Shown: piece by piece, positions 1-64,000 of the stretch
Numbering within the stretch: the stretch's first letter is position 1
How the letters are laid out: the number at the start of each line of letters is the position of its first letter
NCBI GenBank assembly: GCA_025363655.1
Contig: JANYDK010000094.1
Location: forward strand, 1-64,000
Length of the DNA: 64,000 nucleotides
Reading direction: 5' to 3'
DNA from: Deltaproteobacteria bacterium
GTDB taxonomy: Bacteria; Myxococcota_A; Polyangia; Polyangiales; JADJMO01
Program-made: the position numbers and the translations under genes
Notes under the pieces: model-generated
Seen by the model: only the letters and a program-made list of their open reading frames with translations
Told to the model about the DNA's origin: nothing
Database searches by the model: none

Positions 1-2
1 GC

Positions 3-299
3 GCGCAGCAGGAGCTAGCGCACTCCGTCGCGCTCCAGGACGGCGATCGGCCCGTCATCGGGCTGGATTGCGAAGACCTCGCCTCGATCATGGTGTCCCA
101 GGACGTGGAAAACGAGGCGTTGGGTCAAGCGCGCATGTCCCGCCATTTCCGCAGCCGAGGTTCGCCTCGATCTCGGATGTCCCGGGACCTAGAAAGCGAG
201 GCGGCGCCTCGATCTCGGATGTCTTGGGACCTAGAAAACGAGGCGGCGCCTCAATCTCGGATGTCTTGGGACATCCAGCAGCGAGCGATCGCCGAATGA
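3..299 (+). CDS. 3' end of an unidentified gene, running off the left edge and into repeats
   Basis: An open frame enters from the window edge in frame 3 and stops at 297-299, 7 bp from the end of the convergent sterol-reductase gene. Its first 30 codons end almost always in G or C, as real genes here do, and read as normal protein (…VIGLDCEDLASIM). From codon 27 on, the frame consists of 14-residue repeats around the core SRMSWDLENEAA, with weaker third-position GC bias. The repeat period is 42 bp, so copy-number changes keep the frame. I infer that the 3' end of the gene was extended by tandem duplication. The N-terminal part lies outside the window and the family is not recognised. Confidence 0.45.
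   Translation, partial: AQQELAHSVALQDGDRPVIGLDCEDLASIMVSQDVENEALGQARMSRHFRSRGSPRSRMSRDLESEAAPRSRMSWDLENEAAPQSRMSWDIQQRAIAE
80..288. repeat. Tandem array A: five 42-bp units with terminal inverted repeats
   Basis: Units start at 80, 122 (41 bp, diverged), 163, 205 and 247. Units 3 and 4 are nearly identical. A typical unit opens with CGCCTCG and closes with CGAGGCG, so each can fold into a hairpin, and unit 3 also holds TCCCGGGA. The array lies inside the 3' end of the partial upstream frame. No spacers are present, so this is not a CRISPR array. Confidence 0.85.
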
Positions 300-306
300 C
301 TCGGGC

Positions 307-1467
307 TCAGTACAGGCCGGGGATGATCTTGTACGGCACCTTGTGGCAGTACTCCTGCCAGAGCGCGCCGTATTTGGCCGCGCAGCGCCGGTCGTCATCG
401 GCCTGCCGAGGGAAGAGCAGCGCGACGTAGTAGAGCGGGTAGAGCCAGGCCACCGGGTCGAGCAGCCGGCCGAGCGAGAGGGTGATCCCCGTGGCCATCA
501 AGATTTCGCCGAGGTAGTTGATGTGGCGCGACAGGCGCCAGAAGCCGCTGCAAAGAAGCGACCGCGTGCCGTCGGTGACCGCCTCGGGCGCGATGAGCCC
601 GAGCAGCTTTGCGTCGGGCCGGGTCTTGAACAGGAACTTCTGCAGGTTCGCCCCACGCGAGAGCGCCCAGCCCGAGAAGAACACCAGCGCCGAGACCACC
701 AGCAGCGGCGCAGGGGTATGTAGATAGGTGGCGTCGGCCGCCGACCAGAGCCCGACGCAGTAGAAGAACGGGTAAAACGTCAGGCATCCCCAGCCGAGCT
801 TGAAGCCGGTCCGTTCGGCCACGAAATCGTAGGTGTAGAGGTGCACCCGCTCGAAGAACAGGTATTCGCAGAGGAAGAACGAGAACAGGCCGACGTACAG
901 CGCGACGCCGAGCGACGCGTCGCCGGGATGAGTGAGCACGTGATGGGCGGCGAACGACAGGATGTTCAGCTCGAGCATCACCGCGCCCACCAGGTACAGC
1001 CACATCTTGGCGTCGACCCGGCCGTCGCCCCACTGCGGGTTGGCCAGCCGCCCCAGGTAGAGATCGGCCGGCAACGACTTGCCCGTCGAGGGCGCTGGCA
1101 GCACGATCGCCAGCGTGAACACCAGGCCGAAGGTGCAGGCGCCTGCGAGCGACGCCCACCGCTGCGACCAGAAGTAGTCCCACGGGACAAGACCCTTCGC
1201 GCACGCGGCCGCCCAGAGCCCCAGCGTCACCCACAGCACCAACAGACCGTTGAGCCGGTAGCGCAGCGGCTCGCCCGTGGCCTCGTCGACCACGTAGCCC
1301 GAGACCTTGCGAGCCGGCAAAATCAGGTGCAGCGCCAGCACCAGCGCGTACACCACCCAGGGCGCGAAGAAGCCGAGCGCTGCTCCGCCCGTGCCGCCCG
1401 CGCCGCCGCCCGCTGCGGGTGGGCGCACCACGTCCGCGAAGTCCGCGAAGTCCCCGAAGTCCGTCAT
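307..1467 (-). CDS. ERG4/ERG24-family sterol reductase-like membrane protein
   Basis: The 386-residue, multi-membrane-spanning protein has the C-terminal signature of the ERG4/ERG24 family (sterol C-14 and C-24(28) reductases, lamin B receptor). The segment SRHINYLGEILMA and the ending KYGALWQEYCHKVPYKIIPG match the NADPH-binding C-terminal half of these enzymes. Family knowledge gives reduction of a sterol double bond in a membrane. The exact bond cannot be told from sequence. The chosen ATG overlaps the stop of the upstream SDR gene (ATGA), so the two are probably co-transcribed and translationally coupled. Some myxobacteria make sterols, which fits, but no other sterol gene is visible here. 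A related isoprenoid reductase role remains possible. Confidence 0.8.
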   Translation of the reverse strand: MTDFGDFADFADVVRPPAAGGGAGGTGGAALGFFAPWVVYALVLALHLILPARKVSGYVVDEATGEPLRYRLNGLLVLWVTLGLWAAACAKGLVPWDYFWSQRWASLAGACTFGLVFTLAIVLPAPSTGKSLPADLYLGRLANPQWGDGRVDAKMWLYLVGAVMLELNILSFAAHHVLTHPGDASLGVALYVGLFSFFLCEYLFFERVHLYTYDFVAERTGFKLGWGCLTFYPFFYCVGLWSAADATYLHTPAPLLVVSALVFFSGWALSRGANLQKFLFKTRPDAKLLGLIAPEAVTDGTRSLLCSGFWRLSRHINYLGEILMATGITLSLGRLLDPVAWLYPLYYVALLFPRQADDDRRCAAKYGALWQEYCHKVPYKIIPGLY

Positions 1468-2258
1468 GTGAGATTCTTCGTCGCGGCCTTCATCAAAGAG
1501 ACCGCGGTTGCCCGAGGAAATAGCCGCCCGACGAGGACGCTGGCCAGCTTGTTGACGACGCCCGGCACGATGAGCGGGCCGTGGCCCAGGGCCGCGAGGG
1601 TCTGCTCGGCGACGCGGTCGGCGTCGAGCGTGCCGGGCGCGTCTTTCTTGGCGCTCTGCTGGTAGCCAGGCGTCCTGATGGCGCCTGCGCACGAGACGAC
1701 GACGTCGACGCCCTTCGGCCGCAGCTCGCCCCAGAGGCTCTCGCCGAGCACCCGGATGAACGCCTTGCTCGCTGCGTAGGTGGCAATTCGCGGTGAGCCT
1801 TGGAAGCCGGCGAGTGACGACATCAGCACTACGCCGCCGCGACCTCTTGCCACCATCCCTGGCGCCAGACCGTGGGCGAACGAGAGCGGCCCGCGGACGT
1901 TGACGTCGATGACCCGCAGCAGCTCGTCGAGCGGCCGATCGAGCAGCGGGCCCACCGGCGCGTAGGCCGCGTTGTAGACCGCCACGCCCACCTCGAGCCC
2001 GGCGGTTTCGCGGAGGATGACCTCCATGAACGAGGGCTCGGCGAGATCGCAGGCCACCGTCTTGATGTCGACGCCCCGCTCGGCCCTCAGCTTGGCCGCC
2101 AACGCGTCGAGCAGCGCCGGCCGGCGCGCGACCAGCACCAGGTTCTGCCCCCGCATCGCGAGCGCCTCTGCAAAGGCGGCCCCGAGCCCCTCTGACGCCC
2201 CGGCGATCACTGCCCACGGACCGTAGCGCTTCGGAAATGGTGTCTGCACGGCGGGCAT
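1464..2258 (-). CDS. Short-chain dehydrogenase/reductase (SDR)
   Basis: A 264-residue Rossmann-fold oxidoreductase. The nucleotide-binding loop is GASEGLGAAFAEAL near the N-terminus, NVRG follows mid-protein, the catalytic Ser lies in VLMSSLAG, and the Tyr-Lys pair is YAASK. The start at MPAVQTPF was chosen because the SDR fold begins about 15 residues later; the longer open frame upstream overlaps the divergent gene. The stop overlaps the start of the sterol-reductase-like gene by 4 bp, suggesting action on the same lipid or sterol substrate, for example as a 3-keto or 17-beta-hydroxysteroid type enzyme. This substrate link is inference from context. Confidence 0.85.
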   Translation of the reverse strand: MPAVQTPFPKRYGPWAVIAGASEGLGAAFAEALAMRGQNLVLVARRPALLDALAAKLRAERGVDIKTVACDLAEPSFMEVILRETAGLEVGVAVYNAAYAPVGPLLDRPLDELLRVIDVNVRGPLSFAHGLAPGMVARGRGGVVLMSSLAGFQGSPRIATYAASKAFIRVLGESLWGELRPKGVDVVVSCAGAIRTPGYQQSAKKDAPGTLDADRVAEQTLAALGHGPLIVPGVVNKLASVLVGRLFPRATAVSLMKAATKNLT

Positions 2259-2273
2259 CGTACCCTCGGCGCC

Positions 2274-2915
2274 ATGTCGATGCTCACTCCGTGCACAGCC
2301 TGCGGGAGGCACGTTCGGAGCGGCGCGGCGGCTTGCCCCTTCTGCGACGCGCCGCTCGTCTACGACGAGATCGTGTACGACGAGATCGAGCGCATGCGAC
2401 CCCGCGTGGTCTCGCGGTCGGCGCGCAACGCACTTCTCACCGCGGTCACCGCGGCGGGCGGCACCCTCGCGCTCAGGCTGATGGCAGGGTGCTTCCCGGT
2501 CTACGGCGGCCCGCCGGTCCACACCCACGAGCCTCCTCCGGCAGACGGCACGCCCTGCGAGGACGGAAGTGAGTCGGTGTGGGTCGAGGGTCACTGCGGC
2601 AAGCCATGCAAGACGTCGGGCGACTGCGACGCCGGCACCGCGGGGTGGGCGTCGTGCATCGCGGCGCGCAACATCCAGGGCAGCTACTGCTGGGATCCTC
2701 ACGATTGCACGAGCGACGAGGACTGCGCGCTCGGGCTCGTGTGCGCGCCCTGGAAGTGCAACCCCGAGCAGCTGCAGGCCGGCTGCGTCGACAAGCCCGA
2801 CCAGCGCCTCTGCTTCGCACCGTCGCCCGCTGCCGTCGGCGTGCCGCGTCCGCCGAAGGCCCTCCCCGCGGCGTCGTCCTCCGCGTCGTCGGCCCCCAGC
2901 ACCTCGGGAAACTGA
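2274..2915 (+). CDS. Zinc-ribbon plus Cys-rich envelope protein, hypothetical
   Basis: A 213-residue protein with an unusual order. A CxxC…CxxC zinc ribbon (CTACGRHV…CPFC) is at residues 7-25, followed by a hydrophobic stretch around residues 50-70 that ends in LMAGC, which resembles a lipobox. After that comes a Cys-rich region with repeated C-D/E spacing (CKTSGDCDAG, CTSDEDCALGLVC) typical of secreted myxobacterial proteins, and a Pro/Ala/Ser tail. If the hydrophobic stretch spans the membrane, the ribbon would be cytoplasmic and the Cys-rich part periplasmic. It starts only 15 bp from the divergent SDR gene, so promoters must overlap coding sequence. Function unknown. Confidence 0.65.
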   Translation: MSMLTPCTACGRHVRSGAAACPFCDAPLVYDEIVYDEIERMRPRVVSRSARNALLTAVTAAGGTLALRLMAGCFPVYGGPPVHTHEPPPADGTPCEDGSESVWVEGHCGKPCKTSGDCDAGTAGWASCIAARNIQGSYCWDPHDCTSDEDCALGLVCAPWKCNPEQLQAGCVDKPDQRLCFAPSPAAVGVPRPPKALPAASSSASSAPSTSGN

Positions 2916-2940
2916 AAGGCGGACGGGTAGAGGGATGGGG

Positions 2941-3150
2941 CGTTGACCGGTTCGACGTGGACGTTGAACGGTTCGACGTCGACGTTGGATGGGGCAACGC
3001 GGACGTTGGAATTTTCAATGCGGGCGTTGGATTTTTCAACGTCGACGTTGGATGACTCATCGCCCATGTCGATCGTTTCGACGCGCGCGTAGGGATTTTC
3101 AACGTGCGCGTCGATAGACCAGGAGATGGCGTTGAATGACCGAGAGCCGA
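2941..3150. repeat. Tandem array B: ten degenerate 21-bp units
   Basis: Ten consecutive 21-bp units begin at 2941 and repeat exactly in phase up to 3150. Most start CGTTG and carry a central TTCGACG or TTCAACG. Units 1 and 2 are close to palindromic (CGTTGAAC-G-GTTCGACG). The array lies 25 bp after the stop of the zinc-ribbon gene. All frames stay open because 21 is divisible by 3, giving heptad-like translations on the minus strand (SNVDVEK…), but no start, ribosome site or codon bias supports a gene. Confidence 0.8.
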
Positions 3151-3403
3151 GGTGAACGACGGATCACTTCGCCTACGAGCCGCACGTCGCCGAAGTCGCG
3201 GGTGCGGCAACGCGTGCAACGGCGTCGACGAGGTGAGCGCGCGGCACGACGAACGACGAGTTCCGCTGGCTGAATGCGTCGCGGTCGCCCTACGGCTGAG
3301 GTGATGGATCACAACCGGCCGCCAAGTTGCTTCGGAGCCAGGGGAAATTCGTGACCGATGCTTTCCGTTGCGTTCTTGCCAAGCGTGGGATCGATGGTGG
3401 TGT
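3151..3403. other. Intergenic stretch without recognised feature
   Basis: Between array B and the antitoxin promoter no open frame with coding character or RNA fold was found. Base composition becomes visibly less GC-rich towards the antitoxin, which suits a boundary of acquired DNA. Confidence 0.4.
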
Positions 3404-3432
3404 TTATCTATCTGTAGCCATCTGCTGCAGAT
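3404..3432 (+). promoter_or_regulatory. Candidate promoter and operator of the antitoxin gene
   Basis: A perfect odd palindrome ATCTGC-T-GCAGAT spans 3420-3432, 29 bp before the antitoxin start, and a lone ATCTG half-site lies just upstream at 3410-3414. The AT-rich TTTATCTA immediately before it could be the -10 element. Phd-type antitoxins usually repress their own operon by binding such sites. Assignment is by position and symmetry only. Confidence 0.5.
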
Positions 3433-3461
3433 TGGGCGCACGTCGAAAGGGGACCGCTGCC

Positions 3462-3653
3462 ATGTCCGAGGAAGTGAAGAGCGCGTGCGCGGAGCGCACG
3501 GTCCGTCGGAGCGATTTTCTCAAAGACCCTGGCGCGACCTTGAAACGAGCGGAGCGCGAAGGCCCGGTCGTCGTCCGTGATTCCGCCGGATGCGTTCGAG
3601 CCGTGGTGAGCGTACCGACCAAGTCGCTCCTGAGCCGCAGCGACGACGAGTGA
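3462..3653 (+). CDS. Phd/YefM-like antitoxin
   Basis: A 63-residue protein whose middle (RRSDFLKDPGATLKRAEREG, then PVVVRDSAGCVRAVVSVP) fits the Phd/YefM antitoxin fold: a short N-terminal DNA-binding segment, a helix, then the beta-hairpin PVVV…G…RAVVSV. Start chosen at the ATG after a good ribosome site (GAAAGGGG). Its stop overlaps a GTG (GTGA) that opens the next frame, the coupling typical of toxin-antitoxin pairs. It lies beside a type I restriction operon, a common setting. The family is clear enough, but the partner is not a recognised toxin. Confidence 0.7.
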   Translation: MSEEVKSACAERTVRRSDFLKDPGATLKRAEREGPVVVRDSAGCVRAVVSVPTKSLLSRSDDE

Positions 3654-4160
3654 GCGAGGGCGACGACGTTCCCGTGACCGACCATCCCGCGGTCGATCAC
3701 CTGCGGTTGTGGCTCGAAGCCCAATGCGCGTGCACCTTCGCGAACAAACTATCCGGCACGCGGCGACTCGTCGCTCTCATGCACCTCGCGACACCTCTGG
3801 ACGCGGTCGGTAAGTTCGCCGTCCTCGTGTTCTATCAAGTTCGGACCGACGCTGAGATCGTCGATACGATCCGGTCGCTGCTCAGCGAACCGCGCTACGA
3901 AGGAGCTCACGGCGACGCTGTCCGGCCATCCACCCGACGACATGTATCGCTTTCGTCTCGCTGCGTTTGGTCTGCCGAAGGTCGCCGTTGGTCCGGAGTT
4001 CCCGGACGAGCTCCATGGCCGGCCGCCTTCGCCCTCACCTGCAAATCGCCGAGCACGCTCTCGATCTGCTCGAGCGCCGACCTCAAGTCCTCCGCGATCT
4101 CCGCCGCCAGAACGTGCGGCTCGGGAAGCTTCGCTGAATCCTCCAGCGACTCGTCCTTGA
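3650..4160 (+). pseudogene. Antitoxin partner, apparently frameshifted and truncated
   Basis: The frame opens at GTG 3650, overlapping the antitoxin stop, and reads plausible protein to about 3900 (…TIRSLLSEPRYE). It then degenerates, while the next frame becomes protein-like from the same point (ELTATLSGHPPDDMYRFRLA, then AFGLPKVAVGPEF). Removing one G near 3901-3903 joins the two smoothly, giving about 125 residues. Beyond about 4020 the frame is antisense to hsdM and looks spurious. I infer a one-base insertion plus loss of the true 3' end. The protein family is not recognised, so calling it a toxin rests on context alone. Confidence 0.4.
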
Positions 4161-5535
4161 GCCAGAAGATGTCGAGACTGACCTTGTCTCGTGCGATGAG
4201 CTCGTCGTACTTGAACGCTCGCCACCGCCCTTCGGGATTCTTCTTCTCATCCCAAAGCGCCTTCCGCTGATTGCGATTCTCGGGGTTGTAGCAGCTCACG
4301 AACTCGTCGAGGTCGGCGCGCTTCATGCGCCGCTCCTTGAGCGTGAACTCCATGTTCGTGCGCAGGTCGTAGTACCAGACCTTCTTCGTCCACGGCTCCT
4401 TGGCACCAGGCTTGCGGTCGAAGAAGACGACGTTCGCCTTCACGCCCTGCGCGTAGAAGATGCCGGTCGGCAAGCGCAAGATCGTGTGCACCTCGCACTC
4501 GTGGAGGAGCTTGCGGCGGATCTTCTCGCCGGCGCCGCCCTCGAACAGCACGTTGTCGGGCAAGACGACGGCGGCGCGTCCGTGGATCTTCAGCAGCGAC
4601 TTCACGTGCTGCACGAAGTTGAGCTGCTTGTTGCTCGTCGTCGTCCAGAAGTCGGGCCGGTTGTAGGTGATCGACTCTTTGTCGGTCTCGCCCTCGTCGT
4701 TGACGATGGTGATGCTCGACTTCTTGCCGAACGGCGGGTTCGTCAGGACGACGTCGACGGTGTCCGAGGGCTCGTTCCGGAGGGAGTCGTCGGTGCGAAT
4801 GGGCGGCTGGCGTTTGTCGTCGTCCGGGCCGATGCCGTGGAGGAAGAGGTTCATCGCGCAGAGACGCGACACGCCATCGACGAGCTCGACCCCGCGGAGC
4901 GCCTCGTAGCGGAGCTTCTTCTTCTCGTTCTTGTCGAGCTTGTAGCGCTTCGGGTCGGCGAGATACGCGTGCGCCGACAGAAGAAACCCGCCCGTGCCGC
5001 ACGCCGGGTCGCCGATCACTTCGCCCGGCTTGGGCTGCACGCACTCGACGATGGCGTCGATGAGAGGCCGCGGCGTGAAGTACTGCCCCGCGCCGCCCTT
5101 CACGTCTTGCGCGTTGCGTTCGAGGAGGCCTTCGTAGGCATCGCCCTTCACGTCGGAGGTCATCTCGAGCCACGACTCGTTGCCGATCAGATCGATGACC
5201 AGTCGTCGCAGCTTCGCCGGATCTTGGATCTTGTTCTGCGACTTGCGGAAGATGAGCCCCAGCATCCCTCCCTCTTCTCCGAGCTTCTTCAGCGTGTCGC
5301 GGTAGTGCTGTTCGAGCTTCACGCCCTCCATCTTCGGGTTGGCGAGATCACTCCAGCGGCAACCTTTGGGCACGGTCTGGTCTTCGCCGGTCAGCGCCGC
5401 ACGCTCGTCGGCCATCTTGAGGAAGAGCAGGAACGTGAGCTGCTCGAGGTAGTCCTGGTAGCTCAAGCCGTCGTCGCGGAGGACCTGGCAGTAGTTCCAC
5501 AGCTTCTTGACGATGCGCTCGCTCTGTTCGCTCAT
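3907..5535 (-). CDS. hsdM: Type I restriction-modification methyltransferase subunit
   Basis: A 542-residue N6-adenine methyltransferase subunit. It has the N-terminal helical HsdM domain (about 1-140), then GQYFTPRPLIDAIVE, the AdoMet-binding motif DPACGTGGF (176-184) and the catalytic NPPF (266-269). It modifies DNA as M2S1 and is part of the R2M2S1 nuclease. The ATG start overlaps the hsdS stop by 4 bp. Family-like sequence ends near residue 499 (…LEQIESVLGDLQ); the last ~43 residues are Arg/Pro/Asp-rich, unlike HsdM, and lie antisense to the damaged antitoxin partner. The original stop was probably lost in a rearrangement. Activity may still be intact because the core is complete. Confidence 0.95.
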   Translation of the reverse strand: MSEQSERIVKKLWNYCQVLRDDGLSYQDYLEQLTFLLFLKMADERAALTGEDQTVPKGCRWSDLANPKMEGVKLEQHYRDTLKKLGEEGGMLGLIFRKSQNKIQDPAKLRRLVIDLIGNESWLEMTSDVKGDAYEGLLERNAQDVKGGAGQYFTPRPLIDAIVECVQPKPGEVIGDPACGTGGFLLSAHAYLADPKRYKLDKNEKKKLRYEALRGVELVDGVSRLCAMNLFLHGIGPDDDKRQPPIRTDDSLRNEPSDTVDVVLTNPPFGKKSSITIVNDEGETDKESITYNRPDFWTTTSNKQLNFVQHVKSLLKIHGRAAVVLPDNVLFEGGAGEKIRRKLLHECEVHTILRLPTGIFYAQGVKANVVFFDRKPGAKEPWTKKVWYYDLRTNMEFTLKERRMKRADLDEFVSCYNPENRNQRKALWDEKKNPEGRWRAFKYDELIARDKVSLDIFWLKDESLEDSAKLPEPHVLAAEIAEDLRSALEQIESVLGDLQVRAKAAGHGARPGTPDQRRPSADQTQRDESDTCRRVDGRTASP

Positions 5536-7088
5536 TGGGACTTTCGCGCTCGGCGGGTGGTCTTCGGCGTCTCGGTGTTGGCGCGCTCAGCGCGAATGCG
5601 TCCGAGGAGCTTTTCGGCCGGTTCGTCGGTCGGGTCTTGGTCGACGAGCTTGCCCTCGAATGCCCATTTCAGAACTGCCTGGCGCAGACGCTTGATTCTC
5701 GCGCGCTCAGTCCCCACTTGCTTCTCAACGGCATCGGCGACCGAGAGCAGGCGCGCGGACTCTAGAACGATGCGTTCTTGCTCGGCGCTTGGTGGAAGCG
5801 GGAAGCGCGACTCTTTGAACTTCTCCAACGTCAAGTGGGCGATGTTCGTCGTAATCGAAGCGACCTTCTGAAACACGCGCATCCGAACGTGAGCACGAAA
5901 CACCAGCTGAGCGAACTCGGTCGCGGGTCCTCCCTCCACGGCTCGGAACCGATGAAGGGTCTTCTGAAAGCAGAGCCCCTCTATCCCGCCAAGGTAGATC
6001 GCGCTCTGTCCCACGAGGTGAGGCGACTGCCCTTCACTGACGAGAATGTCGCCCGGTCGCAACACGTACTTCTCGAAGTGTGCCTCGTCGAAGTCCATCT
6101 CCTCGACGTCGCCCAAGTCCACCCGGTCGTCCTTGATGTTCGCGACGCGAAGATATGGACGCGACCACCGGCCCGTGAGGTACTGCGGAGCCCGCTGCCG
6201 TCCCAAAAGAACATCGCCGACTTGATCGACGGATGCCCAACACCAGCCCTCAGGCAGCGGCGGCAGCCCCTTGGCCTCGGGCGCCTTCGGCTCCTCGTAC
6301 TTCGCCCTCCACTTCTCATCCTTCGGCGCTCTGCCAGCCGCCTTCATCTTCGCAAGCTCCGCCTCCTCCCAGCGCCGCCGCCGCTCGGAGAGGATGCGCT
6401 TCAGCAGCACGTCCGCCGACTCGAAGTCACGCTTCTCCGCTCGGGCCAGCGCGGCCTCGGTCGGCACGAGACGGCCTTCGACGGCGGCTTTGAGGACGGA
6501 CGCGCGGTACGCCTTCAGCTTGGCCTGCGCCGCTTTGAGCGACGCGACGGCGGCGTCGAGGCGGGAGAGGTAGTTGTCGAGCGCGTCGACGATTCGATTC
6601 TGTTCTCCAACTGGCGGCACGTTTACCGGCCATCCCGACAGAGCTTCTGCGCCAAGGTGATGAATACCGACTCCACGCGAGGCCTTGGCGAACTCGCCGA
6701 GCATCGCGTCCTTTAGAAAGTGTAAGTGGAAAAACCGCGCGAGCTCCTCACCTGCCCGTACCCGAATCAGCGTGTTCTGAAAGCAATGCAGTCCTGACGC
6801 GCTTGAGTATCGTGCTGGCTTCCCGACCTCTCCGGCGCTCCCCGATGCTTCGGACAAGAGGATGTCACCGTCACGAAGGCGGTAGGTCTCGACCTCCGTC
6901 GGATTGAAGTCCATTTCCTTCACGTCGGTGAGGTCGATGCCGTGCCAAGTTACGTTGGCAGCACGCAGATACGGGACCATGTTCGGGCCTGTGGCGCGTG
7001 CCGGCGACCGCTGACGGCCTAACCGCACCTCCGCGACCTCATCCAGACGAACGCGTGCCCAATGGGCGGGCGTTCCTTGCTCGCTCAT
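5532..7088 (-). CDS. hsdS: Type I restriction-modification specificity subunit
   Basis: A 518-residue HsdS with two target-recognition domains and central and C-terminal conserved helices. TRD1 runs from about 10 to 160 and is followed by the helix with LDAAVASLKAAQAKLKAYR. A charged linker (about 210-270) leads to TRD2 from about 280 to 440, and a second helix follows. The TRDs are recognisably alike: LGRQR (23-27 and 295-299), PYLR.AN (39-45, 311-317), EMDF (58-61, 330-333), LR.GDIL.SE (71-80, 343-352). Similar TRDs should read similar half-sites, giving a nearly symmetric split target. Four-bp overlaps with hsdR and hsdM tie the three genes into one operon. Confidence 0.95.
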   Translation of the reverse strand: MSEQGTPAHWARVRLDEVAEVRLGRQRSPARATGPNMVPYLRAANVTWHGIDLTDVKEMDFNPTEVETYRLRDGDILLSEASGSAGEVGKPARYSSASGLHCFQNTLIRVRAGEELARFFHLHFLKDAMLGEFAKASRGVGIHHLGAEALSGWPVNVPPVGEQNRIVDALDNYLSRLDAAVASLKAAQAKLKAYRASVLKAAVEGRLVPTEAALARAEKRDFESADVLLKRILSERRRRWEEAELAKMKAAGRAPKDEKWRAKYEEPKAPEAKGLPPLPEGWCWASVDQVGDVLLGRQRAPQYLTGRWSRPYLRVANIKDDRVDLGDVEEMDFDEAHFEKYVLRPGDILVSEGQSPHLVGQSAIYLGGIEGLCFQKTLHRFRAVEGGPATEFAQLVFRAHVRMRVFQKVASITTNIAHLTLEKFKESRFPLPPSAEQERIVLESARLLSVADAVEKQVGTERARIKRLRQAVLKWAFEGKLVDQDPTDEPAEKLLGRIRAERANTETPKTTRRARKSQ

Positions 7089-9952
7089 GCCGCCAGTACC
7101 TCATTCAACTCACGCACGATCTCCGGCAAATCCTTCCCAAACACCTTGCTCGCCCTCGCCAGCCCACCCTCAACGGTAAACGGCGTGAGATCGAAGTCCT
7201 CGACCTCCATCTCCAAGCTCGTCGCGATGTGGTCGCGCATCATCCCTAGCCATTGCCTCTGCTCGTCGGAGAACGCACGCCCTTTGTTCTGTTGCTGCGC
7301 GAGCCAGCCCTCGAACCGCGCCTGCACCCGCTCGACGTGCGGGACGAGCTCGCCCTCTTGGTGGAGCGCGAAGCGGACGAGCGACACCATGTCCGTGAGG
7401 AGCCGCCCGGCGGAAGCGCCGCGCACCTTCGACCGCTCCAGCGTCTCGTACGCGCGCCAGAGCTTCTCCGGGGTCCACGATCGCGGCGGCGCCTTCATCG
7501 CATCGGCGAGCTTCTGGATGTCGGCGAAGCGGAGCCGCTTCTTGTGGGGCAACGAGTAGAAGAACTGGAGGGCGTCGATCTCGTCCTTGTGCTCGGCGAG
7601 GTACTCCTCGAACGACTTCACCAGCTTCGCGGCCTTCTCCTTCGCCTCGGCGCTGTAGCCGGTCTGCGAGTCGACGAGCTTGTCGATGCTGACCTCGTCG
7701 ACGACCTGCTCGAACCGCTGTCGGAGATCGATGAGGAGCCGTCGCAGCGCGGGCGTCTGCATGAGCGGCGCGATGGCGGCCTCTTTCAGCGGCTTCGACG
7801 CCTTCTTGAGCTGCTCGTCGGTCGGCTCCTCCTCCACAGCGAGACCGAAGACGCGACGGGCCTCGGCGTCCTGGACGTCGGCGTCGAGCGCGTGGATGAG
7901 CGCGTTCGAGATGTCACGGAGCGTCGGTCCGCCGGTGACGTCGTGCACCTGTTGCCGGTCCTCGGGTGCGCATTGCTTGTCGATGCGGGCGATGCGGCTG
8001 GCCAGCGACGAGAGGTAGTCGCTCTTGGTGCCCTTCGCCGCGACGTGATCGAGCAAGAGCTTGAGAGAGAGGGTCGGGTTCTTCTCGAGCGGTCGAGTGT
8101 CGGGGAGCGTGTGCTCGGTCACGCCGACGCAGTCGACGATGAGGAAGTGGGTCTTCGCCTTGGCGTCCGGGGTCACCGCGCGCAGGTCGTCGACGTTGAT
8201 GACGCGAACGCCGCGACCTTTCATCTGCTCGAACAGCACGCGCGACTTCACGCTGCGCATGAAGACCACGATCTCGACGGGCTTGATGTCGGTGCCGGTG
8301 GCGATGAGGTCGACGGTGACGGCGACGCGCGGATAGTAGCTGTTGCGGAAGCTCTGGATGAGATCGGCCGGCTTCACGCCCGTGACCTTGTAGGTGATCT
8401 TCTGCGCGAACTCGTTCCCCTTGCCGAACTCCTCGCGCACGATGCGCACGATGTCCTCGGCGTGGGAGTCGTCCTTGGCGAAGATGAGCGTCTTCGGCAC
8501 CTCTGTGCGGTCCGGGAACGTCTCCTTCAGCACGCGGTCGCGGAACGTTCGGACGATGAGGCGAATCTGGTCGACGGCGACGACGTTCCTATCGAGATCG
8601 CCGGCGGCGTAGGTCATGTCGACGTCGGGAGACTCCCACCGCGTCCGGCGCGTCTGTCGATCTCGGTAGCCGAGCATGACGCCGGGAGCGGCCTCGACCT
8701 TCGAGCCCTGCGCGGTGATCTCGGTTCGAATCTTGTAAACCTCGTAGTCGCAGTTCACGCCGTCGACGACGGCTTGCTCGTGTGGGTACTCCATCACCAC
8801 GTTCTGGTGGAAGAAGCCGTACGTGTGCTTCGCGGGCGTCGCCGTGAGGCCGAGCAGGTGCGCATCGAAGTACTCGAGCACCTGTCGCCAGAGCGAGTAG
8901 ATGCTGCGGTGACACTCGTCGATGAAGATGACGTCGAAGTACTCGGGCGGGATGGCCTTGCTGTAGACGACCGGCAGCGGCTCCTTGTGCACGTCGCCGC
9001 CGCCGTCGTCGAGCGGCGTGTGCTCGTCTGCCTCTGGATCGAGCTCCGGCTCGCCCTTGAGGATGGAGTAGAGCCGCTGGATCGTCGAGATGACGACCTT
9101 GCTCGACGAGCCAATCGTGTTCGACCCGAGCCGCTGGACGCCGTACAGCTCGGTGAACTTGCGGTTGTCGTCCGGCGTGCGGAAGCCCTGAAATTCCTTC
9201 TCGGCCTGCTCCCCGAGGTTCGCGCGGTCGACGAGGAAGAGGACTCGTCGCGCACCGCCGAACTTGATGAGGCGATAGAGCGTCGTCACCGCGAGGAGCG
9301 TCTTGCCGGTGCCCGTCGCCATCTGGATGAGCGAGCGCGGGCGATCGTCGAACAAGCTCTTCTCGATGTTCACGACCGCGCGGACCTTGTTGGGCCACAT
9401 GCCGGGCAGTTCCACCGGCGGCATCGCGCGCAGGCGAGCACGCAGCGTCGACGGCTTCGTGTCGTCGGCTGCGGTGTAGAAGCCACCGGAGAGCTTGATC
9501 CACCCGTCGAGCGTGTCGGCCGTGAGCCAGTCGCGAAGCGTCTCCGGCCTATGGAACGAGAAGACCTCGCGCGTTCGCGGATGAGGATCGAAGTGGTTGA
9601 TGAACGCCGTCTCTTCGCCCGTCGAGATGTACGCGAAAGGCAGCGGCTTGAACGGCGCCTCCAGCTCGTCGGGGAGCCCCTCGACGTACTTCTTCGTCTG
9701 CATCTCGACATTGCGAACGAGGAAGCCGGCAGGTTTTGCCTCGCAGACGCCGATCGCTCTTCCATCGAGAAAAAGCAGGTAGTCCGCGAACCCGTGGCCC
9801 TTGTCGAGCCTGAACTCTCGGACGGCGACTGCCGGGACCGAGACGTTCATGTCATCGCGGTCTTGCAGGACCCAACCCGCCTCTTCGAGAAGCCGGTCGA
9901 TCTTGGCCCGCGCGCGGGCCTCCGGAGCGTTCTGGCTACCCGCCGGAGACAT
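7085..9952 (-). CDS. hsdR: Type I restriction endonuclease/translocase subunit
   Basis: A 955-residue motor-nuclease. The N-terminal PD-(D/E)xK nuclease shows D57 and E71-A-K73. A superfamily 2 helicase follows with Walker A ATGTGKT (212-218), the DECH box (345-348), TATP (370-373) and a motif VI-like QMKGRGVR. The C-terminal part resembles the EcoEI-type R subunit that docks to the methylase. It cuts unmodified DNA after ATP-driven translocation. It is the first gene of the operon, so the order is R-S-M rather than the commoner R-M-S or M-S-R. All motifs are intact. Base composition is less GC-rich than flanking genes, in keeping with acquisition by transfer. Confidence 0.96.
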   Translation of the reverse strand: MSPAGSQNAPEARARAKIDRLLEEAGWVLQDRDDMNVSVPAVAVREFRLDKGHGFADYLLFLDGRAIGVCEAKPAGFLVRNVEMQTKKYVEGLPDELEAPFKPLPFAYISTGEETAFINHFDPHPRTREVFSFHRPETLRDWLTADTLDGWIKLSGGFYTAADDTKPSTLRARLRAMPPVELPGMWPNKVRAVVNIEKSLFDDRPRSLIQMATGTGKTLLAVTTLYRLIKFGGARRVLFLVDRANLGEQAEKEFQGFRTPDDNRKFTELYGVQRLGSNTIGSSSKVVISTIQRLYSILKGEPELDPEADEHTPLDDGGGDVHKEPLPVVYSKAIPPEYFDVIFIDECHRSIYSLWRQVLEYFDAHLLGLTATPAKHTYGFFHQNVVMEYPHEQAVVDGVNCDYEVYKIRTEITAQGSKVEAAPGVMLGYRDRQTRRTRWESPDVDMTYAAGDLDRNVVAVDQIRLIVRTFRDRVLKETFPDRTEVPKTLIFAKDDSHAEDIVRIVREEFGKGNEFAQKITYKVTGVKPADLIQSFRNSYYPRVAVTVDLIATGTDIKPVEIVVFMRSVKSRVLFEQMKGRGVRVINVDDLRAVTPDAKAKTHFLIVDCVGVTEHTLPDTRPLEKNPTLSLKLLLDHVAAKGTKSDYLSSLASRIARIDKQCAPEDRQQVHDVTGGPTLRDISNALIHALDADVQDAEARRVFGLAVEEEPTDEQLKKASKPLKEAAIAPLMQTPALRRLLIDLRQRFEQVVDEVSIDKLVDSQTGYSAEAKEKAAKLVKSFEEYLAEHKDEIDALQFFYSLPHKKRLRFADIQKLADAMKAPPRSWTPEKLWRAYETLERSKVRGASAGRLLTDMVSLVRFALHQEGELVPHVERVQARFEGWLAQQQNKGRAFSDEQRQWLGMMRDHIATSLEMEVEDFDLTPFTVEGGLARASKVFGKDLPEIVRELNEVLAA

Positions 9953-10118
9953 TACAGAGTCTCTCTAGCGATAAGCGGCTCATGGCGCTCGGTCGCCGTC
10001 GACGCCGTGTGCCCGGAAGCGACCATCGCGCCAAAGGCTACAGCGGCGGCGCGGTGTATCAAGGACCATCGGACATTCTCAGCACGGCAGTGAACGGGTG
10101 GCGCGCAGCGGGAGCTGA
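9953..10118. other. Region upstream of hsdR
   Basis: This stretch should carry the hsdR promoter on the minus strand, though no convincing -35/-10 pair stands out. At 10101-10116 it contains a 16-bp string matching 15 of 16 bases at 1-16, the sequence that precedes array A. Confidence 0.35.
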
Positions 10119-10454
10119 GCCGCTGTCGCTAGCCGAGTCGACTCTCTTCCAAGGGTCGACGAGTCACCATCGGACCGACTCCGCTGTCACCAGACGATCG
10201 ACGAGTGAGCTCGAGACTGAGTCCGCTCTCGTTTCGGGGTCCGCAAGTCACCATCCGACCGACTCGACTCAGGCAAGAGCCTCGAAGAGTCACCATCCGA
10301 CCGACTCGACACAGCCAAAGGCCGCGAAGAGTCAGCGTCCGACCGACTCGACTCAGGCAAAAGCCTCGAAGAGTCGCCGTCCGACCGACTCGGCTCAGCC
10401 AAATGAGTCCACGCCTCGGCCTCAGGCTCACTCGGGTCGGTCCCGAGGACATCG
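10119..10454. repeat. Tandem array C: six to eight 42-bp hairpin units
   Basis: Clear units start at 10161, 10203, 10245, 10287, 10329 and 10371, each 42 bp. Decayed units flank them at 10119 and 10413. The core holds GAGTC and GACTC boxes in inverted orientation around a small stem such as AGGC-AAGA-GCCT, so each unit can fold into a nested hairpin. Variant units replace the inner stem by other self-complementary bases (GCC-AAA-GGC, GGCT-C-AGCC). A frame through the array (9982-10476, plus strand) reads 14-residue repeats (SHHPTDSTQ…) but lacks a ribosome site and the usual GC-rich third positions, so I treat it as non-coding. Confidence 0.85.
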
Positions 10455-10481
10455 GGGTCCATCTCTTGGAGTGTGACGGAC

Positions 10482-10838
10482 CTACAAATCGTAGTCAGGA
10501 AGATGCGAGTGCTGGATGCACTTGCAAGGCCTCGGCTCGTCGTCCACGACGACGACCGGCTTCGGATGGGGCTTGGGCTTCGCCACCGGAGCGGGCTGCG
10601 GCGTCGGCGCGATGGCAGCGATCGCCTCCGGCGCGAGCTCGACCAGCGCGTGCTCTGCTTCGATCGTCGTCGGCTGCGCCGACTGCGCCGCTTGCCCATG
10701 CAGGTCGGTCTCTCGCGCGCGATCGGCGAGGATCGGCACATCGGCCCGAAGCTCGCCATCGACGTGGCGCGCCTCCCCTCGGCAGCCAGTCATGAGCAGA
10801 GAGACGGAGGCGCCGACGAGGAGAAAGATCGACCGCAT
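10482..10838 (-). CDS. Small lipoprotein, hypothetical
   Basis: 118 residues with a signal peptide (MRSIFLLVGASVSLLMTGC) ending in a lipobox, so the mature protein should start at Cys19 and be lipid-anchored. The rest is Ala/Pro/Val-rich, with a proline-lysine run (APVAKPKPHPKPVV) like a periplasm-spanning spacer, and a CKC near the end. It lies 14 bp downstream of the MFS gene on the same strand and is probably the last gene of that operon. No family recognised. Confidence 0.7.
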   Translation of the reverse strand: MRSIFLLVGASVSLLMTGCRGEARHVDGELRADVPILADRARETDLHGQAAQSAQPTTIEAEHALVELAPEAIAAIAPTPQPAPVAKPKPHPKPVVVVDDEPRPCKCIQHSHLPDYDL

Positions 10839-10852
10839 CCCCGTCGTACGCG

Positions 10853-12157
10853 TCAGCCGACCGAAGGATCTGGCGTTTTCTCGACGGGAAGCTCGACGAG
10901 AGGCGTGACGAGCCGAGCCCGCGCGCCGATCCACCAGATGACGCCGCTGAGAAAAATGCCGATGGGGATGACGACCAGCGCCAGCCGCAGATTGTGCGAC
11001 ATATCGTCGATGAGTCCGATCATCGGCGGGCTGAGAAAGTCGCCGAAGGCATGGATGGAGAAGATGGTGACCGCCATCGCCGTCGTTCGCAGCGCGCGCG
11101 GTACGGCGCCGAGCGTGACCGCGTTGATCGGCGAGGTGGAAGCGAAGAGGGCGGTCTCGCAGACGAAGATGAGGGCGAAGAACGTGTTCGGCGAAGGCGC
11201 GATCAGGGTCGCCGCGGCGAAGGGCGCTGCCACCAGCGCGGCGACGGCGGAGAAGCGCAGGTAACGACGCACGCGCGTCTCGTCGTCGACGCCTTTCGGC
11301 AAGCGCCAATCGGCGAGGAGACCGCCGATGACGGTGCCGAGGATGCCGGCGAGCACGGCGACGACGCCGAAGCCGAAATCGGCCGATTCGAGCTGCATGC
11401 CGTGTGCGCGCTTGAGGAACTTGGGCGCCCAGGCGGCGAAACCGCCGAGCGCGAACGTGTACGCGCAAGCGCCGATGACGCTGCCGACGAAGAGCGGCGC
11501 CCGACGGAGCGCGCGGAGCGAATCCATGAACGTGCCTTGCGGCTTCGGCTCTTCGGACGTGCGCGCCTCGGGCTCGCGAATGAAGAACACGAGCATCGCG
11601 AGGAGGAGCCCCGGACCGCCAGCGACGTAGAAGGCGTGCCGCCAACCCCAGCGATGCTCGATGAAGCCGCCGAGTAGGAACCCGAGCGCGCTGCCGACGG
11701 GCGTCGCCAAGTAGAAGATGGCGAGCCAGCGATTCTTCCGATCGGGCGGCGCGAGGTCGTCGATGATCGTCGGCGCGATGGTGGCGTAGCTGGCCTCGCC
11801 CACCCCGACGGCGACGCGCGCGAGGATCATGCTCGTGGCGCCGACCGCGAGCCCCGAGAGCGCCGTCGCGAGGCTCCAGACGGCGACACCGAGGCCCATC
11901 AACGCGGTCCGCGTCAGGAGCGGATGAGGCTTATTTCCAGCTGCTTTGGCGCGGTCTCCGAGACGGCCGAAGATGGGGCTGGTGACGAAGTAGCCGATCA
12001 TGAACGAGCTGATGGAGAGGCCCGTCTGGAAGCTGGTGAGGCCGAGCTGCTCTTGGAACGCAGGCGAGACGGCGTTGACGAGGTAACGATCGACGTAGTT
12101 GACGAAGTTGAGCAACGTGAGGAGGACGAGGATGCCGTGCGGGCTACGGATGCGCAT
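10853..12157 (-). CDS. MFS transporter, Spinster-like
   Basis: A 434-residue inner-membrane protein with about 12 membrane segments. The N-terminus (NFVNYVDRYLVNAV) and the loop GRLGDRAK after segment 2 match the Spinster (Spns) branch of the major facilitator superfamily, whose characterised members move sphingolipids, lysolipids or organic anions. GVGEASYATIAPTIIDDL is also typical of this branch. The substrate here is unknown. The gene follows the DUF2252 gene by 19 bp and precedes a small lipoprotein by 14 bp, suggesting one transcript. Confidence 0.9.
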   Translation of the reverse strand: MRIRSPHGILVLLTLLNFVNYVDRYLVNAVSPAFQEQLGLTSFQTGLSISSFMIGYFVTSPIFGRLGDRAKAAGNKPHPLLTRTALMGLGVAVWSLATALSGLAVGATSMILARVAVGVGEASYATIAPTIIDDLAPPDRKNRWLAIFYLATPVGSALGFLLGGFIEHRWGWRHAFYVAGGPGLLLAMLVFFIREPEARTSEEPKPQGTFMDSLRALRRAPLFVGSVIGACAYTFALGGFAAWAPKFLKRAHGMQLESADFGFGVVAVLAGILGTVIGGLLADWRLPKGVDDETRVRRYLRFSAVAALVAAPFAAATLIAPSPNTFFALIFVCETALFASTSPINAVTLGAVPRALRTTAMAVTIFSIHAFGDFLSPPMIGLIDDMSHNLRLALVVIPIGIFLSGVIWWIGARARLVTPLVELPVEKTPDPSVG

Positions 12158-12176
12158 GTGCGATGCCTCGTGTCCT

Positions 12177-13340
12177 TCAAGTGCCTTCGAGAGCCCGCTT
12201 CAGGTACGCCGATTCGTGGATGCCGACGAGTGGCGCGAGCGCGCGTGAGAACCATCGCGGGGCCGTACCGGCGACGCGCTTCTCGGACACGTCTTCACAC
12301 CAACTTCGTGCTTCCTTCGCCGCCAACTGCCGACCGTGTGCGCGACCGACGACGTGGGCGAGGCCGCGGGCGACGTCCGCGAGCTCGGCGGCCTCGAGCG
12401 CCGCGCACTCGACCTTGCGCTCCTGCGGCATCAGCTCGCGGAGGAGACAACGGTGACCGCACGCCAAAACAGCTAGTTTGCGGCCTCCGTAGGCAGGTGA
12501 GAGCGCCCTGGCGCCCGTGAGCGCGCGCTCGGCCTCGTCCTTCGGCGTGCCGGCCCGACGAGGCGTCGACGTCGGCTGGGCTTCCTTGACGTCGAGGACG
12601 CGGAGACGGTCGGCGCGCGGCGCATCTTCGACCTCGACGAGGAGCGCAGCGCGGAAGCCGCCGAGAGACGCAGTGCCGGCGACGCGAAAGGCTGCGTCGA
12701 GGAGCTTCACCGAGCCCGCGTGCTTGGGGTCGCTCTGGCGCACCAGCTCTTGCACGTCGTCGCGCGCGACCAGCTCGGCGAGCTCGTTTTTTCGACCTTC
12801 CGCGAGCGGCCAGAGCTTCTCCGTCTCGGGGAGTTCCTTCGGGTGCTCTTCGCCGGTCATCTTGCGGAGGAGCTGGCGGCGATCGGCTCGGACCGCTTCT
12901 CGCAAGAGCTCGGCGAGCGATTCGGCGCGGCGATCGTCTTTGCTGCTGCCGCGGAGGAGACCCACTTCGTAGCCTTCGACGAGCGACGCGAGCATCGAGG
13001 TGATGGCCGCGCCGCCGAGCCCTTTGGTGCGCGCGACGGTCGTGAGCGAGAGGCCGAGCCGCAACAAGTCGTGCGCCGGCGCGCCGATCACCGTCTCGTC
13101 GAAGTCGTTCAGACCGAGCTCGACCTCGCCTTTGGCCGAGCCGACCGCGCCGATGTTCTCGGCGTGCGCGTCGCCGCTGATCCAGATGTCGGGACCGGCT
13201 GGGATCTGCATGCCGCCGAGCGAGGCGTAGAAGAGCGGCGCGCTCGCGCGGACGAAGGCGTGGGCGCTCTCGGACATCTTGCTGTCGCGGAGGGCACGGA
13301 GCCGCGCGGTGCGTTCTTCGGGTTTCATCACTTTGCTCAT
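12177..13340 (-). CDS. DUF2252 family protein
   Basis: A 387-residue cytoplasmic protein whose segments ISGDAHAENIG and LNDFDET, spaced about 20 residues apart, are hallmarks of DUF2252. The pattern resembles the catalytic and metal-binding loops of aminoglycoside-phosphotransferase-like kinases (HGDxxxxN and DxD), and a kinase-type fold is widely suspected, but the reaction is unknown to me. The start codon overlaps the stop of the upstream membrane-protein gene (TGATG), so translation is coupled. The companion MFS transporter suggests handling of a small molecule, which is speculation. Confidence 0.85.
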   Translation of the reverse strand: MSKVMKPEERTARLRALRDSKMSESAHAFVRASAPLFYASLGGMQIPAGPDIWISGDAHAENIGAVGSAKGEVELGLNDFDETVIGAPAHDLLRLGLSLTTVARTKGLGGAAITSMLASLVEGYEVGLLRGSSKDDRRAESLAELLREAVRADRRQLLRKMTGEEHPKELPETEKLWPLAEGRKNELAELVARDDVQELVRQSDPKHAGSVKLLDAAFRVAGTASLGGFRAALLVEVEDAPRADRLRVLDVKEAQPTSTPRRAGTPKDEAERALTGARALSPAYGGRKLAVLACGHRCLLRELMPQERKVECAALEAAELADVARGLAHVVGRAHGRQLAAKEARSWCEDVSEKRVAGTAPRWFSRALAPLVGIHESAYLKRALEGT

Positions 13341-14944
13341 CAGGAGAGCCCCGGCAGACCCCAGGCCATGATCGCGAGCCCGGCGAAGACCAGCGCGATG
13401 ACGCCGATCGAGGTGACGACGATCGCGGCGAGGCGCATCGCGTTCCCGCGACTCTGGTCGTCGACGACGGCGCTGAGCTCACCTTCACTCGTCATCGCCC
13501 GCAGCTCGTCTTCGACGCGACGACGGGTGGTGAAGACGCCGAGACCGAGCATGAGCCCGAGCTCGACGAGCCCACCGCCGACGATGGCGAACGTCGCGCC
13601 GTGACGCACGCGCTTGATGCGCGCCACTTCGAAGGCCATCGCCGCCGGCAGCCCATCGGCGAGGACGCGCCGCGGTGGAACGGCGACGGGTGCTGCAGCC
13701 AAGGTCGCGGCGACGACCGAGGGATACGTCGAAGGAGCACCGAGGGCAGGTGAGATGCGATCGTGAATGCGCGGCGTGGTGAGCTGCGCCCAGGCGTCGA
13801 TCGCATCGGCGGCAGCGACGACGGGAAACGTGGCGGCGTGGATCAAGTCCTCGGTGTTCGACGGCATCGGTGAGGTCGAGACCTCGACGTCGTAGAGCCC
13901 GACCTCGCGCGGCAACGGGATGCGCACGCCGACGGGCAGCGGTCCGGTGCTCGGCGGGAAGACGACGACCCCACCACCGACGCGCAGTCCATCGTGAAAT
14001 ACGTCGTAAAATGCGCGACGAAGTGAACGTGGTCCGGTGAAATCGACGCCGCCGGCGTCGGGCGCGACGAGTTGCGCAGAGGGGATCGGCACGCCGAGAT
14101 AGGCGCCGATCGCGCCGTGATAGTCGCCCACCGCCGCACCCTTGCTCGCGTGGATGTGGACGAGGATCGGCGGCGCGCTCGGCTCCACGACCAACTTCAC
14201 CAGGCCGGCCTCGTCGGTCGATGCCGCCTTCGGATTCTCGGTGAGGCCCGCTTCGCCCTCGAGCTCGACGTTCGCGCCGGCGACGGCATCTCCACCTTGC
14301 GTACGTACGTGCACCCAGAGCGCGCCGGGCTCGGGCGGATCGAGCGCACCATGCTCGGGCGCGACGTCGATGACCAGCTCGCCCTTCGACTCACCGAGCG
14401 TGCGCTTGACGGGGATGAGCGAGGCCGAAGGATCGGGCGGCGGGAGCGCTTCGATCGACACCGTCGCGAGACGCGCGAATGCGCCTTGGAGCTTTCCTTC
14501 GACGTCGAAACGCGCGGGCAGCGGCGCCTCGACCGAGAGCTCGGCCACGCCCTCATCGTCGCTGACGCTCGCCGTTCCCTTGGCGCCGGCACCACCGATG
14601 CGAAGCTCGATGCCCGCCGCGGTGACCTCGCCACCTTCGTCACCTGGCCTCGCTTGGACGACGATCGCACGTGCGGCGAAAGACGCCCTCGAGCCCTTCA
14701 CCGGCGCCGCACCCCCGATGATTCGCGCTGCCACCACCACGCGCGGATGCGACAACGCGAGCGCGGCCGCGGCGACGACGAGCGACGCCAGCGGCGGTAA
14801 ATAAAGCACGAATCGTCGTCGACTCTCCTTCGCGAGACGACGGTCGGCGGCGATCTCGGCAGCGAGCGACTCGCCTTCGGGATCGCGCACTTCGTCGTCC
14901 GGCTTCTCCGGCTCCGTCGCGTCAGGGTCCCGCTCGCTCGCCAA
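13340..14944 (-). CDS. Membrane protein with Ig-like/carboxypeptidase-regulatory-like domains
   Basis: 534 residues. After a charged cytoplasmic N-terminus comes one membrane segment (about 45-67), then a long periplasmic part with repeated beta-rich modules (for example VHVRTQGGDAVAGANVELEG and a following TDEAGLVKL, a pattern typical of carboxypeptidase-regulatory-like folds). Two membrane segments lie near the C-terminus (about 455-475 and 507-530) with a short cytoplasmic loop between. The frame has no nearby ATG; TTG at 14944 is the best start I see. It is first in the operon with the DUF2252, MFS and lipoprotein genes. Function unknown; a scaffold or sensor for the transporter is possible. 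Confidence 0.7.
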   Translation of the reverse strand: MASERDPDATEPEKPDDEVRDPEGESLAAEIAADRRLAKESRRRFVLYLPPLASLVVAAAALALSHPRVVVAARIIGGAAPVKGSRASFAARAIVVQARPGDEGGEVTAAGIELRIGGAGAKGTASVSDDEGVAELSVEAPLPARFDVEGKLQGAFARLATVSIEALPPPDPSASLIPVKRTLGESKGELVIDVAPEHGALDPPEPGALWVHVRTQGGDAVAGANVELEGEAGLTENPKAASTDEAGLVKLVVEPSAPPILVHIHASKGAAVGDYHGAIGAYLGVPIPSAQLVAPDAGGVDFTGPRSLRRAFYDVFHDGLRVGGGVVVFPPSTGPLPVGVRIPLPREVGLYDVEVSTSPMPSNTEDLIHAATFPVVAAADAIDAWAQLTTPRIHDRISPALGAPSTYPSVVAATLAAAPVAVPPRRVLADGLPAAMAFEVARIKRVRHGATFAIVGGGLVELGLMLGLGVFTTRRRVEDELRAMTSEGELSAVVDDQSRGNAMRLAAIVVTSIGVIALVFAGLAIMAWGLPGLS

Positions 14945-15003
14945 GGTGACGCCACCGTAGCGTCCCTTGCGGCTGCGTGGAAATCGCGCGATTGGACGCC
15001 TCC

Positions 15004-15927
15004 ATGAGCACTCCCGATGCGAGCACGAAAGTGGGCGAGAGCGAGCATGCGTTCCCGGAGGGTCGCGCCGTCGCGGTCATCGGCGCGGGCACCATGGGGC
15101 ACGGCATCGCCCAGGTCTTCGCCGCCGTCGGCACGTCGGTGCGCCTCTACGACGTCGACCTCGCCCGCGCCGAAAAAGGGCGCGATCAAGTGAAGAGCGG
15201 GCTCGCGCGGGTCGTGCAGAAGGGCAAGCTCTCCGCCGCCGACGCCGAACGCATCGTCGCCGCGATCACGCCGGTCGCCACCATCGCCGCCGCCACCTCC
15301 GGCGTCTCGCTCGTCGTCGAAGCCGCGCCCGAGGACATGTCGTTGAAGGTGAAAATCTTCCAGGACGTGCTCGCCAGCGCGCCGGCCGACGCCATCCTCG
15401 GCTCCAACACCTCGAGCTTGTCGATCACCGAGCTCGGCGCGCGCATCGGCGCCGCCGATCGCACGGTCGGCCTCCACTTCTTCAACCCCCCGCCGGTGAT
15501 GGAGCTGCTCGAGATCGTCCGCGGCGTCGGCACCTCCGAGCCGACCGTGGCTCGTGCACGCGCGATCGCCACGAAAATCGGCAAGACGTCGATCTTGGTG
15601 AACGACGCGCCGGGCTTCGCCACCAGCCGCCTCGGCGTGGTCATCGGCGCCGAGGCGATGCGCATGCTCGAATCGGGCGTCGCCTCCGTCGGCGACATCG
15701 ATCGGGCGATGGAGCTCGGCTACCGTCACCCGATGGGCCCACTCAAGCTCACCGATCTCGTCGGGCTCGACGTCCGCTTGGCGATCCTCGATCACCTGCA
15801 CAAGGAGCTGGGCGAGCAGTTTCGCGCGCCGGCGATCCTCCGCAAGTTGGTGCGCGCCGGTCACCTCGGAAAGAAGACCGGACGCGGCTTCTACGTGTGG
15901 ACCGCCGAAGGTCCGCGAGAAGCATGA
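15004..15927 (+). CDS. hbd: 3-hydroxybutyryl-CoA (3-hydroxyacyl-CoA) dehydrogenase
   Basis: A 307-residue NAD-dependent enzyme. The Rossmann motif GAGTMGHGIAQVFA lies near the N-terminus, then SNTSSLSITELG, the active-site segment GLHFFNPPPVMELLEI with the catalytic His, and the C-terminal dimer domain ending KTGRGFYVW. It interconverts 3-hydroxyacyl-CoA and 3-oxoacyl-CoA in beta-oxidation, butyrate or PHB metabolism. The length is that of the stand-alone type, not the fused FadB type. ATG 15004 is preferred, but GTG 14977 would add nine residues. It is divergent from the operon on the left and convergent with a TPR lipoprotein gene, with no partner enzyme nearby. Confidence 0.93.
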   Translation: MSTPDASTKVGESEHAFPEGRAVAVIGAGTMGHGIAQVFAAVGTSVRLYDVDLARAEKGRDQVKSGLARVVQKGKLSAADAERIVAAITPVATIAAATSGVSLVVEAAPEDMSLKVKIFQDVLASAPADAILGSNTSSLSITELGARIGAADRTVGLHFFNPPPVMELLEIVRGVGTSEPTVARARAIATKIGKTSILVNDAPGFATSRLGVVIGAEAMRMLESGVASVGDIDRAMELGYRHPMGPLKLTDLVGLDVRLAILDHLHKELGEQFRAPAILRKLVRAGHLGKKTGRGFYVWTAEGPREA

Positions 15928-15954
15928 ATCTATTGTCCGTCTCCAGGCCGAGCT

Positions 15955-16929
15955 TTATTTTCCGCAGCGTTCGGCCCCGAGGTTGGCGTCGTTGACCACG
16001 GCCGAGCTGCTCGAGAGCTTCGCCGCCTCCCGATAGTGGGCGGCGCAGGCGACGCGATCGCCGAGCTGTTCACGCCAACGCGCGACCTCCATGTGGAGAA
16101 CGGCGTCGGGCGTGATCGCGAGCGAAGCATCGGCGTCGACGCAGGCGCCAGCGACGTCCTTCGCCACGTGCTTGCAACGCGCTCGCTCGGCGAAGATGCG
16201 CGCGCGGAGCGGTCCAGTATGCTCGAGCGCGCGCCCAAGCGTGTCGATGCAACCCCGGGTGTCGCCGAGCGTCGCCAGCCCCGTGCCCGCTTCTTCGAGG
16301 ACCTCGGCGTCGTCGCCGGCGAGACCGATGGCGTCGAGGTATTCGCTCTTCGCGAGGAGATCTTTGCCCTGCATCGCCAGCGCGTGCGCGTAGCGGTTGC
16401 GCAGCTTGGCGTCGTCGGGATGCGCCGCCACGGCGTTGTGGAAGGCCGCCGCCGCAGAGGCGAAGGCGCGATCGGCCTTCACGTGCTCACCGAGCCGCTC
16501 GAAGGCCGCCGCCATCAGCACGTACGGCTCGGGCCTCTCGGGGCTCAGCGCTGCGGCCGCCTTCGAGGTCTGTAGCGCCTCTTCGTTGCGCCCGAGATCG
16601 AGGAAGAGCGAGGTGAGCCGGAGCGAGATGTCGACGCGACGCGGATCGATGTCGAGCGCGTGGCGGTAGTTCTCGATGGCGTCGTCGGAGAGACCTTCGA
16701 TCTCGTCGCACTCTCCCAAGAGGAAGAGCGCATCGGGCTCGACGTGCTCCTTCATCGCCTCGCGTGCCTTCACGCGCGCGGTGCCGCAGTTACCCGCGGC
16801 GACCGCGAGAGCACCTTCTTCGAGCGGTGTTTTTGCGCTCTTCGCAGGGGGTTGGGCGTGGGAGCAAGCCGCGAGCGCGAGGGCGAACGCCACCGCGACT
16901 CCTCCGACGTAGGAGAGTCTGTTCGACAT
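15955..16929 (-). CDS. TPR-repeat lipoprotein
   Basis: 324 residues with a signal peptide ending in the lipobox LAAC at about residue 22. The body is made of tetratricopeptide repeats (for example DAIENYRHALDIDPRRVDIS and EALQTSKAAAALSPERPEP), which usually form a protein-binding solenoid. Conserved Cys pairs (GNCGTA, GECDEI, GCIDTL, ARCKHVA) could form disulfides. It shares layout and the ending …ERCGK with the neighbouring TPR lipoprotein (…ERCSK), so the two are probably paralogues. Same strand as glnD and TPR-1, but 179 bp with two hairpins separates it from them, so it may have its own promoter. Confidence 0.8.
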   Translation of the reverse strand: MSNRLSYVGGVAVAFALALAACSHAQPPAKSAKTPLEEGALAVAAGNCGTARVKAREAMKEHVEPDALFLLGECDEIEGLSDDAIENYRHALDIDPRRVDISLRLTSLFLDLGRNEEALQTSKAAAALSPERPEPYVLMAAAFERLGEHVKADRAFASAAAAFHNAVAAHPDDAKLRNRYAHALAMQGKDLLAKSEYLDAIGLAGDDAEVLEEAGTGLATLGDTRGCIDTLGRALEHTGPLRARIFAERARCKHVAKDVAGACVDADASLAITPDAVLHMEVARWREQLGDRVACAAHYREAAKLSSSSAVVNDANLGAERCGK

Positions 16930-17024
16930 GATGAGCCTCGTGAGACCGGCGCCCGATTCGGCGCCCTGTCTGCACGAGTGAGTTGCCCATGCCCGCGCGG
17001 AGATTCAGGCCACTAACTGTCGCA

Positions 17025-17057
17025 CGGGCTTTGTCGCGCAGGAGCGCGAAAAGCCCG
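17025..17057. terminator. Strong hairpin between the two TPR lipoprotein genes
   Basis: A 14-bp stem with one bulged base: CGGGCTTT-(g)-TCGCGC pairs with GCGCGA-AAAGCCCG around the loop AGGA. There is no U-tract on either side, so it may act as a processing or attenuation element rather than a classic terminator. Confidence 0.5.
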
Positions 17058-17084
17058 CTCCGATTCCCTGTTCGATGGTCACAT

Positions 17085-17102
17085 CCCCGCCCGTCGGCGG
17101 GG
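17085..17102 (-). terminator. GC hairpin just after a TPR lipoprotein gene (family copy 1)
   Basis: CCCCGCC-CGTC-GGCGGGG, 6 bp past the stop at 17109. It has no T-run. A near-identical hairpin with the same CGTC loop and the same flanks (CAT before, CCCCT after) occurs at 45429-45446, so this is a repeated intergenic element, perhaps a bidirectional terminator or RNA 3'-end protector. Confidence 0.55.
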
Positions 17103-17108
17103 GCCCCT

Positions 17109-18125
17109 CTATTTCGAGCAGCGCTCGACGCCCTTCTTGGCCTGTTCGGCGAGCTCGCCTTGCGCCAGCTTGGCCACCTCGGCGTAGTGAAGCTTGCAGG
17201 CCTTCTTGTCCTTCGCCTCTTCCGCGTACTTCGCCGCGGCGGCGTGCGCCTTGAGGCTGCCGGCGTCCTTGGCGAGCGCGTCGTCGAGATCTTTGCGCGC
17301 ACCCGCCAGGTCTTTCGCCTTGTGCTTGCAGATGGCGCGCTCGGTGAGCAGCTCGGCGGTGGAGGAGACGGCGACGGCCTTGTCGAGGGCAGCGACGCAC
17401 CCCGGAGCATCGTCGCATTGCGCGAGCCCGACGCCCGCCTCGGCGAGGATGACTGCGTCGCCGTTGGCCTTGGCGATGGCGTTTTTCAGCTCCTTCGCCG
17501 CGCCGTCTTTGTCGCCGGTGGCGAGGAGCTCGAGCCCGTGATCGAGGCGCAGCCCGGCGTCGTCGGGCTTGAGCGCGACGGCGTTGGCGAAGGCCTTCAC
17601 CGCGGTCGCGTGATCGCCCTTGCCCTTGAGCGCATAGGCGAGGTTGATGTGCAGCTCGACGGCCCCCTTCTGCTTGGCGAGCCCCGCCTTGGCGACCTCG
17701 ACGGCTTCGTCCCAACGCTTGAGATCGACGAGCAAGGCGCAGAGGTTGATCGATGCACCCGAAGCCCCGGCGTCGATCGCGAGGGCCGCGCGGTACTCTT
17801 TCACCGCGTCGTCGTTCTTCTTGTCGGCCTCGAAACAGACGGCGAGGACGAAGTGCGCGTCGGCCGTCTGCGGCGCCGTCGACAGCACTTTTTGCGCTTT
17901 TTCCGTCGCCGATTTGCAGTCCTTGGCTTCGAGCGCGGCCATCGCGTCGTCGAGATCTTTCGAGCCGCTGGCCGGGTTCTTCCCGCTGGCCGTGTTGTCG
18001 TCGAGGTTGGGCTTCGGACCGTCGGCCTGCGTCGGACCGCCGCTCGCACACCCGAGGCCGAGGCCGAGCGCGACGACGACAGCGACGGCGAACGGAGCGA
18101 ACGGCGTCGTCTTCATCGTCTTCAT
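17109..18125 (-). CDS. TPR-repeat lipoprotein, paralogue next to glnD
   Basis: 338 residues. The signal peptide ends at LGLGC (lipobox), followed by a disordered Gly/Ser/Asn linker and about six TPR-like repeats (DDAVKEYRAALAIDAGASGAS, DHATAVKAFANAVALKPDDAG and others). Lys/Ala content is high and the C-terminus is VERCSK, as in the next gene's ERCGK. Its ATG overlaps the glnD stop (ATGA), so it is made from the same transcript as the nitrogen regulator. Why a periplasmic or outer-membrane TPR protein should be coupled to GlnD is unclear; the coupling may simply reflect genome compaction. Confidence 0.82.
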   Translation of the reverse strand: MKTMKTTPFAPFAVAVVVALGLGLGCASGGPTQADGPKPNLDDNTASGKNPASGSKDLDDAMAALEAKDCKSATEKAQKVLSTAPQTADAHFVLAVCFEADKKNDDAVKEYRAALAIDAGASGASINLCALLVDLKRWDEAVEVAKAGLAKQKGAVELHINLAYALKGKGDHATAVKAFANAVALKPDDAGLRLDHGLELLATGDKDGAAKELKNAIAKANGDAVILAEAGVGLAQCDDAPGCVAALDKAVAVSSTAELLTERAICKHKAKDLAGARKDLDDALAKDAGSLKAHAAAAKYAEEAKDKKACKLHYAEVAKLAQGELAEQAKKGVERCSK

Positions 18126-20881
18126 AAAACGATTCCTTCACGTGAGAGGCGCTCGATCGCAGCGGCGATGGCGCGCTTGATTTCCTCGCGGCGCGCTGGC
18201 GTCGCGACCTTGGAGCCGTCGATTTCCGTGACGTAGAAGCTGTCGGCCGCGCGCGCGCCTTCGGTGGCGATTTTCGAGCGGGCGATGGTGAGACGCAGCT
18301 CGTGAAGCTCGTGCGCGATGGTGAAGAGGAGGCCGGGACGATCTTTCGCGTAGACGTCGACGACGGTGAAGCGACGCGAGGCGCGGTCGTCGATTTCGAC
18401 GTCGGTCGGCACCGCCGGGCTCGGTCGCTCACGCCAGGAGGCGCTGCCGCCGCGTCGCTCTTTGAGGAGCGTCGTCGCGTCGACCTTGCCTTCGAGGAGC
18501 ATGCTCAGGTCGACCCCGATTCGATCGATTTCCTTGGCCGTCAGCGGCTCGGTCGCCTCGTCGCCGTCTCGACCGGCGCGGCGCACGCAGAACAAGTCGA
18601 CCGCCTCGGTGCCGCCACCTTCACAAAGTCGGCCGTAGACATGGGCGGTGAGCACGTCGAGCCGACCGGCGGCGAGCGCGGCAGCGATGGAGGCGAGGAG
18701 ACCAGGCCGGTCGGCGGCGACGATGCAGAGCTCGATCGCTCCTTCGTGACGCGCCGGAGATGCGTCGAGCACCGCCGCGCGATCGCCACGACGGGCGACG
18801 ATAGCCGCGTGCGCCGCCACCGCTCGGGCGTCGTGCGCGAGGAGGTAGGCCTTCGGCATTCCGTCGAGAAACGCGCGGAAAAATGCGTCGCCCGGCGTCG
18901 ACCACACCGCCATCGCCTCGGCGCGTACGCGCGCCACGAGCGCGTCGGGGGTCTCTTCACCGCGCGCCGACGACGCGAGGTGGTGTGTGGTCGCGAGGAG
19001 CAGGTCGTCGAGCATCCGCGCCTTCCACGTCGTCATCGCGGTCGGCGACGTCGTCGAGATGTCGGCGACGGTCAGCAGATAGAGGTGACGGAGACGTTCG
19101 ATTGGCGAGCCTCCGGAGGCGCGAATGGCGTCGGCGAGCTCGGCGACGGTGGCCGGATCGTCGAGATCGCGACGAGTGGCCAAGTGATAGAGCGTGAGGT
19201 GCTCGCGGATGAGCCAGGCGACCTCTTGCGCGTCCTCTGCCGAGAGACCGAGGCGCGCGCAGATGGAGCCCGACATCTCGGCGCCGCGCTCGCTGTGCCC
19301 TGCCCCGCCGCCGCCCTTGCCGACGTCGTGGAGGAGCGTCGCCACATAGAGAGGAATCGGACGCGCCAAATCGCCGGCGATGCGACAGGCGAGCGGATAC
19401 TCGGAGGCGACGTCGCCGCGCGCGAGGGCACGCAGACGATCGATGGCCGCGACGCTGTGCACGTCGACTGTATAAACATGATATGTATCGTGATGAACCC
19501 GACCGACGACCGGATCGAACTCCGGAATCATCGCCAGGAGCAGGCCGACGTCGTGGAGCTCGCGGAGGATGGAGCCGCCCGGCCGCGGGACCGCGCGATC
19601 GGCGGCGGTCATCAGGCACTCGAGGAAGAGGCGCGCCGACTCGGGGCTGGCGCGGAGCGCTGCGGTGAACTCGGGATCGGCCACCGCACGAGAGACGGCG
19701 TCGCGTGCGTACGGGTAGACGGGCACGCCTTTGCGGAGCGCCGCGTGATAGAGCCGGAGACAGAGCGGCGGAGCGTTGTTGAGCTGCTGGGGTTGCTCGA
19801 GCGTCGCCTGTCCGTCGAACGTCTTCACGCCCGGCGCCAGCACCTCGACCTGACGACCTTCCCGACCGCGTTGCCGAGGTGGCGTGCAGAGATCGAGGAT
19901 GCGATCGACGAGGCGGGTGATGACGCGCGCGTGCCCGTAATAGCGCTGCATCAGCCGCTCGGCGGCGATGGCCGGCGAATCGGAGGCGGCGGCCTCGCCG
20001 AGCGCGTGCCCGAGCTCTTCTTGCGCGTCGAAGGTGAGGCGATCGCTGCGACGATCGGCGCGCAGGTGCAGGCGCGCGCGAATCGACCAGAGGAAGGCCT
20101 GCGCGTCGTCGAGCTCGGCGATCTCGCGCGGGAGGAGCACGCCGAGACGCACCAACTCGTCGAGCTCGGCGACGCGATACCGCGCTTTTGCCGCCCAACG
20201 CGCGAGATCGAGATCGCGGAGGCCGCCCTCTCCCGATTTGACGTCGGGCTCGAGGAGGTAGAGCGAACCGCCGAAGCGGTTGTGACGCGCGGCCCGCTCT
20301 TCGCGAAGGCGAGTGATGAACGTCGAGAGCTCGGCGGTGAAGAAGCCTTCGTGAGCGCGAAGGACCAGCGCCTCGACGCGTGACTTCGGGCCGGCAACGA
20401 CGCGGAGATCGAGGAGCGAAGTCGCGGTGGCGAGATCGTCGCGGGCGAGCTCGAGCACGTGCTCGACGCCGATCACCTGGTGACCGACGGAGGCCCCGGC
20501 GTCCCACAGCGGATAGAGCAGCGCCTCGGCGACTTCTTGGGCGCGACCGGTGTCACGGTCGACGACGATGCGAACGTCGAGGTCGCTCCGTGGGGCGAGA
20601 ATTCCGCGCCCATAGGAGCCAACGCCGGCGAGCGAGCAGTCGACCCACTTGTTCTTCGGGGCGAGCGTCGCTTGCGTCGCCGGGAGCAGCGCCGACATCA
20701 GCCCATCCATCGAGCGAGCGAGCGCGCGACCGACGACGGTGGCCGGCTCGCCACGCACCACGCGCGCGTCGAGGTCGGCGCGATAGCGGACCAGATACTC
20801 CTTCAGGCAAGCGGCAAGGCCGGGAGCGTGGGCCGAAGGGCCGAGGCTCGTTCCGACGGCGGGCGCGGGGGGCGTTGCCAT
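18122..20881 (-). CDS. glnD: [Protein-PII] uridylyltransferase/uridylyl-removing enzyme
   Basis: A 919-residue bifunctional nitrogen sensor that adds UMP to PII proteins when nitrogen is scarce and removes it when glutamine is plentiful. The nucleotidyltransferase domain shows GVGSYGRG (87-93) and DLD (100-102). A central GlnD-type helical region follows, then the HD domain (LLHDVGKGGGGAGHSERG, about 490-510) for UMP removal. Two C-terminal ACT domains sense glutamine (DRPGLLASIAAAL and DRPGLLFTIAHEL). Length and order are standard. It is first in a transcript continuing into the TPR lipoprotein gene. No glnB or amt gene lies nearby. Confidence 0.95.
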   Translation of the reverse strand: MATPPAPAVGTSLGPSAHAPGLAACLKEYLVRYRADLDARVVRGEPATVVGRALARSMDGLMSALLPATQATLAPKNKWVDCSLAGVGSYGRGILAPRSDLDVRIVVDRDTGRAQEVAEALLYPLWDAGASVGHQVIGVEHVLELARDDLATATSLLDLRVVAGPKSRVEALVLRAHEGFFTAELSTFITRLREERAARHNRFGGSLYLLEPDVKSGEGGLRDLDLARWAAKARYRVAELDELVRLGVLLPREIAELDDAQAFLWSIRARLHLRADRRSDRLTFDAQEELGHALGEAAASDSPAIAAERLMQRYYGHARVITRLVDRILDLCTPPRQRGREGRQVEVLAPGVKTFDGQATLEQPQQLNNAPPLCLRLYHAALRKGVPVYPYARDAVSRAVADPEFTAALRASPESARLFLECLMTAADRAVPRPGGSILRELHDVGLLLAMIPEFDPVVGRVHHDTYHVYTVDVHSVAAIDRLRALARGDVASEYPLACRIAGDLARPIPLYVATLLHDVGKGGGGAGHSERGAEMSGSICARLGLSAEDAQEVAWLIREHLTLYHLATRRDLDDPATVAELADAIRASGGSPIERLRHLYLLTVADISTTSPTAMTTWKARMLDDLLLATTHHLASSARGEETPDALVARVRAEAMAVWSTPGDAFFRAFLDGMPKAYLLAHDARAVAAHAAIVARRGDRAAVLDASPARHEGAIELCIVAADRPGLLASIAAALAAGRLDVLTAHVYGRLCEGGGTEAVDLFCVRRAGRDGDEATEPLTAKEIDRIGVDLSMLLEGKVDATTLLKERRGGSASWRERPSPAVPTDVEIDDRASRRFTVVDVYAKDRPGLLFTIAHELHELRLTIARSKIATEGARAADSFYVTEIDGSKVATPARREEIKRAIAAAIERLSREGIVL

Positions 20882-20921
20882 GCGCTGATTCGGGCCGGGA
20901 GCCAGCCGCGAAGGGTGAATG

Positions 20922-21794
20922 CTATGACGCGCCGCGGGGCGCTTGTCCAGTCTCCCGGGCCCCGTTCCCCGAGGATCTTCCCAGCTCCGCCGCGAGAGCC
21001 TCGCGCGGCCGCTCGATCACGTGACGGAAGGTCTTGGCGAGAATTCCCGCCTGATACCCGTCGAGCAGGCGATGGTCGAAGGTCACGCCGAGCGGGAGCA
21101 TCGGCCGAACGACGACCTGGCCATCGATGGCCACCGGTCGATCTTGGATCTCGCCGACGAGGACGAGGAGCGGGCAGCGTGAGAAGGGGACGAGCGGCGG
21201 GAGGCCGATGGTGAGCCCGAAGCTGCCGACGTTGGTCACCATCGCGCTCCCGAAGCCGTCGTAGGGGAGGCCGACCGAGCTCAAATCGAGGCCCAAATCG
21301 TAGGTCAGAAACGCGGCGGCCTTCATCGCGATGCCCATCGCTGCGGGGGGCAACGCCGAGAGTCGACCGCTCGCCTTCACGTTCTCGGCCTTGCCGGCGC
21401 GCACCGCGCTCGCCCCATGGCCGAGCTCACGCGCGATGTCGACGACGCTCTTCGCGTCGGCGCGTTCGACCTTGTGCCCGGCGAGGTTCTTCCCACCTTC
21501 GAAGGCCACTTGGAAGAAGACGTCGACGGTCTCGCGCTGCCAGATTTTTCCGAAGCGAACGATCGCGTTCACCTCGGGTTTCTCGGCGATCGCGCGTGCC
21601 AGCGCGTGACCGACGAGGTGCGTGATGGTGACCTTTTCGCCCGAACGTTCGCGCAGCTCGCGGAGGACGGCGATCGCCTCGGTGGCGTCGATATCGAGCA
21701 TCCCGTGCACGGTCGGATCGTTCGGCGCGCGCCACGTATGAAGGGCGAGCTTGCGCCAGGTGCTGAGCTTCTCGAGGCGACGAAAACCGCGCAT
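20922..21794 (-). CDS. Stand-alone 2-oxoacid dehydrogenase E2-type acyltransferase domain
   Basis: 290 residues corresponding only to the catalytic core of dihydrolipoyl acyltransferases, with the active-site motif DHRLLDG near residue 245 and MVTNVGSFGL before it. There is no lipoyl domain and no E1/E3-binding domain, unlike a full E2 of 400 residues or more. The chloramphenicol-acetyltransferase-like fold needs trimers, so it may act on another lipoylated protein or a different acyl carrier. The start at MRGFRRLEKLS was chosen because upstream sequence belongs to the divergent protease region. No dehydrogenase partner genes are adjacent. Confidence 0.85.
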   Translation of the reverse strand: MRGFRRLEKLSTWRKLALHTWRAPNDPTVHGMLDIDATEAIAVLRELRERSGEKVTITHLVGHALARAIAEKPEVNAIVRFGKIWQRETVDVFFQVAFEGGKNLAGHKVERADAKSVVDIARELGHGASAVRAGKAENVKASGRLSALPPAAMGIAMKAAAFLTYDLGLDLSSVGLPYDGFGSAMVTNVGSFGLTIGLPPLVPFSRCPLLVLVGEIQDRPVAIDGQVVVRPMLPLGVTFDHRLLDGYQAGILAKTFRHVIERPREALAAELGRSSGNGARETGQAPRGAS

Positions 21795-21857
21795 GAGAGG
21801 GAGCGTAACGCGTCCCACTCCGGCGCCCCGGCGCGAACCGTGGCAAGCTCGGGGAAA

Positions 21858-23285
21858 GTGCCGCCGCGACCTGAAATTCCCACGCTCGAAGGCCCCGGTC
21901 CCGGAGCCAGCCCGCCGCCCACCCTCGGTGGACCGCCCCATTTCCGCCTCTTCGGCATTCCCGTGCGAATCGGCATGGGTTTTTGGTTCATGGTGATGAT
22001 GCTCGGCCTCTCGGGAGTACAGGGCGACCTTCGACGCGCGGTCATCTGGTCGGTCGTCGTCTTCGTCTCGGTGATGCTCCACGAGCTCGGTCACGCGCTC
22101 TCGGCGCGGGCGTTCGGCGCACGGCCGTCGATCACGCTGCATGCGCTCGGCGGGCTCACGCACTTCGACATTCGCTTCACGCGCGCGCGCAGCTTCATCG
22201 TCGCCCTCTCGGGCCCGATGGCGGGCTTCCTCCTCGGCTTCGGCGTCCTCTTCGCGACCAAGGGGATGCACCTCACGCCGCTACAAGACAACGTCGTCGA
22301 CACCATCCTCTTCGTGAACATCGGCTGGGGCATCATCAATCTCCTGCCGGTGCAGCCGTTCGACGGCGGGCATCTCGTCGCCGCCGTCCTCGGTCCGAAG
22401 CGCGCGCTCGCGACCGCCCTGATCTCGCTCACCGTCGGCGTCTCGGTCGCCATCTACGCCATCGCGGTGCTGAAAACCGGCGGAATTTGGCTGGCGTTCC
22501 TCTTCGGCACCGCGGCGTTCGGTTCGTATCAACAGGCGCGCATCGCCTTCGCAGCCTCACGCGATCGACGCGACGGGCTCGAAGACATGCTGAAGAAGGC
22601 CAAGCGCGCGCTCGAAGCGGGAGAGGCCGACGAGGCGTACGCGCTCGCCAGCCAGGTCGCCACCCGCGCGCACACCCTGCCGCTGCGCAACGGCGCCTAC
22701 ACCGCGCTCGCCTGGGCCCACGTCGCTCGTCGCGACGGACAGAAGGCGCGCGAGGCGCTTGCCAAGCTCGAGCCTCGCGGCGTCATCGATCCGTACACCG
22801 TCGCCGCCGTCGAAGAAGCGGCTGGTGACGTCACGCGCGCGAGGCAGCTGCTGGACGAAGCACGTGGCGTCGGCATGCGCAGCCCGGAGATGCTCAAGCT
22901 CCACATCGATCTCTACGCCCGTGATGGCCGCCTCGCCGACGTCGCGCGGCTCACCCTCGAGGACTTGGAGCTTCTCTCCTACGACGACGCGCGCGCCGTC
23001 CTCGATGCGCTGATCGGTGCCGACGAGAAGATCCTCACGGTGTTGCTCGCTGCGCGGCTCTTCGAGGTCTACGGCAAGGCCGTCGATGCCCTCGACCACG
23101 CGCGCACGCTGAGCCGCATGGGCAACCACGACAAGGCCCTCGACGTCCTCGAACGCCTGCTCGCTCCCGACGACAAGACAGGCACGTCGTCCCACCGCGC
23201 CGAGCTCGATCTGGACGCGATTCGTAACGATCCGGCCTTCGCGCCGCTCGTCGAGTTGCCGCGATTCGCCGAAATTCTCGGCTGA
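21858..23285 (+). CDS. Site-2 protease family (M50) membrane metalloprotease with TPR-like tail
   Basis: About 475 residues. The zinc-binding HELGH sits in the second of several membrane segments (VSVMLHELGHALSARAFGA), and the third ligand and gating region follow at NLLPVQPFDGGHL, which together define an M50 intramembrane protease. The cytoplasmic C-terminal half (from about residue 230) consists of alpha-hairpins resembling TPRs (EAGEADEAYALASQVATRAH, KALDVLERLLAPDD), probably for substrate or partner binding. The start is uncertain: GTG 21858 has GGGGAAA directly against it, and GTG 21840 is the alternative. It is divergent from the E2-like gene. Confidence 0.85.
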   Translation: MPPRPEIPTLEGPGPGASPPPTLGGPPHFRLFGIPVRIGMGFWFMVMMLGLSGVQGDLRRAVIWSVVVFVSVMLHELGHALSARAFGARPSITLHALGGLTHFDIRFTRARSFIVALSGPMAGFLLGFGVLFATKGMHLTPLQDNVVDTILFVNIGWGIINLLPVQPFDGGHLVAAVLGPKRALATALISLTVGVSVAIYAIAVLKTGGIWLAFLFGTAAFGSYQQARIAFAASRDRRDGLEDMLKKAKRALEAGEADEAYALASQVATRAHTLPLRNGAYTALAWAHVARRDGQKAREALAKLEPRGVIDPYTVAAVEEAAGDVTRARQLLDEARGVGMRSPEMLKLHIDLYARDGRLADVARLTLEDLELLSYDDARAVLDALIGADEKILTVLLAARLFEVYGKAVDALDHARTLSRMGNHDKALDVLERLLAPDDKTGTSSHRAELDLDAIRNDPAFAPLVELPRFAEILG

Positions 23286-23403
23286 TTTTCGGCTGTTTCT
23301 CGCCGCAAGGTCCCCATCGGTGAAGTCCGGCACGGTCGCTGCTTAGCGGGCGAGCGCCGCGTTGCGCTGGCACATCGTGGCCCGACGTCCGCTTCGCTTG
23401 CTC

Positions 23404-25791
23404 ATGTACCCTCGGCTCGTGCACCTCGTCCGCCCCAGCGCCGTCGCACTCGCCTGCGCGGTTGCGGTGCTCGCCCTTGCGCCAAGTGCGTCGGCGGCGA
23501 CGCGCGTGGTGCGCGGGGACGTGGTCTCGTCGGCTGGAGACGCGATCGCCGGCGCCGACGTGACGGTGATGGATGAGAAGGGCGCGACCCTCTCCACCGG
23601 CAAAACCGACGGGCTCGGCCGCTTTGCCATCGAGCTCGCCGACGGCTCGGCGACGCCGACGTCGGCGAAGGTCCACGTCCAAGGCCTCGCCGACGCGACG
23701 GTGAAGATCGCCAAGGGAAGCGGCGACGACGCCCGCCTGCACGTCGCGCTCGGTCCGGCGGCCGCCGCAGCGATCGACGTGGAGGTGACCGCCGAAAAAC
23801 CGATCGCCGCCGCCGCACCGGAGTCGCAACCGACGCATTACTCGGTCGATCCGACGTTGATGGCGAAGATGCCGGGAACGCGTGGCGATCCGTTCAACGC
23901 CATCACCTCGCTCCCCTCGCTCGGACGTCCTCCTGCGCTCTCCACCGTCTACATCGTGCGCGGCGCCAGCCCGGTCGACTCCGGCACCTACGTCGATGGC
24001 GCGCCGTTGCCGCACGCGTTCCACTTCGGCGGCTTCGTCGCCGTCGTCCCGGGCGCGCTCGTCGAGTCGATCGCGATCATCCCCGGCGGCTTCGGCGTCG
24101 CCTACGGACGCGCCACCGCCGGGCTCATCGACGTCCAGCTCGCCATCCCCTGCGTCGGTCCGGCCGCGAAACCAGGTGCGACGTGCGAAGGCGTGCACGG
24201 CTCGCTCGGGCTCGACGCGATCGACGTCTCGGTGGTCGGCTCGGCGGTGATCGCCGGCAAGACGAAGGTCGCGCTCGGCGCGCGTCGCAGCCACGTCGAC
24301 GCCTGGATCGGCAAGGTCCTCGGCGACACGGTCACCGGCGATCTTCCGCGCTACCTCGACGGCCAGGCGCTGATCGAGCACGAATTCTCGCACCGTTTCA
24401 AGGTGCGCCTCGGACTCATCGCCGCCGACGACGACGTCAACGTCACCGATCCGAACCAGCCGGCCGACAAGCCACGAAGCGGCAGTTGGCACTCGTCGAT
24501 GGCGCGCGCGCACGCACGCATGGAGGCCAAGCTCGGCGAGCGAGGTCTCCTCCTCGGCGTCTTCGCGGTCGGCAAAGCCTCCGACTCGATCATCGGCGAG
24601 ACCGATCAATGGAGCGACGCGCGCAAGACGCTCTTCGCGCGCCTCGAAGGGAGCAGCGATGTCGGCGAAGGAGACGGGGCACGCGTGACCTTCGGCGTCG
24701 ACGCGCTCGCCACCCACCTCGACGGCTCCCGCGTGCTCCAGATCCCCGTCTCCGGCTTCGGCGGGAGCAACGTATTTCCCCTCCGCGGCGCGATCGTCGT
24801 CGAACGCTTCGAGCCCGGCGCCTACGCGCAGCTCGTGCTTCGGCCAGCGGCTCCCTTCCTCGTCACCGCCGGCGTCCGCGTCGATCGTCATTACCTCGGC
24901 TCTGCCGTGGTGCAGCCGCGGCTCTCGTTTCGGGCCGCCGTCGGCGAGCACACCGCGCTCAAGGCGAGCACCGGCATCTACGCGAGGCCCAACGTCTTCG
25001 ACGCCGTCGACGCGCGCGACTCGCAAGGCGCGCTCCTTCCGGTGGTCGTCGACGCGGGTCCAGTGCGCGCGCTCCATCTCGGATTCGGCCTCGAACAAGG
25101 GCTCGGCGCCGGTGTCGACTTGCTCGCCGACGTCTACGCGCGCGTCGCCCATGGCCTTCTCGTGCCGCTCCAAGGGAGGCCAGTGCCAATCTACGAAGAG
25201 CGTCTCCGTCCAGGTGCGACGATCGACTTCGACACCCAACGCGTGCTCGCCGGATATCGATATCCTCTTTATGCAGATAGTGGGCGCACCCGTGCCTACG
25301 GCATCGAGCTCCTCCTCCGCGCGCGCGTCGGCTCCTTCGCTGGCTTCATCGGATATGCGCTCTCCCGCGCCGAGCTCCGTGACGGTCCGTACGCCGATTG
25401 GCGCCGCGCGCCGCTCGATCAGACGCACGTGCTCAACGCCGCCGCCGTCGTCTCGGTGGGAAGAGGCTGGGAAGTCGGCGCGCGCTTTCGCCTCGCGGTC
25501 GGCGTCCTCGACAGCCCCTACCCCGCCACCGACATCGCGCCGAAGAACGATCCCGACGTCGATCCGAATCGGCAACTGCCGCAGCTCGCGCCGATCCACT
25601 CGCTCGATCTGCGGGTGGAGAAGTGTTGGACGATCGGCACCGGCGGCACGCTCGCGGCGTACGTCGAGGTGCGCAACGTCTACAACCGACGCGCCCGCGA
25701 ACCGCTCGCCTACAACTACGTCTACGATTACCCGGTGGCCGGCAATGGTCTGCCGATCATCCCCAACCTCGGCGTGAGGGGAGCCTTCTGA
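23404..25791 (+). CDS. TonB-dependent outer-membrane receptor with carboxypeptidase-regulatory-like N-terminal domain
   Basis: 795 residues. A signal peptide (cleavage near SASA/A, about residue 31) leads to a carboxypeptidase-regulatory-like domain (about 32-120: VVRGDVVSSAGDAIAGADV). The plug domain follows (PFNAITSLPSLGRPP, VYIVRGASPVDSGTYVDGAPL), then a 22-strand-type barrel ending in Phe. The receptor imports a ligand across the outer membrane using TonB energy; the ligand is unknown. The stop overlaps the start of the NHL gene (TGATG), so they are one operon with the Cys-rich lipoprotein, suggesting a surface complex. The domain order resembles SusC-like proteins, but no SusD is present. 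Confidence 0.88.
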   Translation: MYPRLVHLVRPSAVALACAVAVLALAPSASAATRVVRGDVVSSAGDAIAGADVTVMDEKGATLSTGKTDGLGRFAIELADGSATPTSAKVHVQGLADATVKIAKGSGDDARLHVALGPAAAAAIDVEVTAEKPIAAAAPESQPTHYSVDPTLMAKMPGTRGDPFNAITSLPSLGRPPALSTVYIVRGASPVDSGTYVDGAPLPHAFHFGGFVAVVPGALVESIAIIPGGFGVAYGRATAGLIDVQLAIPCVGPAAKPGATCEGVHGSLGLDAIDVSVVGSAVIAGKTKVALGARRSHVDAWIGKVLGDTVTGDLPRYLDGQALIEHEFSHRFKVRLGLIAADDDVNVTDPNQPADKPRSGSWHSSMARAHARMEAKLGERGLLLGVFAVGKASDSIIGETDQWSDARKTLFARLEGSSDVGEGDGARVTFGVDALATHLDGSRVLQIPVSGFGGSNVFPLRGAIVVERFEPGAYAQLVLRPAAPFLVTAGVRVDRHYLGSAVVQPRLSFRAAVGEHTALKASTGIYARPNVFDAVDARDSQGALLPVVVDAGPVRALHLGFGLEQGLGAGVDLLADVYARVAHGLLVPLQGRPVPIYEERLRPGATIDFDTQRVLAGYRYPLYADSGRTRAYGIELLLRARVGSFAGFIGYALSRAELRDGPYADWRRAPLDQTHVLNAAAVVSVGRGWEVGARFRLAVGVLDSPYPATDIAPKNDPDVDPNRQLPQLAPIHSLDLRVEKCWTIGTGGTLAAYVEVRNVYNRRAREPLAYNYVYDYPVAGNGLPIIPNLGVRGAF

Positions 25792-27836
25792 TGCGCGCGA
25801 AGGCCTCGTTTACCGCGCTCACGCTCGCACTCGCAGTCGCGCTGTGGCTCGAGACGGGATGCACCGCGAGCGCGCCGGCCGACTTGCCGGAGGTCGCGCA
25901 CGTCTCGCAAGCGACCATCGACGCGCGTCGGGCCGACGGCGTGTTCGGTCAGCCCGATTTCGTGCGCGGCGTCGCACCGGTGCTGGTGAGCATCGACACC
26001 GTCAACCAGCCGGCGGGCCTCGCGGTCAGCCCGCTCAGCTCGCCCGAGACGATCCTCATCGCCGACCGCGGTGAGAGCCGCATCCTCGCGCGGACGCCCT
26101 CGACTTTTTCCTCCCTCTGGCTCTTCGGGCAGAGCTCGTTCGCGGAAGGCCGACCCAACGGCGGCGGCTCGCCGACGCTGGCGACGCTGAATGCGCCTGA
26201 TGCGGTCGCGGTGTTCAGCACGCTGATCGCGTTCGTCGACTCCGGCAACCATCGGGTCATCGTCCGCGGCTTCGGCACCGATTTCGTGCTCGGCCAGCAC
26301 GGCAACCCGAGCACCAACAACCGCAACGACGGAGGCATCTCCTCGACCTCGCTCGCAGAGCCGGGCGGCGCCGCCTTCCTCACCAACGACGGCGAGACGC
26401 GGCTCTTCGTCAGCGACACCGGCAATCACCGCGTGATCGGCTTCCGCGGCGCCGCCACCAGCGCCAACTGGCTCATCGGCCAAGGCTCGTTCGGCACCGC
26501 CGACCCGAACCGCGGACGCACCACGCCCACCGCCAACACGTTCGACGATCCCCACGGCCTCGCCGCACACGATCGAGAGTCGTTCCTCGCGGGCTCGCTC
26601 TTCGGCCTCTGGATCGCCGACACCGGCGACCATCGCGTGCTCCATTTCTCGTGGTGTCGCGGCGAGCTCGGCGACGATCCATGCCCCAACGCCGACATCG
26701 TCCTCGGGCAGCCCGACTACGACACCGCGACGCCGGGCACCTCGGAGACATCGTTGCGAGCGCCCACCGCCGTCGCCGTCGACGTCAACGGCGGCGTCTG
26801 GGTAGCCGACACTGGCAACAACCGCGTCGTCCATTTTCCTCGGCGAAAAGTGGTCGCCGACATCGTCCTCGGGCAGCCCGATTTCACGAGTCACGCAGCT
26901 CCGACGTCGGTCTCGGACACCACGCTCGACGCGCCGCAGGGCGTCGCCATCGACGCGCACGGTCACCTCTACGTCAGCGACACCGGCGCAAACCGCGTGC
27001 TTCGTTATCTCTACGTCTTCAAGGCGGCCGACTGCGACGACGGCGACCCGTGCACGTTCGACTCGTTCACCGCCGGAGCCTGCCAACACTCGGTCACGAC
27101 CTTCGCGCCCGAGTGTTCGCCGTACCTCTGCGACACGGTCAAACACGCGTGCCAGACGTCGTGCATCCCTGGCGCCGGCTGCCAAGGAGGCTCGGTCTGC
27201 ACGAGCACCGGTCGCTGCGTGCGGCCCTGCTCCGGAACGACGATTTCGGTCTGTCCGACGGGCAAGCAATGCGCCGACGGATGGTGCTGCGACAAGAAGT
27301 GCGAAGGGCAATGCGAGTCGTGTGGCGTTCCTGGATCCGAAGGACTGTGCTCGGCGATTCCCTCCGGAAGGGCACCCGAGACCTTCAACATTCCGGGCTT
27401 CCAGCCACGCGCGACGTGCGCCTCGTCGAACAGCGGCGACGCCGAGTGCGCCGGCAGCTGCGATGGCAGCCATCGCGACGAGTGCGCCAAGTCGCGAGCG
27501 AAGACGACCTGCGGCTACGAGGCGTGCAACGACGGAGTCGCCACGCTGCGCGGACAATGCGACGGCGCCGGCACCTGCGTGCTCGATCAGCGCGCGTGCG
27601 GAACGTATGCATGCGACGTCGGCGGCTGTCGCAAGACGTGCTCTCACGACTTCCATTGCGCCGCGGGGGCGCTCTGCGTGGGGGGCGCGTGCGTCTCCGA
27701 AGACCACGCGCGCGCCGGAGGTGACGGCTGCGAGATCGGCTCGGCTCCCCTCGACGCGCCCAGCCATCCCTTCGCCTGGGCTGCGGTTTTCCTCGGCACC
27801 GCAGCGATCGTACGCGCGACGAGGAGGCGGCGATGA
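25791..27836 (+). CDS. NHL-repeat propeller surface protein with Cys-rich stalk and MYXO-CTERM-like tail
   Basis: 681 residues. An N-terminal signal region ends at LETGC, a weak lipobox because of Glu at -3. About six NHL-type blades follow (each with a [LV].GQ..F/Y element and D-x-x-NHRV loops, residues ~45-410), forming a beta-propeller. Then come a Cys-rich segment (about 415-640; CDDGDPCTFD, CIPGAGCQGGSVC) and a C-terminal GCEIG, a hydrophobic stretch and RRRR, which matches the MYXO-CTERM sorting signal. It overlaps both neighbours in the receptor operon. It may hold ligand for the TonB receptor at the surface, which is inference. Confidence 0.82.
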   Translation: MRAKASFTALTLALAVALWLETGCTASAPADLPEVAHVSQATIDARRADGVFGQPDFVRGVAPVLVSIDTVNQPAGLAVSPLSSPETILIADRGESRILARTPSTFSSLWLFGQSSFAEGRPNGGGSPTLATLNAPDAVAVFSTLIAFVDSGNHRVIVRGFGTDFVLGQHGNPSTNNRNDGGISSTSLAEPGGAAFLTNDGETRLFVSDTGNHRVIGFRGAATSANWLIGQGSFGTADPNRGRTTPTANTFDDPHGLAAHDRESFLAGSLFGLWIADTGDHRVLHFSWCRGELGDDPCPNADIVLGQPDYDTATPGTSETSLRAPTAVAVDVNGGVWVADTGNNRVVHFPRRKVVADIVLGQPDFTSHAAPTSVSDTTLDAPQGVAIDAHGHLYVSDTGANRVLRYLYVFKAADCDDGDPCTFDSFTAGACQHSVTTFAPECSPYLCDTVKHACQTSCIPGAGCQGGSVCTSTGRCVRPCSGTTISVCPTGKQCADGWCCDKKCEGQCESCGVPGSEGLCSAIPSGRAPETFNIPGFQPRATCASSNSGDAECAGSCDGSHRDECAKSRAKTTCGYEACNDGVATLRGQCDGAGTCVLDQRACGTYACDVGGCRKTCSHDFHCAAGALCVGGACVSEDHARAGGDGCEIGSAPLDAPSHPFAWAAVFLGTAAIVRATRRRR

Positions 27837-28894
27837 GCACGCGTTTCCTGCGTCGCGCGGTCGCGCTCGCTCTCCTCGTCGGCCCTACGTCGATCGCTTC
27901 GATCGGCTGCGACGACTCCGAGCGCATCCCCTACTCGCCGAGCGAGCGACTCGACGCGCCTTCGCCGCTGCCTCAACAAACTTTCTGTGCAGCGCTCGCG
28001 CAAAACGTCTGCGCGGTGCTGCGCCCGTGTTGTCAGGCGAGCCCCTACGCGTTCGACGAGTCGCGCTGCCACGCCGTCTCGCGTGCGCTCTGCGAGGCGC
28101 GCCGGAGCAAAGCGCACGATCAAGAGCTGACCTACGACGACGTGCTCGCCGCCCAGTGCGTCGATGGGACGGCCGCGCTCCTCTCCAGTTGCATGCTCGT
28201 GTCGCAGAACGAAGATCCGCGCGCGGCAGAGATCGCCTACGCGTGCCGCACGGTATTTCATGGCGATCGGCGCGTCGGTCAGTCGTGCGATCCCTCGGCG
28301 CTCACGCCCTGCGCGCCCCCGGAGGCCACCCGCGTGACGTGCGCGGGCGTCTGCACCGCGATCGAACTGCGCAAGGGCGGTGAGCTCTGCCAGAGCTTCG
28401 ACACCGACGCCGGGACTGCCTGCTTCGCCCCCAGTTGCACGTGCGGGCCGGGGCTCACCTGCTACGGAAATCCAGCCCGCTGCACCGCTACCGTGCTCGT
28501 CGAGGACGCGCCCTGCGACACCTTGGGCACCTGCGGCGCATGCACCGCCGAACGCTGCCTCACCTGCGCCTGCGCCAACGGCATCCGCTCGAGCACCTGC
28601 TTCGACGAGGGCACGGCCGGCTCGCCGCGATGCCGACCGCTTCCTGGAATCGGCGCGAGCTGCACCTCGGAGATCGGTTGCACGTACGGCGCTCGATGCG
28701 ACGGCGATCACGGGAGTGTCTGCGTCGACGGCAAGGCGCTCGGCGTCGTCTGCAACGCCGACGGCGACTGCGCCAGTCGTCACTGCCAAGGCATCTGCCT
28801 TCCGTCGGGCATCGCCGATCCGGTCAATTGCAACGGCGCCTATCCGGGCGCCGCCGGAGGCCTCGTCGTCGTCCCGTCGCTGGTGACGAAATAG
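27833..28894 (+). CDS. Cys-rich lipoprotein, hypothetical
   Basis: 353 residues with a signal peptide ending in the lipobox-like SIGC at about residue 26. The mature protein has some 35 cysteines, mostly in short CxxxC or CxC patterns (CTCGPGLTC, CGACTAERCLTCAC), suggesting many disulfides. The ATG overlaps the NHL gene stop (ATGA), making it the third gene of the receptor operon. Similar Cys-rich lipoproteins of unknown role are frequent in myxobacteria. No enzymatic motif seen. Confidence 0.75.
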   Translation: MSTRFLRRAVALALLVGPTSIASIGCDDSERIPYSPSERLDAPSPLPQQTFCAALAQNVCAVLRPCCQASPYAFDESRCHAVSRALCEARRSKAHDQELTYDDVLAAQCVDGTAALLSSCMLVSQNEDPRAAEIAYACRTVFHGDRRVGQSCDPSALTPCAPPEATRVTCAGVCTAIELRKGGELCQSFDTDAGTACFAPSCTCGPGLTCYGNPARCTATVLVEDAPCDTLGTCGACTAERCLTCACANGIRSSTCFDEGTAGSPRCRPLPGIGASCTSEIGCTYGARCDGDHGSVCVDGKALGVVCNADGDCASRHCQGICLPSGIADPVNCNGAYPGAAGGLVVVPSLVTK

Positions 28895-28947
28895 CCACCG
28901 AGGCAAAGCCCTCGCCGCCGCTCGGCAAGTGAATTACTGGCTGGATC

Positions 28948-29256
28948 ATGTCCGAAACGAGGTCTGCTCCGATCGACCGCGCGCAGGTGCTGCACGTCGC
29001 CAAGCTCGCGCGCCTGACCTTGCACGACGACGAAGTTCCGGTCGTCACCGAGCAGCTGGTGAAAATTCTCGCGCACATCGCCCAGCTCGGTGAAGTGTCG
29101 ACCGACGGCGTCGAACCGACCGCGCAGGTCGGCGTCGATCGTCTACCCCTCCGCGAAGACGTCCCGCACGTGACCGTGCCCCGCGCCGAGGCGCTCGCAG
29201 CCGCACCGGAGACCGCCGGCGGCGGCTTCGTCGTTCCCACCTTCGTCGACGAGTGA
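28948..29256 (+). CDS. gatC: Aspartyl/glutamyl-tRNA amidotransferase subunit C
   Basis: 102 residues. The helical start (VLHVAKLARLTLHDDEVPVV), the middle (LVKILAHIAQLGEVSTDGVEP) and the PLREDVP segment are characteristic of GatC, which wraps around GatA and stabilises the GatCAB complex that converts Glu-tRNA(Gln) or Asp-tRNA(Asn) to the correct amide form. gatA follows 15 bp later. Normal length. Confidence 0.95.
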   Translation: MSETRSAPIDRAQVLHVAKLARLTLHDDEVPVVTEQLVKILAHIAQLGEVSTDGVEPTAQVGVDRLPLREDVPHVTVPRAEALAAAPETAGGGFVVPTFVDE

Positions 29257-29271
29257 TCGGACCACCACGTC

Positions 29272-30729
29272 ATGGAACTCCTCGACTCTTCGCTCCTCGA
29301 CGCCGCCGACGCGGTGCGCGCCGGAAAGATTTCCGCCCGCGAGCTCGCCGACGCCGCCATCGCCCGCATCGAGCGCGACGACACCCACGCGTACCTCGAC
29401 TTCGATCCGGCACGAACACGCGCGCAAGCGATCTCCGTCGACGAAAAACGCGCCCGCGGCGAAGCGCTCGGCCCGCTCGCCGGCGTCCCCATCGGCCTCA
29501 AGGACGTGCTCTGCACGCGTGACGCGCGCACCACCTGTGGCTCGAAAATCCTCGAAGGATACCGTCCGCCGTACGATGCCACCGCCGTCGCCAAGCTCCG
29601 CGCCGCCGACGCCGTCTTCACCGGCAAGCTCAACATGGACGAGTTCGCGATGGGCTCGTCGAACGAGAACAGCGCGTACGGCCCGGTGAAGAACCCGTGG
29701 GACAAGTCGCGCGTCCCGGGCGGCTCGTCCGGTGGTAGCGCCGCCGCGGTCTCGGCCGGGCTCGCGCTCGGCACGCTCGGCACCGACACCGGCGGCTCCA
29801 TTCGTCAGCCGGCCGCCCTCTGCGGCGTCGTCGGTCTCAAGCCCACCTATGGCCGCGTCTCGCGCTACGGCCTCGTCGCCTTCGCCTCGTCGCTCGATCA
29901 AATCGGTACCTTCGCCGCCGACGTGCGCGGCGCTGCGCGTCTCCTCGAGGCCATCGCCGGACACGACGGACACGACGCGACGAGCGTCGCGAGGCCGATC
30001 GACGAGTACGTCGGCGCCTGTGGTCGCGATCCGAAGGGCCTCCGCCTCGGCGTCCCGGCCGAGTATTTCGAGGCCGGCCTCGAGCCGGAGGTGAAGGCGT
30101 CGATCGAAGCGGGCCTCAAGGCGTTCGAAGGCCTCGGCTGCACGCTCGTGCCGCTGCAGATGCCGCATACCAAGCACGCCGTCGCCACCTACTACGTCGT
30201 CGCCACCGCAGAGTGCTCGAGCAACCTCGCGCGCTTCGACGGCGTGCGCTACGGCCTCCGTGTCGACCCGGGCAAGGACCTCGAAGCGATGTACGGCGCG
30301 ACGCGCGATCGCGGCTTCGGCGCCGAGGTGAAGCGTCGAATCCTCCTCGGCACCTACGTGCTCTCGGCCGGCTACTACGACGCCTACTACACCAAGGCGC
30401 AGAAGGTCCGCACGCTCATTCGTCGAGATTTCGAGGCCGCTTTCGCCAAGTGCGACGCCATCGTCGGACCGACCTCGCCCTCGGTGGCCTGGCCCTTCGG
30501 CGCGAAGGTCGCCGACCCGCTGGCGATGTACCTCGCCGACGTCTACACGCTCCCGGCATCGCTCGCGGGCCTCCCGGGCATCTCGGTGCCGGCTGCACCG
30601 AGCGCCAGTGGCTTGCCGGTGGGCATGCAAATCGTCACGCCGGCGTGGGACGAAGCTCGCATGCTGACCTTGGCCCACGCGTTCGAGCAAGTGTCGCCGG
30701 CGAAGGGGAAACGCCCGGCCCGAAGCTAG
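29272..30729 (+). CDS. gatA: Aspartyl/glutamyl-tRNA amidotransferase subunit A
   Basis: A 485-residue amidase that releases ammonia from glutamine for tRNA-dependent amidation. The Ser-cisSer-Lys triad is visible as Lys77 (GLKDV), Ser152 (GGSSGGS) and Ser176 (DTGGSIRQP), with the glutaminase-type signature TYGRVSRYGL. Length is standard. It forms an operon with gatC. The third subunit gene gatB is not next to it and must lie elsewhere. Its stop overlaps the stop of the convergent ygfZ gene by 4 bp. Confidence 0.96.
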   Translation: MELLDSSLLDAADAVRAGKISARELADAAIARIERDDTHAYLDFDPARTRAQAISVDEKRARGEALGPLAGVPIGLKDVLCTRDARTTCGSKILEGYRPPYDATAVAKLRAADAVFTGKLNMDEFAMGSSNENSAYGPVKNPWDKSRVPGGSSGGSAAAVSAGLALGTLGTDTGGSIRQPAALCGVVGLKPTYGRVSRYGLVAFASSLDQIGTFAADVRGAARLLEAIAGHDGHDATSVARPIDEYVGACGRDPKGLRLGVPAEYFEAGLEPEVKASIEAGLKAFEGLGCTLVPLQMPHTKHAVATYYVVATAECSSNLARFDGVRYGLRVDPGKDLEAMYGATRDRGFGAEVKRRILLGTYVLSAGYYDAYYTKAQKVRTLIRRDFEAAFAKCDAIVGPTSPSVAWPFGAKVADPLAMYLADVYTLPASLAGLPGISVPAAPSASGLPVGMQIVTPAWDEARMLTLAHAFEQVSPAKGKRPARS

Positions 30730-31691
30730 CGGGCCTCGCCGCGCACCGTCACCACGTGACCATCGACGTCGAGCGACTTGCCCAATTCGGCGGCGCTCGT
30801 CTTCACCATCGCGAGCGCCACCACGTCACTGCCAACGTTGGCAGCGATGCTGGTGATTTTCCCGACCGCATCGGCACCGACACGGACTTCGGCGCCGACC
30901 GCCAGCGGCGTCGAAGCCGCGAGCTGGACCAAGCGACGGTGGACCTTGCCGCGCATCTCGAGCATGCAGACCACCTCTTGGCCGAGGTAGCAGCCCTTGT
31001 TGAAGCTGACCGCGCGCTTCTCGAGGCCGGCTTCCTGCACGTAGGCGTGATCGTCGACGTCGAGGCCGTAGGTGGCTCGGCCGACGCGAATGCGCAACGC
31101 CGCCACCTCGGACGCAGCTTGTTCTTTCGCGCCCGCGGCGACGAGCTTGGCGATGAAGGCGTCGACCTCGCTGGCGTCGATTTCGAAGACGAGCCCTGCA
31201 CCGAGCCCAAGCTCGTCGAGGACCGCACTGCGCCCTTCGACTCCGCTTCGAGCGGCGACCGCGACGGCTTCGTCACCTTGCAGCGCGATCAGCGCGCGTG
31301 ACGAATCGAGCTCGATTTCACAGTCTTCCATGATGATGTAGCGATTCCAAAGCTCGAGGAGCGCCGGCGCCGTCGAGCGAGGAACCCAGGCCGAGAGGCT
31401 CTCGCCATCGACGACGACGACGACGTCGGCGAGCATCCGCCCTTTGACGTTGAGCGCGCATCCGTAGGTGGCCAAGCGCGGGGCGCCTGGTTTCGCGAAC
31501 GCCGCGAGGTCGCACGTGAGCATGCCGTTGAGCCACTTCGCGCGATCGTCGCCGCGCACCGCGATGCGGACGCGTGCGAGCGGGCTCGCGTCGTCGGTGA
31601 GTCGATAGACCAGCGCGGAGGCGCGCGCGCGCGTGAGGAGGTCGCTCGCGTGGCCTTCGGGCTCGGGCGTGTCGGACATGGAGACGTTCAT
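30726..31691 (-). CDS. ygfZ: YgfZ/GcvT-fold folate-binding protein
   Basis: 321 residues with the diagnostic KGCYLGQE motif (in FNKGCYLGQEVVCMLEMRG) and the GcvT-like aminomethyltransferase fold. YgfZ binds tetrahydrofolate and helps assemble or repair [4Fe-4S] clusters in enzymes such as MiaB; the Cys of the motif is important there. ATG 31691 is preferred, with ATG 31679 four codons downstream as alternative. It is transcribed towards gatA with the stop codons overlapping, and away from a membrane-protein gene. Confidence 0.92.
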   Translation of the reverse strand: MNVSMSDTPEPEGHASDLLTRARASALVYRLTDDASPLARVRIAVRGDDRAKWLNGMLTCDLAAFAKPGAPRLATYGCALNVKGRMLADVVVVVDGESLSAWVPRSTAPALLELWNRYIIMEDCEIELDSSRALIALQGDEAVAVAARSGVEGRSAVLDELGLGAGLVFEIDASEVDAFIAKLVAAGAKEQAASEVAALRIRVGRATYGLDVDDHAYVQEAGLEKRAVSFNKGCYLGQEVVCMLEMRGKVHRRLVQLAASTPLAVGAEVRVGADAVGKITSIAANVGSDVVALAMVKTSAAELGKSLDVDGHVVTVRGEAR

Positions 31692-31814
31692 ACTCGGATG
31701 CACCAATCGCGCAATCCGCTGCGCGAATCGCCCTCGCTGCGCAACGTGCGCAAGCCCCTGCACGCGGAGTTTCCCTGCTTTTTCGCTGGCGGGCTTCTCG
31801 CAAGGCCCGAGCCG

Positions 31815-32606
31815 ATGTTCGCCCGCAACGCCCACACCGTCCGATCCTTCGCGCCCGGTGCTCGCCGCAAGGGCGTCGCCGTCGCGCTCGCCACCTTCCT
31901 CGGCGCGCTCTTCGTCGCCGCGCTGCTCTTGCCGAAGACGATCACCACGCGCAGCAGCTACTGCGTGCGTTGCGCATTGCACGTCGAGGATACCGAGCGC
32001 GTCTCGCCCCTCTCCTTCCGAGGCATGCCCGGTGAGCGCCTCTTCGTCAGCCACACCCGCGTCGAACGCGCTGCGGTGCTTCATCAACTGCTCGCCCCGG
32101 TCGTCGGGCCGCACGAGCACGTCTTCCTCGATCCTGCCGCCTTCGTGCCCCCGACGAGCCCGCGAAAGCTCACCGCACCCGACGATTTCCAGCAAGCCGT
32201 TGCCGTCGCCGAGGTGACCGATCTCGATCAGCTCGAGGCCTCACCGCACCTCCTCGCGCTCCTCGACGAGGCGATGCACGACGATCCGAGCCGTACGGTG
32301 CGCTTCGTCCAACGCATCCTCGATCCCCACGCCCACGTGGCCTCCTCGAGCGTAGCGCTCCTCGATCGCAACACCTCGTGGTCGAACCGCTGGGAGGTGG
32401 TCGACGCTTTTTTCGACGTCTACCGGTGCAACGCCAACGAAGCGTCGGTGAGCTGTCACATGAAGCTGGAGACGACGGATTTGCTGGTGCTCGCGCGCAC
32501 CGCCACGAGCTTGCACGAAGGCGGCATCGACTATCCGCGCTGGGTGCCGCCGGGGATGGAGGTGCCGGCGAAGAAAGGGAAGACCGTCGCGGTGGTGACG
32601 AACTGA
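31815..32606 (+). CDS. Single-pass membrane protein, hypothetical
   Basis: 263 residues from ATG 31815. A basic N-terminus (HTVRSFAPGARRKG) is followed by one membrane segment (VAVALATFLGALFVAALLL), placing the rest in the periplasm. A CVRC pair comes directly after the membrane, and two further cysteines lie near residue 210. Family not recognised. Divergent from ygfZ with about 120 bp between, room for two promoters. Confidence 0.65.
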   Translation: MFARNAHTVRSFAPGARRKGVAVALATFLGALFVAALLLPKTITTRSSYCVRCALHVEDTERVSPLSFRGMPGERLFVSHTRVERAAVLHQLLAPVVGPHEHVFLDPAAFVPPTSPRKLTAPDDFQQAVAVAEVTDLDQLEASPHLLALLDEAMHDDPSRTVRFVQRILDPHAHVASSSVALLDRNTSWSNRWEVVDAFFDVYRCNANEASVSCHMKLETTDLLVLARTATSLHEGGIDYPRWVPPGMEVPAKKGKTVAVVTN

Positions 32607-32650
32607 GCGTGAATTCGCGTGTGGATCACTTCAGCGAATCACGTCGGTGA

Positions 32651-33169
32651 TTACTTCAACGAGAGGACGACCGCGAGGTCCTTGCCCTGCACTTCGAACC
32701 ATCCTTCTCCGTCGACGCGTAGCAAGCCGTCGCTCGCCTTCGCGAGGGCGGCGGCGGCGGAGATGGCGACGGACAACGCGATGCCGTGCGAGTCGCGATC
32801 GGAGAGCTCGAAGACGACACCCTCGCGCGCCTCGGTGAGGAGGCTGCGCAGACGTTTGCCGAGCTCGGCATCTTCGAGGGACGTGGCCTCGTCGAAGAGC
32901 GCGCGACGATCGTTTTCCCACGTTTTTCCGACCAAACGCTGGAGGCCGATGGGGCGGCTGGTCGGGGCGTAGGTGATGCTCCACTCCTCGAAGCCGGAGC
33001 CTTCCGCCTCGACGCGGAGCTGCGCGAGCACTTGCGCGGCCGTATCTTCGTCGCTCGCCGGAAAGCGCGCGGCGATCGTCGGCAGGCGCGAGGCGATCGC
33101 GTCGCGAAGGAGCTCGGGGGTGACCGCCGAGAGCGTGGTGCGAGCGACGGTGTGGATACGGATCGCCAT
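32651..33169 (-). CDS. Hypothetical cytoplasmic protein
   Basis: 172 residues, no signal peptide or membrane segment. The ATG (MAIRIHTVARTTLSAV) was chosen because the open frame upstream overlaps pepA antisense and looks spurious. Mixed alpha/beta content, with no motif I recognise. It lies 29 bp downstream of pepA on the same strand, so it is probably co-transcribed with the aminopeptidase gene. Confidence 0.6.
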   Translation of the reverse strand: MAIRIHTVARTTLSAVTPELLRDAIASRLPTIAARFPASDEDTAAQVLAQLRVEAEGSGFEEWSITYAPTSRPIGLQRLVGKTWENDRRALFDEATSLEDAELGKRLRSLLTEAREGVVFELSDRDSHGIALSVAISAAAALAKASDGLLRVDGEGWFEVQGKDLAVVLSLK

Positions 33170-33198
33170 GAAGGCGAGCGTACCTGGAACCGAGCGAA

Positions 33199-34731
33199 TC
33201 AGCCGTAGGACTCGATCAGCTTGAGGAACGAGAGGACGCCGTGTCCCGTCGCGCCCTTGACGTAGAAGCCCATCGGCTTGTCGCTGACCACGGGGCCGGC
33301 GATGTCGCAGTGGACCCAAGGCACGTCGCCGACGAACTCGCGGAGGAAGAGCGCCGCGGTGATCGAGCCGCCGTAGCGCGAACCGAGGTGCTTGAGATCG
33401 GCGATTTCGCTCTTCAGTTGATCGCGCAGCTCCTCGAGCAGCGGCATGCGCCACATCGACTCGCCAGCCTCGTCGACCGCCGCCTTGAACTTGGTCGCGA
33501 GCTCGTCGCGGTTCGAATAGAAGGCGCTGCAGGTGTTGCCGAGGGCGACCATGCAAGCGCCGGTGAGCGTGGCGTTGTCGACGATGAGATCGGGCTCGAG
33601 CGTGCGCGAGTAGGCGAGCGCGTCGGCGAGCACCAAGCGCCCTTCGGCGTCGGTGTTGATGATCTCGACGAACTTGCCGTCGAGCGAGGGGAAGACGTCG
33701 CCCGGACGATAGGCGTTGCCGTCGGGCATGTTGTCGGTGGCGGCGATGATGCCGTGGACCTCGACGTTGGGCTTGAGCGCGGCGACGGCCGCCATCAGCC
33801 CGACGACGTTTCCAGCCCCCGACATGTCGATTTTCATGTCGATCATGCCGTCGGCGGGCTTGATGCAGAGACCGCCGCTGTCGAAGGTGAGGCCCTTGCC
33901 GACGAAGACGAGCTTCTTCGGCTTCTTCTTCCCCTGCGTCTTCGGCACGTAGCTCATGTGGATGAAGCGCGGCTCGGTGGTCGAGCCTTGGTTCACCGCG
34001 AGGAGCAACGTCATCTTCCGCTTGGTGATCTCCGCTTTGTCGAAGACCTGGATTTTCAGGCCTCCCGCCTTGGCGACGGCTTGCGCGCGGCGCGCCAGCT
34101 CGGGGGCGTCGAGGACGTTCGGCGGCTCGGTGACCAAGTCGCGCGTGAGGCAGACCGCGCGACCGATGGCGGCGCCGAGATCGACCGCGTCTTTGCCCGC
34201 GGGAGTGACTTTCTCGAGGACGATGACGGCCTCTTCGAGCATCACCTTGGGAGCGCGTTCGCCGGTGAGGTACTTGGTGAAGCGATAGGCGCCGAGCGGA
34301 AGGCCTTCGGCGAGCGCACGAAGCGAGGCGACGTCACCCGAGGGAGCCACCACCGCGACCGAGCGAGCGCGTTCGGCGTTGGCGGTGCGGGCGGCGCGCG
34401 CGGCGTACGAGCGCACGGCCGGAGCCGACGGATGCTTGTCGTCGCCGAGCCCGAGCACGAGGACGGTGCGCGCCGCGAGCTTGCCGTTGCTGCCGATGGA
34501 GAGCGAGCTGCCCGGCTTGCCGGTGAACTCTTCACGCTTGGCCTGCGCGAGGAGCGCGCCCGAGAGCGCAGCGTCGATCGCGTCGAGCGTCGAGTTCGCT
34601 GCCCAAGGCGCGGGCTCTGCCTTCGACTTCTTCTTTCCCTTGTCGCCCGCCGAGGCGACCGTGAACGCGGGGACGACGAGGACGTCGACGGGGAATTGGG
34701 CTGCTTTGCCCCCCTTGAGCTCGATCTTCAT
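33199..34731 (-). CDS. pepA: Leucyl aminopeptidase (M17)
   Basis: A 510-residue cytosolic enzyme that removes N-terminal residues from peptides using two metal ions in a hexamer. The C-terminal catalytic domain has VGKGLTFDSGGLCIKP (metal-binding Lys and Asp) and the M17 signature NTDAEGRLVLADAL with the catalytic Arg. The N-terminal domain is the variable M17 macro-like fold. Length matches E. coli PepA. It is divergent from nadA; the 250-bp gap holds short repeats but no clear operator. Confidence 0.95.
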   Translation of the reverse strand: MKIELKGGKAAQFPVDVLVVPAFTVASAGDKGKKKSKAEPAPWAANSTLDAIDAALSGALLAQAKREEFTGKPGSSLSIGSNGKLAARTVLVLGLGDDKHPSAPAVRSYAARAARTANAERARSVAVVAPSGDVASLRALAEGLPLGAYRFTKYLTGERAPKVMLEEAVIVLEKVTPAGKDAVDLGAAIGRAVCLTRDLVTEPPNVLDAPELARRAQAVAKAGGLKIQVFDKAEITKRKMTLLLAVNQGSTTEPRFIHMSYVPKTQGKKKPKKLVFVGKGLTFDSGGLCIKPADGMIDMKIDMSGAGNVVGLMAAVAALKPNVEVHGIIAATDNMPDGNAYRPGDVFPSLDGKFVEIINTDAEGRLVLADALAYSRTLEPDLIVDNATLTGACMVALGNTCSAFYSNRDELATKFKAAVDEAGESMWRMPLLEELRDQLKSEIADLKHLGSRYGGSITAALFLREFVGDVPWVHCDIAGPVVSDKPMGFYVKGATGHGVLSFLKLIESYG

Positions 34732-34904
34732 GACCTAAGGCGCTCTCTTTCGCAGGTTGGCGGCTCACAGGAGACAGGCCGCCGTACGCCGCGCACAGCT
34801 ATTTGCTTGCCAGCGTTGGCCGTCAAGAAAGCACCGCGCGTTCATGACGTTCTCCGATTTTTCTTTTCCTGCACCCTCTCACGTCTGCAACGCGTCATTG
34901 CGTA

Positions 34905-34943
34905 GGTGAAAGGCGGAGGTGAAAGGCGTGGGTGAAAGGCGTG
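34905..34943. repeat. Three 13-bp tandem repeats upstream of nadA
   Basis: GGTGAAAGGCGGA followed by two copies of GGTGAAAGGCGTG, ending 38 bp before the nadA start. They could be binding sites on the nadA leader or a slippage product. Nothing else was seen in the 250-bp pepA-nadA gap. Confidence 0.75.
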
Positions 34944-34980
34944 GGGTGCCAAACCGCTCGTGCGGACCTACAGTGCGGAA

Positions 34981-36027
34981 ATGGCCGCTGTAGCGCACCG
35001 CATCGCGACGTCCCTGCCGCTCCTCAAGGACGAGCCGGGGCCCAACGCCGAACGCTTCGACCTCGAGTCCCGCCTCGCCACGCTCGCGCCGACGCTCGAT
35101 CTCGAAGCTGAAATCCAGCGCCTGCGCAAAGAGCGCAACGCGGTGATCCTCGCCCACTACTATCAAGAGGGCGAGATCCAAGACCTCGCCGATCACCTCG
35201 GCGACTCGCTGCAGCTCGCGCAGGCCGCGCGCAAGACCACCGCCGACGTCATCGTCTTCTGCGGCGTGCACTTCATGGCCGAGACGGCGAAGATCTTGAA
35301 CCCCGATCGCATCGTCGTCGTCCCCGACATGGACGCCGGTTGCTCGCTCGCCGACGGCTGCAAAGGCAGCGATTTGGCCGCGTGGAAGGCCTCGCATCCG
35401 CAGCACGCGGTCGTCAGCTACATCAACTGCACCGCCGAGGTGAAGGCACTCTCCGACGTCATCGTCACCTCGTCGAACGCCGAGAAAATCGTCCGCGGCT
35501 TCGAGCCCGGTCGCCCGCTGCTCTTCGCCCCCGATCGCAACCTCGGCGCCTGGCTGGTGAAGAAGACGGGCCGCGAAATGACGCTCTGGCAAGGCGCCTG
35601 CGTGGTGCACGAACAGTTCAGCGAAAAGGCCATCGTCCAGCTGCGCGAGAAGTGGGAACGTACGGCCGGGAGCGTCGAGATCCTCGCCCACCCCGAGTGC
35701 GAAGCGCCGATCCTCCGCCACGCCGACTTCATCGGCTCCACCACTGCACTGCTCAACCGCGCCAAAGCGTCGAGCGCCAAGGCCCTCATCGTCGCCACCG
35801 AGCCGGGCATCCTCCATCAGATGAAACGCGCTCGCCCCGACGTCACCTTCCTCGACGTGCCGAGCGAAGACGCCGCCTGCGGATGCAACAACTGCCCGCA
35901 CATGAAGCGAAACACGCTCGAAAAGCTCTATCTCTGCCTGCGCGATCTGAAGCCGCGGCTGGAGATGGATAGTGAGCTGATGAATCGCGCGCGCGTGCCG
36001 ATCGAGCGGATGTTGAGCCTGTCGTAG
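34981..36027 (+). CDS. nadA: Quinolinate synthase
   Basis: A 348-residue enzyme that condenses iminoaspartate with dihydroxyacetone phosphate to quinolinate in NAD synthesis. It holds the family segments ILAHYYQEGEIQDLADHLGD and FCGVHFMAETAKIL, and cluster cysteines including CGCNNCP near the C-terminus; it carries an oxygen-sensitive [4Fe-4S] cluster. ATG 34981 gives the usual length; GTG 34960 would add seven residues. No nadB or nadC is adjacent. Confidence 0.96.
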   Translation: MAAVAHRIATSLPLLKDEPGPNAERFDLESRLATLAPTLDLEAEIQRLRKERNAVILAHYYQEGEIQDLADHLGDSLQLAQAARKTTADVIVFCGVHFMAETAKILNPDRIVVVPDMDAGCSLADGCKGSDLAAWKASHPQHAVVSYINCTAEVKALSDVIVTSSNAEKIVRGFEPGRPLLFAPDRNLGAWLVKKTGREMTLWQGACVVHEQFSEKAIVQLREKWERTAGSVEILAHPECEAPILRHADFIGSTTALLNRAKASSAKALIVATEPGILHQMKRARPDVTFLDVPSEDAACGCNNCPHMKRNTLEKLYLCLRDLKPRLEMDSELMNRARVPIERMLSLS

Positions 36028-36107
36028 CCACGCGCCGGCGTAACCTGCCGAAATCTGGGCCCCTCCCCGGCCAAACCGCTACCGCCCGCTGGGAAGGCTC
36101 CACCCAC

Positions 36108-37445
36108 ATGCAGGCGTTCTCCAGAGAAATGGCGTTCCCGATGGCTGCTGATCCGACGACGGCGACGCGGGGCGCTGTACATCTCCCCTCGCCGCCACTA
36201 GGAATCCGGCGGGTGCAGCCCCGGCCGAGCCAAATCGCGCAAGCGGTGACCGCAGCGCGCGTTCACCCGCACGCGGCGAAGATCGCCGAGGTCGCGGCCG
36301 AGGTGGGGGCCCGCATCGCCGATGGTCGGCTCCGTCACTCGGAGATTTCCGACGTCGCCGCCGTCGCGCAGCGGGTCGGCCTCGAGCCCGAGGATGCGCA
36401 GACCGAGTTCGGCAACATCCTCGCCATCCTCGAGCGCGGGGCCGAAGACGCCGCGGAGCGGGCCATCGTCGCCACCTTCGTCGCCGCCGGTGCCGTGCGC
36501 AAGCTCGAGGTGCAGCTCGACGACGAGGCCGAAGTGCGCCGTTGGGCCGAGCGACTCTGCTACCTCGCCGCGCACGCCGGCTTCGATCCACTCGGCGCGC
36601 TCCCCGAGGGAACCGATCCTCGCCTTCTCCACGCGCTCTTTCGCGCGCTCGTCGATCACGCGCGACAAATCGACGAAGGAAAAGCGCCCAAGGCCGACCG
36701 CGCCGAGCTCTTGGTGGCGGCCGCCGCGCTCGCCGATGCGGTCGAGATGCTCGGAGATGCCGACGAGCTGGCACCGCTCGTTTCACGCCTCGGTGCCGAC
36801 GTCGCCGACCTCACCGCCGGACGAATCATCACCGCGCACGCAGCAGCGGCACCTTCGACCGTCGTCGCTTCGGCTCCTTCGAGTGCGTCCGTGAAGGGCT
36901 ACCTCGCCCCGTTGCCGCGCGGCGCCTTCGTCACCTGCGTGCAGGCCTTCACTGGCTACTTGTTGGTGCGTTCGGTCGCCGTCTTGATCGCTCGGCTCGC
37001 CCTCTCGCTCAAGCGTGACGCGCGCATCGAGCTCACCCAACGTGGGCTCGAAATCGACGCCAAGGTCGGGCTCCTCGGTCGCGAGGTGCGAACCCTCCGC
37101 GCCCACTATCCGGCGAGCGGCGTCGCTTCGATCACGCGCGAGGTGCGCTTTCCCTCGATCCACATCTACGTCGGGCTCGCTGCGCTCCTCCTCGGCACCT
37201 ACGCCGGCGTCACCTTCCTCGCGTGGGGCGTGCCGTCGGCGAGTCCGCGGCTCATCGCCTACGGGCTCCTCGCGCTGCTCCTCGGCGTCGTCCTCGATCT
37301 CGTCCTCACCGCGCTCGTGCCTGGTGCGCGCGGCACTTGTCGCGTCGTCGTCACCCCGCGCCGCGGCTCACGCGTGTGCGTCGCGGGTGTCGATGCACAA
37401 GCGGCCGATCGTCTCCTCGCCGATCTCGCGCGACGCCTCGACTAG
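36108..37445 (+). CDS. Multi-domain membrane protein, hypothetical
   Basis: 445 residues. The first ~260 are cytoplasmic, Ala-rich and helical (ADGRLRHSEISDVAAVAQRV, EDAAERAIVATFVAAGAVR). The C-terminal part has a hydrophobic segment near 285-305, an amphipathic beta region, then two membrane segments (YVGLAALLLGTYAGVTFLAWG and LIAYGLLALLLGVVLDLVL) and a short basic tail. No family recognised. It lies 80 bp after nadA on the same strand but is probably unrelated. ATG 36108 has in-frame alternatives at 36129 and 36141. Confidence 0.6.
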   Translation: MQAFSREMAFPMAADPTTATRGAVHLPSPPLGIRRVQPRPSQIAQAVTAARVHPHAAKIAEVAAEVGARIADGRLRHSEISDVAAVAQRVGLEPEDAQTEFGNILAILERGAEDAAERAIVATFVAAGAVRKLEVQLDDEAEVRRWAERLCYLAAHAGFDPLGALPEGTDPRLLHALFRALVDHARQIDEGKAPKADRAELLVAAAALADAVEMLGDADELAPLVSRLGADVADLTAGRIITAHAAAAPSTVVASAPSSASVKGYLAPLPRGAFVTCVQAFTGYLLVRSVAVLIARLALSLKRDARIELTQRGLEIDAKVGLLGREVRTLRAHYPASGVASITREVRFPSIHIYVGLAALLLGTYAGVTFLAWGVPSASPRLIAYGLLALLLGVVLDLVLTALVPGARGTCRVVVTPRRGSRVCVAGVDAQAADRLLADLARRLD

Positions 37446-37760
37446 CGGCCCCGGTTCGAAGCCCGACTTCGACGCCAAGATGGGAGCGCGACCGCGGGTC
37501 GTAGGAGTTGCGCCTGCTACCAACGCACTTTTCTCGCGAGGGTGCGGCCACACACCGAGGTCGGTGTCGCGCGCTCGGCGCCGAGCGCGCACACGTTCTC
37601 ACCTATTTTGACCAGATGCACGTCACGACGTTGACCAATTGCGCAGGAACATGCCCGAATGGCGCGGGGTTGGATCCGGCGCGGGGTGCTTCGGGCTGGG
37701 CTCGGGGGCCGTCACGAGCGAGACCGACACCAAGTGAATTCCGGGGGGCGACTTTCCAAC
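37446..37760. other. 315-bp intergenic region with a long palindrome and repeated TTGACCA
   Basis: No coding frame is credible here. The region contains the 22-bp palindrome listed separately and two TTGACCA boxes at 37608 and 37631 (23 bp apart) that could be promoter or regulator sites for the next gene. A ribosome site (GGGGGG at 37743) precedes that gene. Confidence 0.5.
37569..37590. terminator. Perfect 22-bp palindrome
   Basis: GCGCGCTCGGC followed directly by its reverse complement, flanked by GTGT and ACAC that extend the stem past one bulge. It lies 124 bp beyond the stop of the membrane-protein gene and is followed by a T-containing stretch (CACCTATTTT), so transcription termination is the simplest reading; a regulator site is also possible. 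Confidence 0.5.
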
Positions 37761-38258
37761 ATGATGCGTGACCAAGAGACGATCTCGGATCTGATCTCCC
37801 CGCCACCACCGTCGGTGGGGCCGCAGGGTGACGTGCTGAAGGCGCGTTGGGTGCGCCTCGCAGGCGACTTCGACCAGCTCGCCGTGCTCGACCCTCAATC
37901 GAGCCGCGCGCTCGTCCACGCCAAAGGAAACGCGGAAAACGCAGAAGACGCGGAAAAACGTGGCGTTCGGGACGTCGGGCAACTGCTCTTGCTCGGCCAC
38001 GAACAAGCGCTCGCCGACGCCGAAGCGTACATCTCCGAGGGACACACCATTCGCACCGGTCACGTCGTCGAGTTCGACGACATCGACGACGAGGCCGCGC
38101 TCCGACGTTGGACGGCCGAGCTCGATCGCGCGAGCGCACGTGGCTGGGCTCCGCCGGCGCCGAACGGCTTCTGGGCGTCGTTTCTCCATTGGCGCACGCC
38201 GCTGGGGATGGCCCGACTGACCGAGCGCCGTATTCCGGCCCGCCGTCGCGTCGATTGA
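37761..38258 (+). CDS. Hypothetical cytoplasmic protein
   Basis: 165 residues from ATG 37761 (or 37764), with a purine-rich ribosome site about 10 bp upstream. Acidic, no signal or membrane segment. Contains VGQLLLLGHEQALADAEAYI and VVEFDDIDDEAALRRW. Family not recognised. The DUF1223 gene starts 31 bp later on the same strand. Confidence 0.55.
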   Translation: MMRDQETISDLISPPPPSVGPQGDVLKARWVRLAGDFDQLAVLDPQSSRALVHAKGNAENAEDAEKRGVRDVGQLLLLGHEQALADAEAYISEGHTIRTGHVVEFDDIDDEAALRRWTAELDRASARGWAPPAPNGFWASFLHWRTPLGMARLTERRIPARRRVD

Positions 38259-38289
38259 AACCGCGCGGCGTCATCCGCGTACCCATGAG

Positions 38290-39102
38290 ATGACGCGCCT
38301 TCGCATCGCAGCGGCACTGCTGGCCATCTCGGCCATCGCCGCGGGGGGGTGCACGCGCACGAGCTCGGGGCCCGAATCGTCTCCAGGGACGAGCGAGATC
38401 CATCCCGAGGTCGCCGCGAAGGTCACCTCGCCGCGCGCGTTCGCGATCGTCGAGCTCTTCTCGTCGGAAGGTTGCTCGAGCTGTCCACCGGCAGAGCAGC
38501 TCCTCGGCGAGCTCCTCGGCGAGGCGCGCGCGCAAGGGACGAACATCCTCTACCTCGGATTCCACGTGAACTACTGGGACGGCCTCGGTTGGAAGGATCC
38601 GTACTCCAGCGCAGCGTTCACCCAGCGTCAGCGCATGTACGCCGATCGCTGGGGAAAAAGCGGCCTCTACACGCCCCAGGCCGTCGTCGGCGGACGCTAC
38701 GAGATGCTCGGCAGCTACGAGGCGAAGCTTCGCGCCGCCATCGAGGTGTCGCTCTCGCGCGAGACGTACACCACCGTCGAGGTGAAGCTCGGCGAGGCGA
38801 CGGCCGATCACGTAGAGGTCGACTTCACCATCGACGGCGCGCCGGCCGATGCGCTCCTCGATCTCGCCCTCGTCGAGCGCGACCTGCGCGACGTGCCCGA
38901 CCGCGGAGAGAACGAAGGAACGCCGATCGGCCTACAAAACGTGGTGCGCACGTTCGAGACGGTGGCAGCGACCACGAAGGGACACGCGACGTTACGCGTT
39001 CCGCCGGGCGTCCGTCACGCACATGCGTCCGTCGTCGCTTACGTGCAGAAGCGCGACGACCTCGTCATCGTCGGCGGCACCAGCGTCGATCTCGTGCCCT
39101 GA
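38290..39102 (+). CDS. DUF1223 family secreted thioredoxin-like lipoprotein
   Basis: 270 residues with a signal peptide ending in the lipobox-like AAGGC (about residue 21). The mature protein opens with AIVELFSSEGCSSCPPAE, the DUF1223 hallmark, which places a CxxC at the thioredoxin active-site position, and continues with VNYWDGLGWKDPYSS, also typical. Length is normal. The family is thought to have a thioredoxin fold, but the redox partner is unknown. The last codons and stop lie inside a 13-bp repeat. Confidence 0.88.
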   Translation: MTRLRIAAALLAISAIAAGGCTRTSSGPESSPGTSEIHPEVAAKVTSPRAFAIVELFSSEGCSSCPPAEQLLGELLGEARAQGTNILYLGFHVNYWDGLGWKDPYSSAAFTQRQRMYADRWGKSGLYTPQAVVGGRYEMLGSYEAKLRAAIEVSLSRETYTTVEVKLGEATADHVEVDFTIDGAPADALLDLALVERDLRDVPDRGENEGTPIGLQNVVRTFETVAATTKGHATLRVPPGVRHAHASVVAYVQKRDDLVIVGGTSVDLVP

Positions 39103-39129
39103 GCTCGTGCCCTGAGCTCGTGACCTCGG
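39091..39129. repeat. Three 13-bp repeats across a stop codon
   Basis: CTCGTGCCCTGAG occurs twice in tandem at 39091-39116, followed by a third, diverged copy. The stop codon of the DUF1223 gene lies in the first copy, so expansion would not alter the protein. Confidence 0.7.
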
Positions 39130-39130
39130 C

Positions 39131-40396
39131 TCAGGTCGCGGGCCGAGGCGGCTCGCCGACGTAGCGCGCACGAGGACGGAGCAAGTGAGGATCGTTCCGT
39201 TGCTCGAAAATGTGGGCGACCCAACCGGCGCTGCGGCCGAGGGCGAAGATCGCGAGCGCCGAGCCGGACGGGAGATCGAGCGCGGAGGTGAGTGCGACGA
39301 GGCCGACGTCGAGGGTCGGTGGTTCGCGCCCCTCGCGCTTCATGACGTCGACGAGCGCGAGGATGCTCGTGAGCATCGGATGCCGGCCGTCACGTCCGCC
39401 GATGGCACCGAGGGAGCGCGCGAGCTCGAGGAGCAACTCGGCGCGGGGATCGCCGTGCTCGTAGAGTCGGTGGCCGAAGCCTGGAATCGCCTCGCCACGC
39501 CGCGTGCGCTCGTGGACGACGGCGCCCGCGCGCTCGGGACGCCCGACCTCCGCGACGAGGGCTTCGACCCGATCGCACGCGCCGCCGTGGCGTGGGCCGG
39601 AGAGCGCGGCGAGGGCAGCGCTGACGCAGGCGTAGAGATCGGCGCCGGCAGAAGCGGCGATGCGCGCAGCGAAGGTGGAGACGTTGAGCTCGTGATCGGC
39701 GCAGAGAATCAGCGCCTTATTTACGGCTTCTCGCGACGCTCTCTTCGACTTGGTCTTGCCACCGAGCGCGACGAGACACGAAGAGGCGAGGTCAGCCGCG
39801 GCCGCCGCTTCTTCGACGCAGGCGCGACCTCGAGGCAGTCCGAGGAGTGCGGCCATCGCGGCCACGAGCTTGTGCGCGCGCTCCTGCTCGGCCGCGAGCG
39901 GGGCTCCGAAACGTCCGAGATCACGCGCAGCCATCGCGGCGACGCCGAGCGTGAGCGCTGCGAGCGGGCTCGGTTCTGCGGGGAGGAGGGCCGTGACGGC
40001 GCGCAGACCGAGCCGCGACGGCGCCACGAATCGCGCAGGAGCTTCGGGGAGCACGCCGACGGCGAGGAGCTCGGCGACCGATTCGAAAGGCACCCCGGCG
40101 CGGGCCAAGGAGACGGCGGCGTGACCTCGATAGAACGGACCGTCGGGGCTGATCGCCGTCACCGCCGAGTCGAGGACGGGCTCTCCCCAACGCAGCGCAG
40201 CGCCGGCGAGAGGACCGTGCCCGGCGCGCGCATCGCTGCGGCTCTTCAGACGCTCGACGTCGGAGCGGAGATAGCGATGCGTGCGCCCCTCGCGCACCGA
40301 GCGGAGGAGGCCACGACTGACGTAGGCGTAGAGCGTCTGCGGCTTCACCTCGAGCAACGCGGCGGCGATGGTGGCCGTCAGATAGGTGTCCTCCAT
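39131..40396 (-). CDS. Citrate-synthase-family protein with N-terminal helix-turn-helix
   Basis: 421 residues from MEDTYLT (upstream in-frame ATGs at 40417 and 40432 are alternatives). Residues ~1-55 form a MerR/excisionase-type winged helix (TATIAAALLEVKPQTLYAYV, then GRTHRYLRSDVERL). The rest is a citrate synthase fold with catalytic-type His in DHELNVSTFAAR and in GFGHRLYEHGDPRAE, and an Asp in TLDVGLVALTSAL where the catalytic Asp is expected. It may be an enzyme, a metabolite-sensing repressor, or both. It is divergent from a second citrate synthase gene with an AT-rich operator-like site between, consistent with autoregulation. Confidence 0.85.
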   Translation of the reverse strand: MEDTYLTATIAAALLEVKPQTLYAYVSRGLLRSVREGRTHRYLRSDVERLKSRSDARAGHGPLAGAALRWGEPVLDSAVTAISPDGPFYRGHAAVSLARAGVPFESVAELLAVGVLPEAPARFVAPSRLGLRAVTALLPAEPSPLAALTLGVAAMAARDLGRFGAPLAAEQERAHKLVAAMAALLGLPRGRACVEEAAAAADLASSCLVALGGKTKSKRASREAVNKALILCADHELNVSTFAARIAASAGADLYACVSAALAALSGPRHGGACDRVEALVAEVGRPERAGAVVHERTRRGEAIPGFGHRLYEHGDPRAELLLELARSLGAIGGRDGRHPMLTSILALVDVMKREGREPPTLDVGLVALTSALDLPSGSALAIFALGRSAGWVAHIFEQRNDPHLLRPRARYVGEPPRPAT

Positions 40397-40415
40397 CGCG
40401 ACATCATGTCGACAC

Positions 40416-40443
40416 ATTGATTGTTTGATCAATCTGGATCAAT
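40416..40443. promoter_or_regulatory. AT-rich operator-like site between divergent citrate synthase genes
   Basis: ATTGAT-TGTTTG-ATCAAT is a 6-6-6 inverted repeat at 40416-40433. GATCAAT then recurs exactly 10 bp on, at 40437-40443, about one helical turn. The patch is strikingly AT-rich for this genome and lies directly before the HTH-citrate-synthase start, so it is the likely target of that protein. Confidence 0.6.
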
Positions 40444-40491
40444 GCATCGCGCGGACCCATGGTTCGCCGAGGCAGCAACGAGGAGGCAGCG

Positions 40492-41706
40492 ATGGACACC
40501 ATGACCAAAGTGGCAAACGGCGCGAACGCAGCGAACGCAGCGAACGGCGGCAAGAAGGGCGGAGGACTCGACGGGGTCGTCGTCAGCGACACGCGGCTCT
40601 CGGACGTCGACGGGGAGCGCGGGCGGCTGGTGATCGCCGGCCACGACGTCGAATCGCTCTCGGGTGCGGTCACCTTCGAGCAGGTTCTAGGGGCGCTTTC
40701 GGCGCAGGATGGCGCGATTCCGACGCTGGCCGAAATCGAGGCGCGGCGCCGATCGCTCGGCGAGTGTCGCGCCCGCGCGTTCGCTCGCATCGACGCGCTC
40801 GGCGGCGCGCTCTCGATGAAGGATGGGATGGACGCGCTCCGAGCGGCCGTCGCGCAGCTCCCCGGCGCAGGAGAGAACCAAGAAGACGAGGTCATCGGCG
40901 CCGTCGCGGTCTTCGCCGCTGCTTGGTCACGCGTACAGGCTGGTCACGCGCCGATCGCCCCCGATGAAACGCGCACGCACGCCGCCGATTACCTGCGGAT
41001 GGTGATGGATGGCGAGCCGCACGCTGCCGACGTGGCCGCGCTCGATGCCTACCTCGTCGCGGTCGTCGATCACGGGATGAACGCCTCCACCTTCGCCGCG
41101 CGCGTGGTCACCTCGACGGGCTCCGATGTCGTTTCGTCGGTCGTCGCCGCCATCGGCGCGCTCAAGGGGCCGCTCCATGGAGGCGCACCCGGACCGGTGC
41201 TCGACATGCTCGACGCGATCGCGAAGAGCGCCACGAGCGCAACCGGCACGAACGACAGCGGAAAAACCGGCGATCTCGATGAGCTGGCCGTGCGTTGGCT
41301 CGAGACCGAGCTCCTCGCCGGTCGTCGCATCATGGGGATGGGTCATCGCATCTATCGAGTGCGTGATCCGCGCGCGGCGGTGCTCGAGCGCGCAGCCTCG
41401 GTGCTCTGGCGGGCGGGCCGTGGTCGCGAAGGCGGACGGCTCGCGCTCGCGCGGGCGGTCGAACGCGCAGCGACGTCGATTCTCCGGGCGAAGCATCCGC
41501 AGAGGCCGCTGCATGCCAACGTCGAGTTCTTCACGGCGATCCTGCTCGACGCGCTCGGGCTGCCGCGGGGGCTCTTCTCGCCGACCTTCGCCGTCGGCCG
41601 CGTCGGCGGTTGGACCGCGCACGTGCTCGAGCAACGCGCGGAAGGACGCCTGATTCGTCCCGCCTCGCGCTACGTCGGTGCGATGCCGAGCCGCCGTGAA
41701 GACTAG
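40492..41706 (+). CDS. Citrate/2-methylcitrate synthase family protein
   Basis: 404 residues; ATG 40492 chosen for its strong ribosome site AGGAGG (40481-40486). A low-complexity Asn/Ala N-terminus leads into a citrate synthase fold with DHGMNASTFAARV, LHGGAPG and MGHRIYRVRDPRA (two catalytic-type His). Where classic citrate synthases have the catalytic Asp in NVDFYSG, this protein reads NVEFFTA, with Glu. That may still work or may mark a different thioester substrate. It should condense acetyl-CoA or propionyl-CoA with oxaloacetate. Divergent from the HTH-fused homologue, probably its regulator. Confidence 0.88.
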   Translation: MDTMTKVANGANAANAANGGKKGGGLDGVVVSDTRLSDVDGERGRLVIAGHDVESLSGAVTFEQVLGALSAQDGAIPTLAEIEARRRSLGECRARAFARIDALGGALSMKDGMDALRAAVAQLPGAGENQEDEVIGAVAVFAAAWSRVQAGHAPIAPDETRTHAADYLRMVMDGEPHAADVAALDAYLVAVVDHGMNASTFAARVVTSTGSDVVSSVVAAIGALKGPLHGGAPGPVLDMLDAIAKSATSATGTNDSGKTGDLDELAVRWLETELLAGRRIMGMGHRIYRVRDPRAAVLERAASVLWRAGRGREGGRLALARAVERAATSILRAKHPQRPLHANVEFFTAILLDALGLPRGLFSPTFAVGRVGGWTAHVLEQRAEGRLIRPASRYVGAMPSRRED

Positions 41707-41768
41707 AAGCCATCGGCGAGGTCTGCCGTGCGACGCTCCATCCGTCACCAATCACCACGAATTCAAGC

Positions 41769-43013
41769 CTAATCGTCGTGTCGTGCGACAGCGGGGTCGC
41801 GGTCGCGAGCACGGGAGCGCCTTCGTGCGGCCGGATCGTCGTTGGCGAAGACGACGGTGAAGATGACGAAGGCGATGTAGATGGCGACGAACTGGAGAAT
41901 CATCGCCTTGCCCGACACCTGTTGGTAGACGGCGCTGGCGATTGGCGGACCGATGAGCATCCCGAGCGCGTACGACGCGTTGTAGTAGGCGTTGGCGCGG
42001 CTGTACTCGGAGGGCCGGGTGACGACGCCCTGGAGCGCGAGGCTCACCGGCGAGATCGACGCCAAGGTCGCGCCGCCGATCAAGAACGAGATGCACATCG
42101 CGATGAACGAATCGAGGAAGACGAAGCTGCTGATGGTGACGAGGCCGATGGTGCCGAGCACGCGAATGACGCGCAGGTGCCCGACGCGGTCGGCGATGCG
42201 ACCGACGAGGTTGGAGAAGAGGAGCATCCCACCGGCGAAGAAGGCCGACATGAGGATGGTGTCGCTCTCGGGGACGTTCTTCACCTCCATCATGTAGATG
42301 GGGAGGAGGACGACGACCGACGATTGGAAGTATCCGAAGGTGAACGTGGCGGCACACGAGGTCTTGATTCGCCACAAAATCGAGCCTTCTGGCTCACTCG
42401 CCGGCGAGGACCCGGCGGCGACGGCGATGGCGTCGTCCTCGTGGAGCTCGGCGGTGTCGGGGTCGAGCGCGAAGGCGAGATAGAGCGCAGCGACGAGCGC
42501 GAGCACGCCCGAGCAGAGAAAGGCGAACGACATCGACGAGTGCCCGAGGAGCGGCTTGGCGACGAGCGGGCCGATCACCAGCCCCGACGAGAGCGCCATC
42601 GCGTAGACGCTGGTGGCGAAGGCTTTGTGCTCGCGAGGTGAGCGCGAGAGGATGATCGTCTCGCAACAGACGAAGAGCCCGACGCTGAACGAGCCATCGA
42701 GGAATCGGATGAGCCCCGTCCCGAGCACCGTCGATCGATGGGGAAAAGCGGTGACGCAGAGCGCGTAGCCGAGCACGCTGGCGACGAGCGTGGCGCGCGC
42801 GGAGAAGCGTCGGACGATGGCCCCGACGGGGAGCGAACAGACGACGAGCCCGAGCGCGAAGAAGGTGGCGACCCAACCGATTTGCACCTTCGAGAGGCCC
42901 GAGGCCTTGAGATGCAACGGCGTCAGCGAGACCGAAATGCCGAAGGCGATGCCGATGAGCAGCGTCCCGGCGTAGAGACGCCAGAGGTTCCGGTCACGGA
43001 GACGGGTGAACAC
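41769..43013 (-). CDS. MFS transporter
   Basis: 414 residues, about 12 membrane segments, with a long charged central loop (LDPDTAELHEDDAIAVA) between the two six-helix halves and a basic C-terminal tail. A segment resembling the MFS loop 2-3 motif is GAIVRRFSARATL, and its counterpart in the second half is GRIADRVGHLRVIR. Substrate unknown. GTG start at 43013 overlaps the 3' end of the acyltransferase gene by 20 bp, so the two are co-transcribed. The pairing recalls lysophospholipid transporters (LplT) next to acyltransferases, but this is only analogy. Confidence 0.88.
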   Translation of the reverse strand: MFTRLRDRNLWRLYAGTLLIGIAFGISVSLTPLHLKASGLSKVQIGWVATFFALGLVVCSLPVGAIVRRFSARATLVASVLGYALCVTAFPHRSTVLGTGLIRFLDGSFSVGLFVCCETIILSRSPREHKAFATSVYAMALSSGLVIGPLVAKPLLGHSSMSFAFLCSGVLALVAALYLAFALDPDTAELHEDDAIAVAAGSSPASEPEGSILWRIKTSCAATFTFGYFQSSVVVLLPIYMMEVKNVPESDTILMSAFFAGGMLLFSNLVGRIADRVGHLRVIRVLGTIGLVTISSFVFLDSFIAMCISFLIGGATLASISPVSLALQGVVTRPSEYSRANAYYNASYALGMLIGPPIASAVYQQVSGKAMILQFVAIYIAFVIFTVVFANDDPAARRRSRARDRDPAVARHDD

Positions 43014-43863
43014 TCTGCTCCGATTTGTCGGGAAAACCCTCGCGTTTGCGGATGATTCGCTCTTCCTGTCCGAGGCCGGTGAGCACCTCGCGCAAGTGGT
43101 TGGCGATGGCCATGTACGTGCGCAGGCGCGGCGTCTGATCGTAGAAGCGCGCGAGATCGACCGGCGCGCCGAAGACGACGGTGATCGGCTCGCCGGTGCC
43201 GTCGAAGTTGCCCTTCACTTGCTTCGGGAGATCGTTGCCGAGGCCGAGGATGAAGCAGGGAATGACGATCGGCCGCGCGGCGCGGACGATTTGTCCGATG
43301 CCGGGCTGCGCAGGGAGGAGCGTGTACGGATCGTCCGTCTTGTTGCGCGTTCCCTCGGGATGCATGCCGACGACCGAGCCGGAGAGGTTGCTGACCTCGG
43401 CGAGGAAGTCGACGACGTATTGGTTGAACGCGCGCTGCTCGGGCTTGCGCAAGACCGGCGGGTACATCGCCAGCGCCGACATCAACGCGTTGGCGACGAC
43501 GCCGTCGGGGCGCTCATACCAGTAGTCGCTGCGCACAGGGAAATACATGCGCCGGGCCCAGCTGGTGCGACGGAGGAGCACGCTGGTGATGACGTAGAGG
43601 TCGAAGAAGCTGCGATGGTTGGCGACGAAGAGGACGCCGCGATCGGGATGGAGCGACGTCAGGTGCTCGACGCCGTACGCATGAAGGATGTTCTTGGTGC
43701 AGTGATGCACCCAACCGGCGCCGACGGTCTTGAGGAACGCATGCGCCGCGACCTTGAGCGGGCCCACGCGATTGACCGTGTCGCAGAGCCTGAAGGCGGC
43801 CTTCTCGAAGCCCTCGAGGAGGGCGAGCTGCTCGGGAGTCGGCCTGATCATTCGCTTCCGCAC
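42994..43863 (-). CDS. 1-acyl-glycerol-3-phosphate acyltransferase-like (PlsC family)
   Basis: 289 residues with the two diagnostic blocks of the PlsC family: the NHRSFFD block holding the HxxxxD catalytic pair (His83, Asp88) and the substrate-binding PEGTRNK near residue 170. It transfers a fatty acyl group to a lysophospholipid or related lipid at the membrane. The N-terminal ~70 residues are an amphipathic helical extension. GTG 43863 or ATG 43851 could be the start. It overlaps the MFS gene downstream, suggesting joint lipid handling. Divergent from the secreted-protein gene. Confidence 0.88.
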   Translation of the reverse strand: MRKRMIRPTPEQLALLEGFEKAAFRLCDTVNRVGPLKVAAHAFLKTVGAGWVHHCTKNILHAYGVEHLTSLHPDRGVLFVANHRSFFDLYVITSVLLRRTSWARRMYFPVRSDYWYERPDGVVANALMSALAMYPPVLRKPEQRAFNQYVVDFLAEVSNLSGSVVGMHPEGTRNKTDDPYTLLPAQPGIGQIVRAARPIVIPCFILGLGNDLPKQVKGNFDGTGEPITVVFGAPVDLARFYDQTPRLRTYMAIANHLREVLTGLGQEERIIRKREGFPDKSEQSVHPSP

Positions 43864-44018
43864 GAGTTGTACGATCGCAAGCGCGAGGGGGTCCAGTGCC
43901 CGAGAAGAAAGCTCGAATCTGGTCGAAATTCGACGGGAAGCGTCGACGAAGACGGGCTTGCCGGAAGGAGATGTGGCAAGAAGTCGCGCTTCTCCCGCCC
44001 GCTCGGAGCCCCTCGCCC

Positions 44019-45422
44019 ATGCTCGTTCGTCGTCCGTTGGTCGCTTCTTCGTCGTTCGCTCTCCTCGGATTTCTCGCCGCGCTCGTCCTCGGCGCCGGTG
44101 GTTCAGGCTGTGGCTCGTCGAGCAACTCCGACGCTCCCTCCGATGCCGGCGGTGATGCAGCCGAGGTCGCGGTCGACACGGCTCTCGTCGATGCGGCGCC
44201 CGACGGTCCCGATCGCGGCGCGGTGAGCACGGTTTATCCGGCGTTCAAGGTCGATGCGCCGCAGCTGATCAAGAACAAGGGCTACGTGATGAAGGCCCCC
44301 AAGGTCGTCACCGTCACCTGGGCTGGAAACACTGCGGCAGCGCGTTTCGAGCAGTTCGGTGATCAAATCGGCGCGTCGAACTACTGGAAGACCGCCGTCG
44401 GCGAGTACGGCGTCGGTCCCGCCACGAGCGGTGCCGATTCGCACATCCGCCTGCCCGACACGCCGCCGAAGGACATCATCTCGGAAGACCTCGACGGCTT
44501 CCTCAGCTCCAAGCTCAACGACGCGACGGCCGGCTTCCCCGCGCCGACCGTCGACACCGTCTACGTCTTCTACATCTCGCCCGAGACGCACGTGCAGGCG
44601 AACGGCGTCGATGGGTGCAGCTCGTTCGGCGGCTACCACACGTCGGCGCACATGACGCTCGCCGATGGCGATCACGACGTCGCCTACGCGGTCATCCCCG
44701 ACTGTCCCGTCGGCGGCAACCGCATCGACTCGATGATCGACGCCGCCAGCCACGAAATCGGCGAAGCAGCGACCGACCCGTATCCCGAAGGCACCGCGCA
44801 GTCTGGGTACCGCGGCATCGACAACGATCACTTCGCCTGGGAAATCCTCAATCAGCTGCAGAACGAGAACGGCGACATGTGCGAGTTCCCGTACGGCGTC
44901 AGCGACACGACGGCGAACGAGCCGCTCTTCGCCTTCCCCGTACAGCGCCTGTGGTCGAACGCGTCGATCGCCGCTGGTCACGATCCGTGCGTGCCGGCGC
45001 CCTCGAGCGAGCCCTACTTCAACATGACGTTGCTCGACCCCGAAGCGATCACCGTCAACATGCGCGTCTTCGGGCGCGGCAACATCACGACCAAGGGCTA
45101 TTCGATCGCCGTCGGCGAGACCAAGACGTTCGACGTCGGCTTCTACAGCGACGCCAAGACCGACCCGTGGACGCTCGAGGCGGTCGAAGGCAACGGCATC
45201 TTCGGCACCGGCGACTCCGGAACGCTGGAAATCAAGGTCTTTGGTGTGAGCGGTCAGAACGGGCAGAAGGCGCAGATTCGCGTCAAGGTCGTCGCTCCCG
45301 GCTCGATGGACGGTCCCGGTGGCGGCTCGTCGAAGAACGTCGAGATGCTGACGCTCATCTCGACGAACAAGAACGACACCAAGCACTTCCTGCCGATCTT
45401 CATCTCCAACCCGGCGCCGTAG
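44019..45422 (+). CDS. Secreted lipoprotein with HEIGEA-TDP putative metal site
   Basis: 467 residues from ATG 44019. The signal peptide ends in GGSGC, followed by a disordered Asp/Ala/Ser linker, then a folded domain with VDTVYVFYISPETHV and SHEIGEAATDPYPEG. The HExxE-type motif resembles a zinc-protease helix, but the second His of HExxH is replaced by Glu. The C-terminal third is beta-rich. It may be a metallopeptidase variant or a non-catalytic relative; no assay-grade evidence from sequence. Followed by a hairpin at 45429. A longer frame begins at 43896, but the extra part is basic and unlike a signal peptide. Confidence 0.7.
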   Translation: MLVRRPLVASSSFALLGFLAALVLGAGGSGCGSSSNSDAPSDAGGDAAEVAVDTALVDAAPDGPDRGAVSTVYPAFKVDAPQLIKNKGYVMKAPKVVTVTWAGNTAAARFEQFGDQIGASNYWKTAVGEYGVGPATSGADSHIRLPDTPPKDIISEDLDGFLSSKLNDATAGFPAPTVDTVYVFYISPETHVQANGVDGCSSFGGYHTSAHMTLADGDHDVAYAVIPDCPVGGNRIDSMIDAASHEIGEAATDPYPEGTAQSGYRGIDNDHFAWEILNQLQNENGDMCEFPYGVSDTTANEPLFAFPVQRLWSNASIAAGHDPCVPAPSSEPYFNMTLLDPEAITVNMRVFGRGNITTKGYSIAVGETKTFDVGFYSDAKTDPWTLEAVEGNGIFGTGDSGTLEIKVFGVSGQNGQKAQIRVKVVAPGSMDGPGGGSSKNVEMLTLISTNKNDTKHFLPIFISNPAP

Positions 45423-45428
45423 TCGCAT

Positions 45429-45446
45429 CCCCGGCCGTCGCCGGGG
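45429..45446. terminator. GC hairpin between convergent genes (family copy 2)
   Basis: CCCCGGC-CGTC-GCCGGGG, 6 bp past one stop and 3 bp before the opposing polX stop. It has the same CGTC loop and flanks as the hairpin at 17085-17102. In this position it can terminate both transcripts. No T-tract directly follows, although CTTTTTT occurs 17 bp on. Confidence 0.6.
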
Positions 45447-45449
45447 CCC

Positions 45450-47195
45450 CTACGCGCGCGGCGCTTTTTTCTCGGTCCAACGCAAGAAGCGCTCGAGCTC
45501 CCAGGTGTTGGCCACCTGCTCGGGCGCGAGCCAGGCGCGCTCGGCGTTGAGCTTGGCGTAGTCGACGCGTCCGAGCTCGCTCTCGTGGTGCGCGTCGCTG
45601 GTGAGGACGAAGTCGACCTTGCTCTCGCGTGCGCGGCGAAGTGCGTCGACCGACATGTCGAGGCGCGGCAATCCCCCGTTGACCTCGAGCGCGGTGCCGG
45701 TCTCCTCGGCGGCGGCGATGACCGCGTCGAGATCGAGCTCGATGCCCGGACGGGCGCCGATCATCCGCGCGCTCAGATGGCCGATCATCCGCACCGACGG
45801 ATCGCGCATCGCGGCGACGACGCGACGGGTCTGCACGGCGCGATCGAGATCGAAGCGATCGTGGACCGAGGCGATGCAAAAATCGAAGCCGGCGCGGAAC
45901 TCGGCGTCGTAGTCGAGCGTGCCCTCGGCGCCGATGTTGAGCTCGACGCCGTGGAGGAGACGGAGCGAGTCGCCGAGCTCCTGGCGCATCGCCGTGATCG
46001 CGGCGCGCTGTTCGAGGAGCGGCGCGCGACCGACGCCAGAGACCGTATTTTCCGCGTGATCGGTGAGCGCGAGGGCGCGATAGCCACGCGCTTTGGCGGC
46101 CGCGACCATCGCCTCGAGCGTCGACTTGCCGTCACCGGAGACCGTGGTGTGGACGTGAAAATCGCCGAGCACCGTACCGAGCGATCGCGGGAGCGTGCCG
46201 CGCTCGGCGGCCTCCAGCTCGCCAGCGTCTTCGCGGAGCACCGGCGGGATGAAGGGCAGGCCGAGGGCGGCGTAGATTTGCTCTTCGGTCTCGCTCGCGA
46301 TCACCTTGCCCCCTTCGAGCTCGGAGAGCGCGTACTCGTTCAGGGTCCAACCGCGGGCGAGGGCGCGCTGACGGAGCTTGATGTTGTGGCCCTTGCTCCC
46401 CGTGAAATACAGCCTCGCCGCGCCGAGCTGGTGCTCTTCGACGACGCGCAGATCGATCTGCGTGCCGCGCCTCGTGACCACGCTCGTCTTCGTCGCTCCA
46501 CGACCGAGGACGTGATCGACGATGCCCATCGAGACGAACGCCTCCATCACCGACGGAGCGATGCCCGCGGCGCCAGCGACGACGACGTCGATGTCGCCGA
46601 CCGTCTCGGAGAAGCGACGGAGCGAGCCGCAGAACGACGCGTGCCGAACCCCGTCGACCTCACGCATGCGGGCGATGACGCGTTCGGCGAGCGGCAACGC
46701 GACCGAGATCGGCACTCGATCGAGCGCGCCGTGTTCCTCCAGCCGACTGACGGCGGTGGCGATTTTTTCTTCGGACTTCTCACCGAAGCCCTTGAGCACG
46801 CGGAGCTTCTTCTCGGCGAGCGCGCTCTTCAGATCGGCGATCGACTGCACGCCGAGCTCGGCACGAAGACGCTTCACCGCCTTCGGTCCGAGGCCTTGGA
46901 TCTTGAGGAGGGCGACGACGCTGGTCGGATGCTTCGCCCGCAGCTCCTCGAGCTTCTCGACCTTCCCCTGCTCGAAGAGCTCTTTCACCTTCGCCGCCGT
47001 GCTCTTGCCGACGCCGTCGATCTTCATCAGCTCGGCGACGCTCAGCTTCTCGAGGTCGTTGGCCTGCGAGGCGATCGCCTGCGCGGCGCTCTCGTAGGCG
47101 CGTACGCGAAAGGACTGCGGGTCACCTTCGTCGAGCATGGTGAGCTCGGCGAGCTCGCGGAGCATGTCGAGGACGTCGTGCTTGGTGTCGGCCAC
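45450..47195 (-). CDS. polX: DNA polymerase X family with PHP exonuclease domain
   Basis: 581 residues, normal for bacterial PolX. In order: an 8-kDa-like N-terminal helical domain (AYESAAQAIASQANDLEKL), helix-hairpin-helix motifs (IDGVGKSTAAKV, IQGLGPKAVKRL), the polymerase palm with GSLRRFSETVGDIDVVV (metal Asp pair), and a C-terminal PHP domain (DFHVHTTVSGDGKST, ALTDHAENTV, SVHDRFD) that gives 3'-5' exonuclease activity. It acts in gap filling and base-excision repair. The start is GTG 47195, 94 bp from the divergent DM9 gene; the much longer open frame upstream is a high-GC artefact. Confidence 0.93.
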   Translation of the reverse strand: MADTKHDVLDMLRELAELTMLDEGDPQSFRVRAYESAAQAIASQANDLEKLSVAELMKIDGVGKSTAAKVKELFEQGKVEKLEELRAKHPTSVVALLKIQGLGPKAVKRLRAELGVQSIADLKSALAEKKLRVLKGFGEKSEEKIATAVSRLEEHGALDRVPISVALPLAERVIARMREVDGVRHASFCGSLRRFSETVGDIDVVVAGAAGIAPSVMEAFVSMGIVDHVLGRGATKTSVVTRRGTQIDLRVVEEHQLGAARLYFTGSKGHNIKLRQRALARGWTLNEYALSELEGGKVIASETEEQIYAALGLPFIPPVLREDAGELEAAERGTLPRSLGTVLGDFHVHTTVSGDGKSTLEAMVAAAKARGYRALALTDHAENTVSGVGRAPLLEQRAAITAMRQELGDSLRLLHGVELNIGAEGTLDYDAEFRAGFDFCIASVHDRFDLDRAVQTRRVVAAMRDPSVRMIGHLSARMIGARPGIELDLDAVIAAAEETGTALEVNGGLPRLDMSVDALRRARESKVDFVLTSDAHHESELGRVDYAKLNAERAWLAPEQVANTWELERFLRWTEKKAPRA

Positions 47196-47288
47196 GAGGA
47201 GAGGCTGCCGCGGCGGGCGCGCGGCGGAAAGGTGGGACTTGGCGCGAGTCGTCGTGTCTCCCCTTTCGTAACCCCACGAGGAGCCCTC

Positions 47289-48122
47289 ATGACCCGAATG
47301 CTGCCCATGCTTTTCTTGCTCACCGGTCTCGTCGGCACTGGATGCGCGGCGAACACGACTGCAACCGACGAGAGCTCCGCGCGTTCGGCCGAGGCGCTCA
47401 CCGTCTACTGGACGCACGTCTCTCCCGGCATGGCGATCCCGAGCAACGCCTTCGTCGGCGGCAGCGAGCCGATTCCCGGCGGCTATCGAAACCTCCAGAT
47501 TTGTCGCGCATCGAGGGACGGCGGGATGCACCCGGGCAAGGTCATCGGCACCGCCTGCTCGTATCCCTACGGCGGCGGCGAGCAGTGGGCCGGTGACTTC
47601 GACGTCTTGATCGTCCCGCAAGCCGACGCCTTCTGGCACGCGACCGGCCAAGCGGGCTCGCTCCCCGCGTTCGCGTTGCAAGGGGGCTGGGAAGCGAACG
47701 GCACCGCACTCTGGATTTGCCGCGCCCACTACGCCGGCGGCCTGCACCCCGGCAAGGTCGTCGGCCGGATGTGCAACATCAGCTACGGCGGCAGCGAGAT
47801 CCCGAACCCGACCTACGACGTCTTGGCGCTGCAACCGCACCTCAACGTCGATCTGCGCAAGCCGCTGGGAACGATTCCGCAGGTGCACCCATGGCACGCC
47901 ACCGGCTCGAACTTCACGCCGAACGGCAGCGTCGACTGGAAGATGACCTGGCCCGATCGAACGTGGTCGTCGGGGAGCGCGTCGATCAACGGCAACGGCG
48001 ATTTCGACCTCGGCGCGCGCTCCGATGCCTGCACGCCGGGAATCACGCCGGGAGCACGGACGCTCTACGTCTACGACCGCAGCACCGGCGAGTGGCTCTC
48101 GCAAGTGCTCTTCAACTGCTAG
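47289..48122 (+). CDS. DM9-repeat (DUF3421) lipoprotein
   Basis: 277 residues with a signal peptide ending in the lipobox GTGC (residue 19). Two DM9-type repeats are visible: LQICRASRDGGMHPGKVIG with a following YGGGEQ, and LWICRAHYAGGLHPGKVVG with a following YGGSEI. DM9 proteins are known mainly from animals, where some bind mannose-type sugars. The C-terminal third (about 180-277) is a separate beta-rich region. A surface lectin is a reasonable guess. Divergent from polX. Confidence 0.82.
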   Translation: MTRMLPMLFLLTGLVGTGCAANTTATDESSARSAEALTVYWTHVSPGMAIPSNAFVGGSEPIPGGYRNLQICRASRDGGMHPGKVIGTACSYPYGGGEQWAGDFDVLIVPQADAFWHATGQAGSLPAFALQGGWEANGTALWICRAHYAGGLHPGKVVGRMCNISYGGSEIPNPTYDVLALQPHLNVDLRKPLGTIPQVHPWHATGSNFTPNGSVDWKMTWPDRTWSSGSASINGNGDFDLGARSDACTPGITPGARTLYVYDRSTGEWLSQVLFNC

Positions 48123-48185
48123 CCAGCGGCGACCGAGAGAGCGCGCGTGCATTCGCGCCGAGGCTGCTACGCTTCGGTCACACGA

Positions 48186-49190
48186 ATGACACGCACGCCC
48201 TACTTTTTTGCGCTCTCCGTCGCCTTCGGCCTCGGCTGCAGTCACTCGAACGACGCCGGCACCAGCGTCGAAGACGCTCGAATTGACGACGTCAATATCG
48301 GCGATATCAAGACCGATGAGACCTCGCCCGCGTTCGTCTGCGCGCGCGGATCCAAGGTCGACGTCATCCCGACGACGTGCAACGGCGCCGCGGCGCTCTG
48401 CGATCGCGGCTACGACCACGTGACGACGGCGATGACGCACAACGCGATGTCGAACGCCGACGATCACTGGGCCGCGCCGAATCAAGGGCACGGGCTCGCC
48501 AGGCAGCTGCAGGACGGCATCCGCGGGATGATGCTCGACGTCCATTATTACGACCCCGAGAGCGGCAGCACCGACGCGCGCCGCGACGATTTGGCTCCCC
48601 TCGATCAGGTCTACCTCTGCCACGGCGTCTGCTCGCTCGGGCGTCGTCCTCTCGCCGAAGGCCTGTGCGATGTTGCGCAATTTCTCGATCAGAATCGCGG
48701 TGAGGTGCTGTCGATCATCTTCGAGAGCTACGTCACCTCGGCCGACCTCGCGGCGGTGGTGACGGCGAGCGGCCTCACCGACTACGTGACGACGCACGTC
48801 CGAGGAACGCCGTGGCCGACGCTGCGCGAGCTGATCTCGAAGAACCAAAGGTTGGTCGTCTTCACCGAGGACGGCGACGATTCGCCGGCGTGGAATCACT
48901 CGGCGTGGAAGAACATCCAAGACACGCCGTACTCGTTCACGGCCGCCGCCGACTTCACCTGCAAGCAGAACCGCGGCGCGAAGACGAATCCGCTCTTCCT
49001 CGTCAACCACTGGCTCGGCAACCCGCTCTCCGACATCAAGTACGCGCGCGAGGTCAACGTGAAGGGCGTGCTCCTCGGGCGCGTGCAACAGTGCACCAAG
49101 GAGGTGGGCATGGCGCCGACCTTCATCGGGGTCGATTTTTACGACGTCGGCGACCTCTTCGAGGTCGTGCGCATCACCAACGGACTGTGA
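48186..49190 (+). CDS. PI-PLC X-domain-like secreted protein
   Basis: 334 residues from ATG 48186, with a short signal peptide ending in GLGC (lipobox). The body matches the phosphatidylinositol-specific phospholipase C X-domain fold: MTHNAMSNAD holds the first catalytic-type His, QLQDGIRGMMLDVHYY the acidic strand, YLCHGVCSLGRRPLAEGL the second His, and FLDQNRGEVLSIIFE follows. Such bacterial proteins can cleave inositol lipids without calcium or be inactive relatives. The stop overlaps the start of an acetyltransferase gene (GTGA). Confidence 0.85.
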   Translation: MTRTPYFFALSVAFGLGCSHSNDAGTSVEDARIDDVNIGDIKTDETSPAFVCARGSKVDVIPTTCNGAAALCDRGYDHVTTAMTHNAMSNADDHWAAPNQGHGLARQLQDGIRGMMLDVHYYDPESGSTDARRDDLAPLDQVYLCHGVCSLGRRPLAEGLCDVAQFLDQNRGEVLSIIFESYVTSADLAAVVTASGLTDYVTTHVRGTPWPTLRELISKNQRLVVFTEDGDDSPAWNHSAWKNIQDTPYSFTAAADFTCKQNRGAKTNPLFLVNHWLGNPLSDIKYAREVNVKGVLLGRVQQCTKEVGMAPTFIGVDFYDVGDLFEVVRITNGL

Positions 49191-49636
49191 TCGAGGCGCT
49201 TCCGTTCGTCGTTCGTCACGCCGTGCCCGCCGATGGCGAGCCGGTGCGCACCTTCGTCCGCGCCGTTCTCTGGTCGTATGGGCTCGACGCGCAGCACCCC
49301 GACCTCGGCGTGTTCGCGGTGCCCTTCAACGGCGCGCTCGCCGAGCTGGTGGCGACGAAGGGCGGCGTGCCCATCGGCATGATCGCCCTGTGGCCGCGTG
49401 GCCGCGAATACGGATGGATTTCCAAGCTCTTCGTCGATCCCGAGCACCGCGGCCTCGGCGTCGGTCGCGCGCTCTTGCGTGCTGCCGAAGACGAAGCGCG
49501 CACGTGGAAGCTGAAGGCGATCGGTCTCAGCACGCTGCCGCGATTGCGAGAGGCGGTGCAGCTCTACGAGTCGATGGGCTGGCAGCGGCAAGCGGGCGAA
49601 GGCAAAGAGCGCATCTATTGGCGCATGCTCACGTGA
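49187..49636 (+). CDS. GNAT family N-acetyltransferase
   Basis: 149 residues from GTG 49187, overlapping the PI-PLC-like stop. The acetyl-CoA-binding motif A is complete: SKLFVDPEHRGLGVGRALL, with the Q/R-x-x-G-x-G/A loop, followed by ALYESMGW-like VQLYESMGWQ. It transfers an acetyl group to an amine on a small molecule or protein in the cytoplasm; the target is unknown. Translational coupling to a secreted phospholipase-like protein is odd and may be only genome packing. Confidence 0.88.
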   Translation: MIEALPFVVRHAVPADGEPVRTFVRAVLWSYGLDAQHPDLGVFAVPFNGALAELVATKGGVPIGMIALWPRGREYGWISKLFVDPEHRGLGVGRALLRAAEDEARTWKLKAIGLSTLPRLREAVQLYESMGWQRQAGEGKERIYWRMLT

Positions 49637-49693
49637 GAAGCACTCGTCGCATCTCGCCCGCAGTGGGACCCGCTCGAGGTCCGCGAAAACGCC

Positions 49694-51109
49694 TTACTTC
49701 TCGCGAAAACTCTCAGCACGGAGCCCGAGATCGCGGAGCTTCTGCTGCAGGCTCTGGCGCACCATGCCGATGGCTTCCGCCGTCTGCGAGACGTTGCCCG
49801 CATGCCGTTCGAGCGCCGCGGTGAGGAAGGCGCGCTCCCACGCTTCGACGGCCTGACGCTTCGCCTCGGAGAAGCCGCCGAGATCGCTGCTCGACTCGGT
49901 GGTGCCGAGACCGACGTGGGGCAACGGCGCGAGGCGGAGCTCGCCTGGCTCGATCGAGGCGCCTGCCGCCAAGACCGCCGCTTGTTCGAGCACGTTGCGC
50001 AGCTCACGGACGTTGCCCGGCCAAGGATGACGCGCGAGCCGCTGCATCGCCGAAGGACCAGGGCGCGGCGCTGCCCGTCCGAGCCGCTGCGAGAGCCCAC
50101 CGAGGAAGTGCTCGACGAGGGCGGGAAGATCTTCGAGACGCTCGCGCAAAGGCGGGGCCACGAGGCGGACGACGTCGAGCCGGAAGAGGAGATCTTGCTG
50201 AAATTTCCCGCTCGAAACGTCGGCCTCGAGATCGCGATGGGTGGCCGCGATGACGCGGACGTCGACCTGGATCGGCCGCGTGCCCCCGACGCGATCGAGG
50301 GTTCGCTCTTGGAGCACGCGCAGCACTTTGGCCTGCGTCTCGAGCGGCATGTCGCCGATCTCGTCGAGGAAGATGGTGCCACCTTCAGCCGCTTCGAAGC
50401 GCCCGATGCGACGCGCGCTCGCTCCGGTGAAGGCGCCCTTCTCGTGACCGAAGAGCTCGCTCTCGACCAGCTCGCGGCTGAAGGCGGCGCAGTTGACCGC
50501 GACGAAGGGACGACGGGCGCGCGGGCTGCGTTGGTGGATCGCCTGGGCGATCAGCTCCTTGCCGCTGCCGCTCTCGCCGCGGACGAGGACGCCGAGATCG
50601 GTCTCCGCGACCTTGACGATGGCGCCGAAGAGCCTTTGCATCGATGACCCGCTGCCGATCATCCCGTCGAGCCCGCTCTGGCGCGCGACGCGTTCGAGGA
50701 GGAGCCGGTGCTCGCGCAGCAGACGCGTGCGATCGAGCGCGCGGCCCACGATCAGGCGGATTTCGTCGTTGTCGAAGGGCTTCGGGACGTAGTCCTCGGC
50801 GCCGAGCTTCATCGCCTCGACCGCCACGCGCTCGGAGCCGTGGGCGGTGATCATGAGCACCGGCACCTCGGGGTGCGCCTCCTTGGCGGCGCGCAAGACG
50901 TCCATGCCGCTCGGTCCGTCTCCGAGGGAGAGATCGGTGATCACCATGTCGAAAGCTTCGGCCGTGGGCGTCGTGAGCATCGTGAGCATTCTCAGCGCGG
51001 CAGCGCCCGACTCGGCGGAGACGACGTCGTGACCGAGCTTGCGGAGGAGACCACCGAGCGCGAGTTGGATCGCCCGCTCGTCCTCGACGACGAGAATGCG
51101 CGCGTTCAC
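49694..51109 (-). CDS. NtrC-family sigma-54-dependent response regulator
   Basis: 471 residues from GTG 51109. Receiver domain (1-120) with phospho-acceptor Asp59 (VITDL) and Lys110; AAA+ domain with Walker A GESGSGKE (178-185) and the sigma-54 contact loop GAFTGA (225-230); C-terminal Fis-type HTH ([21 protein letters not shown]). When phosphorylated it should activate sigma-54 promoters. Its start overlaps the stop of the histidine kinase gene by 4 bp, so the pair is cognate. No clear -24/-12 promoter was spotted nearby, so targets are unknown. Confidence 0.94.
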
Positions 51110-52224
51110 GAGCGCATCCTCGAGAGCGTCGAGGTCGAGAGGGCGGTCCCAGGAGCCGAGCGCGTGGCGAGCGCCGAGGTCGCGTGCGGAAGGACGATCT
51201 CGAACTCGGTGGCACCCGGCTGCGATCGCACCTCGAAGGTGCCGCCGTGCGCGTCGACGATTTTTCGCGCGATGGCGAGGCCGAGCCCGGTCCCTTTGCT
51301 CTTGCTCGTACGGAAGGGCTCGAAGATGGTCGAGAGCCGATCGGCTGGAATTCCCGGCCCGTTGTCGCGCACCTTGAGCCACGCCGTGGTACCGGCGAGG
51401 TTCTGCCCGCCTTCGAGATCGATGCATGCGCTCTCCGGCGGCCGCCCTTCGAGCGCCTCGAGCGCGTTGACCACCAAGTTCATGAGCACGCGCCGAAGCT
51501 GCTCGGGATCGGCGCGCACGACGACGTCGGCGTCGACCGCGCGCGTGAGGATGACCCCCGACTTGACGACGCGATCACGCAACGTCTCCATCGACGAGTC
51601 GACGATGGCGCCGAGGGTGACCTCTTCGTAGCGCGGCGCCTCGTCGCGGGCGTAGCGGAGCAAGTGGGTGATGGATCGTTCGACGCGATCGAGCTCTTCC
51701 AGCGCCACCCGCGCATACTCGGCGTTCTCCGGCGCCGCGGGATCTTCCCCGATCTGCGCCACCAGGCTCCGCGCCGCGGTGATCGGGTTGCGGATTTCGT
51801 GGGCGATTTTCGCGCTCAAGAGCTCGAGCGAGCGCGCATGTCCTCGCGCCAACTCCGAGCGTGCGACCTCCGACGAGACCGACGGGGCCGCCGTCACGAT
51901 CACTTGCTGCGGCGCTGGCGTCGGGGACGAGGTCGGCATCGCGCGAACGATCCGCGCACGCTCTTGCTCGAGGAGCCTCTCGCGAAGGTCGGGCGCGATC
52001 ATCGCGTAGAAGGCGTGCATCGCGAGGCCGATGCCCCACGAGAGGGCGACGATGACCATCGGGGTGAACCCTGCCGTCCACCAGAGGAAGAGCCCGACCG
52101 CCCCCCACGCCGTGCAGTGCGCGTAGAAGCCGATCTTCTTCTGCGCCGCGCGGCGCGCGAGGGCTTCGTGGGAGGGGGCGAGCTGCGCGTCGGACATCGG
52201 CGGATGAATCGTAGCGTGGTACAT
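51106..52224 (-). CDS. Membrane histidine kinase with 2TM sensor
   Basis: 372 residues. Two close membrane segments (about 32-52 and 54-75) form a 2TM-type domain with almost no periplasmic part, so it probably senses a membrane or cytoplasmic signal. Then come the H-box (KIAHEIRNPITAA, His142), the N-box (LMNLVVNALEAL) and the G-boxes (RDNGPGIP, GTGLGLAIARKIV). ATG 52224 has GGAG upstream; ATG 52197 is the alternative. It phosphorylates the NtrC-like regulator encoded directly downstream, with a 4-bp overlap. Confidence 0.92.
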   Translation of the reverse strand: MYHATIHPPMSDAQLAPSHEALARRAAQKKIGFYAHCTAWGAVGLFLWWTAGFTPMVIVALSWGIGLAMHAFYAMIAPDLRERLLEQERARIVRAMPTSSPTPAPQQVIVTAAPSVSSEVARSELARGHARSLELLSAKIAHEIRNPITAARSLVAQIGEDPAAPENAEYARVALEELDRVERSITHLLRYARDEAPRYEEVTLGAIVDSSMETLRDRVVKSGVILTRAVDADVVVRADPEQLRRVLMNLVVNALEALEGRPPESACIDLEGGQNLAGTTAWLKVRDNGPGIPADRLSTIFEPFRTSKSKGTGLGLAIARKIVDAHGGTFEVRSQPGATEFEIVLPHATSALATRSAPGTALSTSTLSRMRS

Positions 52225-52251
52225 CGGGGAGGGCTCCGTCGGGCGTAATTT

Positions 52252-52794
52252 TCAGCCGTTGCGACCGTCGACGGGGGCGACGAAGGGCACCTCCATCCGC
52301 AGGTCGACGGTGGCCTGGCAGGTCGACTGCACGCACGTCTCCGAGACGACGTGGAGCGTTTCGTCACCCTCGCCGCCCTCGCCGGCTTCGAAGGTGAACC
52401 GACGCGACGTCGGCCCTTCGCTGACGAGGACGAGCCGCGCGCCCGTCTTGGTCCCATTGCCGACGAGGTGCACCCCTCCGCCGCCGAGCAGCTCGAAGTG
52501 ATAGTCGTGCGTGGTCGCCGACCACGTGATGGCGAGGCGATCGACCTCGCGGCCGTCGTCGCGCGCGATCGTCTCGACGCAATCGACCCCGGCGCCAGAG
52601 GGCGAGAAGGCGCAACGGAGCGTGCCGTTGCCGTTCGCCGAAGCGTGGTCGCCGACGAGGAAGTCGAGCGCGCGCACCTCGGCGGGCGCACCTGCAGGCG
52701 GCGTCGCAGCGTCGCGATGGAGTGAGCAGCCAAAGGCGAACGACGAGAGAGCGACGAGCGAGAGAACTGCGACGGGAGCGAGGAGGTTCTTCAT
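52252..52794 (-). CDS. Lipoprotein, hypothetical (DUF1579-like)
   Basis: 180 residues with a signal peptide ending in FGC (about residue 23). The start of the mature domain (EVRALDFLVGDHASANGNGTLRC) resembles DUF1579-type beta-barrel proteins, but the match is loose. Several Cys pairs suggest disulfides. It lies 27 bp upstream of the kinase gene on the same strand and could supply a periplasmic component of that sensor, which is inference. Confidence 0.65.
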   Translation of the reverse strand: MKNLLAPVAVLSLVALSSFAFGCSLHRDAATPPAGAPAEVRALDFLVGDHASANGNGTLRCAFSPSGAGVDCVETIARDDGREVDRLAITWSATTHDYHFELLGGGGVHLVGNGTKTGARLVLVSEGPTSRRFTFEAGEGGEGDETLHVVSETCVQSTCQATVDLRMEVPFVAPVDGRNG

Positions 52795-52911
52795 GCCTCC
52801 CCTTCAGCAACCGCGGTGCCGCGGCGAATGGGCTTATTTTCTCGGTGATTTCACGAGGCTGCATGCAGCGCGCTGCTGGCAGTGCAGTGAACTTCCTGCA
52901 CCCGTCTCGAC

Positions 52912-53463
52912 TCAGCCGCGCGCTTCGAGCCAGCTGCGAAATCGCCCGACCAGCTCGTCGATGTGCGCGTCGTCGCCACGTGACACCAGGTTCTCGATGC
53001 CGAGCCCACGAAGCGCCGCGAGCGCGATGTGCACGTCGACGTCGTCGGGAGAACGGCCGAGCAGCGTCGCCATGCCCACCCGCTGCAGCTGGAGGTTCTT
53101 CGCGAACATCTTCGCCACCTCGGGATCGTCCTGCGCTTCGGCGGCGAGCCCGAGCATCACCCGCGAGCGCTTCCGATCGCGCAGCATGACGCGCACCTGG
53201 GCGAAGAAGAGATCGTAGAGCTCGGCGCGCGGGAGCTTCTGCGCCTGCGCCAACACCTTCTCGAACTCGAGCCGATTGCGCGCCGCGAGCCGCTCGACGA
53301 CCGCCAGCGCGAGCGCCGACTTCTTCGGAAAGTAATAGGTCAGGTGCCCCTGCTGCACGCCCGCTTCACGCGCGACCTTGACCTGCCCGAAGCCCTTCGC
53401 CCCTTGGGTCTCGAGGAGCCGCACCGCGGCGTCGACGATCTTCGTCTTCAGCTCCTCACTCAT
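52912..53463 (-). CDS. TetR-family transcriptional regulator
   Basis: 183 residues. The N-terminal TetR HTH is clear (IVDAAVRLLETQGAKGFGQV, then AGVQQGHLTYYFPKKSALA), with the usual YYFPKK recognition-helix end. The C-terminal ligand domain is not informative. It probably represses a neighbouring or distant operon in response to a small molecule. No adjacent efflux or enzyme gene; about 120 bp separate it from the lipoprotein downstream. Confidence 0.9.
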   Translation of the reverse strand: MSEELKTKIVDAAVRLLETQGAKGFGQVKVAREAGVQQGHLTYYFPKKSALALAVVERLAARNRLEFEKVLAQAQKLPRAELYDLFFAQVRVMLRDRKRSRVMLGLAAEAQDDPEVAKMFAKNLQLQRVGMATLLGRSPDDVDVHIALAALRGLGIENLVSRGDDAHIDELVGRFRSWLEARG

Positions 53464-53532
53464 CCGCCCCCCCGATCATGAGCCCCATTTCTAGGGCCTT
53501 CGACGCTTGGAGCGCAATGCACCTGGAGGAGT

Positions 53533-54081
53533 CTAGATGGGGCCGAGCATCGCGTTCATCGGGCTCACCTTCGACGCGGTGAGCGTGCCGGTGACGTCGA
53601 CGTCGAGCTCGACGACGACGTAGTACACGTCCTCCATGCCCGGGTGGCTGCAGGTCGCGTAGTGACGGGTGTCGGGAAAGTCGAGCTCCACGGTCACGTG
53701 GATCGCGCCGTCCTTCAGCGCGTCGGTGAGGCCGCCGAGCTCGATGGCCAAGGAGCGCGGCGCAGCCTGCGTCGCGCCGCCGACCGTGATGCCGCAGGGG
53801 AGCCCGCGATCGGCGCTCGGATCGAGACCAGGATGTTTGCACCCCACGACCGAGGGGCGCACCGCCAGGTAATACGCCGCAGGAGGCTCGTAGGCGCCTG
53901 CCAGCGGTGGCTCCCACTGAAGCGTGAGGGACGTCGTCTTTCCCTGCGTCGTGAGCCCTCCGCGGATCTTGCCCTGCTCCAAAGATGGCTTCGGGCAATC
54001 ATCACGCGTCGAGCTCGACGAGCCGACGAGACATCCAGAACCAAGCAGCGCGAGGAGACCGACGAGGGCTGGAGATCGCAT
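53533..54081 (-). CDS. Lipoprotein, hypothetical
   Basis: 182 residues from ATG 54081. The signal peptide MRSPALVGLLALLGSGC ends in a lipobox-type GSGC. The mature protein is beta-rich with a few Cys (CKHPGLD, CSHPGMEDVYYV: two CxHPG motifs that might be paired). Family not recognised. Divergent from the BNR-like genes; the ~180-bp gap holds inverted repeats. Confidence 0.65.
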   Translation of the reverse strand: MRSPALVGLLALLGSGCLVGSSSSTRDDCPKPSLEQGKIRGGLTTQGKTTSLTLQWEPPLAGAYEPPAAYYLAVRPSVVGCKHPGLDPSADRGLPCGITVGGATQAAPRSLAIELGGLTDALKDGAIHVTVELDFPDTRHYATCSHPGMEDVYYVVVELDVDVTGTLTASKVSPMNAMLGPI

Positions 54082-54109
54082 GCTCGACCAGACAGCAAGC
54101 AGCGTGCTC

Positions 54110-54182
54110 GCATCGACGACGCGCGAAGTGTGCCATCGATGCGAGACATCAAGTCGTTGCCCGGAGGGTTTCAGTGAAACCC
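54110..54182. promoter_or_regulatory. Inverted repeats in a divergent promoter region
   Basis: GCATCGA at 54110-54116 and its complement TCGATGC at 54136-54142 lie 19 bp apart. A perfect hairpin GGGTTTC-AGT-GAAACCC follows at 54166-54182. The gap serves two divergent lipoprotein genes, so one may be an operator and the other a leader hairpin. Function is unproven. Confidence 0.4.
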
Positions 54183-54259
54183 GCGAAACGTGACGAGCGT
54201 GTCGCGGTTTGACGAAGCCACTTGAAAACAGGCACCTCGTCGAGGGCACGGCGATTGCG

Positions 54260-55615
54260 ATGGCTTCGCTCATGAACCTGCCGAGGATCCTCGCACTCCC
54301 CTTGCCGCTCGTGCTCGTCGTGCTCGTCGGCGCTTGCGGCAGCAGCGATGGCGCGAGTGACGCGCCCGACACGGCGGTCACGGACTCGAGCAGCGACGCC
54401 GTCGCCGACACGGGTACCAGCGGCACGGACAGCTTGGTGCCGCCCAAAGACGGCGAGGTCACGCCCGATGCGCCGGGCAGCGATGTCGCCGCACCCGACA
54501 CCGCCGCGCCCGACACCGGTCCTCCCGCGGTCGATCCCTGCATCGAGGCCGGCACCTGTCCGATCGGCAAATGGATCGACGTCACGCCGAAGAGCGTCGA
54601 CATGAAGGCCGATCTCTCGTGCGGCAATTTCGGCTCCGAGAGCGTGCAGGTCGACTCGATGCGCCCGGAGATCGTCTACACGCAGTTCAACTGCAAGGGC
54701 GTCTACCGCTCGAACGACTACGGCATGACGTGGACCGGTCCGATCAACACCGGCTCGAATGGCGCGACCGTGAGTGACTGCGCGGGCGGCGTCGCGATGG
54801 CGCCGCACAACAGCGGTCCGACGCTCTACCAATCGTGCATCCGCGGCAGCGGCATCGGCTTCTGGAAGTCGACCAACGGCGGCGTCGACTGGACGAAATA
54901 CAACGTCGCTCCAGGCGGCGGCAGGCAAGATTTCTATCCGCCGACGTTCGATCCACACGACGAAAACCACCTCCTCATCGTCGGCCACGAGATGAACGTC
55001 TTCGCCGAGAGCACCGACGGCGGCGCGACCTGGAAGTCGGTCCCGGTGAAGAAGGAGATGGAGACGAGCGGCGGCACCTCGGCGCTCGAGTTCATCGACA
55101 CCGGCGTCGCGACGACGACCGCGAAGACGTGGCTCTACACGGCGTCGATGCAAGGTGGCAAGGTCGGTACCTGGCGCACCGAGGACGCCGGCGCGACGTG
55201 GACCCGCGTCGACAAGAACGAGAAGTCGCACTCGCTCTTCCAAATCTACCAACCAGACGCGACGGGCGTCGTCTACATGGCGGGCCTCTATTCGGACCTC
55301 GGTTGGGGCGTCCTCCGCAGCAAAGACTTCGGCAAAACGTGGACACACGTCGGCGCGACGACCAACGAGAACATCGTCTTCGGCACGAAAAAACACGTCT
55401 ATTCGATGTGGGGTTGGGCCGCGGGCGTCGGCACCGACGTCGCACCGACGCTGCAAATCGCCGACTCGGCGGGCGTGACCTGGGCGAACGCGACGACGCC
55501 GAGCGCGATGTACCAAGGACCGGCGCAAGCGAGCGTCACCTTCGACGGCACGTATTCGATCATCCTCATCGCCAACTTCAACGGCGGCGTCTGGCGCTAC
55601 GTCGAGGGCCCGTGA
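54260..55615 (+). CDS. BNR/sortilin-like beta-propeller lipoprotein 1
   Basis: 451 residues from ATG 54260. The signal peptide ends in VGAC (lipobox), followed by a Thr/Ser/Asp/Pro-rich linker (about 30-115). The propeller has repeated S-x-D-x-G-x-T-W Asp-box motifs (SNDYGMTWTG, STDGGATWKS, TEDAGATWTR, SKDFGKTWTH), as in sialidase and sortilin-type blades. No sialidase catalytic Arg triad was made out, so it is probably a binding or xyloglucanase-like propeller. Its stop overlaps the GTG of a close paralogue. Confidence 0.82.
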   Translation: MASLMNLPRILALPLPLVLVVLVGACGSSDGASDAPDTAVTDSSSDAVADTGTSGTDSLVPPKDGEVTPDAPGSDVAAPDTAAPDTGPPAVDPCIEAGTCPIGKWIDVTPKSVDMKADLSCGNFGSESVQVDSMRPEIVYTQFNCKGVYRSNDYGMTWTGPINTGSNGATVSDCAGGVAMAPHNSGPTLYQSCIRGSGIGFWKSTNGGVDWTKYNVAPGGGRQDFYPPTFDPHDENHLLIVGHEMNVFAESTDGGATWKSVPVKKEMETSGGTSALEFIDTGVATTTAKTWLYTASMQGGKVGTWRTEDAGATWTRVDKNEKSHSLFQIYQPDATGVVYMAGLYSDLGWGVLRSKDFGKTWTHVGATTNENIVFGTKKHVYSMWGWAAGVGTDVAPTLQIADSAGVTWANATTPSAMYQGPAQASVTFDGTYSIILIANFNGGVWRYVEGP

Positions 55616-56952
55616 AGCGCGCGCTCGTCTTCGCGAGCTTCGGGCTCGTCGTCAGTTGCGGCTCGAGCGACGCAGGCGACGACGCGGCGCGGCCAGAGGT
55701 CGGCGGCGAGGACACGAACGCTTCCAGCGGAGAAACAAGCACCGAAGCGAGCACCGAAGACTCGCGACCGCTCGGCGCGGACACGACCTCGAACGCGGAC
55801 GTCGCTCCTATCGGCGACACGAGCACCGACACGAGCACCGACGCGATCGGCGTCGATGTCGTGCGGCCCGACGACCCGTGCAAGACCGATGGCGGCTGTC
55901 CCGTCGGCGTCTGGATCGACGTCACGCCGTCGAAGATCGACTTGAAGGCCGGCGCCTGCGGCAACTACGGCACGAAGACCGTGCAGGTCGATCCCGCGCG
56001 TCCGCAAGACGTCTACACGACGTTCCATTGTCAGGGCATCTGGAAGTCGACCGACTATGGCCAGACCTGGACCGGGCCGCTGAACACCGGGGAAAACGCG
56101 GCCAAGGTCACTGACTGCGCCGGAAGCATCACCCTCGCGCGCACCTCGTCGTCGGGCCCTCCGACGATTCACCTCTCGTGCATTCGCGGCTCGGGCACTG
56201 GCTACTGGGTTTCGACCAACGGCGGCGTCGACTTCACGCCGCACGTCGCCCCCGCGAGCGCGGGCACCGATCAGCAATGGTATCCGCCGGTGCTCGATCC
56301 TTCCGATGGTCGTCACTTGCTGATGGCCGGTCATGGCAACGACAACTTGGTCGAGACCGCCGACGGCGGCGTCACGTGGAAGGCGCTCGTCGCACCAAAG
56401 CCCCAAAAAAGTGGCACTTCGGGGATGGCGTTCCTCGAGATGGGCGATCCGGCGAAGACGCGACGCACCTGGCTTTGGCTCGCCGCGCAGAGCGGCGGAA
56501 CGATTGGCACCTACCGCACCGAAGACGGCGGCTCGACGTACGCGCCCGTCGACAAGAACGAGCACGTCAACGGCGCGACCAGCGTCTGGCAACCGGGCGG
56601 CGGCATCGTCTTCATGGCCGGCTCGTACTCGGCCCTCGGCGACGGCGTCCTGCGCAGCATCGATTACGGCAAGACGTGGGCGCACGTCGGCGCGAACATG
56701 CCGGAGACCGTCGTCATCGGCACGTCGAAGTCGCTGCACGCGATGTACGGCTGGGCGATTGGCGCCAGCGGCGCGGTCGATCCTTTGTGGGAGCACGCCG
56801 ATGAGCCCGGCACCGGCGCTTGGTCGAAGTCCGCAGTGCCCACCAGCTGGACGCAAGGCCCCGCGCAAGCCGCGACCACCAACGACGGCAAGAACGACAT
56901 CATCCTCATGGCCAGCTACAACTCGGGCATGTGGAGGTATGTCGAGAAGTGA
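55612..56952 (+). CDS. BNR/sortilin-like beta-propeller lipoprotein 2 (paralogue)
   Basis: 446 residues from GTG 55612, overlapping the previous stop (GTGA). Same design: lipobox VSC, low-complexity Asp/Thr linker, then an Asp-box propeller (STDYGQTWTG, TADGGVTWKA, TEDGGSTYAP, SIDYGKTWAH). Blade order, the DVTP…CGN.G start and the final WRYVE match gene 1, so the pair arose by tandem duplication. Divergence is high in the linker and moderate in the propeller. They may form a heteromeric surface complex. Confidence 0.82.
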   Translation: MKRALVFASFGLVVSCGSSDAGDDAARPEVGGEDTNASSGETSTEASTEDSRPLGADTTSNADVAPIGDTSTDTSTDAIGVDVVRPDDPCKTDGGCPVGVWIDVTPSKIDLKAGACGNYGTKTVQVDPARPQDVYTTFHCQGIWKSTDYGQTWTGPLNTGENAAKVTDCAGSITLARTSSSGPPTIHLSCIRGSGTGYWVSTNGGVDFTPHVAPASAGTDQQWYPPVLDPSDGRHLLMAGHGNDNLVETADGGVTWKALVAPKPQKSGTSGMAFLEMGDPAKTRRTWLWLAAQSGGTIGTYRTEDGGSTYAPVDKNEHVNGATSVWQPGGGIVFMAGSYSALGDGVLRSIDYGKTWAHVGANMPETVVIGTSKSLHAMYGWAIGASGAVDPLWEHADEPGTGAWSKSAVPTSWTQGPAQAATTNDGKNDIILMASYNSGMWRYVEK

Positions 56953-56989
56953 TTCGGCTTGTTTTTACGGCGACTGCTAGCCTTCGCGA

Positions 56990-57148
56990 ATGCCGATCAA
57001 GCCGTCCGCCTCTGCCTCCGCCTCGACCTCGACCTCGGCAGCACCGGCGAAAGACGGCTGCGACATCGGCCACGTGGGAGGCGACGCCAGCGTCGCACTG
57101 CTCTTCGCGATGGGCCTCGCCTTGATTGCGAAGTTGGCGCGCCGCTGA
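56990..57148 (+). CDS. 52-residue ORF consisting of a Ser/Ala linker and a MYXO-CTERM-like anchor
   Basis: ATG 56990 is preceded in frame by a TAG four codons earlier, so the ORF is complete at 52 residues. It reads a low-complexity PSASASASTSTSAAPAK, then DGCDIG, a hydrophobic helix (SVALLFAMGLALIAKL) and ARR. This is the Cys-hydrophobic-Arg layout of the MYXO-CTERM sorting segment, and the GC[DE]IG box also occurs at the end of the NHL protein. There is no cargo domain or good ribosome site. It is either a remnant of a larger gene or a real small membrane peptide. Confidence 0.5.
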   Translation: MPIKPSASASASTSTSAAPAKDGCDIGHVGGDASVALLFAMGLALIAKLARR

Positions 57149-57253
57149 TCTCTCACCGGACGCATGGAAACAAGACGGAGCCGTGGTTGACGTCGGCCGT
57201 GAGGTCTCGAGACGATCGCGCCGAGCCAGAGCGCGCGCATCGACCGATCTTGG

Positions 57254-57826
57254 CTACTTCACTTGCCCGACGTTTCCTTCGGCCAGGTCGATCGCCAAGA
57301 GGCAAAGCAGCTCGGCGGTGCGCTTCGCCTTCTTGTCGAAGCCGACGAAGTGCGCCTTCCAAATCTTCTGCTTCCCGTCGCGCGTCTCCACCGGCGTCCC
57401 GTCGTCGCGCACCTCGAGCGAGCCATTGCCGCCGGCGACGAGGACGATCTTGCCGTCGGCATCGAACGACGCCTTCTGCTTGGTTTCCCGCGGACTGATG
57501 AGCGCACCGTCGGGCGCGACCGCGTAGGACTCTTTGCCGTTCTTGTCGACGAGGTGGACGCCGTCGACCTTGCCGACCACGGTGCCATCGGGCGCGTGAA
57601 CGGTGCCGTCGGCGTCGAGCGAAATGAGCGGGGCTCCGCCATCGTCGGGGGCGAGCTTCATCGCCACGACCTGAAGCGTGTTCGCGTTCGCATCGGGGGG
57701 CGGGCGCGGGGGATTCTCCGCGAGGACGATGTCCGGGTTCTTCGGGGTCTTCGAGGACGGACCGCAGGCGGCGAAGGCGACGACAGAGACAGAGACGAAG
57801 GCGGCGGCGAGCGGGCGGTGGGGCAT
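57254..57826 (-). CDS. Lipoprotein, hypothetical
   Basis: 190 residues. The signal peptide ends in FAAC (about residue 21), followed by a Pro/Asn-rich linker. The folded part has repeated D-x-D/N-G turns (LDADGTVHAPDGTVVG, VDKNGKESYAVAPDGA, FDADGKIVLVAGGNGS) that suggest a small beta-propeller or calcium-loop-like repeat. Family not recognised. Convergent with the MYXO-CTERM-like mini-ORF. Confidence 0.65.
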   Translation of the reverse strand: MPHRPLAAAFVSVSVVAFAACGPSSKTPKNPDIVLAENPPRPPPDANANTLQVVAMKLAPDDGGAPLISLDADGTVHAPDGTVVGKVDGVHLVDKNGKESYAVAPDGALISPRETKQKASFDADGKIVLVAGGNGSLEVRDDGTPVETRDGKQKIWKAHFVGFDKKAKRTAELLCLLAIDLAEGNVGQVK

Positions 57827-57867
57827 CACCCGGGAGCGTAACAAACACGCGCGGGTAGGTGCGGTCG

Positions 57868-58074
57868 TCAGCCCTCGGTGAAGGTGCCTTTGAGCGCCGT
57901 GCACGCTGCTCGGGCGCTGTCGGCGGTGAAGGCCGGTGCGTAGTACCGAATCACTTCCTCGCTGACGACATGGTGGGAGTGTAGAAGCGCACCTCGTCGA
58001 AGCCAGGACGGCTTGCGTCGATGCACGGATGCGAAGGTGCACCAGGGCTCGATCGCGCGGGTGAGACTTGGCGA
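57868..58074 (-). pseudogene. Possible gene remnant in a 338-bp gap
   Basis: Between the lipoprotein and the dehydratase genes a minus-strand frame of 68 codons ends at 57868. Its C-terminal part (VIRYYAPAFTADSARAACTA) looks like natural protein, but there is no ATG (only GTG 58026), and the N-terminal part is Arg/His-rich and unlike it. It may be the tail of a decayed gene. Nothing else was found in 57827-58164. Confidence 0.25.
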
Positions 58075-58164
58075 TCAGCTCGAGGTAGCCGCGTTCCGAC
58101 CTACAAAAGGCGAAAGGCGCCGCAGCCCATCGGCCACGACGCCCTCCGACGACTTCGGGTCGAA

Positions 58165-60123
58165 CTACTCCGCCGCAGCGACCTGCGCGGTATTCACGAC
58201 CGGAATCGTTCCCTTCTTGTCATGCGCATCGTGCACATGATCGTGCTTCTTCGTCAGCGCGGCCCCGAGCTCGAGCCACTCGGCGCTGATCTTCCCACGC
58301 ACGACGTCGGTGACGACCGAGAGGTCTTCCTTCGCCATCTGGATCATCTCGGGCGCGTTCTTGCGGATCTCGCTCACCTTGGCGACGGCCTTGGGTCCGA
58401 GCTCCTTGGCGCTCTTGAACGCCTTCGCGACCTTGTTCTTCGCGCGGGTGAAGCGCGACTGGGTCATGATCGGGCCGATCTCGTGGATGAGGTCGGCGCC
58501 CGAGCCGCAGACCGCGTGCGGGGAGTGGTGGAGCGGGCTGGCGTAGCCCGGGTTCTTCTCGAGCCACTCGTTCACCTGCTCACGGGTGAGGCCGTACTGC
58601 GTGAGGCTCGCCTCGAGCTCCTCGGTGGCAGCGAGCTTCGCCTTGAACAGGTACATCTGCACGCGCGAGTAGAAGTTGACGCGACCGTCGCCCGAGGTCT
58701 CGACGGGGCAGAAGATGGTCCCCGGGAAGAGCTCGGTGATGAGCGACTGCACGCCGTCGCTGACGCCTGCGCTCGGCATGCAGCCGAAGGGCTTCACGCT
58801 CAGCGTCATGTGCGCCTTCTTCTTCGCCACGTTGAGGATCAGCTTGCCGACCTCCATGTGGCCTTCGCCGCCGCGCAGGTCGTTGTTGTAATATTTGTGC
58901 GAAATTTCGGCGATCTGGTCCATGTCCGGCAGGTGGTAGCCGTGCAGACCGGCGACCCAGGCGAACGTGTGGAAGACCACGCGCACGGCCTTGTCGGCGA
59001 CGCTGAGGACCGCGCGCTTCTTCTGCACGCCGGTGACGCCTTCGACGGGGGCGAGGCCGTACTTGCCGTTGTCGGTGCCGCGCAGCTCCATGCGGTTCTT
59101 GATGTCGTTGCGGCCCTCCCAGATGGTGTAGAGGATCCACGCGCTGACGAGCTGGACATCGGGCTCGGCGCCTTCGCCCTCGAGGAACGACTGCAGCTGG
59201 TAGTTGCCGTCGCCTTCGGTGGTCATCGCCCAGAACTCGCCGATGATGCTGACCTTCGGCTTCGGCATCAGCTTGTTGACCTTGATGGCCCCCAGCTCTT
59301 TGCGCGCGGTCCAGAGGGCGCGGAAAATCGAGTTTCCGCCTTCGAGCGCGTCGTAGACGTTCTTCTTGATCTTGGCGAGCGCGCGGTCGGTGGCGCCGGC
59401 TTCGACCTCGTAAGGACGAATGCGGTACGCGAGCGCGTTGAGGACGTCGCCGCAGAGGATCGACTTGATGACCGCGATGAAGAACGGCGGATTCATCTCG
59501 AGGCCGAGCTCGTCGCCGGTCGCCTGCTGGAAGCCGCCGGTCTGCTGGAAGAGCATGACGCGGAAGCCGTCGAAGCCGGCGTCACGGAGGGCTTTTCGAT
59601 ACTCGGTCACGTACATGCCGAAGCGGCAGGGGCCACAGGCACCGGCGGTGAGGAAGACGTACTTCTTGACGATCTCGTCCTCGCTCATTCCCTTGTCGCG
59701 GAGGAGGCAGAGGAACTTCACCAGGTTGCCGACCGTGAAATACGTCGGGTTGCACTGGCCGCGGTTGCCGAACTCTTTGCCGTAGCGAAGCGCCTCGTTG
59801 TCCGGCACCTCGAGGTGCATGACGTCGTAGCCGAGGCCCTTGAGCGCGCCCTCGATGAAGTAGTCGTGCGCCATGGTGAGGCCGCAGACGAGCAAGGTGA
59901 CGCCGTACTCCTCGCGCTCCTTCTTGGAGAACGAGAGGTCGGCCATCTCCTCGACCCAGTGCTCACGATCGGGCGTGATTCCCAGGCGCGCGCGCTCTTC
60001 TTCTTCGAAGCGCTTGAGCTCCAATTCGATCTCGTCGACGGCGCTCGGCTCTTTGACAGCTTGCCCGCCGACGATCGGGAGGCCCACCTTCTTCTTCACT
60101 TCGGTGCTGGTCGTGTTGGCCAT
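58165..60123 (-). CDS. 2-hydroxyacyl-CoA dehydratase D-component-like FeS protein
   Basis: 652 residues. Several cysteines sit in conserved-looking places (Cys80 VCGLTMAHDYF, Cys124 GQCNPTYF, Cys163/166 GACGPCRFGMY, KPFGCMPSAGVSDG), as in the 2-hydroxyglutaryl-CoA dehydratase / double-cubane cluster protein families. The first ~60 residues and the last ~100 (Lys/Ala-rich, with the His-rich KKHDHVHDAHDKK) are extra. It lies 18 bp downstream of its ATPase activator gene and should receive low-potential electrons from it. The family reduces or dehydrates acyl-CoAs or small molecules under anoxic conditions; the true substrate is unknown. Confidence 0.85.
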   Translation of the reverse strand: MANTTSTEVKKKVGLPIVGGQAVKEPSAVDEIELELKRFEEEERARLGITPDREHWVEEMADLSFSKKEREEYGVTLLVCGLTMAHDYFIEGALKGLGYDVMHLEVPDNEALRYGKEFGNRGQCNPTYFTVGNLVKFLCLLRDKGMSEDEIVKKYVFLTAGACGPCRFGMYVTEYRKALRDAGFDGFRVMLFQQTGGFQQATGDELGLEMNPPFFIAVIKSILCGDVLNALAYRIRPYEVEAGATDRALAKIKKNVYDALEGGNSIFRALWTARKELGAIKVNKLMPKPKVSIIGEFWAMTTEGDGNYQLQSFLEGEGAEPDVQLVSAWILYTIWEGRNDIKNRMELRGTDNGKYGLAPVEGVTGVQKKRAVLSVADKAVRVVFHTFAWVAGLHGYHLPDMDQIAEISHKYYNNDLRGGEGHMEVGKLILNVAKKKAHMTLSVKPFGCMPSAGVSDGVQSLITELFPGTIFCPVETSGDGRVNFYSRVQMYLFKAKLAATEELEASLTQYGLTREQVNEWLEKNPGYASPLHHSPHAVCGSGADLIHEIGPIMTQSRFTRAKNKVAKAFKSAKELGPKAVAKVSEIRKNAPEMIQMAKEDLSVVTDVVRGKISAEWLELGAALTKKHDHVHDAHDKKGTIPVVNTAQVAAAE

Positions 60124-60141
60124 GGTGTTCTCCTCGTCCCC

Positions 60142-63100
60142 TTATTCAGCGTCGGCAGCGGCAGCGACTTGCGGCGCAGCGGCGGGTTTCTTCGGCAAAG
60201 TGACTTCCGCGACCGTCGGTTCCGCGGGGTTGATGTCATCGAAGCGAAGGTCGTGCGACTTGGTCGCTCCGGCGGCCTTCACTGCGGCGGCGATCTCTTC
60301 TTGGGCTTTGGTGCCCGCCATCGGAATGCGCTCGATCGCTCCATCGACGCGCTTCTTGCCGAGGAGAATCGTCCCCTTCGGCGTCTCCGGCGGACGCGCC
60401 GGCGGCTGGTAAGCCCTGACCTTGAGTCGCAGCTCTTCGAGCTTCGCCTCGACGGCCGGGTCGTGCTGTTTGCGGGCTTCGAGCTGCACCTTCTTCATCT
60501 CGAGCAGCTCGATGCGCTTCATGTCGAGGCTGTGCTCGAGGAGGCGCTTCTTCTGGCTCGAATCGGTGAGCCGCTCTTCGTGGAGCTTGAGCGAGTGGGC
60601 GTAGGTCTTGACGCGGATCTTGATCGAGCCGCCCGGCTTGTTGGCGTCGATGTCGTGGAGCGCGGCGTAGGGAGTCGCGCTCGCCGAGATGATCGAGTCG
60701 ATGAGGCCGTAGGTCGGCGCGTCGTGACCGCACTTGAACGACGAGAGGTCGAGGACGACGACGTTGGGGTGACGCGAGGCGAACTTCGCGGCCCACACCT
60801 TCTGGCTCGAGTTGACCGAGTAGTTCTCGGGCCAGACGTCGTTGAGATCGAGCGGCGACTGCCCGCGTGCGACCTCGTCTTTGAAGTAGCGATTGAGGTA
60901 TTCGACGTCCTTCGGGATCGAGCGCACCGAGAGAATCGGATAGCCGAGGACCTGGAATTCCTCGGGGATTCCGTGATTGAGACCGGGGTCGCTGTGGTAC
61001 GGGCGACCGATGACGAGGATGGCGACGCGGTCTTCCGCTTCGACCGTCTCGAGGATCGCGCGACCCTTCTCCTGCACGTCGGCGTCGTAGGTCTGGAGCG
61101 CTTTCCACGCTTCGCGACAAGCGTGATCGTTCTCGTCCTCGGTGACGCCGAGGCGCGGTCCGAAGATCTCGAAGAGGCGACGCGCCATCAGCGTCGGCTC
61201 CATGAACGAGAGCGCCGGATCGAGGAACTCGATGCCGCGCGTCCCGAAGAAGTCTTGCTCCTTGGTGAACGCGGCCTTCATCACTTCCGGGGCGCCGGCG
61301 ACGATCGGGCAGCACGCGTTGTCCATGGTGTTGACCATGAAGTTTTCGACGTGCGTGAGGATGGGGAAGAAGATGTAGTGGAGCGGCTTCTTCTCTTCGG
61401 GCTGGTGGTGGTGGAAGAGCAGGTTGTGGATGTGCGCCTGCGCCACCTTGCTCGGGTAGCAGGGGTCGATCGACCCGTATTTTCCGCCCTCTTGCCACAT
61501 CTCTTCCGAGGTGTAGTCGCTGAAGACGACGTTCTGCTTCTGGATGCCGAGCGCCTCGAGGTACGTGCGCAGGTAGGGCGCCGTCGACCAGACGTTGAGC
61601 ACCTTGGGGATGCCGATGCGCACCGAACGGCGCTTGTCCCAGCTCTCTTTGCTCGAGCGCTGGAAGGGACGCGTCGTCTTCACGCGGCGGAGGCCGAAGA
61701 AGCCCTTCTTCACCTCCATGTCGTCGATCGGCGTGCCCGCTTCCGGCATCGGCTCGAACTTGAAGAAGCTGCGGTAGGCCAGCTTCGACTCGTAGTCGAC
61801 GCAGTTGGGGAACTGCTGGGCGAGCTTCTTCCGCTCGGCGACGAGCTCGAGCATCGCCTCCTTCGACTCGACGGTGCCCTTCTCGCAAGAGAAGCCGCTG
61901 ATGTAGCGCGACGTCGAACCGTCGGGGCGCTGCGCGTCGATGAAGGTGCGCTTGCACTCGTTGGGGCAGAAGTGACAGACGGTCTCGTCGTCGTTCTTCG
62001 AGTTGTAGGTGATGGCGATCGCCGCATCGAGGCCGATGAAGGTCGACGTGCCCTTGCGCTTGACGATGCGGAGCGTCTCGAACGCCGCGCCGATCGCGCC
62101 TGCTTCACCGGTGTGCGGGTGAACGAACACCTCGGCGCCGGGGACGCGGTCCTTGATGTAGTCGACCTGCGCTTGGACGGCCGCGAGGTTGTACTGCGTG
62201 CCGCCCTGGAGCACGTACTTGGTGCCGAGCGCCGCCATGCGCGGGATCTGCACCACGTACTGCCAGACGTTCTTCGGGAGCACCTGCGCGAGGCCCGAAA
62301 GAAGCTCTTCCTTGGAGAAGCCTTCCTTCTGGAAGTTGACGCGATCGGTGTCGAGGAAGACCGCGCAGCCGTAGCTGAACTTGGGCGAGAGCTCGGCCTG
62401 GAAGGCGACGTCGGCGTACTCCTTCACCGGCACGCCGAACTGATCGGCCATCGCCTGCAGCAGCATGCCGTTGCCGGCGCTGCACTGGTTCGAGAGACGG
62501 AAATTGGAGATGTCTCCGTTCTTCATCATCAGGACCTTGATGTCCTGACCACCGATGTCGCAGATGACGTCGATGTCGCCGAAGAAGTGGACCGCGCTCA
62601 TCATGTGCGCGACCGTCTCGACGATGTTGACGTCGGCGAGGAGCACGTCCTCGAGCACGTCGGCCGCGTAGCCGGTCGCACCGAAGCCGATGATCTCGAG
62701 CTCGGCGCCTTGGTCGTAGACGTAGCCTTTGAGCTGGGCGAGCAGCTCCTTCATGTCGAGGATCGGGTTGCCCTTGCTCAGCTGGTAGGCCTTGCAGAGG
62801 ATCTTGTTGTTCTCGTCGACGAGGACTGCCTTCGACGAGGTCGACCCACCGTCGAGACCGATGACGGCCCGGATTTTCTCGCCCTTTTCGAAGCGAGCCG
62901 GCTCGTAGTGCGGAATCTTGTAGAGCTCGCGGAAGTCGAGGAGCTCTTGCTCACCCTTCGACAGCGGCGGGCCCGCGCTCTCACCGAGGCGCGCCTTGCG
63001 ACCGTTGGTGATGTAGTCGTGAAGGCCGGCGAGGCCGCTGTAGCGACCGATGTGCGGCTCTTCGTGGAGGCCGTTGAGCACCGCGCCGAGACCCGCGTAG

Positions 63101-63939
63101 TACTGCGCGTTCTCGGGGACGATGATCAGCTCTTCGATCGGAACGTCCTTCGGGTAGTCGTAGCCGCGCTCGTCCCACGTCTGCGGGATGCGCTTGCGCC
63201 AGCACTCCTGGAGGAAGGGCAAGTACGTGTTGGGACCGCCGAGCAGCAGGACCTTGTGCTTGAGCGTGTTGCCACGCGTCAGCACCGAGAGGTTCTGCAT
63301 GACGATGGCGTCGGCGAGCGAGCAGAGGACTTCCTCGCTGGGGATGCCGCTCTTGATCAGGTTGACGATGTCCGTCTCGGCGAACACGCCACACTTGGCG
63401 GCGACGTGGTGCAGCTTCGAGTCGTCGAAGTGGAGCTTGGTGACCAACTCGTTGGCCATGCCCACCTTGATGAAGCACTTGTCGATGGTGGCGCCGGTCC
63501 CGGACGCGCACTTGTCGTTCATCGACGCCATCGCCGTCTTGTTCCCGGTCTCGTCGGACTTGAAGATGATGATCTTCGCGTCCTGACCGCCGAGCTCGAC
63601 GACCGAGCCGACGTCGGGATGGAGGTGCTCCACCGCGAGCGTGACCGCGTTCACTTCCTGCACGAATTTCCCGCCCGTCGGCTTGCACAGCGGCGCCGAG
63701 CCCGAGCCGGTGAGGAACATGCGCCACTTGTCGGCGGGCACTTCCTTGAAGTCGACGGCGATGCGCTCGAGGAACTCGAGCACCATCTCCGGTTGCTTCG
63801 TCTGGTGGCGCTTGTAGTCGCGCCAGAGAATGTCCTTCGTCACCGGGTCGACGACGACGGCCTTCACCGTCGTCGAGCCGACGTCCATTCCGATGACGAG
63901 CTCACCCTCGACTTCGCGTCCCGTTCGACCTGTGGTCAT
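60142..63939 (-). CDS. Two-headed BadF/BadG/BcrA/BcrD-type ATPase with DUF2229 region (dehydratase activase)
   Basis: 1265 residues. Two ASKHA ATPase domains lie in tandem (about 13-300 and 356-630), each opening with a phosphate loop (GMDVGSTTVKAVVV, GLDGGSTSSKAVLV) and each keeping the pair of cysteines that hold an inter-subunit [4Fe-4S] cluster (Cys144/183 and Cys486/525). A Cys-rich hinge follows (CHFCPNEC, 655-662, and Cys685), then the DUF2229/dehydratase-like region to about 1190 and a coiled, charged tail. It uses ATP to send electrons to the D-component. It is the first gene of the operon, with a 14-bp palindrome 34 bp upstream. Confidence 0.9.
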   Translation of the reverse strand: MTTGRTGREVEGELVIGMDVGSTTVKAVVVDPVTKDILWRDYKRHQTKQPEMVLEFLERIAVDFKEVPADKWRMFLTGSGSAPLCKPTGGKFVQEVNAVTLAVEHLHPDVGSVVELGGQDAKIIIFKSDETGNKTAMASMNDKCASGTGATIDKCFIKVGMANELVTKLHFDDSKLHHVAAKCGVFAETDIVNLIKSGIPSEEVLCSLADAIVMQNLSVLTRGNTLKHKVLLLGGPNTYLPFLQECWRKRIPQTWDERGYDYPKDVPIEELIIVPENAQYYAGLGAVLNGLHEEPHIGRYSGLAGLHDYITNGRKARLGESAGPPLSKGEQELLDFRELYKIPHYEPARFEKGEKIRAVIGLDGGSTSSKAVLVDENNKILCKAYQLSKGNPILDMKELLAQLKGYVYDQGAELEIIGFGATGYAADVLEDVLLADVNIVETVAHMMSAVHFFGDIDVICDIGGQDIKVLMMKNGDISNFRLSNQCSAGNGMLLQAMADQFGVPVKEYADVAFQAELSPKFSYGCAVFLDTDRVNFQKEGFSKEELLSGLAQVLPKNVWQYVVQIPRMAALGTKYVLQGGTQYNLAAVQAQVDYIKDRVPGAEVFVHPHTGEAGAIGAAFETLRIVKRKGTSTFIGLDAAIAITYNSKNDDETVCHFCPNECKRTFIDAQRPDGSTSRYISGFSCEKGTVESKEAMLELVAERKKLAQQFPNCVDYESKLAYRSFFKFEPMPEAGTPIDDMEVKKGFFGLRRVKTTRPFQRSSKESWDKRRSVRIGIPKVLNVWSTAPYLRTYLEALGIQKQNVVFSDYTSEEMWQEGGKYGSIDPCYPSKVAQAHIHNLLFHHHQPEEKKPLHYIFFPILTHVENFMVNTMDNACCPIVAGAPEVMKAAFTKEQDFFGTRGIEFLDPALSFMEPTLMARRLFEIFGPRLGVTEDENDHACREAWKALQTYDADVQEKGRAILETVEAEDRVAILVIGRPYHSDPGLNHGIPEEFQVLGYPILSVRSIPKDVEYLNRYFKDEVARGQSPLDLNDVWPENYSVNSSQKVWAAKFASRHPNVVVLDLSSFKCGHDAPTYGLIDSIISASATPYAALHDIDANKPGGSIKIRVKTYAHSLKLHEERLTDSSQKKRLLEHSLDMKRIELLEMKKVQLEARKQHDPAVEAKLEELRLKVRAYQPPARPPETPKGTILLGKKRVDGAIERIPMAGTKAQEEIAAAVKAAGATKSHDLRFDDINPAEPTVAEVTLPKKPAAAPQVAAAADAE

Positions 63940-63972
63940 CGAGCCTCCTCACAGCGCGCGGTCTGCATTCGG

Positions 63973-63986
63973 ACTGACGCGTCAGT
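63973..63986. promoter_or_regulatory. Perfect 14-bp palindrome upstream of the activase gene
   Basis: ACTGACGCGTCAGT is fully self-complementary and lies 34-47 bp before the activase start codon. The TGAC…GTCA form is common among TetR-type operators. The likely role is a repressor site controlling the dehydratase operon. Confidence 0.55.
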
Positions 63987-64000
63987 GCAATCGCGTGGCC

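Follow-up and report, generated by a model that had tools for sequence, protein, structure and literature searches.

Our analysis of three tandem arrays (A, B and C) points to families of short, noncoding, non-autonomous intergenic elements that are built from units of 21 or 42/43 bp and that spread as wholes, a reading to which we give a probability of roughly 0.6. The arrays lie in a window of 64,000 nucleotides (contig C33 of a 9.04-Mb genome in 150 contigs). Support comes from element C, whose modules occur in a fixed order and whose head and tail are common to its copies. The best reading would be a new, non-autonomous family of modular elements between genes, similar in kind to BOX and BrickBuilt. 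Streptococci, enterobacteria and Porphyromonas have small modular repeats that are well described, but none are described from Polyangiales, as far as the literature shows.

An earlier note on this DNA had reported three arrays differing in sequence. Using TRF, we located all three at approximately the coordinates first given (A at 163-272, period 42; B at 2941-3054, period 21; C at 10246-10403, period 42/84, with the best score at 84), and local autocorrelation gave spans of 83-340, 2898-3147 and 10131-10480, respectively. Over the whole 64-kb window the top repeat lag was 42 (0.85), followed by 84, 21, 63 and 126, well above the control, in which none of 30 dinucleotide-shuffled versions of the 64 kb exceeded 0.53. 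B and C are indeed unrelated in sequence.

Table 1. Arrays, modules and neighbouring genes of the window.
Feature	Position	Strand	Description
Array A	80..288	.	About five 42-bp units, 5' side degenerate; arms CGCCTCG...CGAGGCG, core related to GATGTCCYGGGACATC
Terminator-like hairpin	239..253	-	TGAGGCGCCGCCTCG then TTTTCT, in array A; consensus match only
ERG4/ERG24-type sterol reductase gene	307..1467	-	Array A starts 19 bp beyond stop codon
Cys-rich predicted lipoprotein-like gene	2274..2915	+	Array B starts ~20 bp beyond stop codon
Array B	2936..3150	.	About ten dyad-symmetric units of 21 bp with consensus TGGANNNTTCAACGTCGACGT; 3-nt centre varies
hsdM	3907..5535	-	Type I R-M methyltransferase; neighbour, outside element
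hsdS	5532..7088	-	Specificity subunit; neighbour
hsdR	7085..9952	-	Restriction subunit, EcoEI_R_C; neighbour
Element C	10119..10471	+	Orientation head to tail; 3' end truncated compared with the other copies
C head module (module 2)	10203..10244	+	GAGTGAGCTCGAGACTGAGTCCGC...GGTCCGC; common to all six copies
C middle modules	10245..10370	+	Three 42-bp repeats, GAGTCRCCRTCCGACCGAC...
C tail modules 7 and 8	10371..10454	+	...CAGCCAAATGAGTCCAC / GCCTCGGCCTCAGGCTCACTCGGGTCGGTCCCGAGGACATCG
Predicted small lipoprotein gene	10482..10838	-	Element C starts 12-28 bp beyond stop codon

Modular anatomy of element C

Five related copies of C are present in its own genome (in the window and on contigs C6, C69, C105 and C62), all with unrelated flanks, and a remote copy lies on C142. 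Among 317 other genomes of the class, C was not found except at one contig end in genome G108 (G108:C138), which holds a sixth copy sharing the head module. The first 146 bp of that sequence (L137:1-149) are 99% identical to the starts of two contigs of our own genome (L145 and L060), a match that may reflect a shared insertion sequence or misbinning, and we set the G108 copy aside from the cross-family evidence as possibly misbinned.

Written out in steps of 42 bp, the copies show an entry module, then a distinctive head, a middle that varies and two tail modules. The head carries AGCTCGAGAC; one tail module ends in CAGCTCGCCCAAATGAGTCCAC and the next in CGAGGACATAG. Beyond module 8, other copies continue into a further conserved tail that is missing from the window copy. 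Mean best module identity is 0.85-0.87 between copies, as against 0.70-0.72 within a copy. When the copies on C6, C105 and in G108 are compared, the end modules always pair with the partner at the same position, and the middle modules best match another middle module or an entry module. Aligned across 464 bp, C6 and C105 show 87 mismatches and no gap. Over all pairs of C copies we counted 25 gap openings per 1002 mismatches, compared with 22 per 257 in a baseline of 19 pairs of other dispersed noncoding repeats from which the C pair had been removed; the low rate fits a constraint on spacing, although the compared pairs are not independent. From the shared module order and the few gaps, we infer that the C array formed before the element spread and that its length has been kept since. 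Its 42-bp module order and register are maintained through 15-27% divergence.

We propose that each such element would spread in one piece, probably through mobilisation in trans. Insertions just past stop codons would be tolerated because nothing essential is interrupted there, and the unit length would be held if each unit carries a putative binding site or hairpin that needs a fixed spacing, whether for the mobilising protein or for a host protein. Against a mobile element, GTCGAC-like words at the ends of C form no clear inverted pair, the 5' start varies between copies, no target-site duplication was found for the copies other than that on C62, and a copy number of 5-6 is low next to BOX or REP. 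The C62 copy (L078:12320-13254) has a 41-bp direct repeat of 95% identity on either side, which resembles a short ORF's 3' end and was possibly made on insertion. Searching our own genome for a mobiliser of the Y1 family returned one Y1_Tnp protein (IS200/RAYT-type, G000:C70:53415-53750), with no known array nearby. A phage or plasmid origin was dropped, as C had no match in phages and plasmids and the A core had none in viral contigs.

The anatomy of C can be set beside several described elements. BOX elements of Streptococcus follow the order boxA-boxB(n)-boxC and are intergenic, dispersed, RNA-foldable and thought to be parasitic (PMC3049150). C is BOX-like in that fixed end modules surround variable tandem middle modules, and in being dispersed and intergenic. 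Unlike BOX, it has a 42-bp GC-rich unit, few copies, end modules in the 42-bp register and no known mobilising insertion sequence; the likeness is one of anatomy, with no relation in sequence claimed, nor any homology expected given the GC-rich myxobacterial host. In Porphyromonas gingivalis, the BrickBuilt MITE consists of a leader, 23-nt repeats and a tail, and the 464/PgRS elements have 41-nt repeats and repetitive flanks too (PMC4596501). These also place a minisatellite inside a dispersed intergenic element, and their 23 and 41 nt are near our 21 and 42. However, they have recognisable terminal inverted repeats and, in some cases, target-site duplications, neither of which is clear in C, and they differ from it in phylum and sequence. 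Finally, the REP/BIME repeats (GTAG- or CGTC-tagged; PMC3733652, PMC2817692) share with the window arrays extragenic palindromes in regular arrays, whereas ours are low in copy number, have no demonstrated tag by a defined stem, form long head-to-tail arrays and occur in a genome where one Y1 transposase was found. Membership of the REP/RAYT group was rejected on copy number: against the more than 100 copies that would mark it, we counted 5-6 of C, two of A and two of B.

Position past gene ends and folding potential

At 14 of 16 array sites, a gene's 3' end is closer than a 5' end (sign test ~0.004). The count used genes predicted with a simple script and manually fixed ends for four of them (B's neighbour, genes at two M. 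rosea loci and an esterase, which adjoins the M. rosea A array and was placed on the minus strand); it omits a seventeenth site, in genome G069, where gene calls are unreliable. This position would be expected if the arrays work at the RNA level, each forming a chain of hairpins in a 3' untranslated region that terminates transcription or guards the 3' end of an mRNA; for REPs, roles in terminating transcription and stabilising mRNA have been proposed (PMC3733652, PMC2817692). Folding also beats that of shuffled sequences in all three arrays (z = -3.8 for A on the minus strand, -6.0 for B and -3.8 for C), and the terminator-like hairpin of array A, with its TTTT, lies on the same strand as the adjacent sterol reductase gene. 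However, C can run with or against the gene that it follows, no covarying pairing ladder appeared across 32 C units, the alignment of the C tail contains almost no compensatory pairs, and Rfam gave no match near the arrays at gathering score. We consider a role in RNA possible, if on the unlikely side.

A structured RNA family defined by covariation was dropped as a candidate, as compensatory base changes were not found in C. Coding repeats were dropped as well, since no frame stays open over the five own-genome C copies and stops occur in all frames. The earlier suggestion that the periods preserve reading frames was not supported: stop codons occur within the arrays, and 43 cannot be divided by three.

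Unit length, symmetry and relatives of the arrays

Array A has one relative in its own genome, on C62, and homologues with a period of 42 or 43 in G130 (Minicystis rosea DSM 24000, 16,040,666 bp; PMC8436480) and in G069, from another genus; the palindromic core GATGTCCYGGGACATC recurs in the A family of these three genera. In M. rosea DSM 24000 the homologue of A is at 10,707,210-10,707,740. Array B has one relative (G000:C79:8534-8707). All three arrays had been described as built from inverted-repeat units. This is clear for B, where dyad symmetry is significant (P<0.0005), and moderate for A (P=0.007, with P<=0.001 in its relatives), but weak for C (P=0.16 in the window, and not significant in most C copies).

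Sampling in this work reached ~1.76 Mb in our own genome and, in M. rosea, 0.8 Mb. The proposal of a shared period class was examined in sampled DNA that had not been picked for its arrays. Noncoding arrays had periods of 63, 33, 72/73, 42 and 21 in the former and of 43, 43, 42, 21, 34, 50 and 54/55 in the latter. Periods of 21, 42, 43 or 63 thus recur in 7 of ~12 noncoding array families (63, 42 and 21 in our genome; 43, 43, 42 and 21 in M. rosea), a small count grouped after the data had been seen, while the others, at 33, 34, 50, 54/55 and 72/73, fall outside the class.

This recurrence of 21- and 42-bp units across unrelated families, together with the rarity of indels in C and the presence of the A core in three genera, would suit phased sites for a DNA-binding protein, either a regulator or a nucleoid protein, lying on one face of the helix. 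Exact phasing at 10.5 bp, as put forward in the earlier note, does not hold generally: the power of AA/TT/AT/TA at 10.5 bp is at chance level in A and B and the signal is missing from most other arrays, being present in some C copies, in the M. rosea A array and in M. rosea L180 and marginal in the relative of B. Furthermore, the A family occurs at both 42 and 43 bp, both in M. rosea and in the A family 43-bp arrays are just as frequent, and a period of 43 undercuts the argument from exact 10.5-bp turns as well as that from multiples of three. With the unconvincing dyad symmetry of the C unit and the few loci per genome also counting against them, we regard phased binding sites as unlikely. 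Phased A-tract curvature was dropped because the 10.5-bp signal is missing in A and B.

The arrays could also be ordinary minisatellites that grew in situ through slippage, and the earlier note had offered hairpin-driven slippage as one origin. The M. rosea A-type array, with an identical 84-bp higher-order repeat, agrees with such growth, and so does the best score of the window C array at 84. For C itself, this explanation is already contradicted: copies at unrelated loci share their module order and unique end modules, and C is not a product of local slippage because its related copies share ordered modules. For the arrays as a whole, we find growth by slippage doubtful and decidedly unlikely.

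Returning to elements that spread as wholes, C adjoins the 3' ends of genes, and unrelated families have the same class of unit length; with the register that C maintains, this offers a clear way to ask whether selection acts on spacing as such. One conserved protein or process acting on spacing rather than on sequence might explain why several unrelated intergenic repeat families in Polyangiales would keep strictly to units of 21/42/43 bp and to sites just past stop codons, and these would then form a common class of phased elements at 3' ends; we give this wider generalisation only a slim chance.

Several further repeats were seen in the course of this work. A palindromic dispersed family with a 72/73-bp period (GCTTCGGCAACCGAGCGGAGCGAGATTGACCGAAGCGGCC...) occurs at L031, L143, L051 and L064, all contig starts, and at L071:18598-18861; being often at contig ends, it probably breaks the assembly. 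M. rosea has an intergenic 54/55-bp tandem family with GGGGCCGCAAGCGGCCCC hairpins (L166:15833-16128, L122:18598-18775 and L179:12917-13129). In our own genome, an intergenic 63-bp repeat with two hairpins lies immediately upstream of a gene (L033:1-226, G000:C16), and an intergenic 21-bp array (GTCAANGCCRTG...; L141:1481-1666, G000:C142) is unrelated to B and lacks dyad symmetry.

Genes around the arrays

B and C had been described as flanking an antitoxin and a type I R-M system, and arrays were suggested to border defence islands. A complete hsdR-hsdS-hsdM block does lie between B and C, but the identity of the antitoxin was not borne out, as neither Pfam nor PADLOC gives an antitoxin match for the ORF in question (3462-3653). 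A role for the arrays as sites of recombination or integration that mark the edges of defence islands, as this block and the lack of one beside the same transporter in the closest syntenic relative (L182) might suggest, is extremely unlikely, since B and C are unrelated and cannot recombine together by homology, and the 58 genes in this small sample of six other array loci showed no R-M gene and, among the PADLOC matches listed, no clear defence gene. Coincidence is the most likely reason why B and C lie on either side of the R-M genes, given the lack of a clear defence gene at those six loci. Their 58 genes include kinase, TPR, VWA and sigma-54 genes along with genes of no known kind. The PADLOC matches there, of which 25 of 39 matched families are listed, are mostly to kinase-type models (PD-T4-6, C3a189, MkoA), plus mad6, and the kinase-type models match four proteins, in agreement with the four Pfam kinases.

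Follow-up and report, generated by a model that had tools for sequence, protein, structure and literature searches.

A citrate synthase fold joined to a winged helix-turn-helix as a candidate local transcription factor beside a CitA-type citrate synthase gene

Does a citrate synthase that carries a DNA-binding head work as an enzyme, as a switch for the gene that faces it, or as both? This question is raised by two divergent genes in the window, by which we mean the whole stretch of 64,000 nucleotides that was analysed. The original prediction proposed a divergent citrate synthase pair, one member fused to a helix-turn-helix (HTH), around an AT-rich operator, and suggested that the metabolic-enzyme fold senses substrate or product and controls its paralogue. 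Both genes were present at the predicted place and both matched the corresponding Pfam domains (Table 1). Sequence comparison with relatives indicates that the fusion is very likely a regulator, an enzyme shape that was very probably turned into a metabolic gene switch.

Table 1. Features of the divergent citrate synthase locus, in window positions.
Feature	Position	Strand	Basis or remark
HTH-citrate synthase fusion, proposed regulator	39131..40396	-	421 aa, ATG start; HTH_17 + MerR_1 + Citrate_synt, AlphaFold2
MerR-like winged HTH domain, residues 5-51 of 421	40244..40384	-	Pfam match and model secondary structure
Recognition helix, residues 19-27	40316..40342	-	model, conservation, covariation; residue 24 covaries with half-site
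Citrate synthase domain of fusion	39170..40189	-	H270, H309, D363, R318, R388, R407 present; Glu at 313
Operator TTGATCCAGATTGATCAAACAATCAA	40417-40442	-	family motif TCAA-N2-TTGAT-N5-7-ATCAA, one mismatch here
Shine-Dalgarno-like GAGGAGG of partner gene	40480..40486	+	read from sequence
Divergent citrate synthase, PRK12350/CitA type, proposed target	40492..41706	+	404 aa; Glu replaces catalytic Asp

The domain content of the fusion was evaluated using Pfam, an AlphaFold2 model and structural alignment. The fusion scored 34.2 bits against HTH_17 (PF12728, cut-off 27), 23.4 bits against MerR_1 (PF13411, cut-off 21.6) and 231.5 bits against Citrate_synt (PF00285). Both HTH scores exceeded the gathering cut-offs and the modelled secondary structure agreed with a MerR-type winged HTH. 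The HTH match covers residues 17-63 when numbered on a 433-aa protein, corresponding to 5-51 in the 421-aa numbering used here. The AlphaFold2 model (mean pLDDT 92.5, 71 sequences) showed a winged HTH followed by a citrate synthase fold, with helices at residues 8-15, 19-27 and 44-58, strands at 33-36 and 39-43 (wing 33-43) and a weakly predicted linker at about 62-73. VIA-align, applied to the citrate synthase body with the HTH head judged by Pfam and the model only, gave a Z of 39 to PrpC (3o8j) over about 340 residues at 30% identity, and 2-methylcitrate synthases aligned. Pfam, AlphaFold2 and VIA-align together describe an enzyme fold plus a DNA-binding domain, as is found in trigger enzymes and enzyme-fold transcription factors. 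The fusion fell under every NCBIfam citrate synthase cut-off and also under those of the BldC (17.8 bits, cut-off 77) and HspR (24.7 bits, cut-off 105) families.

The likely start codon of the fusion gene is the ATG at 40396 on the minus strand, which agrees with the start of the HTH in relatives. A TTG start at 40432, which would give 433 aa, was rejected as unlikely because it lies inside the operator. Downstream, a DUF1223 protein gene (PF06764, 38290-39102) is convergent with the fusion gene, the stop codons being about 30 bp apart. Three further open frames with a citrate synthase domain were found in the same genome.

The partner gene, which likely starts with the ATG at 40492 on the plus strand, encodes a protein that scored 302 bits against PF00285 and 350.5 bits against NF009005/PRK12350, above the cut-off of 332. 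The catalytic Asp is replaced by Glu in all 45 partner-type citrate synthases compared (the one in the window and 44 others), and Glu also occupies this position in CitA of B. subtilis (2c6x) and CitA of M. tuberculosis; the proposed target is therefore a CitA-type isozyme. The fusion and the partner share 31-33% identity over part of their length and belong to different subfamilies, and a recent tandem duplication of one citrate synthase was unsupported. The proposed control of a paralogue has to be amended in that the divergent citrate synthase present here is not a recent paralogue.

The gap between the two genes, which on the minus strand reads ...ATTGATCCAGATTGATCAAACAATCAATGTG..., is a local AT maximum with 53-54% GC compared to about 70% around it, as had been proposed. 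The predicted 6-6-6 inverted repeat (ATTGAT-TGTTTG-ATCAAT, 40416-40433) and the further GATCAAT (40437-40443) were both found and lie within the operator region, which is the local copy of an operator conserved among relatives. In addition to inverted half-sites, the operator contains a direct TTGAT repeat at 10 bp. It is positioned 20 bp before the fusion ATG and 49 bp before the partner ATG. Shuffles of the window produced 0 chance matches to the 28-mer, and searching the 9.0 Mb genome with the pattern detected the operator once. Scanning of the gap for a sigma-70 promoter and a terminator recognised none.

Conservation was assessed using a family-alignment search of 84,980 species genomes, which resulted in at least 80 loci. 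The phyla among the matches listed were Myxococcota, Pseudomonadota, Chloroflexota, Acidobacteriota, Actinomycetota, Gemmatimonadota, Cyanobacteriota/Melainabacteria and Eremiobacterota, and a plasmid locus added Deinococcota. Together with loci from earlier searches these made up a comparison set of 98 full-length HTH-citrate synthase genes, for which the region from 180 bp upstream to 45 bp downstream of the HTH-gene start was scanned. The 8-mers TTGATCAA, TCAATCTT and similar ones were at least about a hundred times as frequent at these 98 starts as in shuffles. The motif TCAA-N2-TTGAT-N5-7-ATCAA was found just upstream of the HTH gene as an exact match in 58 of the 98 relatives and in 71 when one mismatch was allowed, compared to dinucleotide-shuffle expectations of 0.00 and 0.03, respectively. 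About a quarter of the 98 had no recognisable motif at the start chosen by the script, and several of these have a TCGA-type array. As the pattern came from the 98 sequences themselves, it was also tested on 24 Myxococcota relatives fetched later, a sample not fully independent because its phylum is shared with part of the first set; 13 of them carried it with at most one mismatch, while shuffles gave none, and 0.02 at two mismatches.

The motif was also confined in position. The 789 kb of the 98 loci contained 61 exact copies, 59 of which lie between -200 and +45 of an HTH-gene start. The other two (L060 and L064) lie about 1 kb upstream, before a PALP gene that heads the operon of the HTH gene. 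This PALP-family gene for a PLP-dependent enzyme (L060:3027-3989, L064:2982-3941) was seen in two Chloroflexota, runs in the same direction as the HTH-citrate synthase gene and is placed between the divergent citrate synthase with its operator and the HTH gene. With start codons chosen by script, a median of 14 bp separates the end of the operator from the HTH gene downstream of it, and a median of 59 bp separates its beginning from the start of the divergent citrate synthase. A chance repeat was ruled out because relatives belonging to many phyla keep the motif at this position, and the shuffles, the single site in the genome and the later-fetched relatives agreed with this.

The recognition helix, TLYAYVSRG, was nearly invariant in the 98 relatives and among the best conserved parts of the family. 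The original prediction had named degenerate HTH residues in homologues as the observation that would speak against it; this strong conservation rules such degeneracy out. The half-site type followed residue 24 of the helix. TCGAT or TCGAC dominated the upstream region in 12 of 12 members with Thr at this position and in 13 of 77 other members (Fisher 2e-8), and Ala or Ser was mostly paired with TTGAT half-sites. The Fisher value overstates the evidence because residue 24 changed only about five times on the tree of the citrate synthase part, two of the changes being on well-supported branches, and a tree-based independent-pairs sign test had too few independent changes to have power. In the Myxococcaceae members (L043-L046, L050-L052) the fetched loci had no citrate synthase neighbour and the operator was of the TCGAC/TCGAG type.

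Neighbouring genes varied across the family. A citrate synthase adjoins the HTH gene in about 42 of the 98 loci, a few of them assigned by hand; four of these are tandem and the rest divergent, so that the predicted divergent arrangement proved common among relatives. In the tandem cases (L010, L011, L073, L084) the citrate synthase immediately precedes the HTH gene and both genes run the same way. A prpB-prpC-like pair takes the neighbour's place in 14 of 98 loci, which belong to Lysobacterales, Rhodanobacteraceae and Eremiobacterota, and the pairs tested gave methylisocitrate lyase and 2-methylcitrate synthase equivalog matches. A further 12 of 98 form a family III CoA-transferase group, of which nine tested members gave a match, L039 is annotated as CoA transferase, and L104 and L096 were included without such a match. 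Members from Chloroflexota, Actinomycetota and Deinococcota face HMGL-like enzymes. In some other relatives the gene opposite is an unrelated one, such as that of a methyltransferase, an aldehyde dehydrogenase, a TctC receptor or a TauE exporter. The citrate synthase, prpBC, CoA-transferase and HMGL-like neighbours all handle 2-oxo acids, CoA esters or tricarboxylates. As the same operator persists across these neighbour types, the constant unit is the HTH protein with its operator and the neighbour is exchangeable. Control of a citrate synthase would be only one use, since elsewhere this candidate regulator lies opposite prpBC, CoA-transferase or HMGL-like genes.

Most of L065, L079, L082, L083, L085, L086, L087, L091, L092, L095 and L113 also carry a conserved CTGGCACCAT between the operator and prpB. 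Read towards prpB this element is TGGTGCCAGATTTGC, which has the GG-N10-GC spacing of a sigma-54 promoter.

Active-site residues were compared across the 98 fusions. The fusion in the window keeps the catalytic and oxaloacetate-binding residues listed in Table 1. R318 (98/98), R388 (96/98) and R407 (98/98) correspond to the arginines with which E. coli citrate synthase binds oxaloacetate, and two residues after R407 an Arg at 409 was present in 98/98. The catalytic triad was kept in 86 of the 98, including the fusion in the window, and the protein may for this reason also be an enzyme. H270 and D363 were kept in every member adjoining a citrate synthase or prpBC. One or both were lost in eight members, all in the group with other neighbours, and several of these eight keep the HTH and the operator or its TCGA form. 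Nine positions, Pro 313 and Arg 409 among them, set the fusions apart from plain citrate synthases. In pig citrate synthase Arg324 is an acyl-CoA contact. The matching position 313 is Pro in 84 of 98 fusions and Glu in the window, whereas nearly all citrate synthases compared have Arg, Lys or Thr there; position 313 alone does not exclude catalysis, because active PrpC enzymes have Thr at this position. The family also has a specific Gly at 315, and Leu at 366 where citrate synthases have Ser or Thr. Such a pocket would suit a carboxylate sensor in which acyl-CoA chemistry was partly or wholly given up.

These observations favour, at a probability of about 0.8, a reading in which the fusion, with its citrate synthase fold, would be a local transcription factor that senses a carboxylate and regulates its own gene. 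The domains, the conserved operator and where it lies, the match between helix and half-site, and the range of neighbours all have support in the sequence; that the fusion binds DNA, which ligand it takes, whether it represses or activates, and what the ligand does are what we infer. A fusion oligomer would sit with its winged HTH domains on the TTGAT half-sites arrayed in the common promoter region, and the citrate synthase body would serve for oligomerisation and hold oxaloacetate or a citrate-like acid in its pocket. When bound there, 14-20 bp away from the start of the fusion gene, it would probably repress that gene. The divergent start is about 50-60 bp away, and from this distance the fusion could switch the neighbouring enzyme gene, here of CitA type, according to carboxylate level, with oxaloacetate or a citrate-like product tuning its affinity for DNA.

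A doubtful but possible alternative is that the fusion is a trigger enzyme, a working citrate or 2-methylcitrate synthase whose DNA binding would be set by occupancy with its own substrate, as in PutA. The intact triad and oxaloacetate arginines of the fusion in the window and the triad in 86 of 98 members are consistent with this, as are the examples with an adjacent single target known in E. coli (PMC8249747). The family-specific Pro 313 (84/98; Glu here), Gly 315 and Leu 366 at otherwise conserved positions argue against it, and so does the finding that some members without H270 and D363 have the HTH and operator. Citrate synthases are obligate dimers, and the pair is often adjacent, in tandem in four relatives, which would fit fusion/partner heterodimers in which the amount of partner titrates the DNA-binding form. 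Such mixed oligomers are improbable given the distinct subfamilies and modest identity of the two proteins, and the partner is not needed, because the HTH and operator persist beside prpBC, CoA-transferase and other non-citrate-synthase genes.

It is very improbable that the operator belongs to another regulator, with the HTH head a structural leftover and both proteins ordinary isozymes. A precedent for regulation from elsewhere is the S. coelicolor regulator MtrA, which has a binding site between SCO5831 and SCO5832 (PMC12323332), but the recognition helix is one of the most strongly conserved stretches of these proteins, and the motif accompanies the HTH gene from phylum to phylum irrespective of the neighbour and also follows residue 24. 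Extending the local transcription factor reading to the family, we consider it rather probable that a family of one-site transcription factors found throughout the bacteria employs the citrate synthase fold as metabolite sensor. Its members would have been re-used to govern citrate synthase, the methylcitrate cycle (prpBC), CoA-transferases or HMGL-type enzymes; they would share a single conserved operator, and residue 24 of their recognition helix would set TTGAT versus TCGAT/TCGAC half-sites.

Compared to citrate and 2-methylcitrate synthases (PF00285; PrpC 3o8j, 6s6f, 6s87), the fusion has the same fold, triad and oxaloacetate arginines but differs in its N-terminal winged HTH and its own residues at 305, 313, 315, 366 and 409. 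With MerR-like HTH_17 proteins, including BldC (PMC5859096) and HspR, it shares the winged HTH, a MerR-like recognition helix and AT-rich half-sites. In contrast to BldC and HspR, its body is a citrate synthase fold rather than a coiled coil or nothing, and its operator also has inverted half-sites. Classical MerR proteins have a C-terminal coiled coil and an operator in a 19-20 bp promoter spacer; the body of the fusion is a citrate synthase fold, and no promoter was recognised in the gap. Enzyme-fold regulators, or trigger enzymes, are a known kind, and like PutA, BirA, NadR and PepA the fusion joins an enzyme fold to predicted DNA binding, with a local single target and a gene beside that target (PMC8249747). 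By sequence evidence this adjacent target has its own operator, as with trigger enzymes. Unlike these four, the fusion has a different enzyme fold and a putative catalysis that was apparently lost in some members.

B. subtilis CitR is a LysR-type regulator divergent to the gene of a minor CitA-type citrate synthase. The pair in the window resembles CitR-citA in having a divergent candidate regulator beside a CitA-type citrate synthase, but here the candidate has a citrate synthase fold. S. coelicolor SCO5831 and SCO5832 are two putative divergent citrate synthases sharing a regulated intergenic region, which is bound by MtrA; both are treated as enzymes under MtrA, and the likeness is in the gene pair and its shared region (PMC12323332). 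Full-text searches of open-access papers turned up no citrate synthase regulator bearing an HTH. A 2012 paper in J. Bacteriol. reportedly covers propionate and malonate regulators in proteobacteria and may already contain a prediction of the prpBC branch.

Annotation pipelines give HTH-citrate synthase proteins the label 'citrate synthase family protein'. A regulator may thus be entered in metabolic models as an enzyme, and an entire class of regulators of carbon metabolism may go unnoticed. If the transcription factor reading is true, it would explain the control of prpBC in Lysobacterales and of CitA-type synthases in several phyla. It would also provide a clean case of a central-metabolism enzyme fold turned into a sensor, with family-specific pocket residues that are directly testable.
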